56,718 bases of DNA from Deltaproteobacteria bacterium (GCA_016875015.1 VGSJ01000010.1:1-56718); one strand, 5' to 3'; shown: positions 1 to 56,718, counted from the first letter of the stretch. Notes: generated from the sequence alone by a model not told the origin. Program-made: numbers and translations.

Positions 1-65
1 GATACCACAGAATTAATATTAAGTGAACAGTATTGGATTTAGGGGGATTATTAAGCACGTATTTA

Positions 66-100
66 ATCCCCCCTTACCCCCCTTTAGAAAAGGGGGGAAG
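66..100. repeat. G/C-run palindrome upstream of rpoZ
   Basis: A stem of six C plus TTT pairs with AAA plus six G at 77-97, preceded by another run of C. No T-tract follows on either strand, so it is more likely a dispersed hairpin repeat than a terminator. A related C-run/G-run hairpin sits at 51076-51098. Nothing coding is visible in 1-303. Confidence 0.4.
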
Positions 101-176
101 AAAAAACCTAAATTTTAATGCCATATTAATTATGAAGCGTCACACTAACCTTACGAGCTCAGAGGCGGAGGCCCAT

Positions 177-198
177 AACCGGGGGCGCGCCGGTTTTT
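177..198 (+). terminator. possible intrinsic terminator of a gene left of the window
   Basis: Stem AACCGG (177-182) pairs with CCGGTT (190-195) around a seven-base GC-rich loop and runs into a short T stretch. It lies just before the rpoZ promoter, as expected for the end of an upstream plus-strand unit. The stem is short, so the call is tentative. Confidence 0.4.
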
Positions 199-208
199 AC
201 CTCGATTT

Positions 209-237
209 TTGACATGCAGCCCCAAAAAAGGTAAAAT
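209..237 (+). promoter_or_regulatory. sigma70-type promoter of rpoZ
   Basis: TTGACA at 209-214, a 17-base spacer, and TAAAAT at 232-237. This is a near-consensus housekeeping promoter and predicts a transcript start near 244, leaving a leader of about 60 bases before the rpoZ ATG. The ribosome binding site AGGGAG is at about 291-296. Confidence 0.7.
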
Positions 238-303
238 AAACCAATCCATAAAATCGTTTTGCCTATCAACCTTCACGCACTGAGGAAATAAGGGAGTTCA
301 TCT

Positions 304-519
304 ATGGCCCGGGTTACGATTGAGGACTGCCTGGAACAAGTACCGACTCGCTTCGGCCTGATCCATCTGGCGGCCAAGCGGGTGCGCCAAATTTTCCGCG
401 GGGCGCCGGTTTTGGTCAAAGGGGACAACAAAGAGATCGTCATGGCCCTGCGGGAGATCGCCGCGGCTAAAATCGTGCCTACTACCCCCTTAAAAGCCCT
501 GCCGGAACCCGAAGCCTAA
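304..519 (+). CDS. rpoZ: DNA-directed RNA polymerase omega subunit
   Basis: Omega is a small subunit that aids assembly of RNA polymerase by binding the beta' subunit. The 71-residue product has the usual layout: an N-terminal start (MARVTIEDCLEQV), a central basic helix (AAKRVRQI) and the conserved segment around DNKEIVMALREIA. The length is normal for the family. The ATG follows AGGGAG by about seven bases, and a near-consensus promoter lies about 70 bases upstream. The usual neighbour gmk is not seen: right after the stop there is a truncated transposase on the opposite strand whose open frame overlaps the last 30 bases. The original downstream context has therefore probably been replaced by the insertion. 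Confidence 0.93.
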   Translation: MARVTIEDCLEQVPTRFGLIHLAAKRVRQIFRGAPVLVKGDNKEIVMALREIAAAKIVPTTPLKALPEPEA

Positions 520-1449
520 TAATCCCCGCCCCTCGCGCCCGGATTCGCCGTTGCCGCCCTCCCGGGTGGCGCGGCCGTCAATGGCGGACTTCCGGCCCTG
601 GCAGTTTTGGGCCACATGGGGCACGGCCTTCAGGCCCCGCATGGCCTGGACGAATCCCCGGGTATCATAGGCCTTGTCGCCGCCCACGGTAATGCGGTGC
701 CGGCCGGGAACGGCCTCCACCATGGCCTCGGCCGCCTCCCGCTCGGCGGTGCCGGTAGCCGCGGTGAGGCGGGGCGAGATAATCAGGCCGTGGCGGTTCT
801 CCATCAGCACCTGCCCCATGAAGCAGAGCTTGGCCTCTTTGCCCTTGCGTAACAGCCGGGCCTCGGGATCGGTGGTGGAGGCGTGCGTCTGGTTCAGGCG
901 CCTTTCCCCATGAAAGTCCACTTCCGGGTTGCGACCGCCGCCGTCCTCGGGGGGCGGGGCGTCCTTGGGGCGGAAACTCTTCAGGGAGGCCCAGGCCTCA
1001 ATCAGGGTGCCGTCCACGGTGAAATGCTCGTCCGACAGCAGCCTGGCGATCTTCACCTGCTCCAAAATGCGGGCTAAAAAGGCCGCGGCCAGGTCCGAGT
1101 CGAGAAAGCGCTCCTGATTCTTGGAAAAAACGGAATGGTCCCAAACCTTGTCGTCCATGGAGAGCCCCACAAACCAGCGAAACAGGCGATTGTAATCCAA
1201 CTGCTCCATCAGCAGTCTGGCGCTGCGGATGGTGTACAGGATTTGCAGCAACAAGGCGCGGAGCAGCTTCTCCGGGGGGATGGAAGGGCGTCCCTCCCGG
1301 GAATACATGGCCTGAAACTCTCCGGACAGTTCGGCCAGGGCTTGATTCACCATGTCCCGGATCGGCCTTAGGGGATGATCCTGGGGCACTCGAGCTTCGG
1401 GGGAAAGGTAGCTGAACATGGCTTCCTGCTGCACATCGGCACCGCGCAT
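490..1449 (-). pseudogene. IS5-family transposase, 3' end truncated
   Basis: The protein matches the common IS5-group transposase: the N-terminal DUF772-like part (LRPIRDMVNQAL, RPSIPPEKLLRALLLQ, MEQLDYNRLFRWFVG), then a DDE nuclease with VDGTLIEAW (first Asp) and GDKAYDTR (second Asp). Homology stops near AIDGRATR (about 555-565). The part that normally carries the catalytic Glu is absent and replaced by a low-complexity tail that runs into the end of rpoZ on the opposite strand. It should therefore be inactive. The 5' end is intact and lies next to a recognisable terminal repeat. Confidence 0.8.
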
Positions 1450-1557
1450 AATGGCTGCCTACAGATAACACATTGTTATCGTTGAATATAACACTTTTTT
1501 AGCATTATGCGCAGCGTTATTTAGGGGTTAGCAAGAAAAGAGTTTTTCAACAGCCTG
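555..1557 (-). mobile_element. truncated IS5-family insertion sequence
   Basis: One end is visible at 1540-1557, reading GAGTTTTTCAACAGCCTG, a typical outer end for this IS group. The other end is missing because the element breaks off inside the transposase gene at about 555-565, some 40 bases past the rpoZ stop. The AT-rich 1450-1535 stretch is the promoter side of the transposase. Confidence 0.65.
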
Positions 1558-1650
1558 ATATTACTGGGCGGTGCTAACCTGGGGTTCTTAGACCGTCACC
1601 CCGTAAGAATCTGCGAACCAAGAGCGTGGCATCTTCAAAATCTAAAAAAA

Positions 1651-1679
1651 TTGAGTTCGAGAAAAACTTGTGCTATCTT
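1651..1679 (+). promoter_or_regulatory. possible promoter for the kelch gene
   Basis: TTGAGT at 1651-1656, a 17-base spacer and TATCTT at 1674-1679. It would give a leader of about 200 bases before the ATG at 1890. Apart from this, 1558-1889 holds no gene or repeat that I can recognise. Confidence 0.3.
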
Positions 1680-1889
1680 GCGTTCAAAAACACGATTGGG
1701 CCACCAAAAAGGGAACTTCTTCGGGATATCCTCCCCGGACGGCAAGTCTAAAACAAATTTTCACTCGCGGCGGCCAAGGCTACCGCAGAATCTTGGACTA
1801 CGTTTTGTAAAAAGTGGTAAATCAATCCTCAGAACCTGTTCAGGAAAATTTAAAACCCGGACCCCCCGCACGTAGCAGGAGGAGGATCA

Positions 1890-2636
1890 ATGTCGGGAAC
1901 CAGAAACTATTTCTTCAGTAGCTTGTGCCGGACATATGGCCTGGTCGTCCCCTTTGTCGTAGCGGTTCTATCTATCGGTCTGGTTTCGTCAGGGGCGGCC
2001 CTGGCGGGAACGTGGTCCCGCACCGGCCCCCTCGTCACGCCCCGGGACTCGCACAAGGCCACCCTCTTGAACGATGGCCAGGTGTTGGTGACAGGAGGCT
2101 TTAACCGGACGCCCGAGGCTTCTACTTACCTGGCCAGCTCGGAGCTGTACAACCCGGTTTCCGGGAGCTGGTCGAATACCGTCGGCGCCCTTAACAACCC
2201 CCGCGCCGGACATACCGCCACCCTCCTGAACACCGGCCAAGTGTTGGTGGTAGGAGGCCGAAACAGCAGCACCTACCTGCAAACTTTGGAACTCTACGCC
2301 CCGGGGACCAAAATCTGGTCATACACTTTTGGTGCACTCAGCACCCCCAGAACCGGACACACCGCCACTCTCCTGAACGATGGCCGGGTGCTGGTGGTGG
2401 GGGGCCGGAGTGCCAGCTCGACTTACCCGACCACTGCGGCATATTATCACCCGCCCACCCAGACCTATGGCGGGATTGTCTCCCCCTTGGCTACCCGGGA
2501 AGGGCACACCGCCACGCTGCTGGCCAACGGCAAAGTCCTGGTTGCCGGGGGCTGGTATGGAGTTTCTTTAGAACGCGTAGAGCTTTATCGGCCGCGTTCC
2601 ATATCTGCGATTCTCAGCCTGTTCTTACTGGAATAG
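1890..2636 (+). CDS. secreted kelch-repeat (beta-propeller) protein, short
   Basis: An N-terminal signal peptide with a hydrophobic core at about 18-38 and an ALA-type cleavage site (LAG) is followed by four tandem kelch units. Each has the core [PT]R.[GS]H.ATLL.[DNT]G.VLV.GG, at about residues 53-70, 104-120, 155-171 and 205-221. Such repeats form one blade each and usually come as five to seven to close the propeller. Here the protein ends soon after the fourth glycine pair with a hydrophobic tail (ISAILSLFLLE), so it may be 3'-truncated. The ribosome binding site GGAGGAGG is strong. A structural or binding role outside the cytoplasm is likely; no ligand can be inferred. Confidence 0.7.
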   Translation: MSGTRNYFFSSLCRTYGLVVPFVVAVLSIGLVSSGAALAGTWSRTGPLVTPRDSHKATLLNDGQVLVTGGFNRTPEASTYLASSELYNPVSGSWSNTVGALNNPRAGHTATLLNTGQVLVVGGRNSSTYLQTLELYAPGTKIWSYTFGALSTPRTGHTATLLNDGRVLVVGGRSASSTYPTTAAYYHPPTQTYGGIVSPLATREGHTATLLANGKVLVAGGWYGVSLERVELYRPRSISAILSLFLLE

Positions 2637-2685
2637 CGGGTTGGCCGGTCTGCAAGTTCGTTTCTTCTTCATTCCCGGTGTCTCA

Positions 2686-2711
2686 GGCGCGTGGCTTAGC
2701 GGTAACGCGCC
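2686..2711. terminator. hairpin between convergent genes
   Basis: GGCGCGT (2686-2692) pairs with ACGCGCC (2705-2711). It lies between the plus-strand kelch gene and the minus-strand cyclase gene. There is no T-tract, so termination is uncertain. Confidence 0.25.
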
Positions 2712-2723
2712 CCTCTGGGTTTA

Positions 2724-5185
2724 TTAATAAATAATCTCAAACACTTCCTGTTTGTCCTTTTTTCCTTTCACCTCTTTGGAGGTTAACTGTTTGACCCTGG
2801 TCTCTGACCCCAGGCAATCCAGAGTTTCCCGGGTGATGAGAATCTGGCCGGGCTCAGCCAAACCGCAGAATCGGGAGGCAATATTGACGGCATTGCCGAT
2901 GATGGTAAATTCCATGCGCTCCGGTGAACCCACGTTCCCCAGATAGACCTCGCCGGTGCTGATACCGATGCCGATTTCCACGGTCTGGGGCAAGTCATAG
3001 CGCTTTTGCCAACGCTCAGCCAGGACGGGCATCTGGTGCATCATTTGAATAGCCCCGGACACGGCGTTCCGGGCCGAATTCCTCAAGGGAATCAGGCTGC
3101 CAAACATCGCCACGATGGAATCACCAATATATTTGTCAATGGAACCTTGATGCTCAAAAATAATCCGCACCATTTCTGTAAAGTACTCATTGAGAATTTT
3201 CATCAACTGATCCCGGGGGGTAACCTCCGTCATTTTGAGAAAATCCCTGATGTCAGTGATTAATACCGTCACCTCCTTGAGAGCTCATTCCAATCTGACC
3301 TGGACATCTTTCTTCATGATGTCCTCCACCACTTGGGGAGAGAGATAACGGGCCAGATTAAGGCGTACCGTCTGCTCCTTTTGGATTTGCTCCGCGAGTT
3401 GGGCATTTTCTATGGCCACCGCTCCCTGATTGGCCAGGGTGGTTAGCAGGTCAATATCCTCCCGGTTGTAGCAGTGTCCGGATTTTTTCTGGCCCACCAT
3501 CAGGACCCCCTTCACGTCATCCTGGAAGATCAACGGGAGGGCCAGACAGGCCCCAGGGCCTTGAAGCGCTCCTGGCATGGTTCTTTGATGGGTGAATAGC
3601 CGGGTGTTTCGAGAATATCATACTCGGTGATCAGCCGTTTTTCCCGGATAATCGCGACCAGCAAGGGATCGTTATAGGGCAGGTGCATGGTCTGAACCAT
3701 GTTGCCGGAGTGTTTTCCCTGATCCGAGATAAACAGGCTCAGGCACGTCTTTTTTCCCGGGTCCAGGAGCACCACCCCCGCAGAGCCAAGGGACATTTCC
3801 TGCCGAACCACAGTGATAATGCGGGTTATGACCTCGGTTAGGTTCAGTACCGAGGCCAGGGCGTTACTTGCCGCGAGCACCGCTTGCTTGTAATCCACTA
3901 CCTTGCGGAAAAATAACCGGTCCACGCTATGCTGGACTTTGCGATTTATGGGGTTGAAAAAAAACACCACGAGGACGGCAAGGAGCAAAGGATACACCTG
4001 TTCGGAAAATTCGCCGAAGAGCGGTTGGAATACCGCGGTGCGAAACAACACCTGCATCATGAAATAAGCGGACCCCACTATGGCAGTCATGATGGTATAG
4101 CCTAAGGTTCTCTTGATATAGACATCTACGTCAAACAGGTTGTGTTTCACGATGGCATAGGCGATGGCGGCGGGAAAGAAGACCACGGGCGCCCGTAACC
4201 AGGGGCTGCCGATAATTCCTACGTTCACGGGGACGATGCCGTAAATGGTAAAGATATTAGCCAGGGCCGGAACCGGAAAAGCCAGGGCCGCCCCGAACAG
4301 CACCACTTTAGCCCGCCGGCGGGCGATGCCCGGGGCGCCGCCGAACCAGGCGGAAAACGCTGAAATCAGGAGGGCGGCGGCGCAGAAGAAGGTAAAAAGC
4401 GTAACCAGCTGGTAGACCTTCGCAATAACCGGGTGTGGATAAGAGAGCTGCAGAGAGATGATTAACAGGGCCGCCAATCCATAAGGGAGAATTTTGAGAT
4501 AGGGGTATCTTTGAAAGGTCTTTCGAGGTTCAGGGAAAACCAGACTGAGATGGATGGTTGCCGCCGGGAAGAGGGCGCTGGCCAGCAGATAGATCCGTAT
4601 GCAGCCCCCGTGGGTGGCGATGACGTCGAAGTTGAGCAGATAGTGTAATCCGACAAAATAACAGGCAAGCAGGAAGGCCCAACTCACTTCGGTGTCCGGC
4701 TTCATGACAAAGACCAGGAAACCGCACAGCCCATAGATAACGCCGGTTATAAAATAAAGCCCAAAGATGTTAAAAAAATCATAAATATCAAACGGCATGG
4801 TGGGCAAGATAACCGCGAATACCTGTCCGCGCCGGTTCACCTGATACGCAATGGGGTCCCCGACCGGGGTCTGCTCGACGACTTTCTCTAATGCCAGACT
4901 GGTGGCAATCTCTTGGTTATTGGCCTGCACAATTTTGTCGGGGTATCGCAATCCGGCTTTGCTCCCGGTCCAATGGGGCTGGCTTATACCGGTGACGATC
5001 AGCCTTTCATTAACCAAAAAACCAGAAAAGGGCTTGTCAATCCAAGCCAAGGCCTGAATGAAACATCTCAGGCCGATAGCTAAAAAAATCAGCACCATGA
5101 CCACGAGGACAATCCTGCTGGAAATTTTAGTTACCGCGGTGCCCGGCAACGGTTTTTCTTCGCGCAAAGTTGTTTCAGTGGCCAT
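2724..5185 (-). pseudogene. membrane PDZ/GAF class III adenylate cyclase, broken by a frameshift and a nonsense codon
   Basis: One gene is spread over three open segments. Part 1 (5185-3530) has a TM helix at about 25-42, a PDZ-like extracytoplasmic domain (about 52-130), seven or more TM helices (about 135-405) and the start of a GAF domain. Part 2 (to 3285) completes GAF and the segment before the catalytic domain (ARYLSPQVVEDIMKK). Part 3 is a class III cyclase domain with VLITDIRDF, YIGDSIVAMFG and a late GNAVNIASR. Parts 1 and 2 are joined by a one-base loss in a G run (3551-3554 on the plus strand). Parts 2 and 3 are in the same frame, separated only by TGA at 3285-3287, where relatives have a codon such as GGA. 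The start overlaps lnt by 11 bases, suggesting a two-gene operon. Either a pseudogene or sequencing error. Confidence 0.75.
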
Positions 5186-6734
5186 GATCTGCTTTTCGAT
5201 ATACTCTTTTGAAAATAACCAACAAGAGTAATGAGAAAAAAATTACCATAGTTAAGTATGAAAAAACCTCGCCGTACCTGGTGTAGAAACTGGTCTGCTG
5301 ACGACGAGGGAGAGTTCTGGTCAAAAAACCTTCTACGAAGAGACATTTTCCCCGGTCGGCCACTATCCCCGATATCCGTCCCCAGGGATCAATCACGCAG
5401 GAAATGCCGGTATTGGCAGCCCGGGCGACGGTGACACGATTTTCCACCGCCCGGAATACGCTCATCATGACAAATTGGTGGGGTGCAGCCGTATCTTCAA
5501 ACCAGGCTTCATTGGTGACGTTGACGATAAACTCGGCGCCCCGGGCGACAAACTGCCTTACCAAGTCGGGGAAAATATTCTCCCAGCAGACGGCCACCCC
5601 AAACTTAATCCCGTTGAGCTCAAAAATCGTATAGTTCTGGCCTGGAATAAAGTCCCCGGCATGGGCCGCCAGTCGTTGGGGCCAGGGCCAGGCCTCCCGG
5701 TAAGGCAGGTACTCGGCAAAGGGCAACAGATAGATTTTGTGATGATAGCCGGTAATCGCACCCTCGGGGGAGATGAGAAATACGCTGTTATAGCGGTGGG
5801 TCAGCACCCAGTTAGGCTCTCCCAATTTAGGGCGCTGAGCGCTCCCCAGCAAAAGATGGGTTCGGATGCTTTGGGCCAGCGCCAAGACGCTGTGCGTCGC
5901 CTGGGAGTCTTGCAAGAACGCTCCGGGAACCGCGGACTCGGGCCAGACCATCAGGGCGGGGCGGTCTGCCTGGGCCGCTTGAGTGGTTAACCGGCAATAT
6001 TTTTCCAGAATCATGGTTCGATATTGGTTCTCCCATTTCAGGTCTTGGGGAATATTGCCCTGGATCAAGCAGGTCCTGATCCCCTCTCCGGCGGGCTGGG
6101 CGGACAACGCCCAGAATCCATGGAAGAGGGCAACGGTTGCCGCCCCAAGCGTGGCCAGGGCATAGGGTAACAGGCGCATTTCGCGCCGGGAAGGACTACC
6201 CCGGCTCCCGGCGACCAGTGCCAGGAGGATTTCGCTCAGGAGGGCGTTAACCAGGACGATGACAAAGGAGATGCCGTAGACCCCGGTGAACGCGGCCATC
6301 TGGATAACCGGCAAAACCTGGTATTGAGACTGGCCCAAGAGGGCCCAGGGCAAGGCCAGGAACCCCGCATGTGACCGCAGATATTCCAGGGACACCCAGA
6401 TCACCGGGGCCGCCAGCACGGGGGAAAGTCCACCCCGGCGAGTGAGAAAGCTCAAGGCCAGCCCAAACAAACCCCAGTAAGACCCCAGGTAGACCCCGAG
6501 GAGCAAAAAATCTGTCCGGGTGAATCCTGGAATCACGTTGATCCAGGAGAAGATTCCCATGAAAAAGCTGATCCCGGCCAGATAGGCCAGGGCCCCGGCC
6601 GAGGCCGGGCCGCTTCTCCGGATGGCTGCCAACAGGGGAACCAGGCCGATCCAGGCCAGGTAAGCCGCCTCGAAACGCGGGAAGGCCGGAATAAGCAACA
6701 AGGCAGAAGCCAATGACAGGAATATTCTCAGCAT
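5175..6734 (-). CDS. lnt: apolipoprotein N-acyltransferase
   Basis: Lnt adds the third acyl chain to the N-terminal cysteine of lipoproteins in the inner membrane, so they can be sorted by Lol. The 519-residue protein has about six N-terminal TM helices (1-210), a periplasmic nitrilase-fold domain (about 218-470) and a C-terminal TM helix (about 489-508). The catalytic triad is visible: Glu266 in MVWPES, Lys333 in HHKIYLLPFAEYLP and Cys383 in VAVCWENIFPD. These are very close to E. coli numbering (E267, K335, C387). WFEDTAAPHQ and the loop ENRVTVARAANTG also fit. It is translated just ahead of the damaged cyclase gene with an 11-base overlap. Confidence 0.95.
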   Translation of the reverse strand: MLRIFLSLASALLLIPAFPRFEAAYLAWIGLVPLLAAIRRSGPASAGALAYLAGISFFMGIFSWINVIPGFTRTDFLLLGVYLGSYWGLFGLALSFLTRRGGLSPVLAAPVIWVSLEYLRSHAGFLALPWALLGQSQYQVLPVIQMAAFTGVYGISFVIVLVNALLSEILLALVAGSRGSPSRREMRLLPYALATLGAATVALFHGFWALSAQPAGEGIRTCLIQGNIPQDLKWENQYRTMILEKYCRLTTQAAQADRPALMVWPESAVPGAFLQDSQATHSVLALAQSIRTHLLLGSAQRPKLGEPNWVLTHRYNSVFLISPEGAITGYHHKIYLLPFAEYLPYREAWPWPQRLAAHAGDFIPGQNYTIFELNGIKFGVAVCWENIFPDLVRQFVARGAEFIVNVTNEAWFEDTAAPHQFVMMSVFRAVENRVTVARAANTGISCVIDPWGRISGIVADRGKCLFVEGFLTRTLPRRQQTSFYTRYGEVFSYLTMVIFFSLLLLVIFKRVYRKADHGH

Positions 6735-6769
6735 GCACGTTTCTGGTCTGTCGGCGCCACGGGCTGGAT

Positions 6770-6895
6770 CTACACGCCACCAGGCGGAGATCCAGCCGCG
6801 CCTCCCGCCGTTCCCTGGACCGCGGTTCCCGTGACGATGCTGGTGGCGAAAAATAATGCCGCCAATGTCAGCATCAACTCTCTGCGACTCAACAT
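6770..6895 (-). CDS. small signal-peptide-like protein (41 aa)
   Basis: ATG at 6895 opens a 41-residue frame with a charged start (MLSRRELM), a hydrophobic stretch of about 12 residues and a Gly/Ala/Pro-rich tail. The SRRELM followed by a hydrophobic core resembles a Tat-type signal peptide. The tail after a possible cleavage site is only about 18 residues. There is no strong ribosome binding site. It sits 35 bases upstream of lnt on the same strand, so it may be a leader gene, the stub of a deleted exported protein, or chance. Confidence 0.35.
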   Translation of the reverse strand: MLSRRELMLTLAALFFATSIVTGTAVQGTAGGAAGSPPGGV

Positions 6896-7024
6896 TTCAG
6901 GCCTGCACTCAACTGTCGATTAATTGCCATTGATTTAGGATAGCGGCCAAAAATTTTTGTCTTCACGGTGAAGAGTGTCTCTATCACCCCCTTTTAGCAA
7001 CAGGTATCCAGTTACATAAAACTA

Positions 7025-7300
7025 CTAAAAGAAAACATTGAGAAGCACCCGGATATATTTGGAGGCCAGAAGTCTATTGTTACCCGCGAATCTATCCCGG
7101 TATTGCACGGAGAAGGTAAGAGGTACCGGAAAGCTGCCCCTTTTATAGAGGGGTAAGGTGCTTAAACCGAGGCTGACCCGATAGATTTGTTCCATATAAT
7201 TTGTCTGGGCCTCCAAAGATGCGTAATTTAATCCTTTATTACCGTGGACCTGTTCGCTCTGCCCCTGAGGCCAGGGCTTGGCCTAATACCTGATAACTTA
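7025..7300 (-). pseudogene. C-terminal fragment of an outer-membrane beta-barrel protein
   Basis: The open minus-strand frame ends in a pattern typical of the last strands of a beta-barrel: alternating segments (IYRVSLGLSTL, PVPLTFSVQYRDRFAG, ASKYIRVLLNVFF) with a C-terminal Phe, the recognition signal for the BAM complex. The upstream part of such a protein is missing, and the frame runs back to about 7300 without a clear start. An internal ATG at 7216 could start a 63-residue piece. I read it as the 3' remnant of a porin-like or transporter gene; the family is unknown. Confidence 0.4.
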
Positions 7301-7303
7301 AGG

Positions 7304-7807
7304 TCAGGGGCCGTAACTCAACTTGGTGTGAACCGTCGCCCTGGGAAGGTTTCCATCCCAGCTAAGGCTGTCAAAGCTTTTGACATATATCTTCCCATCT
7401 CCCAGGATCGGAAGCCCTTGGACCTTTTGCAGGTTTAAATCAAGCACTTTGGCACCCGGGAACATAAAATTGAGATCTTCAAGCGTCAATTGATAAAAAT
7501 TGAAGGTGGGCAAAGTTGGAAAGAAAGATTGAAACTTTACCTGCACTCCTTTCTCCCCGGTTGCCGGGACAAAAGTTCCCACAAAGGTGGCTTTCACTCC
7601 AGAAGCCACAGTTTTGGAACCTGGCCAAGGCCCCATTTCCGGCTCCAGGGTGGCTACCCCGTAAATAAAGGGGCCAATCAATAATTCGGGGTTTATATCC
7701 CCAGCAGGTCCCCCTCCGGCCAAGGCCGGCGCCGCGGCGCCCCCCAGTGCCAGGGCTACACCCAAGCAGGTGAGCAAAAATGCCATACGCCCTTTAGGCC
7801 ACAACAT
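7304..7807 (-). CDS. secreted protein of unknown function
   Basis: A 167-residue protein with a clear Sec signal peptide (positive start MLWPKGR, hydrophobic core about 8-25, Ala-rich cleavage region APALAGG). The mature part, about 135 residues, is beta-rich with repeated aromatic and Gly/Pro residues and no cysteines. The ATG at 7807 follows AAAGGAGG by eight bases, which supports the start. I do not recognise a family. It lies directly upstream of a barrel-protein fragment on the same strand, so the two may once have been co-transcribed envelope proteins. Confidence 0.65.
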   Translation of the reverse strand: MLWPKGRMAFLLTCLGVALALGGAAAPALAGGGPAGDINPELLIGPFIYGVATLEPEMGPWPGSKTVASGVKATFVGTFVPATGEKGVQVKFQSFFPTLPTFNFYQLTLEDLNFMFPGAKVLDLNLQKVQGLPILGDGKIYVKSFDSLSWDGNLPRATVHTKLSYGP

Positions 7808-8449
7808 GGGTTTGTCCTCCTTTTATTGCGGTTGATGGTTTTTCCGGATTAATAGGCACAGGATTCTGACCATTTTGACCTTCGTGCTCCGCCCTCCTTC
7901 AACCCGACGCCCCTGTCACCGAATATTGACTTGGTTCGTCGCCAAGGGCCTCGATGTACCGTTGCATGGGAAAAATCCCCGTTGCCGCGCTCAACGTTGC
8001 CTTGAGTACGCCGATAAGTGGACTGTGGGGCATCTGGTTCTGCCGCTAAGGAAAAAAACCGATGGAATACGCCCCTTGCTTATTTGCCAAGGGGGCAAAC
8101 TGGCGGTTTACTGAGAAGGAGGGTATGAACTGGGAGGATTGGCTATCTTAAGAAGAAGCAGAATACCGAAGTTACCCCCCCCTAGAATTTAAAACTATAT
8201 TTCACGTTTAGTATGGCTAAATCTCTTTGTCAATAAATAATACAAGTTATAAAACAAGGTATGCCAATAGCACGCACAGATGTCCGGTTTTCATAGCACA
8301 TAAAATGTCCGGTTGATTTTTTTATGGTTTCCCTTAACCTGGGTAGGTCTCGCCGGAGGATAGGGCAACGCTGGGGAGCGACCCGAGCGCCGGCGGGACG
8401 TCCGGGGAAGAGAGGGAAGCCGAGCGCTTCCCCTTTCCTATTCAGGGCC
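7808..8449. other. gene-free stretch with IS-like ends
   Basis: No convincing gene. Two direct copies of TGTCCGGTT lie at 8281-8289 and 8306-8314, 25 bases apart, resembling the repeated ends of some insertion sequences. The same core TGTCCGGTT forms the ends of the element at 51104-51386. The remaining open frames lack ribosome binding sites and family features. Confidence 0.4.
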
Positions 8450-8987
8450 AGGTTTCGTGCGTATGCGGAAAAGCTGCCCACCGCGTTGGGTCATGCAGAC
8501 CGGGTGGAACCTTTCCGGGCTTACTGCACGGGCCTGTTGTTGCCTGTTGAGCGCAAAAGTGTCGAACCCATGGCGGCACAACTTGCTCCGGGCCAGGTGA
8601 GCGCCAAACACCAATCCCTGCATCATTTTGTGGCCAAGGCCGCTTGGCGTGATGATGCGGTGATGCGGGCGGTTCGGGATTACGTCCTGCCGAAGATGCA
8701 GAGTCAGGGGCCGAGGCTGGCGGGGATTCCACCATCATGCCACCCTGTGTATTGCCGCCTACGGCTTCCTGGTGGCCGAGCGCAGTTCTTTTCCCCCTCC
8801 GGTCCTGACATCCGGTCAGCCTTTACGCGACCTCAAGTACCCGAAGGTTGGCAGCCGAGGGGATCCTCCCCTCAGGCCGGAGCGACATAGCCCATATTCC
8901 ATTGCCACCATAAAAATGAAACCCATGATCCTTCTGTCAAACAATCTGCCTCGGCGCCCCTGCTGTCATCGGACTAACAGCCAATGA
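8450..8987 (+). pseudogene. IS701-family transposase remnant with internal deletion
   Basis: The N-terminal part (8450-8705) matches IS701-type transposases: ALGHADRVEPFRAYC, LLLPVERKSVEPMAA, HQSLHHFVAKAAW and RDYVLPKM. The C-terminal part, in another frame from about 8708, also matches: GWRGFHHHATLCIAAYGF, LVAERSSFPPP and PERHSPYSIATI. The catalytic core of about 250 residues between them is missing, and the join is out of frame. The remnant ends at the normal C-terminal stop near 8987. It cannot be active. Confidence 0.75.
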
Positions 8988-9142
8988 GATCAGTTGATGA
9001 CGCAGTAGTATTATGCCGGGCGGCAATGATCCGGGATAGGGAACTCTTATATCCGCACCATTAAATTTTTCCATATATCATGTTCTTTCCAAGCGCCATT
9101 GTTTCACTAAAAACTTGATTTCTAAATTCAGGGTACAAGGCC

Positions 9143-9229
9143 CTATAATATTTCCAAAAAAGCGCCTAATGCAATTAGGATAAGAAGGTTAATCAGCAAG
9201 ATTCTGGTTAGGGTTTTAGCGCGGCCCAT
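9143..9229 (-). CDS. possible 28-aa hydrophobic peptide after hldE
   Basis: ATG at 9229 follows GGAGAGG about ten bases upstream, the site lying within the end of hldE. The 28 residues are basic at the N-terminus, then almost wholly hydrophobic (LLINLLILIALGAFL). It could be a small membrane protein or the truncated N-terminal anchor of a lost gene. Nothing further is coding in 8988-9142. Confidence 0.3.
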   Translation of the reverse strand: MGRAKTLTRILLINLLILIALGAFLEIL

Positions 9230-9233
9230 TTTC

Positions 9234-10730
9234 TTAAACCTCTCCCCGGATCCGGCGAATGAGCTTCGAGACCGACACGGGTTCGGTGACGGGCAGCAGC
9301 ACCACTTGGCCGCCGTAGCGGAGCACGATCTCCCGGCCCGCCACCTGCTCGGCCGGATAATTGCTCCCCTTGGTGAGGATGTCGGGCTTGAGGCTGGCTA
9401 AAAGCTCCGGCAACTGGTGGCTGGTGAAGACGGTGACATAGTCCACCGCGGCCAGGGCCGCCAGGATGCGCACCCGCTGGTCCTCCCCGATGACCGGCCG
9501 GCCCGCCCCTTTCACCTGCCGGACCGAGGCGTCGGAGTCCACCGCCACCACCAGGGCTTCCCCCAGGCGCCGGGCTTCTTCCAGGAACCTGATGTGGCCG
9601 CTGTGGAGCAGGTCGAAACAGCCGTTGGTGAACACCACCTTTTTCCCCCGGGCCTGGAGCTGGGACGTCAGCAGCCTTAACTCGCCCGGGGTCCGGATTT
9701 TTTCTTCCAGCCGGGTCCCCTCCTGGCCCAACTCCCGGGCCAACTCGGCCCGATAGATGGGGGCGGTGCCCACCTTGCCCACCACCACCCCCGCGGCGAC
9801 GTTGGCCAGCGCGGCCGCCAGGACCGGATCGCCCCATCGGGCCAGACCCAGGGCCATGAGGGCCGCCACGGTGTCGCCGGCCCCGGAGACGTCAAACACT
9901 TCCCGGGCCCGGGTCGGGATGGAGAGCTCAGGCGCCCCGCCGGCAAACAGGAGCATGCCTTCCGCCCCCAGGGTGATGAGCAGATAGTCCAGCGCCAGAC
10001 TCTCCCTGAGCGTGGCGCCGGCCCGCACCAGATCTTCCCGCCGGGCCAGGGAGTAGCCCACCGCCAGTTCGGCTTCCTTGCGGTTGGGGGTGATCACCGT
10101 GGCCCCGGCGTAGCCGGAGTAGTCCGCGCCTTTGGGGTCCACCACCACGGGATATCCCCGGGAGCGCCCTTGGGCGATCAGTTCTTTAAGCACCGCCGGA
10201 GTAAGGACGCCTTTGGCGTAATCGGACAGCACCAGGGCGTGGAGCCCGGGCAGGCGGGCGCCCAAAAACTCCCGGGCGGCCGTTTCGAAGGCCGGCGGGG
10301 CCGGGGCCCGGCTTTCCCGGTCGATGCGCACCACCTGCTGGGAGGCGCCGATGACTCTGGTCTTCCGGGAAGTGCGGCGCGCCTGGTCCGTGAAGAGGCC
10401 GTCCACCCCCACTCCCAGCCGGACCATCTCTTGCTTGAGCAGGTGGCCGGGGTTATCATCTCCCACCAGGCCCAGGACTTCTACCTGGGCCCCCAGGGCC
10501 ACCAGGTTGTTGACCACGTTGCCGGCGCCCCCCAGGGTGCGGGTCTCCCGCTCCACCTCCACCACCGCCACCGGAGCCTCCGGGGAGATGCGCTCCACCT
10601 TCCCCCAGAGATACTCATCCAGCATAAAGTCACCGGCCACCAGGACCCTGAGGTTTGAGAACCCCGAAAGGTCCAGGTTGCGGAGGCGATCGCCGTGCAT
10701 TTCGGCCTTATTCGGTGATTCGGGAGACAT
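9234..10730 (-). CDS. hldE: bifunctional heptose 7-phosphate kinase / heptose 1-phosphate adenylyltransferase
   Basis: HldE makes ADP-activated heptose for the LPS inner core: it phosphorylates heptose 7-phosphate at C1, then, after GmhB acts, adenylates heptose 1-phosphate. The N-terminal ribokinase (PfkB) domain shows the substrate site (TLGGAGNVVNN) and the anion-hole motif DVSGAGDTVAAL. The C-terminal nucleotidyltransferase (about the last 140 residues) starts with VVFTNGCFDLLHSGHIRFL. Length (498 aa from this start) is near the E. coli protein (477). I chose ATG 10730; a TTG at 10763 is upstream in frame and an ATG at 10700 downstream. It shares a strand with ugd and lptD, although a 274-base repeat-bearing gap separates it from ugd. 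Confidence 0.93.
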   Translation of the reverse strand: MSPESPNKAEMHGDRLRNLDLSGFSNLRVLVAGDFMLDEYLWGKVERISPEAPVAVVEVERETRTLGGAGNVVNNLVALGAQVEVLGLVGDDNPGHLLKQEMVRLGVGVDGLFTDQARRTSRKTRVIGASQQVVRIDRESRAPAPPAFETAAREFLGARLPGLHALVLSDYAKGVLTPAVLKELIAQGRSRGYPVVVDPKGADYSGYAGATVITPNRKEAELAVGYSLARREDLVRAGATLRESLALDYLLITLGAEGMLLFAGGAPELSIPTRAREVFDVSGAGDTVAALMALGLARWGDPVLAAALANVAAGVVVGKVGTAPIYRAELARELGQEGTRLEEKIRTPGELRLLTSQLQARGKKVVFTNGCFDLLHSGHIRFLEEARRLGEALVVAVDSDASVRQVKGAGRPVIGEDQRVRILAALAAVDYVTVFTSHQLPELLASLKPDILTKGSNYPAEQVAGREIVLRYGGQVVLLPVTEPVSVSKLIRRIRGEV

Positions 10731-10800
10731 GGCTTTAGGTCTCTTAGTACAAGGGGTTATCAATACGGTAACGTATTTCTTACTCCGTGAAGATCACTTC

Positions 10801-10930
10801 CCCCTCACCCTGACCCTCCATTGGGGGAGAGGGGAAAAGACGGGACCGATTTGAGGCTCTGCCATCATAAAAAACCCGGCGACCTAACCTACCCCCTCTC
10901 CACCCGCTTCGGGGGAGAGGATTGGGGGGC
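10801..10930. repeat. two palindromic C-rich repeats
   Basis: 10801-10836 (CCCCTCACCCTGACCC then GGGGGAGAGGGG) and 10894-10922 (CCCTCTCC, nine-base loop, GGGGGAGAGG). The same repeat type occurs in inverted pairs inside the element at 51104-51386. They fill the gap between ugd and hldE. Confidence 0.5.
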
Positions 10931-11004
10931 CTGGCCGCCGCTCTTAAATGCGTCGGCTATCTGCGGAGGCGGGCGCGGAGGCCCGCCCCGCCGGTTGATT
11001 ACTC

Positions 11005-12330
11005 CTAAACCTGCTGGCCGATATGGAAGTAGGTGAATCCCAGATTGGCCAACTTGGCCGGATTGTAAAGATTGCGGCCGTCAAAAATCACCGGGGCCTT
11101 CATCAGGGAGTGCATCCGTTCAAAATCAGGCTCCCGGAACTTGGTCCACTCGGTGCAAATAATCAGGGCGTCCGCCCCTTCCAGGGCCTCGTAGGACGAA
11201 GCGGCATAAGCCACGGCCGGATGGTCCCCGAAATGCTGCCGGGTTGCCGGCATGGCCTCCGGGTCATAGGCCTGAACCCGGGCCCCCATTTCCAGCAAGC
11301 GGGAGATGACGGTCAGCGCCGGGGCATCCCGGATGTCGTCCGTTTGGGGCTTGAAGGACAGCCCCCAGACGGCAAACACCCGCCCCTTCAAGTCATCCTT
11401 AAAGTAAGCGCGTATGACCTCCATGAAGAGCCGGCGCTGGTCCTGGTTGACGGCCTCCGCCGCCTCCAGCAGGCGAGGCGTGTAGTGTAAGGAAGTGGCC
11501 GTATGGATCAAGGCCTGCATATCCTTGGGGAAACAAGAGCCGCCGTATCCCAAACCCGGAAACAGAAACAGGGGGCCGATGCGGCGATCAGAGCCGATCC
11601 CCCGGCGCACCATATTGATGTTGGCCCCGGTCCGGCTACAGATGTTGGCGATCTCATTGATAAAGGATATTTTGGTGGCCAAAAAGGCGTTGGCGGCATA
11701 CTTGGTCAGTTCGGCGGACACCACGTCCATGACAATGACGGGATGATTGGTGCGCACAAACGGCGCATACAACTCCTTCATCAGTTCCGCCACCCGCACC
11801 TCGTCGCATCCCGCCACGATGCGATCCGGCTTCATGAAATCATCAATCGCGGTGCCTTCCTTGAGGAATTCCGGGTTGGAAACCACGTCAAATTCGAAGA
11901 CTTCGCCCCGGGCTTGCAGTTCTGCCTCGATCACCTGGCGCACCTGCCGGGCCGTACCCACCGGCACCGTGGATTTTTCCACGATCACCTTGTAGCCGTT
12001 CATGTGGCGGCCGATGTCCCGGGCTACTTCCAGCACCATGGACAGGTCGGCGGAGCCGTCTTGGTCCTGGGGCGTGCCCACCGCGATGAAGCAGACCAGG
12101 CTCTTTTGAATCGCCGGCCCTAACTCGGTGGAGAAAAACAGCCGGTGTTCCTGATAATTGCGTTTAACGTAATCCTCCAACCCCGGTTCATAGATGGGAA
12201 TGCGGCCCTGCTCCAGGGCTTCCACCTTGGCCGCATCCGCGTCCACGCAGATAACGTCGTTGCCCATTTCGGCAAAGCAGGCTGCGGTCACCAGGCCCAC
12301 ATACCCTGCGCCGATTATTGCCAGTTTCAT
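11005..12330 (-). CDS. ugd: UDP-glucose 6-dehydrogenase
   Basis: This cytosolic enzyme oxidises UDP-glucose twice with NAD+ to UDP-glucuronate, a precursor of surface polysaccharide. The Rossmann motif (IIGAGYVGLVTAACFAEMG) starts at residue 5. The central dimer helix (VSAELTKYAANAFLATKISF, about 204-223) and the active-site Cys266 in GYGGSCFPKD are present, as is VWGLSFKPQTDDIRDAP in the C-terminal NAD/UDP domain. The 441 residues are the normal length. The ribosome binding site GAGGAGGAGG lies ten bases before the ATG. The lptD stop is 38 bases upstream, so the two are likely co-transcribed. Confidence 0.95.
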   Translation of the reverse strand: MKLAIIGAGYVGLVTAACFAEMGNDVICVDADAAKVEALEQGRIPIYEPGLEDYVKRNYQEHRLFFSTELGPAIQKSLVCFIAVGTPQDQDGSADLSMVLEVARDIGRHMNGYKVIVEKSTVPVGTARQVRQVIEAELQARGEVFEFDVVSNPEFLKEGTAIDDFMKPDRIVAGCDEVRVAELMKELYAPFVRTNHPVIVMDVVSAELTKYAANAFLATKISFINEIANICSRTGANINMVRRGIGSDRRIGPLFLFPGLGYGGSCFPKDMQALIHTATSLHYTPRLLEAAEAVNQDQRRLFMEVIRAYFKDDLKGRVFAVWGLSFKPQTDDIRDAPALTVISRLLEMGARVQAYDPEAMPATRQHFGDHPAVAYAASSYEALEGADALIICTEWTKFREPDFERMHSLMKAPVIFDGRNLYNPAKLANLGFTYFHIGQQV

Positions 12331-12368
12331 GAATCAGTTACCTCCTCCTCAGCTTTTTCTTACGGCTG

Positions 12369-14642
12369 CTAAAACAGATCAGGTCCTTCTTTATTTTTGC
12401 TTTCATCCGGGAAACGCACCGGCGATCGTTTCATTCTCTCCCCTAACCCCGGAATGAACACGGTAAAACCGATCCTCTGGTCATTCGGCCGGTCGGTGTA
12501 TGACAAGACCACGCCCCAGCAGTCGCGTTGCAGCACCACCCCATACCTTCGTTCCAGTTTATTGTTGGTCTCGAAAGTATGCCCGTAGGTGACCCAGGTT
12601 TTGACGGAGCGCATAAGATTTAGATAGGCTTCGAGGTTGATTTGTTTGGCGAAATCCCTGATATATACATAATTTACATTGATATAGTTCTGCCTTTTAT
12701 TGTCAAGAATCGTCACTTTAAAATCAGCCCGCTCAAATCCTTCCTTGTAAGGGGAAACGCCCAGGTTCGATCCCAGGACGAGTTGGGGCAAGGGGTAAAA
12801 TTGCATTTCTCCCCAAAAATCGGAAAAAGGATGATGCGGCACGGGATTGCCATCCAGCCCCATGCTGGTCTTGTTAAAGAAGGCGCTCTGGCTCAGACGG
12901 AACCACAGCACATCCCGCACCGTGGTCTGCCCTTGCTCGTTCTGGCTGCGCCAGAGAATGTTGTTGGCGACCCCGTAGGTAAGGGCATTGACGCCGCCGA
13001 CGGGGTTGTCCCCCTCCCGCACGGGCAGGTTGCGGTTGACCTGCGCCACCCAGCCCTGGTCCAGGGGGTCAAATTGGGGATAGCGGTGCGGGTTAAACCG
13101 GGGGATATTCGTGTAGGCCACTTCGGGGCGCAGGATGTGTCGGAAAAAATAGGAGGATTCAGTCCCGCGGCCGTAGTCCCTCGCCCAGGCCCCGGACAGG
13201 GCCACCCTGGAATCAAATAATTGCCGGGGGATAAGTTGCTCCGGCGGGCCGTTGGGGACGGCGTGGTCCACCCGGAACAGGGTCTCCCGGAACCCCACCC
13301 GGGAACCGAACGATATGCCCGGCAGCGGTTGCCCTTGCAGACTGATATTGGGATGGAAATCCAGCCGGTCGCCGGTCATGCCGTGGTTTTGGTAAAAGTA
13401 ATTGTACGACGAACTCAGACCCAGATAGAGCGGCAACCCCCCCAAGGACACCGGCACCGAATTGAGCGCGGCCCCCGGCACCCGGTTGAACAGGTTGGGG
13501 TCATTGTTGACCAGTTTATCGTAATAGCGGGTGTAGAGGGTGAAATTGGCCACGGAGAAATTGCGGGCCAGGGCGAAGCTGGAAACCCGGGTATTCACCT
13601 CTTCTTGCTCCAGGTCCCGCCCAAACTCCATGAGCAGTTCCCGGGAATAGCGATTGAGGCCCATGTAGCCGAAATTGAAGTCCGCGAGATAATTGGCATC
13701 GCTGACCCGGTCCAGGGTGCCCCGGGCCTCCCAGTCGCCCAGAGGCTGGTTAATCATCCCCGAGGCCCAGTAGCGGCGGTTGGTGGTGTTCTGGGTATAG
13801 CTGTCATTCATATAGAAAAAACGGAAATTGGCCGCGGCCTCATCGTGCCCCCGGCGCCGGTACTCTCCCCCCTGCATGTAACCCCGGTTGGAAAAGACGG
13901 TCTGGTAGAGCGTGAGATCGGAATAGTTGTTGATGGCCCAATAAAAGGGCGCTTCCACCACCGCCCCCCCCGCCCGGTGCTGCCCATAGGCAGGGAGGAG
14001 AAAGCCGCTCTGTCGGGAGGTCATCACCGGCAGGACGGCCAACGGCAGGTAGAGCACCGGAACCCCGGCCAGGTGGAAGAGACCATCCCGGCCCGTGGCA
14101 TAGCCCTCCAGGACCACCGAGAGCTTCCGGGCTGAAAAGCTCCACACCGGCCGGTCCGCATCGCAGGTGGTGACCTTGGCCTCCTCGGCGTAATAAGTCT
14201 TGTCGCCGGTCTTGCGTATCAGGGGGCTGTCCACATGAAAGTGGTTTTTTTTCAGGAAGAGACGCGCCCCCTGCATCTCGCCGCAGCGAGTCGCCAGGTT
14301 GAATTGGCCTTCCTGCCCGGTAAAGATATCTTCTTCCAGAACCAGAACCACATTGCCTTTGACCCGGGCTATTTTGGTGGCCTCATTCACCTCTACCTGT
14401 TCCGCGGTGAGGCGGCGGTCTCCCTGGCGGATTTCCACCTTGCCTGTCGCGGTATAGATGTGGCGGGCGGCATCATAGGTAACCGTGTCGGCGCGGATCC
14501 TCCAAGGCCCCCCCTCGAAGCGCTGGCCCTTGAACAGGTCCATCTCCGTAGCCGCCCCGGCGCTCCCGGCGCTGAGGAGGACGATCAGGCACCCTAAGGT
14601 TAGGACCACGTTGCGCGCCAAGACCAACTCCTGGAATTCCAT
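12369..14642 (-). CDS. lptD: LPS-assembly outer-membrane protein LptD
   Basis: LptD is the 26-strand barrel that, with LptE, inserts LPS into the outer leaflet. The protein has a signal peptide (about 9-31), an OstA beta-jellyroll (about 45-165, with AEQVEVNEATKIARVKGNV), the conserved turn KVTTCDADRPVWSFSARKL and a long barrel rich in Tyr/Asn strands ending with GIGFTVFIPGL-like strands. Only a few cysteines are visible, so the disulfide pattern of E. coli LptD is not reproduced. The ATG at 14642 has no ribosome binding site, but CAGGAG six bases before a TTG at 14621 suggests a start there, which would give a tidier signal peptide (ARNVVLTLGCLIVLL). Confidence 0.88.
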   Translation of the reverse strand: MEFQELVLARNVVLTLGCLIVLLSAGSAGAATEMDLFKGQRFEGGPWRIRADTVTYDAARHIYTATGKVEIRQGDRRLTAEQVEVNEATKIARVKGNVVLVLEEDIFTGQEGQFNLATRCGEMQGARLFLKKNHFHVDSPLIRKTGDKTYYAEEAKVTTCDADRPVWSFSARKLSVVLEGYATGRDGLFHLAGVPVLYLPLAVLPVMTSRQSGFLLPAYGQHRAGGAVVEAPFYWAINNYSDLTLYQTVFSNRGYMQGGEYRRRGHDEAAANFRFFYMNDSYTQNTTNRRYWASGMINQPLGDWEARGTLDRVSDANYLADFNFGYMGLNRYSRELLMEFGRDLEQEEVNTRVSSFALARNFSVANFTLYTRYYDKLVNNDPNLFNRVPGAALNSVPVSLGGLPLYLGLSSSYNYFYQNHGMTGDRLDFHPNISLQGQPLPGISFGSRVGFRETLFRVDHAVPNGPPEQLIPRQLFDSRVALSGAWARDYGRGTESSYFFRHILRPEVAYTNIPRFNPHRYPQFDPLDQGWVAQVNRNLPVREGDNPVGGVNALTYGVANNILWRSQNEQGQTTVRDVLWFRLSQSAFFNKTSMGLDGNPVPHHPFSDFWGEMQFYPLPQLVLGSNLGVSPYKEGFERADFKVTILDNKRQNYINVNYVYIRDFAKQINLEAYLNLMRSVKTWVTYGHTFETNNKLERRYGVVLQRDCWGVVLSYTDRPNDQRIGFTVFIPGLGERMKRSPVRFPDESKNKEGPDLF

Positions 14643-14887
14643 TTTAAAATCGTAAAATTATACCACAGGCCTTCGGCTCTTTCAAGGAAGCCGGTGCAGG
14701 GAATCTCTCGTTTTCAAGAGAGATTGTCTTGAGGGGGAACCGCGTTAAGGCTGTCCTGGTTCCGTTAGTCAGAGCAGATGCTTTATTTTTGCAATGGTTG
14801 CGGAACGGGGCGGAAATGAGTTGCAACCGGAGAGAACCTGTCCCTTGGGGCAATCTCTCGTAGATATGATCTGAGTGACGACAGCCA

Positions 14888-16141
14888 TCAGGATCCGCCG
14901 AACAACTGCACGCCCACTACTTCCTCTTTAAACCGGCCTTCCACTCCCAGGGGGATCATCACCAGACCGTCGCTTTTAACCAGGGGGGAGAGCAGCCCCG
15001 AGGACCCCAGGATCGGGTCGGCCCACAGGGTCGCACCCTCCCGGCGCAGGCGCACCCGGACGTAGTCTTCCCGGCCCGTGGCCCCGGCCAGGTTCCGGGA
15101 CAGCACGGCAGTCACGGTGCGCCCCCAGGGGGACGGGTCGTTGACGCCCGCCAGGCGCGAGAGCAGCGGCCGGCCCAGCACCTCCATGACCACCGCGGCG
15201 GAGGCCGGGTGCCCCGGCAGCCCCAGGAGGGGCTTGGGCGGCGTGTGCCCCAGGGCGGCCAGGATGGTGGGTTTGCCGGGCCGGAGCGCCACCCCGTGCA
15301 CCAGGACCTCGGAGTCGGGCAGGTCCTTAATGGCAGTGAGCGTCAGGTCCCGGACGCCCACGGAGCTGCCGCCGGAGATCAGAATCAGGTCAGCCGCGTC
15401 CAAGGCCGCGGCCAGGGTTTTTCGTAAGGCGTCAAAATCATCGGGAATAATACCGTGCATCAGGGGCAGGCCGCCCCACTCGGCCACCTGGGCCGCGGCC
15501 AGATAGGCGTTGGCATCCCGCACCTGGCCGGGGGCCGGAGTGCCGTCTAGAGGGATAATTTCGTCGCCGGTGGAAAGAATTACGACTCGGGGTTTTTTAT
15601 AAGCCGCCAGGCGTCTTATGCCTAAGGCCGCCAGGAGCCCGATCTCCTGGGGGCGCAGCCGCCGGCCGGCCGGGAAGAGCAACTCCCCCCGGGCCACGTC
15701 CTCCCCGGGCTTGAGCACATTTTCCCCCGGGGCCACCGCCCGGCGCACCTCCAGGGTGCCGTCCGGGTGCTCGGCGGTGTATTCCACCATCACCACTGCA
15801 TCGGCGCCCGGGGGCAGCATGGCGCCGGTGGCCACCCGCAGGGTCTCGCCGGGACCCACGCCCCGGGCGGGGGCTGCGCCCATGGGGACTTCCCCCTTAA
15901 TTTCCAGGTATTGGGGCGTGCCGACGCCGGCCCCGAAGGTATCCTGGGCCCGGACCGCGTAGCCGTCCATGGTGGCGCGCAAAAACCCCGGCACGTCCTC
16001 CGGCGCCATAATGGGCGCAGCCAGGACCCGGCCGCCGGCATCGGCCAGATCCATCTCCTCCACCCCCACCGGGCCAAACCGGTCATAATGGGCCAGGACT
16101 TCTTCCCGGGTTTGGAGGCGGAAGAATTCTAAGGAAGGCAT
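14888..16141 (-). CDS. moeA: molybdopterin molybdenumtransferase
   Basis: MoeA inserts molybdate into adenylated molybdopterin during molybdenum cofactor synthesis. The 417-residue protein has the MoeA N-terminal domains I/II (VPGFLRATMDGYAVRAQDT, GAMLPPGADAVVMVE), the MoaB/MPT-binding domain with STGDEI and ISGGSSVGVRD, and the C-terminal domain IV (about 340-417). Molybdoenzymes such as formate dehydrogenases would be its clients, though none is in the window. The start codon comes directly after the stop of the AT-rich gene at 16142, so translation may be coupled to it. Confidence 0.93.
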   Translation of the reverse strand: MPSLEFFRLQTREEVLAHYDRFGPVGVEEMDLADAGGRVLAAPIMAPEDVPGFLRATMDGYAVRAQDTFGAGVGTPQYLEIKGEVPMGAAPARGVGPGETLRVATGAMLPPGADAVVMVEYTAEHPDGTLEVRRAVAPGENVLKPGEDVARGELLFPAGRRLRPQEIGLLAALGIRRLAAYKKPRVVILSTGDEIIPLDGTPAPGQVRDANAYLAAAQVAEWGGLPLMHGIIPDDFDALRKTLAAALDAADLILISGGSSVGVRDLTLTAIKDLPDSEVLVHGVALRPGKPTILAALGHTPPKPLLGLPGHPASAAVVMEVLGRPLLSRLAGVNDPSPWGRTVTAVLSRNLAGATGREDYVRVRLRREGATLWADPILGSSGLLSPLVKSDGLVMIPLGVEGRFKEEVVGVQLFGGS

Positions 16142-16675
16142 TTAATTAAAGAGGCGTTGGTTGTCAATATTAAATACATCTATCGGTTCGAGTCTTAAAT
16201 ATGATTTTAAAAGATTAGTAATAATTCCATAGCTTTCAACCTGTTCCTTCATTCGTATAATCCAGCCTTGGATAGGATCATTAATTAGGTTTTCTTGCAA
16301 TTCTCTACTTAATATTGACACATAGTTTTCTAATATTTCATCACCTACTCTAAGCCGCTCGTAAACTACGTGGAGAAGGTTTCGTTCTTTTAAAGATAAA
16401 TAAGGGTAAATTTCCGAAATTGTAGAACGATAAACTGTTGAGAGGCTATGGACAGCCGTTCCTGGAAGAACTCTCCCTTTACTCAAGTTATCGGTGCACT
16501 GTTTAAAAATAGCTATAAGTTGAGGAATTTGGGTTAGCAAAGACCTGCATTCGTCTCGCAATGCTCTCTTAAGCTGACAGATATGAAATCTTTTCATGAT
16601 ATAAGAGTGGGCCACATTGAGGAAGAAACCCACCACCACTCCAATTAATCCCCAAAATGCTTTATTTTCTATCAT
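16142..16675 (-). CDS. AT-rich membrane-anchored protein of unknown function
   Basis: The 177-residue protein from ATG 16675 (GGAA about eight bases upstream) has one N-terminal TM helix (FWGLIGVVVGFFLNVA) and a helical cytoplasmic body rich in Leu, Glu and Arg. An in-frame start at 16717 would add 14 residues but lacks support. I do not recognise a family; the layout recalls small anchored proteins found near phage or defence genes, but no such partner is here. Base composition is clearly AT-rich against its GC-rich neighbours, and the stop TAA is followed directly by the moeA ATG. Both point to recent acquisition into a transcribed site. Confidence 0.6.
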   Translation of the reverse strand: MIENKAFWGLIGVVVGFFLNVAHSYIMKRFHICQLKRALRDECRSLLTQIPQLIAIFKQCTDNLSKGRVLPGTAVHSLSTVYRSTISEIYPYLSLKERNLLHVVYERLRVGDEILENYVSILSRELQENLINDPIQGWIIRMKEQVESYGIITNLLKSYLRLEPIDVFNIDNQRLFN

Positions 16676-16710
16676 GATGTTTTTCCAACTTAAACCTAAG
16701 CAATGTAGGG

Positions 16711-16903
16711 TGGGCATTGCCCACCATCAATAATGCACAGGCGGGACGCCTGTGCTACTGAACTTGAGTTTCTGGTTTTTTCAACAAGATTTAGCCTGTA
16801 TCCTGATGATTTTACAAAGTAATTAGGTCATTTTTCAGTTTGGTTGCGGCCATAGGCCGCGATGTGCTACCAAGGTTTATATTAATGGCGGGCAGTGCCC
16901 GCC
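16711..16903. repeat. cluster of short palindromes
   Basis: Three hairpin repeats: TGGGCATTGCCCA (16711-16723), CACAGGCGGGACGCCTGTG (about 16736-16754) and GGCGGGCAGTGCCCGCC (about 16887-16903). Each belongs to a dispersed type seen elsewhere in the window. Some could act as weak terminators or mRNA stabilisers. Confidence 0.55.
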
Positions 16904-17128
16904 CTACATTTCAACGGCAGCTTCAGCGACAACGGCCTCCAGAATTGGGGGATCAATCTCCAGCACCTAGGGTCCAAAAGTTTCGACATGAAAACTGATT
17001 GCCGACCGAACATCCGCCATAGCTTCCTCATAGGTATCACCCTGACCAACCACCACCCCCTTTAATCCCAAGGGGTAAGCGATGTAACCATCCGGGTGTT
17101 TTTCCACGATGACGTTAACGGCCTTCAT
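16904..17128 (-). pseudogene. HicB-like antitoxin, interrupted by an amber codon
   Basis: ATG 17128 starts a 53-residue HicB/DUF1902-like frame (VNVIVEKHPDGYIAYP, VVGQGDTYEEAMADVRSAI) ending at TAG 16967-16969. In the same frame the sequence continues for 20 more codons (LEIDPPILEAVVAEA) that look like the normal C-terminus of this type, then stops at 16904. The TAG is thus best read as a nonsense mutation, for instance of GAG. HicB antitoxins pair with HicA; no HicA gene is adjacent, and this subgroup is often solitary. Confidence 0.5.
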
Positions 17129-17159
17129 GGGTTGCCCTCGTAAATGATTGAGATAATCG

Positions 17160-17335
17160 TAGATTAGCACAGGCTGGAAGCCTGTGCTACCGGATTTGAT
17201 GGTTAGGGCCCGCAGTGCTTGGTGCGCAGGGCGCACCCTACATCCTCTCGTTCCCAAGCTCCAGCTTGGGAATGACAGTGTTCGCGAAGCTCCGCTTCGC
17301 ATGATGGTGCGTGAGACGCACCCTACGCCCCATCC
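17160..17335. repeat. tandem array of different palindromes
   Basis: Four palindromes in a row: GCACAGGCTGGAAGCCTGTGC (about 17167-17187), GGTGCGCAGGGCGCACC (about 17221-17237), TTCCCAAGCTCCAGCTTGGG (from 17251) and GCGAAGCTCCGCTTCGC (17284-17300). The third has a near copy at 53852-53874. Confidence 0.55.
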
Positions 17336-17347
17336 CCCAATTTCCCC

Positions 17348-19378
17348 CTAACCCCGGGAAAAAATCCTTACGTCCACCGCGAAGAGGCCTTTCTCGTAGA
17401 GGAGCAGCGGGTTGAGTTCGATCTGGTCCAGTTCCGGGTGTTTGCCGGCGAAGGTGGCCAGGGCCTTCATGGCGGTGAGGAGCGCCTTGGTGTCCCGAGG
17501 GGGTTGGCCCCGGTAGCCGGTGAGCAGCGGGTAGCCCTTGATTCTTGTCATCAGGTCTTCTAATTCGGCGTCTTCCGCCGGCAGGATGCAGAAGGCCACG
17601 TCCTTATAAATCTCGGTGTTGACTCCTCCCAGGCCGAACATCAGGGTGGGACCGTACTGGGGGTCGGTGACGGTGCCCAGGATGACCTCCAGGCCGCCGG
17701 GTTTGGCCATGGGAGAGACGCTGACGCCGTGGACGGTGACCCAGTGCTCATAGAGCCGGGTGGCGTCTATGATCTCCTGGTAGGCCTGGCGCACTTCCTC
17801 GTCGTTTTCCAGTCCCAGGAAGACCCCGCCCATGTCGGTTTTGTGGGCGAGTTGGGGGGAAGCGATTTTCATGGCCACCGGGTAGCCGAAGCCCCGGGCC
17901 AGTTCCACGGCCTGCTCGGGCTCCAGGGCCAAGGGCGCGGCGGCCGCGGGAATCCCGGCCTTGGTGATCATGGCGGCGGCTTCCGGGGGCGGCAGCAGCT
18001 GGAGCCCCTCGGGGACCGCCACCGGGGGACGGCCGGGGGCCGGGGCGGGCCGGGGGTCGAACCGGAAGAACTGGGCCAGGGCCGCAATCCCCCGCTCCGG
18101 GGTGGGAAAGACCGGGATGCCGGCCTCATAAAACTTCTGGCGCTCTTCCCGCTCCACCTCGGCCCCGCCCAGGAAGACGACCAGCTCCGAGGCGCCGGGG
18201 GTGACCTGCCGGGAGGCCCCGGGGATGGGGTCCCCGAAGATTACCACCTGGGTGTCGTACTCTCCCCTGGTTTTGTCCATCACCTGCTTATAGAGGTCCG
18301 GGGCGCTGATGGCGTCGCCGGTCAAATCCACCGGATTGCCCACGGCGCAGTGGGCCGGGAGCATCTCCCGCAGCCGTTCTTTGAGGATGGGGTTGGGTTC
18401 CGGGACAGCCAGGCCATGCTTCTCGGCCTCATCAATGGCCAGAATCGCCGCCCCGCCGGAGGAGGTGGAGATCATGAGCTTCCGGCCCTTGGGCTTGGGG
18501 AGATAGGCCAGGGCCTTGGCAAAGTCGAAAAGTTCCTCCAGGGTGTCGGCCCGGTGGACCCGGTACTTGCGGAACAGGGCGTCATAGATGGCGTCGGTCC
18601 CGGCCATGGACTTGGTGTGGGACTCGGCGGCGCGGCTTCCCTGAATAGTGCGGCCGGCCTTGAGGATGACCACCGGTTTTTCCGCCTCCCGGAGGGCGTC
18701 GAGGAAGTAGGAGGCCCGTTTGACCCCTTCGAGATAGAGGGCGATGACTTTAGTGTGGGGGTCCTGGTTGAAGTACATGAGGACCTCGGCCTCATCCACG
18801 TCCACCCGGTTGCCCAGCGACACGAAGCCGCTGACGCCCAGGTGTTCGGCCGCGGCCATATCCAGGAAGGCGGCGCCCACGGTGCCGGACTGCGACGCGA
18901 AGGCGATGCGGCCCCGGGTGGTGATCAGGGGCCAGGAGGCGCACATCAGTTCATGGGGCATGTTGACCCCTTGACAATTGGGCCCGATGACCCGAAGCCC
19001 GGTCTTACGAATAACCTGGGCCAGCTCGTCCTGGAGGCGCTGGCCGTCGGGGCCGGCCTCGGCAAAGCCGCCGGTGATGACGATGGCGCCCTTGACGCCT
19101 TTCTCGGCGCACTGCGAAAGGGTGGCGGCGACTATCCGGGCGGGAATCACCACCACCGCCAGGTCCGGGGCCGCCGGGGTGTCGGCAATGGCTTTATAGA
19201 CCTTGAGGCCTAAAATCTCGTCGGCCTTGGGGTTGATGGGGTACAGCGCTCCGGGAAAGCCGCCGTTCTTAAGGTTGGCCAGGATGTCGTGGCCCAGTTT
19301 GCCGGGCGCGGTGGAAGCGCCGATGACCGCAACGCTCCTGGGCTTGAAGATGGGGGTCAGGCTGGCAAGGATATCCAT
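17348..19378 (-). CDS. acyl-CoA synthetase, ADP-forming, fused alpha and beta subunits
   Basis: Such enzymes convert acyl-CoA, ADP and phosphate to the free acid, CoA and ATP (or the reverse), and are used by anaerobes to save energy from acetyl-CoA or other acyl-CoAs. Domain order: CoA-binding (SVAVIGASTAPGKLGHDIL, 15-33), ligase-CoA domains with GPNCQGVNMP and ASQSGTVGAA, the phospho-His254 in ESHTKSMAGTDAIY, a flavodoxin-like domain to about 430 and a C-terminal ATP-grasp domain (about 455-676; GYPVAMKIASPQLAHKTDMG). At 676 residues it is slightly shorter than many fused relatives but lacks no domain. Substrate is not evident; acetate is only the family default. Confidence 0.88.
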   Translation of the reverse strand: MDILASLTPIFKPRSVAVIGASTAPGKLGHDILANLKNGGFPGALYPINPKADEILGLKVYKAIADTPAAPDLAVVVIPARIVAATLSQCAEKGVKGAIVITGGFAEAGPDGQRLQDELAQVIRKTGLRVIGPNCQGVNMPHELMCASWPLITTRGRIAFASQSGTVGAAFLDMAAAEHLGVSGFVSLGNRVDVDEAEVLMYFNQDPHTKVIALYLEGVKRASYFLDALREAEKPVVILKAGRTIQGSRAAESHTKSMAGTDAIYDALFRKYRVHRADTLEELFDFAKALAYLPKPKGRKLMISTSSGGAAILAIDEAEKHGLAVPEPNPILKERLREMLPAHCAVGNPVDLTGDAISAPDLYKQVMDKTRGEYDTQVVIFGDPIPGASRQVTPGASELVVFLGGAEVEREERQKFYEAGIPVFPTPERGIAALAQFFRFDPRPAPAPGRPPVAVPEGLQLLPPPEAAAMITKAGIPAAAAPLALEPEQAVELARGFGYPVAMKIASPQLAHKTDMGGVFLGLENDEEVRQAYQEIIDATRLYEHWVTVHGVSVSPMAKPGGLEVILGTVTDPQYGPTLMFGLGGVNTEIYKDVAFCILPAEDAELEDLMTRIKGYPLLTGYRGQPPRDTKALLTAMKALATFAGKHPELDQIELNPLLLYEKGLFAVDVRIFSRG

Positions 19379-19759
19379 GGGGCCTCCTTGAGGATATTCA
19401 TGATTTTAGCTGAATCGATGATAAAGCAGGGATGGGCAAATTGGAAGGCGATTTTTTATTATTTAAGGGATCCCTGGAGAGTCACCGGTGTCAACGCCGG
19501 CTCTTCAGTCATGCGCCCCAATGAGAAATCCCGGTTGGGCGAACCGGACGAGAGCGGTTGATTGGGAAATTGCTAAAAATTGCGGCACCTTATCCAAGAG
19601 GAGCCGCACCCCGGCCGGAGGAAACCCCGGAGAGAGGCGGGGTATGACAAGGTTTTTTTTAGGATTAACCGGAACTTGCCGATAAAGAGAGCAGTCATTC
19701 ATAAGCCTTTGGCTCACCCGCAAATTATGAAAAGATCAGGGCGGGCATTGCCCGCCAGG
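19379..19759. other. gene-free spacer
   Basis: No gene is supported here. It holds a GC-rich imperfect hairpin near 19614-19645 (CCCCGG then CGGGG) with a T-run ten bases later, and the palindrome GGGCGGGCATTGCCCGCC near 19739-19757 of the dispersed type. Confidence 0.4.
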
Positions 19760-20298
19760 GGTGGACTGCCGCATCATCAGCCCGGGCGCGTCCGCTGGCG
19801 GGGCGCTATACCAAAAACTTCGGGGGCAGCCGGGTGTTGGTGGTGACGGACCCGGGAGTCATGGCCGCCGGCTGGGCCGGGCAGGTCATCGAGAGCCTGG
19901 AAGCCGACGGCGTGCAGTATACCCTGTTTTCCCGGTTCACTCCCAACCCCAAAGACTCGGAAGTTATGGCCGGGGCGGAACTCTACAGACAGGAACGGTG
20001 CGATGTCATTGTGGCGGTGGGCGGCGGCAGTCCCATTGACTGCGCCAAAGGCATCGGCGTCGCCATGGGTCTGGAGATGGAAGGGACGCCTCCGGCAGAG
20101 GTGAAGACCGCCCTGGTGGGGGCTGTGAAGCGGTTGGGCACCGCCGCCGGTATTTTCCATACCCTGGGACAGAAGGGGGTGCGTGCCGATGATATCCCTC
20201 ACCTGGCCGCCACCGCGCTGCGGGATGCCTGTTTGGCCACCAATCCCCGCCAGCCGAGGCAACTGGACATCGAGACCATCTATGCACAAGCGCTCTGA
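19760..20298 (+). pseudogene. ercA: ErcA-like iron-alcohol-dehydrogenase-family protein with large internal deletion
   Basis: ErcA-type proteins belong to the iron-dependent alcohol dehydrogenase family but act in regulation, usually next to sensor kinases. The N-terminal NAD-binding part is present (LAGRYTKNFGG, VLVVTDPGVMAAGW, FTPNPKDSEVMAGAELYR, VAVGGGSPIDCAKGIG). The sequence then jumps straight to the C-terminal end (AMGLEMEGTPPAEVKTAL, LRDACLATNPRQP, DIETIYAQAL). About 190 residues, including the metal-binding helices, are missing. The join is in frame at a GIG/IGxAMG position, suggesting recombination at short similarity. The N-terminus before 19800 is also out of frame. An open frame from GTG 19834 could give a 154-residue product. 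Confidence 0.7.
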
Positions 20299-21457
20299 TA
20301 CCCAGAACCTCCAGGGGGATTTACGGGAAAAAATCATCGGCCTGGGGGAGCGGTCTCTCCGGAAAAGCTACTATCCGGAACTGCAACGGCGCCTGGCGGA
20401 ACTGGAAGCCTCGGAGACGGCCCTCGCTGATGCGGCCCGGAAATGGCAGGCCACTTTTGATGCCATCTCCGACCCCATCTGCCTGATAGACATACAGGGA
20501 AAAATCCTGCAATGCAACCGGGCCATGGCAAGTTTCGTGAGCCAGCCGGTGGAGGAGATTGTCGGGAATAACTGCTGGGAAGTGGTGCACGGCACGACCA
20601 CACCCATCGACGCCTGTCCCATTTTGCGCATGAGGAGGAGCCTTCGCCGGGAAACCCAGGTGCTGGCCCTGGGCGACTGCTGGATTGAGGTTTCGGTAGA
20701 CCCCATCCTGGATGACTCGGGCGGTTTGCTGGGCGCGGTGCACATCCTCTCCGATATCACCGTGCGCAAGCGGGCGGAGGTGGAAATTGTCCGAAAAAGT
20801 GACCAGCTCTGGGCCTTGGCGGCCCGGCTGGCGGAGGTGGAAGAGGCGGAGCGACAGCACCTGGCCCGGGTGCTCCACGATCAGGTGTGCCAGGGTCTCA
20901 CCGCCCTGGGCCTGACGCTGACCCTGCTCCAAACCCAAATGCCCCGGAAGACGGCGGCAGCGCTCCGGGGCCGGCTGGCCGATGCCCTGACCCTGGTGGA
21001 GCAAACCGGGGAGACCATCCGGAACGTGATGGCCGATCTGCGGCCCCCGATGCTGGACGACTACGGGCTGCTGTCGGCGCTGCACTGGTTCGGGTTGGAG
21101 TTTTCCGCTAAAACGGACATCGGCGTGGACGTCCAGGGGCAGGAGGCGGTCCCCCGCCTGGCCCCGCCGGTGGAACTGGCCCTGTTCCGCATCGCACAGG
21201 AGGCCATGACCAATGTGGCCAAACACGCCCGGGCCACGAGGGTGGTCCTGACCGAGGAGATGGACAACGGCACCCTTCGCCTGGTCATCGCCGATAACGG
21301 CGTCGGTTTCGACCAGGACCGGCTGGGCACCCCGGAGGCCCGCCACCTTTGGGGCATCATGACCATGAGCAAGCGGGCGGCGGCGGCCGGCGGCCGCTGC
21401 CGTATCGAGTCCCAGCTCGGCCAGGGCACCCGGGTGGTGGTGGAGGTGAGCCGATGA
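20282..21457 (+). CDS. PAS-domain sensor histidine kinase, NarX/DegS type
   Basis: This cytoplasmic kinase has no TM helices. A helical N-terminus (about 15-50) leads to a PAS domain (about 48-165; AISDPICLIDIQGKILQCN, then WEVVHG and a Cys in CPILRMRRSL). After a coiled linker comes a HisKA_3 box (RQHLARVLHDQVCQGLTALG, with the phospho-accepting His) and a HATPase_c domain (NVAKHARA, IADNGVGFD, LWGIMTMSKRAAAAGG). ATG 20282 overlaps the end of the ercA-like remnant by 17 bases, so it was co-translated with it. ErcA plus a PAS kinase is a known regulatory pairing. Its cognate regulator is either the truncated one at 21454 or that at 21697. Confidence 0.88.
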   Translation: MHKRSDTQNLQGDLREKIIGLGERSLRKSYYPELQRRLAELEASETALADAARKWQATFDAISDPICLIDIQGKILQCNRAMASFVSQPVEEIVGNNCWEVVHGTTTPIDACPILRMRRSLRRETQVLALGDCWIEVSVDPILDDSGGLLGAVHILSDITVRKRAEVEIVRKSDQLWALAARLAEVEEAERQHLARVLHDQVCQGLTALGLTLTLLQTQMPRKTAAALRGRLADALTLVEQTGETIRNVMADLRPPMLDDYGLLSALHWFGLEFSAKTDIGVDVQGQEAVPRLAPPVELALFRIAQEAMTNVAKHARATRVVLTEEMDNGTLRLVIADNGVGFDQDRLGTPEARHLWGIMTMSKRAAAAGGRCRIESQLGQGTRVVVEVSR

Positions 21458-21516
21458 GCCTCCCCGTGTTCCTGGCCGATGGCCAGACGGTAGTCCGGAA
21501 CGGGCTCAAGCCCTGT
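21454..21516 (+). pseudogene. N-terminal stub of a response regulator
   Basis: ATG 21454 overlaps the kinase stop and encodes about 20 residues typical of a receiver start (SLPVFLADGQTVVRNGLK). The frame then enters non-homologous repeat DNA: the palindrome GGCACCGGTATTTTACCGGT (about 21533-21552) and a GC-rich repeat at 21590-21620. The rest of the NarL-type regulator is gone. Confidence 0.5.
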
Positions 21517-21696
21517 CACGAAAAGTCTTTGGTGGCACCGGTATTTTACCGGTGCGGGTGGCGCCGGTTGAAAACCTGTGCCACCAACGGGGGCGGGCGC
21601 GGAGGCCTGCCCCACCATCTTTTTCATGCGCTACGGGTGGGCCAAAGGCCTATGAATGACTGGAATGAAAAAATCTCTGAGAAAAAAGGCATAACT

Positions 21697-22080
21697 ATGA
21701 CCCCTCACATCCTGATTGTGGAGGACCACAAAGGTGTTCGCCAATCGCTGCGGGACTGGCTGGAACTATCGTTTCCGCGCTACCAGTTGATAGAAGCCGC
21801 CAGCGGCGAGGAAGGGGTCACCCTATCCCAGGCCATGGCTCCGTGCCTCGTCATCATGGATATCGGCCTGCCCGGGATGAACGGCATCGAGGCCGCGCAG
21901 GGCATCAAAGCGGTGGCGCCCGCCACCCAGGTGGTGATGCTCACCATGTTTGACGATGAGGCCCATAGGGCGGCCGCGGCCGCGGCCGGAGTCAGCGCCT
22001 ATGTGCCCAAACGCATGGTCCAGACGGAACTTCTGCCCGTCCTCACCCGGTTGCTGGCAGGGGAGGGGGGAGAGAATTAA
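21697..22080 (+). CDS. single-domain response regulator (receiver)
   Basis: A 127-residue receiver without an output domain. Acidic residues Glu9 and Asp10 in ILIVEDHKGVRQSL, the phospho-accepting Asp55 in VIMDIGLPGMNG, the switch Thr in VVMLTMFDD and the conserved Lys in VSAYVPKRM are all there. NarL-type regulators carry a DNA-binding helix-turn-helix after this point; here the protein stops, so it either works by protein contacts or is 3'-truncated. It lies 240 bases after the kinase, behind the repeat-disrupted regulator stub. Confidence 0.85.
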   Translation: MTPHILIVEDHKGVRQSLRDWLELSFPRYQLIEAASGEEGVTLSQAMAPCLVIMDIGLPGMNGIEAAQGIKAVAPATQVVMLTMFDDEAHRAAAAAAGVSAYVPKRMVQTELLPVLTRLLAGEGGEN

Positions 22081-22288
22081 TTAGTTCCCCTAACGTGCCT
22101 CTCTGGATTGCCGCCCATGACCTGAGGCCGGCACTGCCCGGTAATGGTATGCCAGAGGCAGGATGGAGGCGGTACAAATTAAGCTGGCGGGGATAGGGTT
22201 GGAGTGAAAAAACCAGGGGCGGGTTTTTAGGCCAGCACCGTGATTGCATCCGCCCGCGTAGGGAGGAGATGAACCAGCGACCTTCGGG

Positions 22289-24892
22289 TTATGGCCCCGG
22301 GCTGCGGATAACGGCCAGCTTTTCCAGGTCCCGGATAAATTTCTCGGCATAATACTGGACATCCGCCTCATTGAGCATGATCATGTCCAGCTGGCGGGTG
22401 TGGATCGTCAGGTACCCCAGGATGCGCAGGCGGGAAAGCATGTAGTCTTTGGCTTCCGCTTCCAGGCGGGCGAACAGGGCGTCCTCTTTTACATCAACCT
22501 TGAAGTGGTACCTCTCCAGGATTTCCCCCACGAATTTAGTCCGCATGATCCGGCGGGGGTAGTCCGCGGCCCCGCCTTTGAAGGCGAACCGGATATAATT
22601 CTCGAAGGCCTGGTCCCCCACCAGGGCCTCCACCGTGGAAAAGTGAAAGCCCAGGCGGGAGGTCAGGTTGCAGAAGTCCCGGGCGATCATGAAGTAATTC
22701 GTGTTGCCGAACATGGTGCCCCCCGCCGTGGCCAGGTTTGGGTCCGTGGCCGCCCCCATGACGATGGACATGAAGCCCCGGGTGTCCACGGGCGGCGGCC
22801 CTTCCCAGGACACCGCGATGATTCCCTCCCACAGCGCCAGCATGGGGGCCGAGGCAATATTGCTCAGCTCTACCTGCGGCTCCGCCACCTCGGTCTTGAA
22901 CCCGTCCTCCAGGTTCAGGACCCACCACTCCAGGGCCACCGGGGTCACCAGTTTCTTGATGAAATATCGGGAGAACGCCTGTTTCTTGTCAAAGGCGAAC
23001 ATCTCCTTAACCGAAACCTCGTGGGCGAAACGCGTAATATCATGGAGGGTGCGGCACCCCTGGGGCCTGAAGTCGGGCGCCTCCGGGTTGGTGAGGTTAA
23101 GGGGGGTAATCAAGGTCATGACCTCTTTCAGGGTCTCCCCCACCGGGGTGCCGGCCATGAGCCCCTCTTTGGGGCGGGCCAGGGACATGAGTTCCTCTAC
23201 CCGGCCCCCGTAGACGGCCAGGCCGTCGGCGTCCACCGTCACCAGGTGCCCGGGCGTAAGCCTTACGGTAGCCTCCCTGGTGTTGAACAGCGCCGGGACG
23301 CCGAATTCCCGGGCGACATTGGCCAGGTGGCCGGTAATCCCGCCCCGGTCGGTGACGAGGGCCGCGGCCCGGCTCAAGAGGGGGGCCCAGCCGGGATGCG
23401 GGAAGGCCGTGACCAGGACCGCCCCGGCCGGGAATTGCAGCATGTCCAGGTCGTTCTGCACCACATAGACCGGTCCAGCCGCCACCCCTGAGCCGGCCAG
23501 CTCGCCGCCCTTAAGGAGGACGGGATACTTCCCGGCCCAGGCCTCGACGCTTTCGCTCCGGGGGGCCGCCATCTGTTTCAAGGGCCGGCTCTGGAGGATA
23601 AAGATGCGTCCCTCCCCATCGATGCACCACTCGATGTCCTGGGGCCCTTTAAAATGAGACTCCAGCACCAGGGCGATCCGGGCCAGTTCCAGGGCCTGGT
23701 CATCCGTGAGGGCGGCCTCGGTCCCCTGGGCATCGCTCAGCAGCCGCACCCCTTCCCCCGGGAGGCACACGGCTTTCAGTTCCTTGTCCCTTATCTCCCG
23801 CTGGAGGATCGTCAGGGGCTCCCCCCGGGAGACGACCCACAAATCCGGCGTGACCGACCCGTCCACCACGGATTTGGCCAGCCCGTGGACCGCGTTGAGA
23901 AAGACAGCGTCGCTGCGGATGTCGGTGGGATCCCGGGAATACATCACCCCCCCGGAGACGGAATCCACCATGGCCATGCACCCCGCGCACATGGCCACGT
24001 CTTCGTCCCTGAGCCCCTTGTGCAGGCGGTAGCTCACCGCGGTCAGGGCATATTTGCTGGCCAACACCTCCTTGTACACCGCGTGGAGGTTGGCCTCGCT
24101 GACATTGAGTTCCGAATGGTATTGCCCGGCAAACGAGGTGTCCGCCGCGTCCTCGCCGATGGCGCTGGAGCGCAGGGCCACATTTACGGCCCCGCCGGCG
24201 GCGCGCGCCAGTTCCGCATAGGCCCTGGAGATGGCCTCGGCCAACTCTGGCGGCAGGTCCGCCCCGATGATGAGCATCTGGATTTCCGAACTCTGCCGGT
24301 AGAGATCCGAGATCTCCTTTTCTTCCATGGATTGGAGGCGCCGGTTGATCTCATCAGTCAGCTGGTTGTGGGACAGGAACCGCTCATAGGCCGCCGCGGT
24401 GATGGCAAACCCCGGGGGCACCGCGATCCCCGGCAACTCCCCGGCGATCTCCCCCAGGTTGGCCATCTTGCTGCCCACCCCGTCCGCCATCTCCCGGCGC
24501 ACTGCCGTAAGGGGCAGCACCAGTTCCGAAATCGTCGGCGTCTGCCGCTGCTTCAGGGTGGCGTCAATCTTTCTTTCAATGTTCGAGAAGACCGTCTCCA
24601 GCGCCCGGTACCGGTTGCCGGTCAATTCATTCAAGTACCTGATGATATTGAAGACGTTGACACACGTCGCGGTGGCGTGGGACCGGATAAAGGTCATGCC
24701 GAAGCTGTGTCGGCTCCTAAGGGCCGCCTCCATGTCGGTCATGAGTTGCAAGGCGTTGTTGTTGGCGGCGAGCAGGAGCTTGAAGGCGTGATACCGGGCC
24801 TTGAAGACGGCCCGCAGTTCTTCCATGGAGAGAGCCGGTTCAGGCTCTCGTCCGGCAAACAGACTCTTTAGTCTTTGGAACAGGTTGGCCAT
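22289..24892 (-). CDS. PEP-synthase-like phosphotransfer protein with unfamiliar N- and C-terminal regions
   Basis: An 867-residue protein. Residues 1-135 are helical and not recognised. About 140-460 is a pyruvate,phosphate-dikinase/PEP-synthase ATP-binding domain (DGVGSKMANLGEI, ALRSSAIGEDAADTSFAGQYHS, DIEWCIDGEGRIFILQSRPL). About 480-570 is the mobile phospho-His domain, with TDRGGITGHLANVAREFGVP; the His is kept but the usual TSHA is TGHL. The C-terminal 290 residues do not resemble the PEP-binding TIM barrel of true PEP synthase. So it should bind ATP and phosphorylate a His, but the acceptor is unknown. A receiver and a 41-aa membrane peptide are encoded just upstream on the same strand. 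Confidence 0.8.
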   Translation of the reverse strand: MANLFQRLKSLFAGREPEPALSMEELRAVFKARYHAFKLLLAANNNALQLMTDMEAALRSRHSFGMTFIRSHATATCVNVFNIIRYLNELTGNRYRALETVFSNIERKIDATLKQRQTPTISELVLPLTAVRREMADGVGSKMANLGEIAGELPGIAVPPGFAITAAAYERFLSHNQLTDEINRRLQSMEEKEISDLYRQSSEIQMLIIGADLPPELAEAISRAYAELARAAGGAVNVALRSSAIGEDAADTSFAGQYHSELNVSEANLHAVYKEVLASKYALTAVSYRLHKGLRDEDVAMCAGCMAMVDSVSGGVMYSRDPTDIRSDAVFLNAVHGLAKSVVDGSVTPDLWVVSRGEPLTILQREIRDKELKAVCLPGEGVRLLSDAQGTEAALTDDQALELARIALVLESHFKGPQDIEWCIDGEGRIFILQSRPLKQMAAPRSESVEAWAGKYPVLLKGGELAGSGVAAGPVYVVQNDLDMLQFPAGAVLVTAFPHPGWAPLLSRAAALVTDRGGITGHLANVAREFGVPALFNTREATVRLTPGHLVTVDADGLAVYGGRVEELMSLARPKEGLMAGTPVGETLKEVMTLITPLNLTNPEAPDFRPQGCRTLHDITRFAHEVSVKEMFAFDKKQAFSRYFIKKLVTPVALEWWVLNLEDGFKTEVAEPQVELSNIASAPMLALWEGIIAVSWEGPPPVDTRGFMSIVMGAATDPNLATAGGTMFGNTNYFMIARDFCNLTSRLGFHFSTVEALVGDQAFENYIRFAFKGGAADYPRRIMRTKFVGEILERYHFKVDVKEDALFARLEAEAKDYMLSRLRILGYLTIHTRQLDMIMLNEADVQYYAEKFIRDLEKLAVIRSPGP

Positions 24893-25049
24893 ACGCTCTG
24901 TCTGAGCCGGGTCAGCCGGTGGCTGTCCCGGCCCTTCGGAATGGACGTTATCCCCGCAAAACCAGGCGGGGATATGGTTGACGGCGGCCCTTCCATCCCA
25001 TCAGAGGGCGATCCGCCTGGGGTCTCGCCGCGGGCTCCGGCCTCCCGCT

Positions 25050-25175
25050 TTACCGGCACAGCCAGGTCAGGGCGTACCAACTGCCCCAGATCAGCAGAAG
25101 TTCCGCCAACATGGCCGCGGCCACGGCGCAGTCCCGCCACGTGCCTCCCTTACAGGGCCAGAGAGAGCTTTCCAT
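25050..25175 (-). CDS. small single-span membrane protein (41 aa)
   Basis: ATG 25175 follows GGAGG about ten bases upstream. The 41 residues have a short polar N-terminus (ESSLWPCKGGTWRDC) and one hydrophobic helix (AVAAAMLAELLLIWGSWYAL) ending in Arg. Strong start signal, one TM span and a position between the receiver gene and the PEP-synthase-like gene on the same strand make it a plausible real gene. No family recognised. Confidence 0.5.
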   Translation of the reverse strand: MESSLWPCKGGTWRDCAVAAAMLAELLLIWGSWYALTWLCR

Positions 25176-25234
25176 TACCTTATACCTCCACCCGTATCTC
25201 TGTCAAAGCCATTCTGCCGTTTAACGTCACCGCG

Positions 25235-25639
25235 TCACCCGGTTTTCTCCCGGGCCGGGACTCCCCCGGGGTAATGCTTCTCAAGCACCTCGGCCACCAC
25301 CATTTTCAGCAGATCCGTGTCCCCCTTCTTTTCCAGGAAAGTCGCAGCAATCGGCAGCGTCAGATTGGTGGGATATTCGGGCAGAAAGGTGTGGATCACC
25401 ACCGGCAAGGACGGCTTACGGTCCTTCAATCCGGCCCACACCTCCGGTTCCTCCAGGTAAGGGATATCCAGATCCAGGATCAGGAGATGGGGCGGGTCCT
25501 CGCCATTGATCCGTTCCAGCACCTCCCGGCCATCCCTGGCCACCTCCACCTGGTAGCCCTCGGCGCTCAACTCCCGCCGCAGGAAATCTCGTACGTGCCG
25601 GTTGCGATCTGCAATTAAAATCTTGCAGGACTTTGCCAC
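25235..25639 (-). CDS. response-regulator receiver domain protein
   Basis: A stand-alone receiver: ILIADRNRHVRDFLRREL, the phospho-accepting Asp in LLILDLDIPYLEE, and a Lys in ATFLEKKGD. The second acidic residue near the N-terminus is Arg-Asn rather than Asp, so metal binding may be weak. I use GTG 25639, which has GGGGTGAG just upstream; an ATG at 25687 in frame would add 16 unrelated residues. No output domain. It precedes the 41-aa membrane protein and the PEP-synthase-like protein on the same strand, with possible joint regulation. Confidence 0.75.
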   Translation of the reverse strand: MAKSCKILIADRNRHVRDFLRRELSAEGYQVEVARDGREVLERINGEDPPHLLILDLDIPYLEEPEVWAGLKDRKPSLPVVIHTFLPEYPTNLTLPIAATFLEKKGDTDLLKMVVAEVLEKHYPGGVPAREKTG

Positions 25640-25960
25640 GAAGCTCACCCCTGGCGTAAAAACTGAGCAACCGCCGTGCCAAGGCATGATTCAAACGCTA
25701 AATTATTAACTATTTGATATAATTACTGTTTTAGGATGGCCCAAGAAAAGTGGCTTAAAACCTGGCAGAAAAGGCTGTCGTCATTTTTTACAGTTTGTAA
25801 AAACGCCGAGGAAAATGAGCGGAGTAAGCGGTTAGAAAAGAAGATTGTTCGGCAGGGAGAGGCGGTTAATTTAAGGTTTCGGTAGGGCGAGCCTCTGTGC
25901 CCGCCGACCACATTCTTTGCACCGGCGAGACGCCGGTGCTGCCTGTTTTTAGGGTACGGT

Positions 25961-26066
25961 TAATACCGTGTTCGTTTTGTAGGGGCGGGTTTGAAACCCG
26001 CCCCTACGAGAGATATCAATAGGTTGTCTGGATGGTTTGTTTCATTTCAAAGGGAACACGGTATTA
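25961..26066. mobile_element. 106-bp miniature inverted-repeat element, copy 1
   Basis: TAATACCGTGTTC (25961-25973) is perfectly mirrored by GAACACGGTATTA (26054-26066). A perfect internal palindrome (AGGGGCGGGTTT / AAACCCGCCCCT, 25981-26005) lies inside. The right part shares TTTGTTTCAT with the second copy at 52801-52906, which is also exactly 106 bp. It lies in a gene-free stretch (25688-26098) that also holds the palindrome CACCGGCGAGACGCCGGTG near 25920. Confidence 0.6.
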
Positions 26067-26098
26067 TGCAGCCACCATTCGGGCTGCGCTAAAGAGTC

Positions 26099-26776
26099 CT
26101 ATCCCTGGCTGAGCCTGCCCAGGGCCTTAGTAAGCTCCATCGCCACCCCCAGGCCCTGCCGGGCCTCTTTGCTGCCCATGACGCTCAGCATGCCTAAGGG
26201 GCCCAAGGGCTTGGTTCCCTTCAAGTTGATTCCCATGGGTAGATCCAGGATCCGATTCATGAAATCAACCATCTGGGGATCGGATAACTTTTTCAGCATA
26301 CTCAGCATGAGCACAAAGGCGTCGCTCATGTCGGCAATTTCCTCGGCGTCGTAATGAGCCGCCACCTTGGCGCGGACTTCCAGCATGGCTACGTAGGTGC
26401 GGAAGACCCCCTTGCGCTCCAGGTTATCCATGTAGTTAATGAGATTGGGAACGGCGCTTTTCAGCAGGGGCTCCATGGAGTTCCAAAGCTCGAACATGTT
26501 CTCCATCATCTCCAAGCCTTGGGTGAGGTTGCGCAGATTGCGCATGCCTTGTTTTATCAGGGCGAAGACGTCTTCCAGTTGAAAGCCGGACTCCACCATG
26601 CCCAGTTCATTGATCAAGAGTCTGACGGTCGAGTTCATCAGGGGAGAAATATCGGCTTTCAGCTCCGCCAGGCTCTGTTGGGCCTTGACCAGGGTCTGCA
26701 ACTGGCCCTCCATCCGGTCCAGTCTTTCCAGGAGCAGGTCTTCTTTACTCGGTTTTTTCTCGGTTTTATCGGGCAT
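26099..26776 (-). CDS. DUF1641-family protein
   Basis: The 225-residue protein from ATG 26776 (GGAG upstream) has an N-terminal coiled coil (LLLERLDRMEGQLQTLVKA) and a largely helical DUF1641-type body (ADISPLMNSTVRLLINELG, GLEMMENMFELW, PLGPLGMLSVMGSKEARQGL). No TM helix and no cysteines. DUF1641 proteins are uncharacterised but recur beside SQR-like flavoproteins and formate-dehydrogenase-type genes; a role as a partner subunit of the flavoprotein is my inference. It begins 14 bases after the flavoprotein gene ends. Confidence 0.8.
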   Translation of the reverse strand: MPDKTEKKPSKEDLLLERLDRMEGQLQTLVKAQQSLAELKADISPLMNSTVRLLINELGMVESGFQLEDVFALIKQGMRNLRNLTQGLEMMENMFELWNSMEPLLKSAVPNLINYMDNLERKGVFRTYVAMLEVRAKVAAHYDAEEIADMSDAFVLMLSMLKKLSDPQMVDFMNRILDLPMGINLKGTKPLGPLGMLSVMGSKEARQGLGVAMELTKALGRLSQG

Positions 26777-26790
26777 GCCCTTCTCCTCTC

Positions 26791-28035
26791 TCAACCATAG
26801 ACATGGTAGACATGGCCGAGCATTTTTCCGGCCATGAACATTTGGGGTTCCAGGGGCAGCTCCTTACCCTTGAGCATCATGTTGAAGTAGACCCATTTGA
26901 ACATCATCTTACCCCAGTAGTTGAAGTGGCTTTCGCCCAGGAGGGTGAAGGGTCCCAGGCCCGGGAAGGGATACTTGCCCGGCAGGGGTTCGACCTTATA
27001 GTTGAAGTCGATGAGGCTGGCCTTCTCGTAGCCGGTGACGATGAAGCAGGTGGAGTGGCCGTCGTATTCCGGTAAGGGTTCCTGGCCGTCGATTTCCCGG
27101 AGCAGGTTTTCCACGATGATATCCGATTCATAGTGGGCCACGGCCCCGGCCTTGGAGGTGGGGACGTTGGTGGCATCGCCCACGATGTACATATTCTCGA
27201 ACTGTTTGGACTTCAAGGTGCCGTGGTCCGTGTCGAGGTAACCCATGGGGTCGCCGATTTCGCTGTCGATGATGACCTGGGCGCCGAAGTTGGGCGGGAT
27301 TGCCACCAGCAGATCGTAATTGACCTCGTCGCCTTTGGCGGAGACGATAGTTTTGTCGCCGACGTTGACCTCGGCGATATCGAAGTTCGGGGTGATCTTG
27401 ATGTTCTTCTCTACGCACAGTTTGGTCAAGGCCGCGGTGGCCACCGGCTTGGTGAAGGCCCCGGAAAGCGGGGTCACCAGTTCCAGTTCGATGTCATCCC
27501 GGACCCCGTTGACCGAAAAGTACCAGTCGGCCATGAAGATGAACTCCAGGGGCGCCACCGGGCATTTGATGGGCATTTCGGCAATGTTTAAGACGATCTT
27601 GCCTTTTTTGAAATATTTCCATCTCTTGTAAAGGGCGATGGCGCCATCGGGGGTATAGAAGTCATGGATATCGCCCCGCCAGTCGTCCCGCATGCCCTCG
27701 ACTTCGTCCGGCATGATCCGGCAGCCCGTGCCCACCACCAGCCAGTCGTAGTCAACATGACCCTTTTTGGTCTTGATCCGCTTCTTCACCGGATCGATGT
27801 TGGTCACTTCGTCCAGGACGAAATCGATGCCCGGGAGGACGAAATCCATCTTGGGCTTGATGCACTCCTCCGGCTTGTAAACCCCGAAGGGAATGAAGAG
27901 CCAGCCCGGCTGGTAGTGATGCTGCCGGTCCCGGTCAATGACGGTGATCTTCCAGTCGTCGTCCAGCTTCTCTCGCATTTTGGTGGCCACCATGGTGCCA
28001 CCAGATCCATAACCCAAAATAACCAGTTTTTTCAT
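26791..28035 (-). CDS. sulfide:quinone oxidoreductase-like FAD flavoprotein
   Basis: SQRs oxidise sulfide to polysulfide or thiol-bound sulfur and pass electrons to quinone. From ATG 28035 (AGGCGAGG upstream) the 414 residues show the FAD Rossmann motif (KLVILGYGSGGTMVATKM), a second nucleotide segment (DYDWLVVGTGCR), the FAD-contact motif YIVGDATNVPTSKAG (283-297) and a membrane-associating C-terminus with many aromatic residues. Cys158 in IKCPVAPLEF and Cys330 in GHSTCFIVTGYEKA match the two redox cysteines of SQR; the third cysteine, near residue 125 in classical enzymes, is not in place (Cys105 is the nearest). This suggests a distant SQR type, possibly with a substrate other than free sulfide. 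Confidence 0.85.
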   Translation of the reverse strand: MKKLVILGYGSGGTMVATKMREKLDDDWKITVIDRDRQHHYQPGWLFIPFGVYKPEECIKPKMDFVLPGIDFVLDEVTNIDPVKKRIKTKKGHVDYDWLVVGTGCRIMPDEVEGMRDDWRGDIHDFYTPDGAIALYKRWKYFKKGKIVLNIAEMPIKCPVAPLEFIFMADWYFSVNGVRDDIELELVTPLSGAFTKPVATAALTKLCVEKNIKITPNFDIAEVNVGDKTIVSAKGDEVNYDLLVAIPPNFGAQVIIDSEIGDPMGYLDTDHGTLKSKQFENMYIVGDATNVPTSKAGAVAHYESDIIVENLLREIDGQEPLPEYDGHSTCFIVTGYEKASLIDFNYKVEPLPGKYPFPGLGPFTLLGESHFNYWGKMMFKWVYFNMMLKGKELPLEPQMFMAGKMLGHVYHVYG

Positions 28036-28151
28036 AAACCTCGCCTTTCTTATGGTCTGTTCCAGTCCCGCAAAGGGGTTCTGGAAGTTAATCACGCGCC
28101 CCTAATCTTAGCGCATATCGCTAAGAGAGCAAGAGCAGGTTGAGTACCGAG

Positions 28152-28979
28152 TCAAGGGGTACGGAGAAACTCCCGCACCAGGCGTCTCCAGCCCAATTTG
28201 GGATAATGACCGTAGATGTCGTCGATGATTATCCCTCCGGAGGGAAGGGTGACGCCTGCCGCGGATTCCAGCATTCCCAGAAGCTTATGGGCCTCATTTT
28301 CGATCCAGGCGGCGTTGCGCTGGCCAAAGAGCAGTTTTTCCAGGTCCAGCTTGAGATTAGTGGGGGTGACGACACACAGCCAACCCTCACCGTAGGGGTC
28401 GTCATGGGCCAGAGCAGCTCTTGCCCGGACCCTGGGATTCACGACCTCGACCACGCCATCCAGGGGCGCCAGGACGGCGGCCTCTTTCCCCTGGCGGACC
28501 AGGTGCAGGCCCACGCGGTCACGCTGAAATTCCTCCCCGGGGGATGGCAGCCTCATCTCGTCCGCGGGACCCAGAACTTTCTGGGAAAAATCATCCAGGC
28601 CGATGCGCACCCGGCCGCAGGTCTCCAAAGCCACCCAGGAATGACCCTGGTGCAGATAGATGGAAGTGGGCGCCCCAAACCCATAGACCTCCCTAACTTG
28701 AGGTCGGTCCAGACTGGCATAGCACTCCGATTGATCCTCCAGAAGTTGGTCGAAGGAGCGCTGCCGCATCTTTTCCCTCAGGGGCAAGATGCGGTCCGGC
28801 TGGTACGTCGTCAGTTCGCACGCGTCCCGCAGGGTCAGATCCTGGGCGGCGACTGCGGTCATGGCGCGATCGAATTCACAACTGGCGCAGTCAAAACAAT
28901 GATGGCACATCTTGAAATCGACCACGCCGGCTTCCATCCAGATGCAAGGCTTTTTCCCATCGGAGACGGCATCAATCAT
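28152..28979 (-). CDS. GcvH-like protein 1, with Cys-rich N-terminal region
   Basis: Last of four GcvH-like genes in transcription order. Residues 1-100 hold a Cys-rich motif (CIWMEAGVVDFKMCHHC, then DCASCEFD), probably a metal site. The GcvH-like lipoyl fold follows (YLHQGHSWVALETCGRVRIG, DDFSQKVLGPADEMRLP, DDPYGEGWL) with a C-terminal tail shared by all four (DIYGHYPKLGWRRLVREFL). In the loop that normally reads ESVKAASD the sequence is RQGKEAAV: in ungapped alignment the lipoyl-Lys position is Gly. ATG 28979 is chosen over TTG 28994. It may carry sulfur or acyl groups, or no cofactor at all. Confidence 0.82.
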   Translation of the reverse strand: MIDAVSDGKKPCIWMEAGVVDFKMCHHCFDCASCEFDRAMTAVAAQDLTLRDACELTTYQPDRILPLREKMRQRSFDQLLEDQSECYASLDRPQVREVYGFGAPTSIYLHQGHSWVALETCGRVRIGLDDFSQKVLGPADEMRLPSPGEEFQRDRVGLHLVRQGKEAAVLAPLDGVVEVVNPRVRARAALAHDDPYGEGWLCVVTPTNLKLDLEKLLFGQRNAAWIENEAHKLLGMLESAAGVTLPSGGIIIDDIYGHYPKLGWRRLVREFLRTP

Positions 28980-29000
28980 GGTCTTGCTTCCCAAATGAGG

Positions 29001-29768
29001 TTAGGATCTTTTCTTCCAGTTCCGGGTCACATTGGTTAAGAAAAACTCCTTGACCAAACGCCGCCAGCCCATCTGGGGATAATGGCTGAAGACATCATCG
29101 ATGATGCCGCCGCCGCTGGGGAGGGTGGCCCCCGCCGTAGTGTCTATGAGGTTCAGTAACCGGCAGGACTCTTTCTCGATCCAGGCGGCGTTCTTCTCGG
29201 CAGAGAACAGGTTAGCCAAATTGTGCTGGAGATTGGCGGGCTTGACCTTAAACAGCCAGCCTTCGCCATAGGGATCGTCGTGGAGTAGGCGGGGCTTCGC
29301 ACGAACCTTGGGGTTGACTTCCGTGATCATGCCGTCCACCGGCGCCTCGAAGGAAGCCTTGTTTGCCTTTTTGACCACTGCCATACAAACGTGATCCTGA
29401 TAAAAAACCGTGCCCACGGCAGGCAACCTCAGCTCGTCGGCCGGTCCCAGGAGTTTCTGGGAAAAATCATCCAATCCCACCCGCACTTCGCCGGTGTCTT
29501 CGAGGGCCACCCAGGCATGGCCATGGTGCAAATAATAGTCGCTGGGGGGTGATTTAATACCGAAGGCTTCCGCCATCTCCGGCCCCGGGGAGGGGGACCG
29601 GCTAGCGGTGCCATCCTCTTTTAAGGGGTGATGGTTGACAAACCAAATGGCCCCGCATTGACGACAAGCGCACTTAAACTGGGGTTTGGCTCCACCTTCA
29701 TGGCCGTGAACCTCCACCACCAACCAATGCCCGCACATGGCCCCGCAATTCTGGCAATCAAGTTTCAT
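29001..29768 (-). CDS. GcvH-like protein 2, with N-terminal zinc ribbon
   Basis: The 255-residue protein starts with a zinc-ribbon-like region (MKLDCQNCG, then CACRQCGAIWF), continues with a linker and the GcvH-like fold (YYLHHGHAWVALEDTGEVRV, DDFSQKLLGPADELRLPAVG, LHDDPYGEGWLFKVKP) and ends with the shared tail (GWRRLVKEFFLTN, then basic KKRS). The loop is VVKKANKASFEAP: the canonical Lys position is Ala, while a Lys sits two residues later. ATG 29768 has GGAGG upstream. It lies 40 bases after gene 3 and 21 bases before gene 1. Confidence 0.85.
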   Translation of the reverse strand: MKLDCQNCGAMCGHWLVVEVHGHEGGAKPQFKCACRQCGAIWFVNHHPLKEDGTASRSPSPGPEMAEAFGIKSPPSDYYLHHGHAWVALEDTGEVRVGLDDFSQKLLGPADELRLPAVGTVFYQDHVCMAVVKKANKASFEAPVDGMITEVNPKVRAKPRLLHDDPYGEGWLFKVKPANLQHNLANLFSAEKNAAWIEKESCRLLNLIDTTAGATLPSGGGIIDDVFSHYPQMGWRRLVKEFFLTNVTRNWKKRS

Positions 29769-29808
29769 GCGATCATACCTCCACTGGACGGCCTTCAGCC
29801 GGTCCCGT

Positions 29809-30426
29809 TTAAGATCTTTTCTTCCAGTTCTGGGTTAAGTTGGTTAAGAGGAACTCCTTAACCAGACGCCGCCAGCCCAACTGGGGATAATGGCCGTAAA
29901 CATCATCGAGGATGTTGCCGCCACTGGGGAGGGTGGCGCCGATGGTGGTGTTCATGAGATAAAATAATCGCTGGGACTCTTGTTCGATCCAGGTGACATT
30001 GGATTCACCATAAAACAAGTTCTCCAGATTTTGTTGGAGATTGGTCGGCTTGACCCTGAACAACCACCCTTCTCCATAGGGATCCTCATGGATCAGGCCG
30101 GGCCGCTGTCGCACCTTGGGATTGATCGCCTCGATAGTGCCATCCACCGGGGCCTCGATGGAGGCTTTATATCCCTCTCTGAGCAAGGCCATGCAAAGAT
30201 GATCCTGATAATAAACCTTGCCGATCTCGGGTAACTTAACCTCGTCAGCCGGGCCCAGGATTTTCTGGGAAAAAGCATCCAAACCCACCCGCACCTGGCC
30301 GGCGGCTTCGAGCACCGCCCAGGTGTGTCCCCGGTGCAGGTAGTAAGTACTGGTGGGCACTTGAAAACCGAAAACGTCGGCAATCTGAGGCCTTATTGAG
30401 TGGGCCTGGCAATCCTTGCAATTCAT
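29809..30426 (-). CDS. GcvH-like protein 3
   Basis: A 205-residue GcvH-like protein with only a short CxxC start (MNCKDC) in place of the zinc ribbon. The fold motifs are YYLHRGHTWAVLEAAGQVRV, DAFSQKILGPADEVKLP and HEDPYGEGWLFRVKPT; the tail (DDVYGHYPQLGWRRLVKEFL) ends in KKRS like genes 2 and 4. The loop REGYKASIEAP has Gly at the canonical lipoyl-Lys position with Lys two residues on. GGAGG precedes ATG 30426. Classical GcvH has about 130 residues, so the extra 50-70 at the C-terminus mark a distinct subfamily. Confidence 0.85.
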   Translation of the reverse strand: MNCKDCQAHSIRPQIADVFGFQVPTSTYYLHRGHTWAVLEAAGQVRVGLDAFSQKILGPADEVKLPEIGKVYYQDHLCMALLREGYKASIEAPVDGTIEAINPKVRQRPGLIHEDPYGEGWLFRVKPTNLQQNLENLFYGESNVTWIEQESQRLFYLMNTTIGATLPSGGNILDDVYGHYPQLGWRRLVKEFLLTNLTQNWKKRS

Positions 30427-30490
30427 GACTTGAACCTCCGCCTTATTTGTTCGCCTGACCTGATCTTCACCGGGGCCTTGGGCCGGTTTT

Positions 30491-31111
30491 TCAGGACCTC
30501 TTCTTCCAATCCTTGGTCAGGCCGGTGAGGAGAAACTCCTGCACCAGGCGCCGCCAACCCAGCTGGGGATAATGGCTGTAGATATCGTCGATGAAAGTGC
30601 CGCCATCCGGGACGGTGACCCCGACTTTGGTCTCCATGAGGTTCATCAAACGATGGGACTCTTGGTAGATCCAGTCGGCATTATCCTTTTCATAGAACAA
30701 GTTAGCCAAATTGCGCTGGAGATTAGTCGGCCTGACTCTGAGCAGCCAGCCTTCGCCATACGGGTCGTCGTGGATCAGGCTGGGGTTTTCCCGGACCTTG
30801 GGGTTTACTGCCGCGATGGCGCCATCCACCGGCGCCAGGAAGGAAGCTTTCTGTCCTTGCTTGAGCAGAGCCATACAAATGTGATCCTGATAATAGAGCA
30901 TGCCGACCGCGGGTAACTTAACCTCGTCTGCCGGGCCTAAGACCTTCTGGGAAAAGTCATCCATTCCCACCCTTACCAGGCCGGTGTCTTCGAGTACTGC
31001 CCAGGCGTGCCCCCGGTGTAAGTAATAGTCACTGATGGGCACTTGAAAACCGAAGACTTCCATCATCTGCGCCCCTGGGGAAAGTGCCTGGTTATCTTGG
31101 CTATTCCTCAT
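30491..31111 (-). CDS. GcvH-like protein 4, N-terminal zinc ribbon lost by frameshift
   Basis: First gene of the operon. The open frame from ATG 31111 gives 206 residues with the same fold and tail as gene 3; the loop is KQGQKASFLAP. Upstream, ATG 31248 (GGAGG nine bases before) starts MKCKKCGHWRIEILYHDR in one frame. From about 31185 the next frame reads CICRECGKTWFIYKHHLFK and runs on into ATG 31111 without a stop. Together these match the zinc ribbon of gene 2, so a single-base loss near 31187-31192 has split the gene. AAGGAGGGG right before ATG 31111 could allow a restart without the zinc ribbon. Confidence 0.8.
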   Translation of the reverse strand: MRNSQDNQALSPGAQMMEVFGFQVPISDYYLHRGHAWAVLEDTGLVRVGMDDFSQKVLGPADEVKLPAVGMLYYQDHICMALLKQGQKASFLAPVDGAIAAVNPKVRENPSLIHDDPYGEGWLLRVRPTNLQRNLANLFYEKDNADWIYQESHRLMNLMETKVGVTVPDGGTFIDDIYSHYPQLGWRRLVQEFLLTGLTKDWKKRS

Positions 31112-31430
31112 CTGCCCCTCCTTAAACAGGTGGTGTTTGTAAATAAACCAGGTCTTCCCACACTCACGGCAGATACACTTGCCATGTGGCTTGTCCTGTC
31201 GTGATAGAGAATTTCAATCCGCCAATGCCCGCATTTCTTGCACTTCATGAGCCTTGACCTCCACCCCCGGATTTATTGCCATTAATTCTTGGGGAGCCTT
31301 CGTTCTCTATCAAAGCAAAAAATGGGCCAACCCAGAAATATTTTTTATAACTATCTATAATGTCTATAAATTTAACCTATGCCCCCTTCGGTCCGAAATA
31401 TTCTCAATGGGGGGAAGAGATATATTTGCC

Positions 31431-31589
31431 TGACAATCGAACATTAAATCTCCCGGAAACATATAACCTGCTGATTTTCATCATGGTTTATGTGCCAGAT
31501 AATCGAACGTAAAATAAGTCTGAAAAGGGCGAGAAAGGATAACTTATTTAATTTACATGCTATTTGTGTGTTCTATTATCGAACATGGC
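31431..31589 (-). promoter_or_regulatory. three degenerate direct repeats upstream of the GcvH operon
   Basis: On the minus strand the cores are ATGTTCGATTGTCAGGCA (ending near 31443), ACGTTCGATTATCTGGCA (near 31509) and ATGTTCGATAATAGAACA (near 31587). The centres are about 66 and 76 bases apart. The region 31249-31722 has no gene and is AT-rich at 31330-31375, where a promoter for the operon could lie. The repeats may be operator sites for a regulator or worn copies of a dispersed repeat. Confidence 0.4.
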
Positions 31590-31722
31590 TCTATCTTTTG
31601 TTGGTAAATTCGTCAGCAGACCTAAAGAGTCCGGGAAGTTTGCCGGTTGGCCATCGCGTCCTCGCCGCGGAGGCGGGGGCGCATTCAAGTTCGGTGGGGA
31701 GAGGTTACCGGTCCGGCTGCGA

Positions 31723-33438
31723 TTATGGCTTTGGGGTCAACCAGGGGCGCATATCGATCAGGCGCACATGCTGATCCATGGCCAGCGACCGGAAGCCGGG
31801 GTCGGAGAGCAAGGCAAAACGTTGCCGCCCTGCCGTGATATGTCGGATCTGCTCATCAAACGGGGCGAAAAACGGGCAGTAAAGCCGTTCGGCCAGCCCC
31901 CTGGACTCCCCGGGAACCTGGGGTTTAGCCCCGGGAAAGAGAAAGTAACCGCCCGTCAAGAAGGCCGGGGTGAAATGACGGTCATCGACGATGAGAAAGG
32001 CGATGCCGTACTTCCGACAGAAGGCCACCACCTCCTGGGGGTCGGCGGCGTAGTATGCCTTAAAGAGATCGGCCAGACGGGGTTGCATCTTGGCCCAGTA
32101 ACCCCGGCTCCAGGGGTGGGCCAGTTCATAGGTGGCAAAGGCCCGGCGTTGGGCGAAGGTCGGGATGGTGTCCATCAGGTTGGGGTGGCCGGCGATGAGG
32201 GCATCCCGGTTCGTTTCGGCTAAGGCGGCATAGACGGCGCGGTAGGCCGAGTAATCTTTGAGACCGACGCCCTCAAGGCGCCAGGCGCCCAGGGATGCTG
32301 CCGCCACCAGGGCCAGGATCGCCACAGAGCGAGGCCAGAGCGAAGCCCGGAGCGCCGTCTGCACCCCCAGGGCCAGCATTAGGCAATAAAAGAGGTTCAA
32401 GGTGTACAGGAGATAACGGTCGGGGATGAATAACTTCAGCAGGAAGAGCCGGGCCAGGAAATAAAGGGCCAGGGAGGCCGCTCCCAGGTACCAGGCGGGT
32501 TTGAGCGTTTGCCGCCAGGTGGGCCAGTCCAGGCGCCGGAGCCCGGCCGCCAACAGCGCCAGCAGGCCCGCGCCGGCCAGGCCGCCGGCCACCGGGCCCC
32601 ACGCCCGAAACGGCAGGATGAATTCCCAGGGGCTGATGAGTTCCCACAGGAGCGAGGGTTCCGGCAGGAATTGGTAGCGGCCATGGGCGTAGAACTCGGG
32701 ATGATTGACCATCTCTTGGGCGCTCACCAGAGGTCCATAGCCGTCGGCGCTGAACTGGAGGTTCATCGCCAGTACCAACACGGCTCCCAGGCCCAGAAGG
32801 AAGAAGTGGACGGCCTGAGCCGGGAAAGGCGGCGGGCTATCCCGGCCCAGGCGGGCTAGCAGCCAGGCCAGCAGCGCCGCCAGGGCCGCCACCAGGAAAA
32901 TGTAAGGGATGAACAAGGCCTGGAGCAGGAGCGCCGCGCCGGCGACCCAGGGTCGCCGCGCCAGCCAGCCCAGCCAGAAGAGGGCCAGGAGGGGGGCGGC
33001 GAAGGCCCGGGACAGACCTCCGGACAGGTTGTCCAGGAAGAAAGGCATCAGCCAGAAGCAGGCCGCCATCGCCCACCCCAGGCGGCGGTCTGCCAGGCGG
33101 GTCCCGATCTTAAAGAGGCAGATGGCCAGGGCGACGAACAGGAACCCGGGGAGGAGCTTGGAAAAGGCCAGGGGGGACACCCACCAGGAGGCCAGCCAGT
33201 AGAGACCCTTGACTCCCCAGGGGACGTAGGCCTTGGCATAGCCGGTAAGGAAGTCGCCCGGGAATAATGCCGGGTCCTGCCATTGCTGCATCCAGTAGAG
33301 CTGCTGGCGGACGTCGTCATTAATGATAAAAGGATTGGCCAGGGCCTGGAAGTGCGCCAAAACGAAGACGACCCCGGAAATCAGGGCCACCGTTAATTCG
33401 GGCCAGGGGTCCCTGATCCAGCCTCCCTGGTGCTCCAT
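31723..33438 (-). CDS. polytopic membrane protein, GT-C glycosyltransferase-like
   Basis: About 570 residues with 11-13 predicted TM helices and a C-terminal soluble part (about 410-570). The first extracytoplasmic loop carries an acidic pair (INDDVRQQLYW), as in GT-C enzymes that use polyprenyl-phosphate sugars. I do not recognise the exact family. ATG 33438 lies four bases after the stop of the acyltransferase gene; a TTG at 33459 is an alternative start. As the last gene of the seven-gene lipid/export operon it might glycosylate the exported product. That role is an inference from position. Confidence 0.7.
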   Translation of the reverse strand: MEHQGGWIRDPWPELTVALISGVVFVLAHFQALANPFIINDDVRQQLYWMQQWQDPALFPGDFLTGYAKAYVPWGVKGLYWLASWWVSPLAFSKLLPGFLFVALAICLFKIGTRLADRRLGWAMAACFWLMPFFLDNLSGGLSRAFAAPLLALFWLGWLARRPWVAGAALLLQALFIPYIFLVAALAALLAWLLARLGRDSPPPFPAQAVHFFLLGLGAVLVLAMNLQFSADGYGPLVSAQEMVNHPEFYAHGRYQFLPEPSLLWELISPWEFILPFRAWGPVAGGLAGAGLLALLAAGLRRLDWPTWRQTLKPAWYLGAASLALYFLARLFLLKLFIPDRYLLYTLNLFYCLMLALGVQTALRASLWPRSVAILALVAAASLGAWRLEGVGLKDYSAYRAVYAALAETNRDALIAGHPNLMDTIPTFAQRRAFATYELAHPWSRGYWAKMQPRLADLFKAYYAADPQEVVAFCRKYGIAFLIVDDRHFTPAFLTGGYFLFPGAKPQVPGESRGLAERLYCPFFAPFDEQIRHITAGRQRFALLSDPGFRSLAMDQHVRLIDMRPWLTPKP

Positions 33439-33442
33439 GGTT

Positions 33443-34582
33443 TCAGATGGGTTTTTCAAAGACGCGGAAGACCTTGTAACGCTGGCCGCCCAGGGCCAGA
33501 ATCACCTTGATCCAGTGCTTGAGGTTGGCCGGGACCAGGGAAAGATCGGCTATCTCGCAGGGAGTATGCTTCACCAGGTAGATATAGGCGCGCAGAAGCA
33601 AGGCCAGGTGCAAATGCCGCCGCTGGTAGGGCTGGCTGATCCCCACCACCATAGCCCGGATCTTCGTGACCGGCCGGTACTTGGCCCAATAGAGCAGGCG
33701 GAGTTTGCCCCAGAGCGTCAGACGCCCGTTTAACTGCCGGATGAGGGGATTGAGGTCCGGCAGAGCGATGCCGAAGCCGGCCACGCGGTCGTCGTCCAGG
33801 AGAGTAAAAGCCATTCCCGGGCGTAAACAGGGTTTGACCATCTCAAACATATCATCGAACTGGCGCCGGGTCAGGGGCACGTGGCCCCAGTTGGGGGCCC
33901 AGGCCGTATTGAACAGTCGGAAGACCTCATTGGCGCGGCGGTCGACTTCTTTGGGGTTGTAGGTCACGATCTCGATGTCCTGTCCGCGCATGATATCGTC
34001 ATAGCGGCGCTGCATGGCCTCCAGGTCCACCTTCCGGTTGGTGATCCTGTAGGCATGCCAATCCATGGCCTTGACAAACCCCAGGGAAGTCAAGAGGTCT
34101 TGGTAATAGGGCGGGTTATGGGTCTGGAAGATGGCCGGCATGGAGTCAAACCCCTCCACCAGCAGCCCCATCTCATCATAGATGGAGAAATTCAAGGGCC
34201 CCACCAGACGGGTCTTACCCCGCTTTCTCAGCCAGGCGGCCGCCGCCTCGAACAGGGCCGCGGCCACGTCCCGGTCCCGGATACACTCGAAGAACCCGAA
34301 GAAGCCGGTTTCCGGGCCGTGACCGGTGTCGTGGAGTCGATTGATGTGGGCTGACAGGCGCCCGACCGGCCTGCCGTCTTGGCAGGCCAAAAAATACCTG
34401 GCCTCGCCGCACTCAAAAAAAGGCCCGCGCCGGGGATCCAGAAACTGGCGCTGTTGGGAAAGAATAGGGGGCACCCAGTAAGGGTCCCCCTGATAGATCT
34501 GCCAGGGCAGGCGGAGAAATTCCCATAAGGACGCGTCACGCTGAACGGGAGAAACCGCAATCTCCCCGCTTGACTTCATCAA
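33443..34582 (-). CDS. GNAT-fold acyltransferase, bacterial-ceramide-synthase-like
   Basis: The 379-residue protein has two GNAT-like halves: the N-terminal one with DPYWVPPILSQQRQFLDP, FFECGEARYFLACQDGRPVG and TGFFGFFECIRD; the C-terminal one with WAPNWGHVPLTRRQFDDM and AFTLLDDDRVAGFGIALPDL. This family is common next to lipid genes, and from memory the Caulobacter ceramide synthase (CC_1154), which N-acylates the sphingoid base, belongs to this kind of acyl-CoA N-acyltransferase. The gene lies in the same operon as a serine-palmitoyltransferase-like enzyme, which supports that reading. The acceptor is not proven. It begins eight bases after the adaptor gene. Confidence 0.75.
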   Translation of the reverse strand: MMKSSGEIAVSPVQRDASLWEFLRLPWQIYQGDPYWVPPILSQQRQFLDPRRGPFFECGEARYFLACQDGRPVGRLSAHINRLHDTGHGPETGFFGFFECIRDRDVAAALFEAAAAWLRKRGKTRLVGPLNFSIYDEMGLLVEGFDSMPAIFQTHNPPYYQDLLTSLGFVKAMDWHAYRITNRKVDLEAMQRRYDDIMRGQDIEIVTYNPKEVDRRANEVFRLFNTAWAPNWGHVPLTRRQFDDMFEMVKPCLRPGMAFTLLDDDRVAGFGIALPDLNPLIRQLNGRLTLWGKLRLLYWAKYRPVTKIRAMVVGISQPYQRRHLHLALLLRAYIYLVKHTPCEIADLSLVPANLKHWIKVILALGGQRYKVFRVFEKPI

Positions 34583-34590
34583 TGGACCTC

Positions 34591-35559
34591 TTACTCGGAT
34601 TTGCGCAGAACGATGCGGGCCTTCAAGCCTTCTTTTAAGTCCAGGTCGGGGTTAGGGACTTTTAATTCGACTTCATAGTAGGCAGGCTGGTCCTGGCCGG
34701 TGGTAATTGAGGACCAGGAAACGCGGCTGACCTTGGCCTGGAATTTCCGCCCCGGCAGGGCGTCCAGGGTCACTTCGGCCGTTTGGCCGATTTTGACTTG
34801 GAGGGCCTCGATTTCAAAAGCCTGGGCCCGCAGGACCATGGGGTTCATCACCCCCACTTGTAAGGCGGCCGGCATGGGAGGCAGTTCGGCGCCTTCCCGC
34901 ATTTCGGGGTTGACCCAGATGACGTGGCCGCTGATGGGGGTCTTCAGGCTCACTTCCCGGGGAACCTGGCCGGGTTTCATGGAAATGCCCGCCAAGTTAC
35001 TCAAGACCTCCTGGTCTTGCTGGGCCAGTTGGCGTTCTTTTTTCAGCCTCTCCTGGAGGGTCGCCTTCTCCGCTCCCAGGAACTGCAGTTGTTGGTTGGT
35101 CTGGGCCAGGCTGTCGGCGGGGGCCAACTTTTTCTGCACCAACTGGGTGAGTTCCCGTTGTTTGCTCGTCAGGGGCACCATACTCCGCTGCACTGCCGCC
35201 AGTTTCATCTCCAGGTCGGCAAGCTGCGGCGGCGATAGGCGCTGTTGGATCGCCATCAGCGCTTCCGGAGCCAGGCGATAAGTTGCCAAGACATCCCCTG
35301 CTTTCACCTGCTGCCCGGAGTGTACCCGCAGGGAAGTGATGACGCCTTTGAAGGGCAGTTCGATGCGGCGTTTCAGGGAGCAGAATAATTTACCGTTGAA
35401 GATTATTTCCGACTCCCCGGATGAAGGAGGCGGGGTCCTCTGAGTGGCCGGCGCCTTTCCGGCGAATCCCGCTCCCGGGATGCATAATCCCAGGAAGATG
35501 GCCAACATCCAGCCCCCTAAGGCCGCCCGCTTACTTCTGCCAAGAATTCGCATCAACAT
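34591..35559 (-). CDS. periplasmic adaptor (HlyD/MacA-type membrane fusion protein)
   Basis: Adaptors link an inner-membrane transporter to a TolC-type duct. The protein has an N-terminal TM/signal segment (about 13-33), a split lipoyl-like domain (GVITSLRVHSGQQVKAGDVL at about 73-92; SLKTPISGHVIWVNPEMREG at about 205-225), a helical hairpin (about 105-190) and a C-terminal beta-barrel part (GQTAEVTLDALPGRKFQAKV). The hairpin is short. It overlaps the TolC-like gene by 29 bases, so the tripartite pump parts are translated in close order. Confidence 0.88.
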   Translation of the reverse strand: MLMRILGRSKRAALGGWMLAIFLGLCIPGAGFAGKAPATQRTPPPSSGESEIIFNGKLFCSLKRRIELPFKGVITSLRVHSGQQVKAGDVLATYRLAPEALMAIQQRLSPPQLADLEMKLAAVQRSMVPLTSKQRELTQLVQKKLAPADSLAQTNQQLQFLGAEKATLQERLKKERQLAQQDQEVLSNLAGISMKPGQVPREVSLKTPISGHVIWVNPEMREGAELPPMPAALQVGVMNPMVLRAQAFEIEALQVKIGQTAEVTLDALPGRKFQAKVSRVSWSSITTGQDQPAYYEVELKVPNPDLDLKEGLKARIVLRKSE

Positions 35560-37006
35560 AGGTATTACCTAAATCTCCTGTAAGCTCCCGAAGCTTTAGA
35601 ACTGCCTTGTCATAGTCCAGGCCTCGGGTCACCGTGTCCTTTTGAGCTTTTAGCACCGTCTTGCGACTTTCCAAAAGCACCGGGAGGGGCGCCTCGCCGG
35701 AATGGTAGCGGACTTCTTGCTGGTTGGCCTTGAGCCGGGCCAGTTCTTCCAGGGATTGGGTATTTTTTAGGATTACCTTTTGGTCGTGAACCTGTGCCAT
35801 TTGACTGAACCATTTATCCTCTAATTGATCCGCTCTCTGTCCTATTTTAGCATCAGCCTGCCTTAAGACAGCTTTTTGCCGGGAGACGTTACGGATTCGG
35901 GAAAATCCATCCCACACCGGGACCTCGACACCTAAGCCGACATAAAGGCCATGGCCCGTGCTTACACTCAAGGGGTCGGGCGTCTGGGTGTTTAAGGCGA
36001 TGGTGGGAAAGGACTTGACGATGGCCAGAGAGACATTATAGGCCTGGAGCTGTTTATAGATCTCGAGCGCCTTGAGGTCGTAGGAACGGCTCTTGGCTTC
36101 CTCCACCGTAACGGTGGCCGGATTGAAACTGCCCAACACCTGTCGCCGGCTGTCTTGGAAAACCGGGGTGATATTCTGGCTGGCTGGCAACCCCAGGGAA
36201 TTCTTCAGGGCGGTTAGGGTCCGCTTTATAGCCAGGTCGATTCCCTCCTGCTCGCCCCGGGCCAACTGCAATTCCTGCTGGGCTACCTTGACTTCCAGGG
36301 AGGCGCCCGTTCCGATAGTCACCTGGTTTTCCGCATAGGTGAGGTTTTCCTGGGCCACCGTAATCAGGTTTTTCTGGTATCCTGCCAGCCTGTGCAAGGC
36401 TTCCAGTTGCAGGTACAAAGTTCCCAGACGTTCCAGCCCAACGGAAACTACGCTCATGTGACTGAGAACCGCCACCTTTGTGCCCAACTTATGGGCCTGG
36501 AGGCTAAAGTACGCCCCCAAGGGATTATACGGGTCCGTAGTAAAGCTGAAACTGTAGGGCTTGCCTAAGCCTGGCGCCGAGGGGCGGTTTACATAATAAT
36601 AGGTGCGGAAGGTCAAGGGGGGAACCATCGCATACCGACTGTCGGTTTCGTCCAGCCGCCGGATCTCGATGTCCACGGAACTTTTGGTGAAAGCAGGGGA
36701 CTGGGTTATGGCGATTTTGACGGCTTCATCAAAAGTCAGCGGGGCGCCAGGGTCCGGGATCTGGGCCGCCGGGCGCGGGTCGGCGCCCTGGGCCGGCCGG
36801 CACCAGCCCATCACCCCGCCAGTCATCACCAGCAGAGCGATAATCAGACAGGCTTGGGTGGCGGCGATCCAGGGGGCGTAACCAGACAAGATATGCCGGT
36901 GACCCCGTCCCGTTCCGGCGGGGTCAACCATAGCGCTCACAGAGCAACCCGCGAACCTGATTATGGTGGCCGGGCGCGCTGGCGGTTTCCTGGTGTGTAG
37001 GCTCAT
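35531..37006 (-). CDS. TolC-like outer-membrane efflux protein
   Basis: The mature protein follows a long N-terminal region with a hydrophobic segment (about 52-66); the real signal may start downstream of the ATG at 37006. Two OEP repeats are visible: about 95-290 (FDEAVKIAITQSPAF, then YLQLEALHRLAGYQKNLITV) and about 305-480 (LKALEIYKQLQAYNVSLAIV, YVGLGVEVPVWDGF and long coiled helices). It would form the trimeric duct through the outer membrane. The start overlaps the ATPase gene by four bases. Confidence 0.88.
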   Translation of the reverse strand: MSLHTRKPPARPATIIRFAGCSVSAMVDPAGTGRGHRHILSGYAPWIAATQACLIIALLVMTGGVMGWCRPAQGADPRPAAQIPDPGAPLTFDEAVKIAITQSPAFTKSSVDIEIRRLDETDSRYAMVPPLTFRTYYYVNRPSAPGLGKPYSFSFTTDPYNPLGAYFSLQAHKLGTKVAVLSHMSVVSVGLERLGTLYLQLEALHRLAGYQKNLITVAQENLTYAENQVTIGTGASLEVKVAQQELQLARGEQEGIDLAIKRTLTALKNSLGLPASQNITPVFQDSRRQVLGSFNPATVTVEEAKSRSYDLKALEIYKQLQAYNVSLAIVKSFPTIALNTQTPDPLSVSTGHGLYVGLGVEVPVWDGFSRIRNVSRQKAVLRQADAKIGQRADQLEDKWFSQMAQVHDQKVILKNTQSLEELARLKANQQEVRYHSGEAPLPVLLESRKTVLKAQKDTVTRGLDYDKAVLKLRELTGDLGNTYVDANSWQK

Positions 37007-37710
37007 TGTTCATAAAGGACACCGTCTCGTATCGAACTGATCCGGGTACATTCGGCGGCAATTTCGGGATCATGCGTGACTACTATGATGGCAGTCTTAC
37101 CGTCACTGACAATTTCCGCAAAATGGTCCAGGATTGAGTGGCCATGGCTCCGGTCGAGCTGGCCGGTAGGTTCGTCGGCAAGAATGACCTGGGGTTGGTT
37201 GACCAGGGCCCGGGCCACTGCCACCCTTTGGCGCTCACCCCCGGAAAGGCGATTGGAAGAGTGGTTGATCCGGTGCCCCAGGTTGACGCGGTCCAGGGCG
37301 GCGGCAATGCGGTCCGGTCGGTCCCGCCGGTCAACTCCGGCATAGATTAAAGGGAATTCCAGATTTTCATAGACGGTGGAGTTTTCCAACAGATCACAGC
37401 TCTGAAAGACAAATCCCACCCGCTTGCGCCGAAATTCCGCCTGGGCGTTGCGATCCAGGCTGAGGACATCTTGACCGCCTAAAAAATATGAGCCGCTGGT
37501 GGGATGGAGAAAAATTCCCAGGATAAAGAGTAAGGTGGACTTCCCGGACCCCGAAGGCCCCATGATCGCCACGATCTCGCCGGAGTAGACCTTCAAATTG
37601 ACATCGTGGAGCACGTGAATCAGATCGACGCCGTTGTCATAGGTCTTGCACAGGTCGGTCACCCGAATCAAGGCGCCGTTGCCCTGGTTGGAAGAAGCCA
37701 ACTTATTCAT
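37003..37710 (-). CDS. ABC transporter ATPase, LolD/MacB type
   Basis: The 235-residue ATPase has Walker A GPSGSGKST, a Q-loop in VGFVFQSCDLL, the signature LSGGERQRVAVARAL, Walker B VILADEPTGQLD and the H-loop in VVTHDPE. The sequence type (DVNLKVYSGEIVAIMGPSGS) is that of LolD/MacB/FtsE exporters, which move lipoproteins, lipids or peptides by a mechanotransmission cycle. It overlaps the permease gene by eight bases and the TolC-like gene by four. Confidence 0.93.
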   Translation of the reverse strand: MNKLASSNQGNGALIRVTDLCKTYDNGVDLIHVLHDVNLKVYSGEIVAIMGPSGSGKSTLLFILGIFLHPTSGSYFLGGQDVLSLDRNAQAEFRRKRVGFVFQSCDLLENSTVYENLEFPLIYAGVDRRDRPDRIAAALDRVNLGHRINHSSNRLSGGERQRVAVARALVNQPQVILADEPTGQLDRSHGHSILDHFAEIVSDGKTAIIVVTHDPEIAAECTRISSIRDGVLYEQ

Positions 37711-38878
37711 AGCGGATGGCGGTTACCACTTCCATGCGACTGGCCCGGATTGAAGGATAGAGGCCAGCCCCCACGCCAATCGCCACTGCGAACAGGAAGG
37801 CCAGGGTCACCCCTAATAAAAAGAGATTTTCCGGCGGGCGGCTCTCAATGACGTAGCTCAAAACCTCCATCGTGATGCGGCCTATCCCGGCCCCCAAGAG
37901 GGCCGCCCCCACGCTCAGACAGAGAGCCTCGGAGAGAAATTGCGCCAGAATATCCCGATCTTCAGCGCCCATGGCCTTTTTCAACCCGATCTCCCGGGTT
38001 CGGGAGGTGACCGCGGCCATCATCACATTCCAGATGCCGACGCCCCCCAAGAGAAAGGTGGCGCTGGTGGCCAGGTAAATCAAAAATTCGATCCACCAAG
38101 CCAGCATCTGTACCCGTTTCAAGACTTCCCAGGAGACTTCGACGTGAAGTTCTTCGGGCGATTGGTAAGATTTGACGATCCCGGGAATCGCCGCCGCGAC
38201 GGCGCCGACATCATCCCAGGTGGCGCAACGCAGATAGAGACGGTCGGCCAGCAGTCTGCCCGGGAAACGGTCCGTGGCGGTTGTGAGCGGCAGGAAAACG
38301 GAGTTCGCCAAGCCGCTGTCGGTAACTCCCCCCAACACCCCGGAAATCCGATAAATCTCCTGGTTGATCTCCAGGTCTTTGCCTCTGACCTGGGTGTTGC
38401 CGAAAATCTTTTTGGCCAGTTCGGCCCCTAAAACGGCCTCCCGTTTGTGCCCGGCCACGGCGTCAGAACCGAACAGTTTTCCGGTAAGGGGCCAAAAATT
38501 ACGGACCTGCCAGAAACCTTCATCCACCGCCATGGTAGTGAAGGCGAAGTTTTGGCCTTGGAAGTTGGCTTGGCTATGCTTGACGGCCGTAAGACTTAAT
38601 TCTTTGACACCGTCGAGGTGCTTGAGGGCGGCGAGGGTTTGCTCCCGGAACCATTGGGGCCGGTAAGACCGCTGATTATCGAAATAAATTCTTAAGATGG
38701 TAACCCCGCCGATCAGCTCAAGATTCTCGTTGAAGTTTTTCTTGACCTCCCGGCTCATGGTTACAATATTGAGGAATCCGGCAACGCCCAAAGCAATAGC
38801 CAACACCACCCCTATGTAGCGGCGGCGATGGCGCATCACCTGACGTACGCTTACGCGCATGAGGTCGTTAAACTTCAT
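37703..38878 (-). CDS. ABC transporter permease, MacB/FtsX type
   Basis: From ATG 38878 (AGAGGAA upstream), 391 residues: an N-terminal TM helix (about 22-42), a periplasmic MacB domain (about 45-255; VTILRIYFDNQRS, PLTGKLFGSDAV, AVLGAELAKKIFG) and a FtsX domain with three TM helices (about 270-390; NVMMAAVTSRTREIGLKKAMGA, GLYPSIRASRMEVVTAIRYE). It acts as a dimer with the ATPase and couples with the adaptor and duct encoded downstream. It begins 28 bases after the PLP enzyme gene. Confidence 0.9.
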   Translation of the reverse strand: MKFNDLMRVSVRQVMRHRRRYIGVVLAIALGVAGFLNIVTMSREVKKNFNENLELIGGVTILRIYFDNQRSYRPQWFREQTLAALKHLDGVKELSLTAVKHSQANFQGQNFAFTTMAVDEGFWQVRNFWPLTGKLFGSDAVAGHKREAVLGAELAKKIFGNTQVRGKDLEINQEIYRISGVLGGVTDSGLANSVFLPLTTATDRFPGRLLADRLYLRCATWDDVGAVAAAIPGIVKSYQSPEELHVEVSWEVLKRVQMLAWWIEFLIYLATSATFLLGGVGIWNVMMAAVTSRTREIGLKKAMGAEDRDILAQFLSEALCLSVGAALLGAGIGRITMEVLSYVIESRPPENLFLLGVTLAFLFAVAIGVGAGLYPSIRASRMEVVTAIRYE

Positions 38879-38906
38879 TAGGCGCGTTTCCTCTAAATAT
38901 CCCCAA

Positions 38907-40205
38907 TCAATCGCCCAACATGCTGACGGCAGCGCCATTGGCACCAGGATAGGTCGTGGTAAATCCCCCCTCCTCCAGGAAAGCGTCCGGCTGGGTGAAG
39001 TCACAAGCCCGGATACGATGTTTTTTGGCCAATTTTTCCAGGATTTCCAAGACGTAGGTAATCTGGCTTTCCTTGTGGGTGCTCATGTAAGCGGTGCGGA
39101 TAACCGCTTGCCCCCGAGGGACTGCCGGATAGATGGCGGGCAAAGCAAAAACACCGTGCTCAAACAGGTCACGCGCAAACAGCGCTGCTTTCTCTTCCCC
39201 CCCGATGTGTATGGGGATGATGGGGGATTTGGAGTTTTTGGTAATGAGCCCGATCTCCCGGTATCCGGCATGGACATGGCGGGTGATGTCCCAGAGGCGG
39301 GTAACCCGGTCGGGGTCCTCATCCAGGATATCCAGACAGGTCAAAACGGTGGCGGTATTGCTGGCGGGAAGGGCGGCTGAGAAAATGAGCGGCTTGGAAT
39401 GGTGTCGCAGATATTCCAGCACCGCGTCATCATCGGCGGCGATGAATCCACCGATGGAAGCCAGGGCCTTGCTGAAGGTGCCCATAATAAAGTCAACTTC
39501 AGACGTGAGTCCGAAATGATTAGCCGTTCCCCGTCCCCCCCGGCCCATCACTCCCAACCCATGGGCGTCATCCAGATAGATAAGCAGGTCCGGATGATTT
39601 TTCTTCAGCGCCACTAGTTCGTCCAGGGGCGCCAGATCCCCGGACATGCTGAACACCCCTTCGGTGATCAGGAGCAGACAGCCGTTGGCGTTTTTTTGGC
39701 GCGCGGCCGCCAACTTGCGGGCCGCCGCCGCGGCATCGTTGTGACCAAAGGGGATCAGCCGGGCGCGTGAGGCCTGACACCCCTCAAAAATGCTGGCATG
39801 GCCTTCCCGGTCACAGACGATGATGTCCTGGGGGGTCAGCATACAGGCAATAGCCCCCAGATTAGTGGTGAACCCGGTGGCGTGGACCACCGCCTTTTTC
39901 TTACCGACAAAGGCGGCCAGTCGATCCTCCAGGGTTTCATGCAAGGTCAAGTTGCCGCACAAAAATCGGGATCCCCCGGGTCCACTACCCCACCGACGTG
40001 CAGCCTTGGCCGTTGCCTCAATTACTCTGGGATCGTGAGTAAATCCCAGGTAGTCATTGGACCCAATCATAATCAGACGCCGGCCCGACACCTCTACTTC
40101 CGTGCCCCAAGATCGGTCTATGGGCCGGAAGTAAGGGTAAAACCCTTGTTCCTTGGCGTCTTGGACCATAAGAGCAAAAGGTTGGCAGCGGTTTCTAAGT
40201 TTCAT
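38907..40205 (-). CDS. spt: alpha-oxoamine synthase, serine-palmitoyltransferase-like
   Basis: Enzymes of this PLP family condense an amino acid with an acyl-CoA or acyl-ACP: SPT (serine plus palmitoyl), BioF and KBL. Motifs: SNDYLGFTHDPRVIEA, WGSGPGGSRFLCGNL, REGHASIFEGCQ (His stacking on PLP), EGVFSMSGDLAPL, YLDDAHGLGVMG (Asp pairing the pyridine N) and the Schiff-base Lys in TFSKALASIGGFI. HASIFEGCQ and the position ahead of an acyltransferase favour SPT over BioF or KBL, and no biotin or threonine genes are near. The C-terminus is about 30 residues longer than BioF. First gene of the operon; GGAGGGGG lies upstream of ATG 40205. Confidence 0.75.
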   Translation of the reverse strand: MKLRNRCQPFALMVQDAKEQGFYPYFRPIDRSWGTEVEVSGRRLIMIGSNDYLGFTHDPRVIEATAKAARRWGSGPGGSRFLCGNLTLHETLEDRLAAFVGKKKAVVHATGFTTNLGAIACMLTPQDIIVCDREGHASIFEGCQASRARLIPFGHNDAAAAARKLAAARQKNANGCLLLITEGVFSMSGDLAPLDELVALKKNHPDLLIYLDDAHGLGVMGRGGRGTANHFGLTSEVDFIMGTFSKALASIGGFIAADDDAVLEYLRHHSKPLIFSAALPASNTATVLTCLDILDEDPDRVTRLWDITRHVHAGYREIGLITKNSKSPIIPIHIGGEEKAALFARDLFEHGVFALPAIYPAVPRGQAVIRTAYMSTHKESQITYVLEILEKLAKKHRIRACDFTQPDAFLEEGGFTTTYPGANGAAVSMLGD

Positions 40206-40245
40206 AAAAGGATTCTACCCCCTCCCCCTCCGGTAGGTTTACACC

Positions 40246-40274
40246 TTTTTATTTCTATCTTGAGAAAATGTCAA
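40246..40274 (-). promoter_or_regulatory. possible promoter of the lipid/export operon
   Basis: Minus strand: TTGACA at 40274-40269, 17-base spacer, TAAAAA at 40251-40246. The predicted start is about 35 bases before the spt ATG. A second minus-strand TTGTCA lies near 40356, and the plus strand also shows TTGACA there. The rest of 40206-40626 is an AT-rich stretch without genes. Confidence 0.4.
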
Positions 40275-40626
40275 TGAGATTTGTATTAATAAATAGATAA
40301 CCTCCTTATCCCACCCCCTTGACATCGGCATATCCTACCACAAATGAACCAATTTTTTGACAAAAAAATTTCCTTTCGCATGATATATCGGCAACTGCTA
40401 AGAATTATACCATTTTTTGTTGCCTCGTGCTTCGAAAAAATTTATCGCCAGGCTTTAAGTTCTGGCCCGCGCCCGGCGGCCTCGGCTCAAGAGTTGACAG
40501 TGAGATAGACCGCAGCCACGGCCTAAAAGTTAAGCACCAGAAGCCGGGGGTCCGATACGGATCCCCGGCGCTTGCCAAGCCTCCCCCCAACGCCCTTGCC
40601 TGGGTAACCTCCGAATCTGAAAAAAT

Positions 40627-42132
40627 TCATGACTGCCCCGGGACCCCGCTCAACAGGCGTCGTATGGCTCGGGCCTGGCCGGGCGTGATGGTGGGATGGG
40701 CATCAGGACAAAACTTCCGGTATTCCTCCGCCGTGATGGACTGGGAAGCAGCGGTGTCGTGGTTGAGCACGACATAGCACTTTCTGGCCAAACGGCTCAT
40801 CTCCAGGTATTTGGCGGTCCAGAGCGGCAGGCTGCAGAACTGCGCGCCTACCATCACGGCCAGGATAACCCCTCCCAGGGCCTCGGCCCACCGTCGGGAC
40901 GGCAGCCTGGCGGCCAGCAGGCGCCAGGCAATTCCCACCAAAAGCAGGGCGCCGATCAAGGTAAAGATGTCGTAACGGGCTACAAAAGCCTGACTCACCG
41001 ACCGCTGATAACGGGTCAGGGAGACCAGGAAGAAAGGCAGGACGTTGGCCAACAGGGCCCAAAAGGCCAGGCGTTTGTCCGGCTTCTCGCCCCAGAACCA
41101 GATTGCCGCCAAACTTGCGGTCAACAGGGCGACCCCGGCGATGTAAGCCGGGATAGGAAAGTGGTAATGACCCCAAAACAGGTAAAGGAAGGGGGACACC
41201 AGGCCGCCGCATAGGAGGTGCAAGAGATAGGCGGGGCCGGGCAGACTGGAAAATACCTGAAAATTGCGGCTGGCGGCGGCGGGGAGACCCGCAAACCGGA
41301 AATAGCCGACGGCAAATAGGACGTACACCAAGACGACTACCCCGGCAACGGCCCAGAACGCCCCCCAGGAGACCCGCTCTCCCATGATGAGGATATAGAG
41401 GGGTAACGCCAGGAGCCCGAGCAGCGGGTAGTTGTGCGAGAGCAGGGACAAGGCGGCGCACACGCCAATGCCCCAGAGCTTGCCGCCCGAGGGGGCGTGC
41501 AGATACCGGTCGGTCAAGAGCAGCGCCCCCAGAAAAAACCCCAGGCTCAAAAGATAGCCGATATAAAAGGCGTTCCAGGCAGTGGCGTGATGGACCGCAG
41601 CCACGGCATAGAGCAGGCTCAGGGTTAAAGCCAGGCCAGGCTCCCAGTGCCGCCGGAAAAAGTTGTAGAGCAGAAAAGCATTTACGCCGGTGCCCAGGCA
41701 GTTGATCAACACCAGGAGAGAGTAATTTTCACCGGCAATTTTTACCAAGCCATAGTAAAGCAGGAGAAAGAAGGGGAACCATTGCTCGCCGTCCGGGGTG
41801 ACGAGGTATTGTCCGAAAGGACGCTCCGCCATTTGGATGAGGGCAGTCCAATCGTCTAACATATAAAAAAATCCCGGTCTCCAGAAAATGATTACCGGCA
41901 CCGCCAGCAACATGAGCAACACCGGGATCGGGCGCCCCCACGCGGAAGCCGGTCTTGATTTCCCGGGGGGTGGCGCCTCACCCGGCTGCAGGTTTGATGG
42001 TCTGAGAATGGCTCTTATCCAATCGGCGTTTTTGAACCGCAACTTAAACTTTCCCGAGCCCGCAGCTCCGCCGCGGCCGGGTGCACCTTCCCGGAAGGAA
42101 TAAGGCCGAGGAGCAAGTGGAAAAACCAACAA
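40627..42132 (-). CDS. polytopic membrane protein, GT-C glycosyltransferase-like
   Basis: About 500 residues with 11-12 TM helices from residue 70 on. The first periplasmic loop has an acidic motif followed by a Trp (FFYMLDDWTALIQM), typical of GT-C enzymes acting on polyprenyl-linked sugars, and the C-terminal tail is soluble (about 455-501). The frame opens at 42132, 118 bases inside the O-antigen ligase gene. The first 60 residues are polar and Pro/Gly-rich, so the true start may be later, e.g. TTG near 42042. It is a likely sugar-modifying partner of the O-antigen ligase. Confidence 0.7.
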   Translation of the reverse strand: MLVFPLAPRPYSFREGAPGRGGAAGSGKFKLRFKNADWIRAILRPSNLQPGEAPPPGKSRPASAWGRPIPVLLMLLAVPVIIFWRPGFFYMLDDWTALIQMAERPFGQYLVTPDGEQWFPFFLLLYYGLVKIAGENYSLLVLINCLGTGVNAFLLYNFFRRHWEPGLALTLSLLYAVAAVHHATAWNAFYIGYLLSLGFFLGALLLTDRYLHAPSGGKLWGIGVCAALSLLSHNYPLLGLLALPLYILIMGERVSWGAFWAVAGVVVLVYVLFAVGYFRFAGLPAAASRNFQVFSSLPGPAYLLHLLCGGLVSPFLYLFWGHYHFPIPAYIAGVALLTASLAAIWFWGEKPDKRLAFWALLANVLPFFLVSLTRYQRSVSQAFVARYDIFTLIGALLLVGIAWRLLAARLPSRRWAEALGGVILAVMVGAQFCSLPLWTAKYLEMSRLARKCYVVLNHDTAASQSITAEEYRKFCPDAHPTITPGQARAIRRLLSGVPGQS

Positions 42133-43262
42133 CTTTGGGGGAAAAGCAGCCCGTCAAAGAGTTGAAAATGCACCAGCGCCACGGTCAGGGGAAACAGGAG
42201 CACCAGGGGATGGAAGAACAGGCCGACCGGAGGTTTGAAGGCCATACCCATCAATCTGGCCAGGAGGATCCCCAGGGCGGCCAGGTAGGTCAGGGTGAAA
42301 GGCAACCCCAGACCCACCATAAAAGTCAGGAACTGGTTATCGGCAGTGACAATATCACGGGCGACGCGGGTAAACTCTTCTTTCGTGATAGCGGGGTAGG
42401 AAGGCTGATAATCCTGCATGAAATTTTCCCGGGGAGTCCGAAGGCCGATCCCGAGCCCGGGATGCTGCTTAACAATACTCCAGGAAAAGGGGAAATTTTC
42501 CACCCGGTAAGCCGGATAGGCCATGGAGAACTTGTGCCAGATGATTTTTTGATGAAATACGCCCACCACCAGGGCCATGACCAGGCAGATGAACACCAGG
42601 TATTTCCACCGTAAGGCTCCCCAGACGGCGCCTACCAGAAAAACCCCCAGGGGGATAAAAACTACGGATATCCTTTCACTGAGACACAGGATGATATAGC
42701 TGAGACCCAAAAGGATGATGCCCATGACCATCAAGGGCCTGGACTTGTGGTCCAGCAGGGCCAGGGGCGCAAAGGACAGGAGGAGCATGACGTTGGTGAG
42801 GGAATGGGAATGGTACGGTAAAAACCGGGCGATATTCCCCGCGGTCAGGTAACCCACAAGACTCAAAAACACCATGGCGGACAGCAGGACAAGGCCGAGC
42901 CACTGGAGGCGGCGTTGGTTTTCCGGAGTTTGCAACAGGATCCGGGCGCACCAGAATCCCCCCAGCCCGGAGGCCAGCAAGACGAACACCCGAAAGGAAG
43001 AAGATAACGGCGTGAGGCTGAACAGGCCGCTGATCCCGGCGATCACCGCCAGGGCCGCGGAGATCAAGAATTCCGGCGACCTGGGATTGATGGCGCCGCG
43101 CTTGCTGAAGACCACCGCCACGAGCAGGGTGAGAAAACACAACAGGCCCGAAAACAGGTTGGCTCTTTCCCCGGCAACCAACAAGAAGGACGGGTGTTGG
43201 AGGGCCAACTGGCAGGAGGTGGCGGCAAAAAAAATCCAGATAAACTTTTCCGACCTGGTCAT
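42015..43262 (-). CDS. O-antigen ligase / polymerase family membrane protein
   Basis: WaaL/Wzy-type proteins join O-polysaccharide to lipid A-core or polymerise repeat units on the periplasmic face. About ten TM helices, then a large periplasmic loop with the family pattern (ENFPFSWSIVKQHPGLGIGL, RTPRENFMQDY, TADNQFLTFMVGLGL; about 255-340). From ATG 43262 (AAGG upstream) it has 415 residues; GTG 43289 is an alternative start. WaaL and Wzy cannot be told apart here. Its neighbours are glycan genes. Confidence 0.82.
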   Translation of the reverse strand: MTRSEKFIWIFFAATSCQLALQHPSFLLVAGERANLFSGLLCFLTLLVAVVFSKRGAINPRSPEFLISAALAVIAGISGLFSLTPLSSSFRVFVLLASGLGGFWCARILLQTPENQRRLQWLGLVLLSAMVFLSLVGYLTAGNIARFLPYHSHSLTNVMLLLSFAPLALLDHKSRPLMVMGIILLGLSYIILCLSERISVVFIPLGVFLVGAVWGALRWKYLVFICLVMALVVGVFHQKIIWHKFSMAYPAYRVENFPFSWSIVKQHPGLGIGLRTPRENFMQDYQPSYPAITKEEFTRVARDIVTADNQFLTFMVGLGLPFTLTYLAALGILLARLMGMAFKPPVGLFFHPLVLLFPLTVALVHFQLFDGLLFPQSCWFFHLLLGLIPSGKVHPAAAELRARESLSCGSKTPIG

Positions 43263-43493
43263 TGCCGCCTTTTCGCCTGGGGCCGCCACATGGTTAACCT
43301 CAAGGGGTTTGCATTTTGGGATAAATCTTAGTATGAAGTTCAGGTAACAGGCCGGAGTCGCCAGAAAGGGCCTCCCGGCCCCCTTGGCTTCAAATAGCCG
43401 GTCGCTGATGGTGTGCTGGAGATTCGTCAGGTCGATCTACCCAAAGCGTTATTTATCAGAAGTTTATAGCAGGTAAGCAGGAGAAAGGGAAGT

Positions 43494-44303
43494 ATGCTGG
43501 CCGGGAAAAAAGTGTTGGTGGTCATGCCTGCCTATAACGCCGCCCAAACCCTGGAACGCACCTTTCAAGACATCCCCTTTGATGTGGTGGATGAAGTTTT
43601 GCTGGTGGACGACGCCTCCCACGATGAGACGGTGGAGGTGGCCCGGCGGCTCGGGATCCGGAGCTTTTTGCATGAGCGGAACCTGGGCTATGGCCGCAAC
43701 CAAAAGACCTGTTACACCGAGGCCCTGAAACTGGGCGCCGATATCGTGGTGATGGTGCACCCCGATTACCAATATTCCCCCAAGATCATCCCGGCCCTGG
43801 CCGGTCTGGTGGCCAGCGGCGAATACGAGGTGGCCATCGGCTCCCGCATTTTGGGTGGCAAAGCCCGCCAAGGCGGCATGCCCGCCTATAAATATGTATT
43901 CAACCGCTTTCTCACCCTGCTCCAGAACCTGCTCCTGGGGGCCAAACTCTCTGAATATCATACGGGTTTTCGGGCCTTCTCCCGGAAAGTCCTGGAGACT
44001 CTCCCCCTCTGGGAAAACTCCGATGATTTTGTCTTCGACAACCAGATGCTGGCCCAGGTCATTTACTTCGGTTTTCCCATTGGTGAGGTGTCCTGTCCCA
44101 CCCGCTATTTTCCGGAAGCCTCTTCCATCAATTTTCCCCGGAGCGTGAAATACGGCCTGGGAGTGGTGGTGACTTCGGTGAGATTTTTCCTGCAAAAGCG
44201 GGGCTGGGGCCAATGCCGCATCTTTTCCCCCCAGGGCCGGGGGCTTATGCCCCGGGATTATTATGCCGAGCCCGGCCCCTCCCCGCCGGCGGCCTCGGTC
44301 TGA
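43494..44303 (+). CDS. family 2 glycosyltransferase (dolichyl-phosphate-mannose-synthase-like)
   Basis: A 269-residue cytosolic GT-A enzyme. It has the nucleotide-binding start ([20 protein letters not shown]), the DD motif in [36 protein letters not shown], a metal-site DYQY in [11 protein letters not shown] and an acceptor loop ([17 protein letters not shown]). It has no C-terminal TM helices. GGAGAAAGGG precedes the ATG. It probably loads a sugar on a polyprenyl phosphate or a glycolipid, feeding the GT-C and ligase genes on the opposite strand, with which it shares a 230-base divergent spacer (43263-43493). Confidence 0.88.
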
Positions 44304-44368
44304 TCCGCTCCGGGGGGCGGCGTTTCAGGTCTTGCTGCCGCGTCTCTGCGGTTGGGGGGCATCAGGGT

Positions 44369-45373
44369 CTAGGCCCGGTCCGGGCTCAAGGGCCGACAAT
44401 TCCCGGCCACCTGACCGGCATCCGGTCTGTCGGCCTGCCGCCAATCCTCCCCCAATTCCGCCAGGGTCACCCCCGAAACCGGGCCGGTCTGCACCAGCCA
44501 GGTGAGGAAGGCGCGGATCTTAGCAATGAACCGGCTGACCGCGGCCTCGGTGGGAAAAAGTCGGGTGGCCCCGGGTTGGAGCTCGGAGGAGTGGAAAAAC
44601 ATGGTGAGCACCCGGCCGCCGCGGCGGCGGTGGAGGTGGGCCGCCAGTTGCAGGGAAAGCAGAGGATACCAGGCCGGCTGCACCCCCGCGACGCCCCCAT
44701 AGCGGAATAAGCTTCGCAGGCGGTCGCCCCAGATTGGCGGCGCCATGGCGGCCAGGCGCGCCATCAACTCCGGGGTCCCGGCCACCACGGGCACCATGGT
44801 GATGGGGACCTCCAAGAGGGGCTTGCCCTCCGGTCCGGCCTCGCCCAGGAGAAAGGGGTCCGCGGGGGCCAGGAAATAGCGGGGATCGGGGTTTTTGCGG
44901 GTGAGGGGCGCCACGCTGCTGTCCACCTCGATGCCGAACTCCGGCAAGAGGCTGAAGACCCGGGGCCCCGCATCAAACCGCCCCATGCGGAAGGATCGGG
45001 GCGTGACCGCCAGTCCAGCCCGGACCTGGGAGAGCAGGCTGGCGAACTTATCCCGGAGCAGTCCCCGGGGCAGCTTTTCGGAGCCCACCGGTTCGGGGTC
45101 AGGCAGGTCCGAAAAAGGCGGGGTGTTCCAGGGATGCAGATGGACCCCGATCTCCGCCCCGTAGCGGTCCCGCCACTGGGCCAGGACCCGGCAAGCGGCG
45201 GGGTCCCGGGCCACCTGGTAGGTGGCCAGGAGCGTCAGGGGCAAGCCGAAATCCCGGGGAATGAACGCCAGGCGCGAAAGTTCCGCCACGTTGGTCACCC
45301 CCGGGGGAGTGCGGGGATAGCGGCCGAAAAACAGCCCTTCTTCTTCCACGTCGATGGAGATCACCAGTTTCAT
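44369..45373 (-). CDS. polysaccharide-deacetylase-family protein
   Basis: A 334-residue NodB-like protein. It has the catalytic-type Asp pair near the start (VISIDVEEEGLF), the metal-site His pair in IGVHLHPWNTPP and an Arg/Asp region in SFRMGRFDAGPRV, plus MFFHSSELQPG in the C-terminal half, which fits the last His-bearing motif. No signal peptide, so it acts in the cytosol, on sugar-nucleotide- or lipid-linked sugars. It is convergent with the GT2 gene (65 bases between). Confidence 0.82.
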   Translation of the reverse strand: MKLVISIDVEEEGLFFGRYPRTPPGVTNVAELSRLAFIPRDFGLPLTLLATYQVARDPAACRVLAQWRDRYGAEIGVHLHPWNTPPFSDLPDPEPVGSEKLPRGLLRDKFASLLSQVRAGLAVTPRSFRMGRFDAGPRVFSLLPEFGIEVDSSVAPLTRKNPDPRYFLAPADPFLLGEAGPEGKPLLEVPITMVPVVAGTPELMARLAAMAPPIWGDRLRSLFRYGGVAGVQPAWYPLLSLQLAAHLHRRRGGRVLTMFFHSSELQPGATRLFPTEAAVSRFIAKIRAFLTWLVQTGPVSGVTLAELGEDWRQADRPDAGQVAGNCRPLSPDRA

Positions 45374-45655
45374 GGGCCAGATCCACCGGCGGGTCCGATC
45401 AAACTCATCATATGATTGAAGTTAGGTCTCACAATGATGCAGTGACCCTTGCTTAGTTGATCAATGTCTTTATGGACCTTAGTCCCCGCCTGGCGCCCGG
45501 CCACTAGATCCCGATACGGCCTCCCGGTATCCGCCATAAAAATCGCTCTTTGATTACAAATTTATAGCCCCCAGCCCCTGACCTCTTTCTTTACTTGCGG
45601 CGCGCTGATTTTTTTCTTATATTAATATTAAATCCTTAGCAAGCAGAGGCGCCTC
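45374..45655. other. divergent intergenic region before the Tat genes
   Basis: No gene. An AT-rich stretch with TATATTAATATTAA at about 45618-45631 could hold the -10 element for the plus-strand Tat genes; the ATG at 45656 follows AGAGGC. Confidence 0.3.
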
Positions 45656-45934
45656 ATGTTTGGTTATAACATCACCACGTTGATCATTATTCTGGCCATC
45701 GCCCTCTTGCTCTTCGGCCCCCGGCGCCTGCCGGAACTGGGAGACAGCATCGGCAAGGCCATCCGGAGCTTCAAAAAGGCTCACGAGGACCCTGAAAGCG
45801 CCTCGACCCGGGCCGAGATTCCCCCCAGTGCCACTGCGGCGCCGCAAGCCGCCACTTGCCCCCAGTGCCACAAGGAAGTCGGCGGGGACTTTGCCTTCTG
45901 CCCCCATTGCGGCAGCAAGACGAGCAAGGCGTAA
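45656..45934 (+). CDS. tatA: TatA-type translocase protein with C-terminal zinc ribbon
   Basis: TatA oligomers form the path for folded proteins in the Tat system. The 92-residue protein has the N-terminal TM helix (about 7-20), the hinge FGPRRLPELGDSIG and an amphipathic helix (KAIRSFKKAHED). After a Pro/Ala-rich linker comes a CxxC...CxxC zinc ribbon (Cys68, Cys71, Cys82, Cys85) that ordinary TatA lacks. The ribbon is close in sequence to the one in the next protein, so the pair likely arose by duplication. tatC is not in the window. Confidence 0.85.
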   Translation: MFGYNITTLIIILAIALLLFGPRRLPELGDSIGKAIRSFKKAHEDPESASTRAEIPPSATAAPQAATCPQCHKEVGGDFAFCPHCGSKTSKA

Positions 45935-45949
45935 TCAACAGGTTGTCAG

Positions 45950-46831
45950 ATGGGGATCGACCTCGAGACGCTGTTTATCCTCGCCGTCCTGGCATTCATC
46001 CTCTTTGGCCCTGAAAAGCTGCCGGAGTACGCGGCCAAGCTAGGCCGCATGGTGGCCAAGCTGCGCCAGTCCACCGCGGAACTGTCTCAGCACTATCAGA
46101 ATCCTTTCAACTATCCTACCGAACCGACCCCGGAAACGCCGGCGTCGGAGCGCCTGGAGCGGGCCCCGTCGGCGAGTCTCGAACCGGAATCCTTCTGCCC
46201 CTACTGTCAGCAAATCGTCACGAAGGGATTCGTCTTCTGCCCCAAATGCGGCCACCGGCTGCGGGACGATGATTCTATTCAACCATCCCAGCCGTCTGAG
46301 CCGCGCCCGGCAGCCTATCCCCTGATCCGGCCGTTGCGGGATGATGAAATCGACCGCGCCCTGGCGATCATCAACCAGGCCGCCCTGGCTTATCAAGGCG
46401 TGATTCCTGGCGATTGCTGGCACGAGCCTTACATGCCCGAGGCGGAGCTTAGGGCCGAGATCGCCGCTGGGGTCAACTTCTGGGGCTATGAAACCGAGGG
46501 GCGGCTGATGGGAGTGGTCGGACGCCAGGACCTCCAGGGAGTTACCCTCATCCGCCACGCCTATGTGGACCCCGGGGCCCAGCGCCAGGGAGTGGGATCG
46601 AGTCTGTTAAACTATCTCCGCGGTGAAATCCCGGGCCCCGTCCTGGTGGGTACCTGGGCCGCAGCCTGGTGGGCCGTCCGCTTCTATGAGAAACACGGGT
46701 TCAGGCTGCTGCCCCAGGTGGAAAAAGACCAACTCCTCCGCACCTACTGGACCATCTCGCCCCGCCAGGTGGAAACCTCGGTGGTCCTGGCGGATCCCAA
46801 GTGGTTTGCGAGAGGGCCTCAGGCCGGATAA
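45950..46831 (+). CDS. TatA/B-like N-terminus fused to zinc ribbon and GNAT acetyltransferase
   Basis: Domain order in 293 residues: a TM helix (about 6-19), Tat hinge and amphipathic helix (FGPEKLPEYAAKLGRMV), linker, zinc ribbon (Cys83, Cys86, Cys97, Cys100; FCPYCQQIV, FCPKCGHRL) and a GNAT domain (about 122-270) with the acetyl-CoA loop (YVDPGAQRQGVGSSLLNYL) and WAAAWWAVRFYEKHGFRLL. All parts are in one frame without a stop. It begins 15 bases after the TatA-type gene. The fusion would place an acetyltransferase at the membrane; its target is unknown. Confidence 0.85.
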   Translation: MGIDLETLFILAVLAFILFGPEKLPEYAAKLGRMVAKLRQSTAELSQHYQNPFNYPTEPTPETPASERLERAPSASLEPESFCPYCQQIVTKGFVFCPKCGHRLRDDDSIQPSQPSEPRPAAYPLIRPLRDDEIDRALAIINQAALAYQGVIPGDCWHEPYMPEAELRAEIAAGVNFWGYETEGRLMGVVGRQDLQGVTLIRHAYVDPGAQRQGVGSSLLNYLRGEIPGPVLVGTWAAAWWAVRFYEKHGFRLLPQVEKDQLLRTYWTISPRQVETSVVLADPKWFARGPQAG

Positions 46832-46858
46832 TCGGCCGGCGCTGCCGCCTCAAGAAGT

Positions 46859-47509
46859 TCACATGGCCAACTGGGCCTTAAGGCGGGCGGCGATTTCCCG
46901 GCCCGCCGCCTGGGCCTGACCCCAGACTTCCTGGTCTTCCACCCGGCAGAACTTCTCCGGGGTCACCGCGATATCTTCCCCGAAGACCCAGGGGAGGGCG
47001 CTCATGGGGCAGGTCTCGCCGAACCCGCACACCAGACACTCGGGGTTGCCCACCGCCTGCAACTGCCCCAGGACCTCCATGCCTTCCATCTTCAAGGCAT
47101 GGGCGATCTGGGCGTTGGCCTCCGCCACCCCCGGCGCGCCCCGGCCAATGCCCGTGGTGACGACCGCGGCCAGTTTGCCGCGATTGAGGCCGTGCTGGTG
47201 GCGCAGGGAAAACAGGCGTTCCAGAAAGGCTTTGGTGAAGCCGTCCACGGAGCCGTAGGGGCAGTAGCCTCCCACCACCAGGGCTCCAGCGCGGCGGACT
47301 TTTTCGGCCAGTTCGGGAAAGTCGTCTTTCACCTTGCAGACGTTGTCCTCTTTGCACCCCAGGCAGGCGATGCAGGGCCGCACCTTGATGCGGCTGAGCT
47401 TGACGAACTCGGATTTCAGGCCGCTGGCAGCCAGCACCGCCTGGACCAGGCGATCGGTATTGCTATTGTTTATGGGGCTTCCGGAAATTCCTAAGATTTG
47501 GGGATACAT
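46859..47509 (-). CDS. flavodoxin-fold NADPH-dependent FMN reductase-like Fe-S flavoprotein
   Basis: The 216-residue protein starts with the FMN-binding motif (QILGISGSPINNSNTDRL) and has a close Cys cluster (CIACLGCKEDNVC, about 46-58), as in iron-sulfur flavoproteins of anaerobes, where it binds [4Fe-4S]. Further Cys lie at NPECLVCGFGETCP (about 155-168), which could bind a second cluster. It would move electrons between NAD(P)H or ferredoxin and an unknown acceptor. It stands alone, convergent with the Tat/GNAT gene. Confidence 0.85.
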   Translation of the reverse strand: MYPQILGISGSPINNSNTDRLVQAVLAASGLKSEFVKLSRIKVRPCIACLGCKEDNVCKVKDDFPELAEKVRRAGALVVGGYCPYGSVDGFTKAFLERLFSLRHQHGLNRGKLAAVVTTGIGRGAPGVAEANAQIAHALKMEGMEVLGQLQAVGNPECLVCGFGETCPMSALPWVFGEDIAVTPEKFCRVEDQEVWGQAQAAGREIAARLKAQLAM

Positions 47510-47732
47510 GGGTTTCCTCCGTAAGTTAGTGGTCAGTGGTCAGTTGCCGGTTAAAAGATGGCGCGCCGGGACCACCCTCCACCTGCGGGTTGAACCGGGA
47601 ATTATCCTCCGCGATGGCTTCATAATAAGCACTGGCGGGCAAAGGCGCTGTAGTCGGAGCGACGATCCTAGTAAATAATGCAGTTTTCCGGGGAACCGGA
47701 GCGGTTTTTTTACTGACCACTGGCCTCTGCTC

Positions 47733-48062
47733 TACAACTCCACCAGTTCTGAACTCAGGGGATGGCCCATGAACAGGCTGGCCAACTGCTGAAAGCGCGG
47801 CGTCAGGAGGGGCAGGGCCCGCAGGCATCGCCGTCGGCCCCGGGCTGGGTGCAGTTGAGGGCCGCGGCCAAAGCCGGGCCGTCGCGGCCTTACCTCGCGC
47901 CCCCGGGCCCCAGAAACAGATAAGCATGGGCCAGCCGGCCCGCCAGCATGGCGCTTTTCAGATGGGACACGACCCAATCCTGGCCCAGAATCTCCCGGAA
48001 ATACCGGAGGCCGGGCTCCTGGGGGGGGACGAGTTTACTTGCTCTTTCTTGGGGGTTGCCAT
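47733..48062 (-). pseudogene. holB: fragment of DNA polymerase III delta' subunit gene
   Basis: From ATG 48062 the frame reads MATPKKEQVNSSPP, shifts at a run of eight C (about 48021-48028), then reads REILGQDWVVSHLKSAMLAG, RLAHAYLFLGPGG as in HolB. After a second shift come GKAATA (Walker A), ALAAALNCTQPGADGDACG and PCPS, with a TGA where the last zinc-site Cys should be. A third shift gives RFQQLASLFMGHPLSSE. It stops after about 100 residues, so the remaining two thirds are missing. ACTGACCACT-type repeats flank it. Confidence 0.6.
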
Positions 48063-48189
48063 GTTATTGATATTTTTATCCACGGCAATCAACAGTAAAG
48101 TTTTCGTAGCGTTTTACGCACCATTAATCAGAAGATGCGGATTTCATTGGCGCGTAGGACGCGCCCTACAACTGCTTACCCCTTACCCC

Positions 48190-49737
48190 TCACTCCCACT
48201 CAATGGTGCTCGGCGGTTTGGAGGAGATGTCCAGCACCACCCGGTTGACCCGTTTGACCTCATTGATGATGCGGTTGGCAATCCCGGCCAGAAAATCGTG
48301 GGGCAGGCGGCTCCAGTCCGCGGTCATGGCATCGATGGAATCCACGATGCGGAGCGCAATGACGTACTCGTAGGTGCGTTCGTCCCCCATCACCCCCACG
48401 GTGCGGATAGGCAAGAGCACCGCAAAGGCCTGCCAGACCTGGCGATAGAATTCGCTGGCCAGCATCATTTCGGCGACGATGGCGTCGGCCTCCCGGAGGA
48501 TATCCAGTTTGTCGGCGGTGACTTCGCCCAGGATGCGGATGGCCAGCCCCGGTCCGGGAAAGGGGTGGCGCCAGACCAGGCTGTCCGGTAGGCCCAGTTC
48601 CTGGCCCACTTCCCGCACCTCGTCCTTGAACAGCTCGCGTAAGGGCTCCAGCAGCTTTAAGGGCATGATCGTGGGCAGGCCCCCGACGTTGTGGTGGGTC
48701 TTGATGGTGGCCGACGGCCCCTTGAAGGAAACGCTTTCAATAACGTCGGGGTAAAGAGTGCCCTGGGCCAGGTATTTGACCCCGCCCAGCTTCTTGGCTT
48801 CCGCGGCGAAGATGCGGATGAATTCGTGGCCGATGCGGCGCCGCTTCTCCTCCGGGTCGATAATTCCCGCCAGCTGACCCAAGAAGTCCACGGTGGCGTC
48901 CACGTAAACCAGGTTCAGGTGGTGATGCTCCCGGAAGAGGTGAAAGACTTCCTCCGCCTCCCGTTTGCGCAACAGGCCGTTGTTCACGAAGACGCAGGTC
49001 AAACGGTCCCCGATGGCCCGGTGCACCAGCACCGCGGTGACCGAGGAATCCACCCCGCCGGACAGGGCGCAGATGACCTGGCCGCCGCCCACCTGCTGCC
49101 GGATGCTCTCAGTGGCGCTCTCGATGAAAGAGGCCATGGTCCAGAGCGGCTTGAGCCCGCAGATGCGGAACAGGAAATTGCTGAGAATCTCCCTGCCCCG
49201 GGGTGTGTGGTGCACCTCGGGATGAAACTGCACCCCATACAGCCGCCGGCCGGCGTCCCGGATGGCCCCGGTGGGGCAGGAGTCGCTGCGGCCGATGATC
49301 TCGAATCCCGGCGCCAGGCGTTCCACCCGGTCGCCGTGGCTCATCCAGACCTGCTCCTTGGAGTTCAAGCCGTAAAACAGGTCGTCGAAATTGCTGATGG
49401 TGAAGGTTTTGTGCCCGTATTCCCGGGACACCGCCGGGGCCACCTCGCCGCCCAGGAGATGATTGAGGAGCTGGATGCCGTAACAGATGCCCAGGATCGG
49501 CACCCCCAGGCTGAACAGGTCCGGGTCCACGCTGGGGGCGTCCCGGTCATAGACGCTCCGGGGGCCTCCCGACAGGATGATGCCCTGGGGGGCAAACTCC
49601 TTGATGCTCTTAAGGGGCATGATATAAGGGTGGATTTCGCAGTAAACCTTGAGTTCCCGCACCCGCCGGGCAATGAGCTGGGTGTATTGGGAGCCGAAGT
49701 CCAGGATGAGCACTTTTTCCTGATGGAGATCGAGCAT
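48190..49737 (-). CDS. guaA: GMP synthase (glutamine-hydrolysing)
   Basis: GuaA aminates XMP to GMP with glutamine and ATP. The N-terminal class I glutaminase has Cys85 in [22 protein letters not shown] and the His/Glu pair in [10 protein letters not shown]. The ATP-pyrophosphatase domain has [14 protein letters not shown] and FVNNGLLR. The C-terminal dimer domain has [18 protein letters not shown] and ends in [10 protein letters not shown], the canonical C-terminus. ATG 49737 (515 aa) starts just before the conserved [19 protein letters not shown]; a GTG at 49788 is in frame but adds non-conserved residues. guaB is not adjacent. Confidence 0.95.
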
Positions 49738-49907
49738 TTTTATAAGTGGGAGGGGGCGGCCAGACGCGTGCCGGAGGTTGTCAGTCACCCTCGCCTCAAC
49801 CCCTTAATTTTTTTCAATCAATTATAGCGCGGCGCAGCAGAAAAAGCAAAAGGTCTGTGGGGCGGGGTAGTGTCGGGTGCGCCGGGCGCACCCTGGTAAA
49901 CTCAGCT

Positions 49908-50984
49908 TCACAGCCCCAGGGGGGCGAGGTAGCGGCGGTGGATTTCGTCCTGGAGCCAGGCGGGTGAGGCGGCTTCCGGGGCCGCCAGCAGGGTGTTGAG
50001 GCCGGCGGCCATCTCCCGGAGGCGGGCCAGGGCCTGCCGCCGGGCCGCGTCCATAACGCCCCAGTCGCCGGTGGCCAGCAATTGTTGGAAGGCCGGCGAA
50101 AGCTCCGGCAGCAGCGCCGGGAGAAGCCCCGGGCGCCAGGCCAGCATCACCGCCAGGGACGGCAGGCGCTCCTCATTGACGATATAGGCCAGGCGGCCCC
50201 ACTCGTTGACGTCGGCCAGGGCGTCCTTGAGGGTCCGGACCCAGAGTTCCAGCCGGGTTTGGGGAAAGCGTTGCAGCACCGCCGGGAAGGCTTCTCGTAA
50301 GCTGGGCTCCAAGGCTTCGCCCATCTCGTGGCGGATAACCGCTTCCAACTCCCCGGCCAGGAAGGCGTTGAACTGCTCCTGTAGGGCCTCGGGGTCAGAG
50401 AGCAGGTCTTTGAGGGTGAGGTTATAGGCTTTCAGGGCGATTTGCAGGTAGGCGTTGCCCTGCTGGGCGGGGTCGGACAAATGGTCCCAGAGGTAAAAGG
50501 CCAGGGCCTGGCGGCGGGCATAGATCAGGGTCCCCTGGCACAGGGCCGGGGAGGCGTCCAGGTCCCGGGCCAGTTCCGGCCCCAGGACCAGGATGGTTAA
50601 CGCCCCCACCCGCCGCTCCTCCAGGAGTTCACCCAGGAAGAAGGTGGGGGCCAGGCCCCGGCTGAGGCCGGCGCCATACGCCAGCCCCTGGGGCAAGAGG
50701 TGGCGGTTGAGGGTTTCTACCGCAAAGGGGTCGATGGCGGCGGCGCCCCAGGGGAGGGTGCGCCAGGACGCCTCTTCCAGGTCATCCCAGGCACCTTCCC
50801 GCCGGGCGATCCACGCCAGGATCGCTGCCACTTCGGGCTCCCGCCAGGGGGCCAGCCCGTGCTCCCACTTGTAGAGCTGGCGCAGGCGCATCAACAGACC
50901 GCACAGGGAAAAATGCCCGGCCTGCCCGGCGCTGGCGATATCGCAGTTCCGGCGCACTCCCTCAATCAGGGTGGGCGGGATCAT
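49908..50984 (-). CDS. uncharacterised protein (Sfum_1244-like)
   Basis: A 358-residue soluble protein starting VRRNCDIASAGQAGHFSLC, GLLMRLRQLYKWEHGLAPW; mostly helical, few cysteines, no TM. From memory it resembles an uncharacterised family widespread in Desulfobacterota (named after Sfum_1244). Motifs that may matter: NCDI near the start, YKWEHGL and ILVLGPELARDL. It lies 170 bases upstream of the guaA start on the same strand but shows no link to purine synthesis. Function unknown. Confidence 0.7.
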   Translation of the reverse strand: MIPPTLIEGVRRNCDIASAGQAGHFSLCGLLMRLRQLYKWEHGLAPWREPEVAAILAWIARREGAWDDLEEASWRTLPWGAAAIDPFAVETLNRHLLPQGLAYGAGLSRGLAPTFFLGELLEERRVGALTILVLGPELARDLDASPALCQGTLIYARRQALAFYLWDHLSDPAQQGNAYLQIALKAYNLTLKDLLSDPEALQEQFNAFLAGELEAVIRHEMGEALEPSLREAFPAVLQRFPQTRLELWVRTLKDALADVNEWGRLAYIVNEERLPSLAVMLAWRPGLLPALLPELSPAFQQLLATGDWGVMDAARRQALARLREMAAGLNTLLAAPEAASPAWLQDEIHRRYLAPLGL

Positions 50985-51103
50985 GGAACGGAGCTCATTT
51001 TCATCATGGTAGTGTCATGATCCATAATTTGTATGGTATGTAACGATCCCTATCTTGAATAGCGTTTGCTTTAAGTCCCCCTCTTTCAAAGGGGGATTTT
51101 AGG

Positions 51104-51386
51104 CAGCAGTGTCCGGTTAGGAAATTGCATGCGGTGGTTCTGCCCCCCTCACCCCAACCCTCTCCCCCCGAAGCGGGGGGAGAGGGAGTAGAGGAGGTCG
51201 CCGGGCCTAGTAACCATAACGCATTAAATCAGTTCCACTTTTCCCCCTCTCCCCCAATGGGGGAGAGGGCTGGGGTGAGGGGGAAGTATTCTTCTCTGAG
51301 CAAAAAGGGCGTGAGCTAATTTATCCACTGTTGGTCCACGTAGAGCGAGCCTCCTTGATTTGCAAGAACCAAACCGGACACTGCTG
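51104..51386. mobile_element. 283-bp element with 15-bp terminal inverted repeats
   Basis: CAGCAGTGTCCGGTT (51104-51118) is perfectly inverted as AACCGGACACTGCTG (51372-51386). Inside are two G/C-run palindromes (51158-51186 and about 51245-51272) that also mirror each other with flanking CCTCACCCCA. No coding capacity; it looks like a non-autonomous (MITE-like) element. The TGTCCGGTT core also occurs twice near 8281-8314. The rest of 50985-51430 is non-coding, with a C-run/G-run hairpin at about 51076-51098. Confidence 0.55.
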
Positions 51387-51430
51387 GAAAAAACCGCGCC
51401 TACCCCAGCTTTTCTTCCTATAATCACATG

Positions 51431-52744
51431 CTAACAAACCCCCTGGCGTAAATCAATCACTAACGGCGAGGTCTCCTGGGCGCGGTTGAGGGAGCCGGGT
51501 TCCACCAGTTTTACCCGGGGTTGGACGCCGATGCCCTGGGCCAGCTTGTGGGCGATCTCCTGCAGTATCTCCCGCTGCCTGGTCATCTTGTCGAAGAACA
51601 ATTCCTCCCGGACCTCGATCCTGACCTCCAGGTAGTCCAGGTGCCCCTCCCGGCCCACCACCAGTTGATAGGCCGGCTCCTCCCCTTGGATGGCGCTCAA
51701 AACCTGGCCCACCCGGCTGGGGAAGATGTTGGTCCCCTTGACGATGACCACCTCATCGCAGCGGCCCTGGATGCGGCTCATGCGGGCCAGGGTCCGGCCG
51801 CAGGTGCAGGGTTCATAGAACAGGCGCACCAAATCGCCGGTACGGAAGCGCACCAGAGGGGTGGCCTCCCGGGTGAGGGTGTTGATGACCAGTTCCCCCA
51901 GTTCGCCTTCGGGGAGAAGCGCGCCCGTGGCCGGGTCGATGACCTGGGGCAGGAAATGGTCCTCGCTGATGTGCATGCCGCCCAAGGGGTGGGCGGCGCA
52001 CTCCCCGGCCACTCCGGGGCCCATGGCCTCCGACAATGCGTAGTGGTCCAGGGCGGCGCAGAACAGCCGGGTTTCGATTTCAGCCCGCATGGCCTCGGTC
52101 CAGGGCTCCCCGGCCAGCAGCGCCAGTTTGAGGTGGAGGTTCTTGGGGTCCACCCCCAGGGCCTCCATTTCGTCGGCCAGCACCAGGGCGTAGGACGGCG
52201 TGGAGACCAGGACGGTGGTGCGGTAGTCCCGCATCACCTGGACCTGGCGGGCGGTGAAACCGGGGCCGCTGGGGATCACCGAGGCCCCCAGGAGCTCCAC
52301 GCCGTAGTGGATGCCGAAGGCGCTGGTCAAGAGGCTGTAGCTCAAGGTCACCTGGACCACGTCGTCCCGGTCCACCCCCGCGGCGGTGAGGATGCGGGCG
52401 GAGAGCTTGGCCCAGTGGCGCAGGTCCCGGCTGGTGTAGCCCATGACGATGGGGTGGCCGGGGCTGCCGGTGGAGGAGTGGATGCGCACCACCTCCCGCA
52501 GGGGGACCGCAAACATCTCGTAGGGGTAGGCCCGGGCCAGATCGTGGCGGGTGGTAAAGGGCAGGCGGGCCAGGTCCTCCAGGGACTGGCAATCCTCCGG
52601 AAGGAAACCGAGGTCGTCGAACTTCTTCTTGTAAAACGTGACGTTCTTGTAAACCCGGGTGAGGGTGGCCTGGAGCCGCTCCAACTGCATCTGAGCCAAC
52701 TCCTCCCGATCCATCTGCTCCGCATCTTGGTCGAAGATTGCCAT
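51431..52744 (-). CDS. paaK: phenylacetate-CoA ligase family protein
   Basis: PaaK activates phenylacetate or other aryl acids to CoA thioesters with ATP. The 437-residue protein has the family features: N-terminal helices (VYKNVTFYKKKFDDLG), the ATP-binding loop in HSSTGSPGHPIVMGYT, YALSEAMGPGVAGEC, TPLVRFRTGDLVRL (hinge) and a C-terminal domain with GTNIFPSRVGQVL. It follows the liv transporter genes on the same strand, a grouping often seen with catabolism of aromatic amino acids through aryl-pyruvates. The indolepyruvate oxidoreductase genes that usually complete it are not in the window. Confidence 0.9.
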   Translation of the reverse strand: MAIFDQDAEQMDREELAQMQLERLQATLTRVYKNVTFYKKKFDDLGFLPEDCQSLEDLARLPFTTRHDLARAYPYEMFAVPLREVVRIHSSTGSPGHPIVMGYTSRDLRHWAKLSARILTAAGVDRDDVVQVTLSYSLLTSAFGIHYGVELLGASVIPSGPGFTARQVQVMRDYRTTVLVSTPSYALVLADEMEALGVDPKNLHLKLALLAGEPWTEAMRAEIETRLFCAALDHYALSEAMGPGVAGECAAHPLGGMHISEDHFLPQVIDPATGALLPEGELGELVINTLTREATPLVRFRTGDLVRLFYEPCTCGRTLARMSRIQGRCDEVVIVKGTNIFPSRVGQVLSAIQGEEPAYQLVVGREGHLDYLEVRIEVREELFFDKMTRQREILQEIAHKLAQGIGVQPRVKLVEPGSLNRAQETSPLVIDLRQGVC

Positions 52745-52800
52745 TTTCCCCCCTGTTTTGGGTTGTTGGTTGGTAGTTTTTAGTTTTCAGTTTGTGACAT

Positions 52801-52906
52801 TAATACCATGTTCATATTCAGTCGCAACAAACTCTCTGAACGCTGGCGGGCACGGAGGCCCGCCCCACCAATGGGTTTGTTTCATGTGAAAACGAACATG
52901 GTATAA
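52801..52906. mobile_element. 106-bp miniature inverted-repeat element, copy 2
   Basis: TAATACCATGTTC (52801-52813) and GAACATGGTATAA (52894-52906) form the ends. The interior has a GGGCGGGCC-type palindrome (about 52843-52866) and shares GGTTTGTTTCAT with copy 1 near its right end. Same length (106 bp) as copy 1 at 25961-26066. It sits between livG and paaK. Confidence 0.6.
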
Positions 52907-52971
52907 CTCGGGAAAACGCCGGCTGAGTAGGAAAGACCGGATCTGAGCTAACCAAAAACTAAAAACCGTTT

Positions 52972-53727
52972 TTAATCCTCCCTGCCTAAATAAGCCTCAA
53001 TGACCCGGGGGTTCCGGCGGATATCCCGGGGGGCGCCGGCGGCGATGACCTGGCCGTGGTCCAGGACCACGATCCGGTGGCACAGGCCCATGACCAGGGT
53101 CATGTCGTGTTCGATGACCAGCAGGGTAATGCCCAGGGGCAGGAGTTTCTCCAGCAGGGCCATGAGGTCCTCGGTCTCCCGGGGGTTGAGGCCCGCGGCA
53201 GGCTCATCCATGAGCAGGAGCTGCGGTTGTTGGGCCAGGGCCCGGGCGATTTCCAGGCGGCGCTGGTCACCGTAGGCCAGGGCCTCGGCGGGCTCGTCCT
53301 CCTTGCCCCCCAGGCCCACCAGTTCCAGGAATTCCAAGGCCCGCCGGCGATTGTCGGCCTTGGCCCTTTTCACCGCCGGCAGAGGCAAGAGGGCGGCAAA
53401 CACTCCCACTTGCTGGTGGAGGTGATAGCCGGTGAGGACGTTTTCCAGCACGGTCATGCCTCCGAAGAGCTGGATATTCTGGAAGGTGCGGGCCAGCCCC
53501 AGGCGGGCCCGGCGGTAAGGGGGCAGGCCCATCATATCCGCGCTTCCCAGCCGGATTTCGCCGGCGCTCGAGGGCAGCAGGCCGTTAATCAGGTTGAAGC
53601 AGGTGGTCTTGCCGGCGCCGTTGGGGCCGATCAACCCGACGATCTCTCCCGCGGCCACGGCAAACGAGACGTCGGTCAGGGCCTGGACGCCCCCGAAGGA
53701 TTTACTCAAGCCGGCAATTTCAAGCAT
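52972..53727 (-). CDS. livG: branched-chain amino acid ABC transporter ATPase LivG
   Basis: One of two ATPases of the Liv-type importer. Walker A GPNGAGKTTC, LARTFQNIQLF, the signature region (ALAYGDQRRLEIARAL in place of SGGQQ), Walker B LLLMDEPAAGLNP and VIEHDM mark it as LivG; the 251 residues are the normal length. Gene order here is H-M-F-G rather than the usual H-M-G-F. A 215-base gap with a palindrome separates it from livF. Confidence 0.92.
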   Translation of the reverse strand: MLEIAGLSKSFGGVQALTDVSFAVAAGEIVGLIGPNGAGKTTCFNLINGLLPSSAGEIRLGSADMMGLPPYRRARLGLARTFQNIQLFGGMTVLENVLTGYHLHQQVGVFAALLPLPAVKRAKADNRRRALEFLELVGLGGKEDEPAEALAYGDQRRLEIARALAQQPQLLLMDEPAAGLNPRETEDLMALLEKLLPLGITLLVIEHDMTLVMGLCHRIVVLDHGQVIAAGAPRDIRRNPRVIEAYLGRED

Positions 53728-53851
53728 GTTAAAAACCTGGGGGGAAAAGGGTAAAAGGGTAAAGGGCGAAAAGGGAAAAGAAATAAAAAGCCATAATATC
53801 CCCGCATCGCGTTTTGGTCTTCGGCTTTTCGGTCACTATTTTTTTCGCCGC

Positions 53852-53874
53852 GTTCCCAAGTGCAACTTGGGAAC
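53852..53874. repeat. perfect palindrome between livF and livG
   Basis: GTTCCCAAG, a short centre TGCAA, and CTTGGGAAC. A near copy lies at 17250-17272. Flanking sequence is A/G-rich on one side (53738-53790) and its pyrimidine mirror on the other (53905-53940). Confidence 0.5.
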
Positions 53875-53942
53875 GATATAGAAGGGAAAGGTCTTGGTGT
53901 TCCCCCCCCCCTTTTTCGCCTTTTCCCCTTTTGCCCCCTCTT

Positions 53943-54668
53943 TTATTCCCATACTTCTTGATATCCCTTGCCCAAATAGGCCCGCTGCACTTCCGGGTCT
54001 TCCCTAAGGTCGGCGGCGGCGCCGTCCAGGATGATGCGTCCGGTCTCCAGCACGTAGCCCCGGTCGGCCACCTTTAAAGCCGCCCGGGCGTTTTGTTCCA
54101 CCAAAAGGATGGTAGTGCCCGCGGCCTTCAGTTCCGCCAGGATATTGTAGACCTGGGTGGCCATCCGGGGGGCCAGCCCCATGGAAGGCTCGTCCAGCAT
54201 CAAGAGCCGGGGACGGGCCATGAGGGCCCGGCCGATGGCCAGAATCTGCTGCTCGCCGCCGGAAAGCGTGCCCGCGGCCTGGTGGGCCCGCTCCTTGAGG
54301 ATGGGAAAGCGCTGGCGAATCTCCTCCAGGTCCCGGCGCACCGCCCCCTTGTCCCGGCGATGGAAGGCCCCCAGTTCCAGGTTGGCGGTGACGCTCAACG
54401 TACGGAAGACCCGGCGGCCTTCCGGCACCAGGGCCAGGCCCAGGGTGACGATGCGCTCTGCGGGCAGCCGGGTGAGGTCCTGGCCGGCGAACTCGATGGT
54501 CCCCTTGCGGGGGGGCAGCAGCCCGGAAATAGTGCGCAGGGTGGTGGTCTTGCCGGCGCCGTTGCCGCCGATCAGGGTCACCACCTCGCCGGCGCGCACG
54601 TGGAGGGAGATGCCCTTGAGCACCGGCAAACGACCATACCCGGCCTGGACGCTTTTTAAGGTCAGCAT
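53943..54668 (-). CDS. livF: branched-chain amino acid ABC transporter ATPase LivF
   Basis: The second ATPase: AGYGRLPVLKGISLHVRAGE, Walker A GGNGAGKTTTL, LALVPEGRRVFRTLSV (LivF hallmark), signature TLSGGEQQILAIGRAL, Walker B LLMLDEPSMGLAP and LLVEQNARAAL. 241 residues. It follows livM after 83 bases of ACTGACCACT-type repeats. Confidence 0.93.
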   Translation of the reverse strand: MLTLKSVQAGYGRLPVLKGISLHVRAGEVVTLIGGNGAGKTTTLRTISGLLPPRKGTIEFAGQDLTRLPAERIVTLGLALVPEGRRVFRTLSVTANLELGAFHRRDKGAVRRDLEEIRQRFPILKERAHQAAGTLSGGEQQILAIGRALMARPRLLMLDEPSMGLAPRMATQVYNILAELKAAGTTILLVEQNARAALKVADRGYVLETGRIILDGAAADLREDPEVQRAYLGKGYQEVWE

Positions 54669-54670
54669 GT

Positions 54671-54740
54671 TCAGTGGTCAGTGGCCAGTGGTCAGTGGTC
54701 AGTTTGAGAAGAGCCGTGCTGGCAACTGACTACTGACCAC
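54671..54740. repeat. CAGTGGTCAGTGG-type repeats between livM and livF
   Basis: Three tandem units of about ten bases (CAGTGGTCAG, TGGCCAGTGG, TCAGTGGTCA) followed after about 25 bases by inverted copies (ACTGACTACTGACCAC). Similar units lie at about 47526-47545 and 47710-47725 around the holB fragment. Confidence 0.45.
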
Positions 54741-54751
54741 AGATCACTGCC

Positions 54752-55624
54752 TCACCCCTCCCGCTTTAAAAACTTCAAGCTCAATTTGCCCCGGCCCAGG
54801 AGGCCCGAAGGCCGCCAGATGAGCAGGAGCATCAGGAGTCCGCCGTAAATCAGTTCCTGGTAGGCGTGGGCCTGCCGCAACATCTCGGGGAGGATCGTCA
54901 GGATCACCGCGCCCAGCACCGACCCGGCAATGGACCCCATGCCCCCCAGCACCACCATGGTGAGGATGAGGATGGAGGTGTGGAGGCCGAAGGTCTCGGG
55001 GTTGATAAAGGTGATGTAGTGGGCGTAGAGGGAACCGGCCAGGCCGGCCAGGGCCGCGGCCAGGGTGAAAACGACGATCTTATATGCCGGGGTGTTGATC
55101 CCCATGACCTGGGCGGTGATTTCGTGGTCCCGGATGGCCCGGAGGGCCCGGCCGTGGTAGGAATCCACCAGGCGGTAGGCGGCGATCAGGACCAGGATGA
55201 CGATGACGACCACCAGAATCAGGTAGAGCCAGGGCGGCCGGAAGTCCAGCCCCAAAAAGCTGGGAGCCGGGATCCCGGGCAGGCCATCGGGTCCCCCGGT
55301 AACCTCCAGGTTGAGGAAGACCAGGTCCACGATCACCCCGAAGCCCAGGGTAACGATGGCCAGGTAATCCTCCTTGAGTCTCAGGGTCGGCAGCCCCAGG
55401 GCCAACCCGCACAACCCGGCCGCCAGCAGGGCGGCCAGGGCGGCGGCGGGAAAAGGCAAGTGCCAGTGCAGCGACACCAGGGCCGAGATATAGGCCCCGA
55501 TGCCGTAGAACGCGGCATGGCCCAGGGAGACCTGGCCGGCATAGCCGATAATCAGGTTAATACTGACGGTCAGGATGATATAGATGCCGGCCAGGATGGC
55601 CAGATGCAGCACGTAGGCGGCCAT
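54752..55624 (-). CDS. livM: branched-chain amino acid ABC transporter permease LivM
   Basis: From ATG 55624 (GGGGGGA upstream) the protein has 290 residues and 8-9 TM helices, with LivM hallmarks INLIIGYAGQVSLGHAAFYG, LRLKEDYLAIVTLGFGV, SYHGRALRAIRDHEI and the EAA-like region NTPAYKIVVFTLAAALAGLAG. It starts one base after the livH stop (TGAGATG), so translation is coupled. An upstream in-frame start at 55702 lies inside livH and is unlikely. Confidence 0.92.
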   Translation of the reverse strand: MAAYVLHLAILAGIYIILTVSINLIIGYAGQVSLGHAAFYGIGAYISALVSLHWHLPFPAAALAALLAAGLCGLALGLPTLRLKEDYLAIVTLGFGVIVDLVFLNLEVTGGPDGLPGIPAPSFLGLDFRPPWLYLILVVVIVILVLIAAYRLVDSYHGRALRAIRDHEITAQVMGINTPAYKIVVFTLAAALAGLAGSLYAHYITFINPETFGLHTSILILTMVVLGGMGSIAGSVLGAVILTILPEMLRQAHAYQELIYGGLLMLLLIWRPSGLLGRGKLSLKFLKREG

Positions 55625-55625
55625 C

Positions 55626-56489
55626 TCAGTCCCCCCGGCCTCGCAAAATGCCCTGGGGCCGGAGTAAGAGCACCAGGATGAGGATGGCAAAGGCGATGGC
55701 ATCCTTGAAACCCGAAGAGATATAAGCTGCGCCCAGACTCTCCGCCACTCCCAGGAGCAGGCCCCCCAGGATGGCCCCCGGGATGCTGCCTACCCCCCCC
55801 AGGATGGCGGCGCTAAACGCCTTGAGGCCCGGCAGCATTCCCATGCGGGGGTAGGTGGCATTGTAGTAGACGGCCATCATGATGCCCGCGGCCCCGCTCA
55901 GGGCGGAGCCCAACAGAAAAGTCAGGGAAACCATGCGATCCACGTTGATGCCCATGAGCCGGGCCGTATCCCGGTCCAGGGCGCAGGCCACGATGGCCTT
56001 GCCGTAGGTGGTGTAACGCACAAACACTACCAGCAAACCCATGAATCCCAAGGCCGCGGCCAGGATGGCCACCTGTAGGGTGGACACCGGCAGGCCGGCG
56101 ATCTCGACGCTGCTGAAGGTAAATTGGATGGGAAAGGGCCGGTCGTTGGGACCGAACAGCAGCAGGGCCAGACTCTGGAGAAGGATGGAGGCGCCGATGG
56201 CGCTGATGAGGGGCACCAGGGGATGGAAACCCCGCAAGGGCCGGAAAGCCGCCCTCTCCAGGAGCACCCCCAAGATGGCGGCCGCGGCCATCCCCAGGGC
56301 AAAGGCCAGGAAGAAATTGACTTTCCCGGTGGCCAGGAGCAGCACCGCCACAAAGGCGCCGCACATGTAGATTTCCCCCTGGGCAAAATTGATCAGGCCC
56401 AAAATGCCATAGATCATGGTGTAGCCCAGGGCGATGAGGGCATAAACACTGCCGGTGGTCAGGCCGTTAATCAATTGCTGGAAAAACAT
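55626..56489 (-). CDS. livH: branched-chain amino acid ABC transporter permease LivH
   Basis: 287 residues with about eight TM helices and LivH hallmarks: LINGLTTGSVYALIALGYTMIYG (1-30), LINFAQGEIYMCGAF, RTDTAR-like CALDRDTARLMGI and FSAAILGGVGSIPGAILGGLLLG. First of the liv genes seen; the periplasmic binding protein gene (livK or livJ) would be expected to the right of the window. Confidence 0.93.
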   Translation of the reverse strand: MFFQQLINGLTTGSVYALIALGYTMIYGILGLINFAQGEIYMCGAFVAVLLLATGKVNFFLAFALGMAAAAILGVLLERAAFRPLRGFHPLVPLISAIGASILLQSLALLLFGPNDRPFPIQFTFSSVEIAGLPVSTLQVAILAAALGFMGLLVVFVRYTTYGKAIVACALDRDTARLMGINVDRMVSLTFLLGSALSGAAGIMMAVYYNATYPRMGMLPGLKAFSAAILGGVGSIPGAILGGLLLGVAESLGAAYISSGFKDAIAFAILILVLLLRPQGILRGRGD

Positions 56490-56718
56490 CAGGATGCAGG
56501 AAATTTCCCGTGAGAAGCGTTCGGTAATTGCGCCGCAAAGCAGCCCGCCTCACCATATCATCTTTAGACCGTGCTCCACAAGGTTGTTGTGAGGTTATAC
56601 CGTGTTCCCTTTGACTCATCTTCGACAGTTGTAAAAAAATAGTTTTGGATTATCAGTAAGTTAAGCCATGGCAAAAAAGGGTTGGCACTACATGCTATTG
56701 GAGTCCGGCGTCTGGTCT
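56490..56718. other. region upstream of livH with a half-copy of the 106-bp element end
   Basis: TTATACCGTGTTC (56595-56607), followed by CCTTTGA, matches the inverted right end of the element at 25961-26066. No partner end is visible before the window edge. No gene recognised. Confidence 0.4.

Follow-up and report, generated by a model that had tools for sequence, protein, structure and literature searches.

Four consecutive genes in a sulfate-reducing bacterium encode relatives of the glycine cleavage H protein (GcvH) that have lost the lipoyl attachment site, and they stand directly upstream of genes for a sulfide:quinone reductase (SQR) and a DUF1641 protein. The reading toward which we lean is that the array proteins are H-fold subunits that work without lipoate as accessories of thiol/quinone redox complexes, and that their genes are controlled by sigma-54. 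The four proteins belong to a lipoate-free H-like family, for which we use our own label, GcvL. The family is widespread and apparently undescribed.

The six-gene locus

The window, i.e., the whole stretch of 56,718 nucleotides that was analysed, comes from a contig of a Deltaproteobacteria bacterium. The genome is a 3.1-Mb draft of 148 contigs and is 99.96% complete. Both dsrA and rpoN are present in it (family searches), and the host is a sulfate-reducing bacterium. Judging from the named relatives, its order comprises Desulfobacca-like bacteria.

Six genes lie in a row on the minus strand at 26099–31248: four for GcvH-fold proteins, one for a flavoprotein, and one for a DUF1641 protein (Table 1). 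Using the best starts, the intergenic gaps range from 14 (SQR-DUF1641) to 116 bases (gcv4-SQR). The starts of gcv4, SQR, and DUF1641 were chosen by comparison with relatives, and the DUF1641 ORF is open further, from TTG 26794. An earlier note on this DNA had described the same run of six genes with the same range of gaps, and the gene calls, the Pfam/NCBIfam matches, and the best starts agree with it. All four array ORFs match PF01597 (GCV_H) at 55–80 bits against a cut-off of 22.2. The note had also claimed that no other glycine cleavage gene is around; as for GcvT (GCV_T), the family search finds none anywhere in the genome.

Table 1. Features of the GcvL-SQR-DUF1641 locus (positions in the window).
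Feature	Position	Strand	Remarks
DUF1641 protein	26099..26776	-	225 aa from ATG 26776; putative SQR quinone-binding partner; PF07849 30.7 bits (cut-off 21)
Type III SQR, Cys form of selenoprotein subtype	26791..28035	-	414 aa, ATG 28035; NF049943 668.8 bits
gcv4, GcvH-like, N-terminal four-Cys motif, without lipoyl Lys	28152..28979	-	ATG 28979; PF01597 55.3 bits
gcv3, GcvH-like, intact N-terminal CxxC..CxxC ribbon, without lipoyl Lys	29001..29768	-	PF01597 79.8 bits
gcv2, GcvH-like, short CxxC N-terminus, without lipoyl Lys	29809..30426	-	PF01597 73.1 bits
gcv1 body, GcvH-like, without lipoyl Lys	30491..31111	-	Own ATG after AAGGAGG-like site; PF01597 73.0 bits
gcv1 zinc-ribbon remnant, out of frame with gcv1 body	31112..31248	-	Frame comparison with L007, L008, L009
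Sigma-54 -24/-12 promoter TGGCCCATTTTTTGCT	31314..31329	-	Upstream of array; score 0.90
Imperfect enhancer palindrome copy TGTTCGATTGTCAGGCA	31427..31443	.	Read in sequence
Imperfect enhancer palindrome copy CGTTCGATTATCTGGCA	31493..31509	.	Read in sequence
Candidate enhancer TGTTCGATAATAGAACA, TGT-N11-ACA palindrome	31569..31585	.	Good copy

Loss of the lipoyl site in H-protein folds

An ungapped alignment places Gly (gcv1, gcv2, and gcv4) or Ala (gcv3) at the position of the lipoyl lysine, K64 of E. coli. By this alignment, the attachment site is lost in all four array proteins. The position is occupied by a residue other than Lys in 150 of 161 family members, and none of the remaining 11 has its Lys in the usual E-S/T-V-K context. 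The family has a signature around the lost site, with Arg at -2 in 107/161 and Ala at +3 in 118/161. In gcv3, a Lys is seen one residue ahead of the lipoyl position. A displaced Lys at +2 was considered as a substitute attachment site and rejected, as it is poorly kept (K 47, T 28, R 21, E 16).

The structure models indicate that the array proteins keep the H-protein fold. The model of gcv3 (pLDDT 86) matches H protein, and over the domain gcv3 shares about 30% identity with H proteins of solved structure. Both gcv3 and gcv4 are modelled with this fold at high confidence, and solved H proteins superpose on them mostly at 1.2–2 Å. The Foldseek TM score (target) of the array models against H proteins reaches 0.93.

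Enzymes for lipoate are not detected in the genome. PF21948 (LplA-B_cat), for the lipoate ligases LplA/LipB, has no match, and the sole PF03099 match has an HTH-plus-ligase layout like BirA. For LipA, nothing is found above the cut-off (best 23.6 bits against 310). Since the lipoyl Lys is gone and these enzymes are undetected, lipoylation of the array proteins by known enzymes is very unlikely.

Conservation of the array beside SQR

The four-gene array beside SQR is seen in the window and at two other loci, L007 and L008, and a three-gene version with the counterparts of gcv1–gcv3 is seen at L009. The grouping of GcvH-like genes with SQR and DUF1641, for which the earlier note had proposed a genome search, is therefore not unique to the window. 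In the tree, every array copy clusters with the one at the corresponding position in L007 and L008 (gcv1–gcv3 also in L009), with support from 96/93 to 100/100. Between positional counterparts, dN/dS is about 0.12–0.30. Among the array genomes, dS is about 0.4–0.6 for SQR and, measured against the window, about 0.6–1.3 for GcvL. Because the positional clades are supported and dN/dS shows constraint, the copies are judged to be old and separately maintained, not a product of chance.

The genes for a histidine kinase, a response regulator, and an archaemetzincin precede the orthologous arrays in L007, L008, and L009. This set is absent around the window array; in the window's genome it sits on another contig, C1 (L108). 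GcvL is absent from three genus-mates of the window genome.

N-terminal Cys heads

The four divergent copies with different N-termini that the earlier note had pointed out correspond to the separately conserved clades, and the differences hold up: a CxxC..CxxC ribbon in gcv3, a short CxxC in gcv2, four cysteines in gcv4, and a broken ribbon in gcv1. The motif of gcv4, C-x-W..C-x5-C-x2-C-x2-D, is invariant in 22 relatives and is often present twice in gcv4-type members. It looks like a metal site, and the Cys head may bind a metal. The model of gcv4 has low confidence in the Cys head at its N-terminus (pLDDT mostly <60).

The ribbon of gcv1 is intact in L007 and has partly lost its cysteines in L008; in the window and in L009 its frame is broken, each time at another position. 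From this comparison, the gcv1 zinc ribbon is considered to be decaying. The body of gcv1 would still be translatable, because a ribosome site and a start codon come after the broken ribbon. A programmed frameshift is rejected, because the break is at another position in L009 and L007 needs none.

SQR and DUF1641

The earlier assignment of the flavoprotein to SQR is confirmed. It matches SQR_III_seleno (NF049943) at full length, over 405 positions (cut-off 525 bits), and both catalytic cysteines are kept in the alignment with human-type SQOR (PIKCPVAP and STCFIVTGY). By these matches, it is a type III SQR with Cys rather than Sec, in a mostly selenoprotein family. The redox and sulfur context that the note had seen around the array stands as well.

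In the order, the arrangement of a type III SQR gene with DUF1641 behind it is near-universal, and in many cases there is an in-frame TGA for selenocysteine. DUF1641 adjoins type III SQR wherever both are readable, and across the order the pair is mostly without GcvL. In Bacillus, formate dehydrogenase needs the DUF1641 protein ForE to bind and reduce menaquinone (PMC8808070). Because of this precedent, the DUF1641 protein of the window probably forms the menaquinone site of SQR.

The gap between gcv4 and SQR contains an 8-bp hairpin and could split the two genes into separate transcripts. No sigma-70 promoter is listed on that strand of the gap in the promoter scan.

Probable sigma-54 control

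The sigma-54 site upstream of the array, TGGCCC-N5-TTGCT, lies 81 bases ahead of the ATG of the ribbon. Its score is reached by 0.33% of random 480-bp stretches. Of 91 loci, 49 have a sigma-54 site scoring at least 0.9 upstream of a GcvL ORF; among random stretches, the share is 1.1%. In 20 kb of sequence preceding GcvL sigma-54 sites, the palindrome TGT-N11-ACA occurs 33 times; its density of 1.6 per kb is 15 times that of the background (0.11 per kb). A link between the regulator and this target in the window genome is predicted, as is the cotranscription of gcv1–gcv4 and SQR.

Distribution and neighbors of GcvL

Relatives were found by a profile built from the four array copies. Of 29 genomes in the window's order, 16 carry GcvL by the profile searches; of 395 sampled across the phylum, 102 do. 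Further scattered loci are labelled Calditrichota, Acidobacteria, and others. Among cultured relatives, Desulfosarcina widdelii has two homologues. The locus counts below, and those given above for the sigma-54 sites and palindromes, are not fully independent, since loci were picked by best match and some represent one place fetched twice; contig ends shorten them.

Among the 54 loci outside the window's order, an archaemetzincin (peptidase M54, AmzA) lies within 10 kb of GcvL at 45, a sigma-54 response regulator at 43, and both at 41. A histidine kinase lies within this distance at 42. A recognizable redox module, either HdrA/GltD/HdrB/HdrC/FlpD/MetV or NrfC-NrfD, accompanies GcvL at 38 of these loci. 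As a control, archaemetzincin is seen at none of 28 SQR loci without GcvL. The archaemetzincins keep the zinc-binding pattern HExxHxxxxxH, often with a residue such as Ser or Asn in place of the usual Gly.

Some GcvL domains are fused to redox proteins: directly to an HdrC-like domain (L011 and L016), to an HdrA-like protein (L162 and L163), or to HdrA-like, FlpD, and molybdopterin-binding domains (L028–L032). The copies flanking NrfC-NrfD carry an N-terminal hydrophobic anchor, and one of them resembles HmcD, just below the cut-off of that model.

Nothing describing the GcvL module is found in the open-access literature, where archaemetzincin with sulfate-reducing, and any pair among archaemetzincin, GcvH, and NrfD, likewise return no papers. 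GcvH, metalloprotease, and DUF1641 are absent from the paper on the sigma-54 regulome of D. vulgaris.

Possible roles of GcvL

The lipoyl-carrier, LbpA-like chemistry proposed in the earlier note fails. In that reading, the array proteins would be lipoylated and would carry sulfur intermediates in a pathway that is sHdr-like or linked to SQR. The GcvH fold, the sulfur context given by SQR and by dsrA in the genome, and the Lys that gcv3 retains one residue before the lipoyl position would agree with it. Against these, the Lys strictly conserved in LbpA (PMC6067878) is gone from all four copies, and the nearly complete genome has neither LplA/LipB nor a LipA above the cut-off, so that such a carrier is hardly credible. 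It is improbable, to a lesser degree, that the sigma-54 GcvL array and a downstream, independent SQR-DUF1641 operon are neighbors by chance. In favor of such a chance neighborhood, SQR-DUF1641 usually stands alone, genus-mates are without GcvL, and a 116-nt gap with a hairpin separates gcv4 from SQR; against it, three other genomes have the same gene order despite their divergence, as seen in the dS values. The earlier claim that the carriers serve the flavoprotein goes too far, as GcvL proteins are not specific to SQR. The array does adjoin SQR in L007–L009; elsewhere, GcvL is usually accompanied by Hdr or NrfCD and by the kinase, the sigma-54 regulator, and archaemetzincin.

The constancy of the last three genes, which are more regular neighbors of GcvL than any single redox module, suggests another possibility. 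GcvL might be part of a signalling set, in which the Cys head senses redox, archaemetzincin cleaves or handles GcvL, and the kinase receives feedback, while the nearby redox enzymes are regulated targets and not partners. We regard this as a minority possibility. The electron-transfer domains, HdrC-like and HdrA/FlpD-like, to which some GcvL members are directly fused, as well as the membrane-anchored copies flanking NrfC-NrfD, point instead to a structural role in complexes. Besides, the sigma-54 promoter stands in front of GcvL, which indicates that GcvL is an output.

In the accessory-subunit reading, GcvL members would be docking or adaptor subunits, and many would bear an N-terminal Cys4 head for Fe-S or Zn. 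Their clients would be thiol-disulfide and quinone-linked complexes: HdrABC/FlpD/MetV or NrfC-NrfD in general, and type III SQR with DUF1641 in the window, where GcvL is supposed to bind SQR. The GcvL genes would be switched on from the sigma-54 promoter through the upstream palindromes, with the PAS histidine kinase and the NtrC-type regulator encoded beside most GcvL members as activators. The zinc metalloprotease of the archaemetzincin family would belong to the same set as GcvL, the kinase, and the regulator. It can be speculated, only tentatively, that H-fold proteins which lack lipoate and bind a metal in their Cys head are exchangeable couplers of Hdr, Nrf, and SQR, and that a dedicated archaemetzincin and sigma-54 two-component system set their assembly or turnover. 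That would be a previously undescribed redox-control system.

In anaerobes, a GcvH-like gene routinely receives a glycine cleavage annotation, or its product is taken to bear lipoate. Here, a large family is kept despite the lost attachment site, and it is duplicated, fused to Hdr-type domains, and regulated together with a bacterial archaemetzincin. This gives testable partners for GcvL, for the bacterial archaemetzincins, and for the type III SQR-DUF1641 pair, which has been little studied in sulfate reducers.

Comparison with known systems

The array proteins share the H-protein fold with GcvH (PF01597, TIGR00527). They differ from it by the missing lipoyl Lys, an extra C-terminal helical extension, the N-terminal Cys heads, and a genome without GcvT; against the TIGR00527 equivalog they score 48–73 bits, below the cut-off of 115.85. 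The families NF045810 (Desulfobacteria) and TIGR03077 (not_gcvH) are likewise stand-alone H-like proteins. Membership in either is rejected, as the window proteins score 18–39 bits against cut-offs of 150 and 144.

LbpA of sHdr sulfur oxidation resembles GcvL in being a GcvH-like protein encoded beside Hdr-like redox genes. LbpA is lipoylated on its conserved Lys, and most LbpA proteins also have two conserved cysteines (PMC6067878). GcvL, in contrast, has lost the lipoylated Lys, and its partners are SQR-DUF1641, NrfCD, or Hdr-FlpD-MetV. No hdr genes lie next to the window array, and the lipoate ligase that accompanies an sHdr cluster has no LplA-family counterpart in the genome.

The window SQR resembles the NF049943 enzymes over its full length with both catalytic positions kept, and differs by Cys in place of Sec and by the upstream GcvL array. 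The ForCE formate dehydrogenase, whose ForE is a DUF1641 protein (PMC8808070), shares with the window a DUF1641 gene beside that of a soluble quinone-reducing enzyme. The catalytic partner is a molybdenum enzyme in ForCE, whereas it is SQR here.

Genes and Intergenic Sequence around the SQR Gene

The gap between gcv4, the last of the four GcvH-like (GcvL) copies, and the sulfide:quinone reductase (SQR) gene contains a perfect hairpin. No T-run follows it, and the gap sequence is not conserved in the three genomes with an orthologous array beside SQR (L007–L009). Among relatives in the order (L085–L103), most type III SQR copies are of the Sec form, in which an in-frame TGA close to the C-terminal catalytic position is read through, and several genomes contain both Sec and Cys copies. 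Downstream of DUF1641, the closest NCBIfam model to the receiver-domain protein is the DVU0259 family, with a score far under the cut-off. The C-terminal third of the 867-aa protein with PEP-synthase-like domains is unmatched.

Features of the window and of other loci
Feature	Locus	Position
Perfect 8-bp hairpin (TCTTAGCG..CGCTAAGA), gcv4–SQR gap	Window	28036-28151
Stand-alone receiver-domain protein, downstream of DUF1641	Window	25235-25687
867-aa protein, PEP-synthase-like N-terminal and mobile domains	Window	22289-24892
GcvH, normal-looking lipoyl motif (ETIKA)	L002 (own genome, contig C140)	1435-1932
Second GcvH homologue, no lipoyl Lys (EAKNGRRELKAP)	L001 (own genome, contig C29)	1477-1881
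Fusion of GcvL and HdrC-like iron-sulfur domains	L011	5824-6921
Fusion of GcvL and HdrA-like/FlpD/molybdopterin-binding domains	L029	5652-8570
Histidine kinase, sensor part with CxxCH-type motifs	L042	702-3068

GcvH Homologues and Module Kinases

The ETIKA-bearing GcvH adjoins a gene resembling arsenite methyltransferase; no lipoate enzymes are detectable in this genome. A ResB-like gene lies on one side of the second homologue and a universal-stress gene on the other. The CxxCH-type motifs of the L042 kinase suggest that some variants of the module may respond to a haem-based signal. In place of this sensor, the Desulfobacca-type kinase starts with NAD-binding-like domains.
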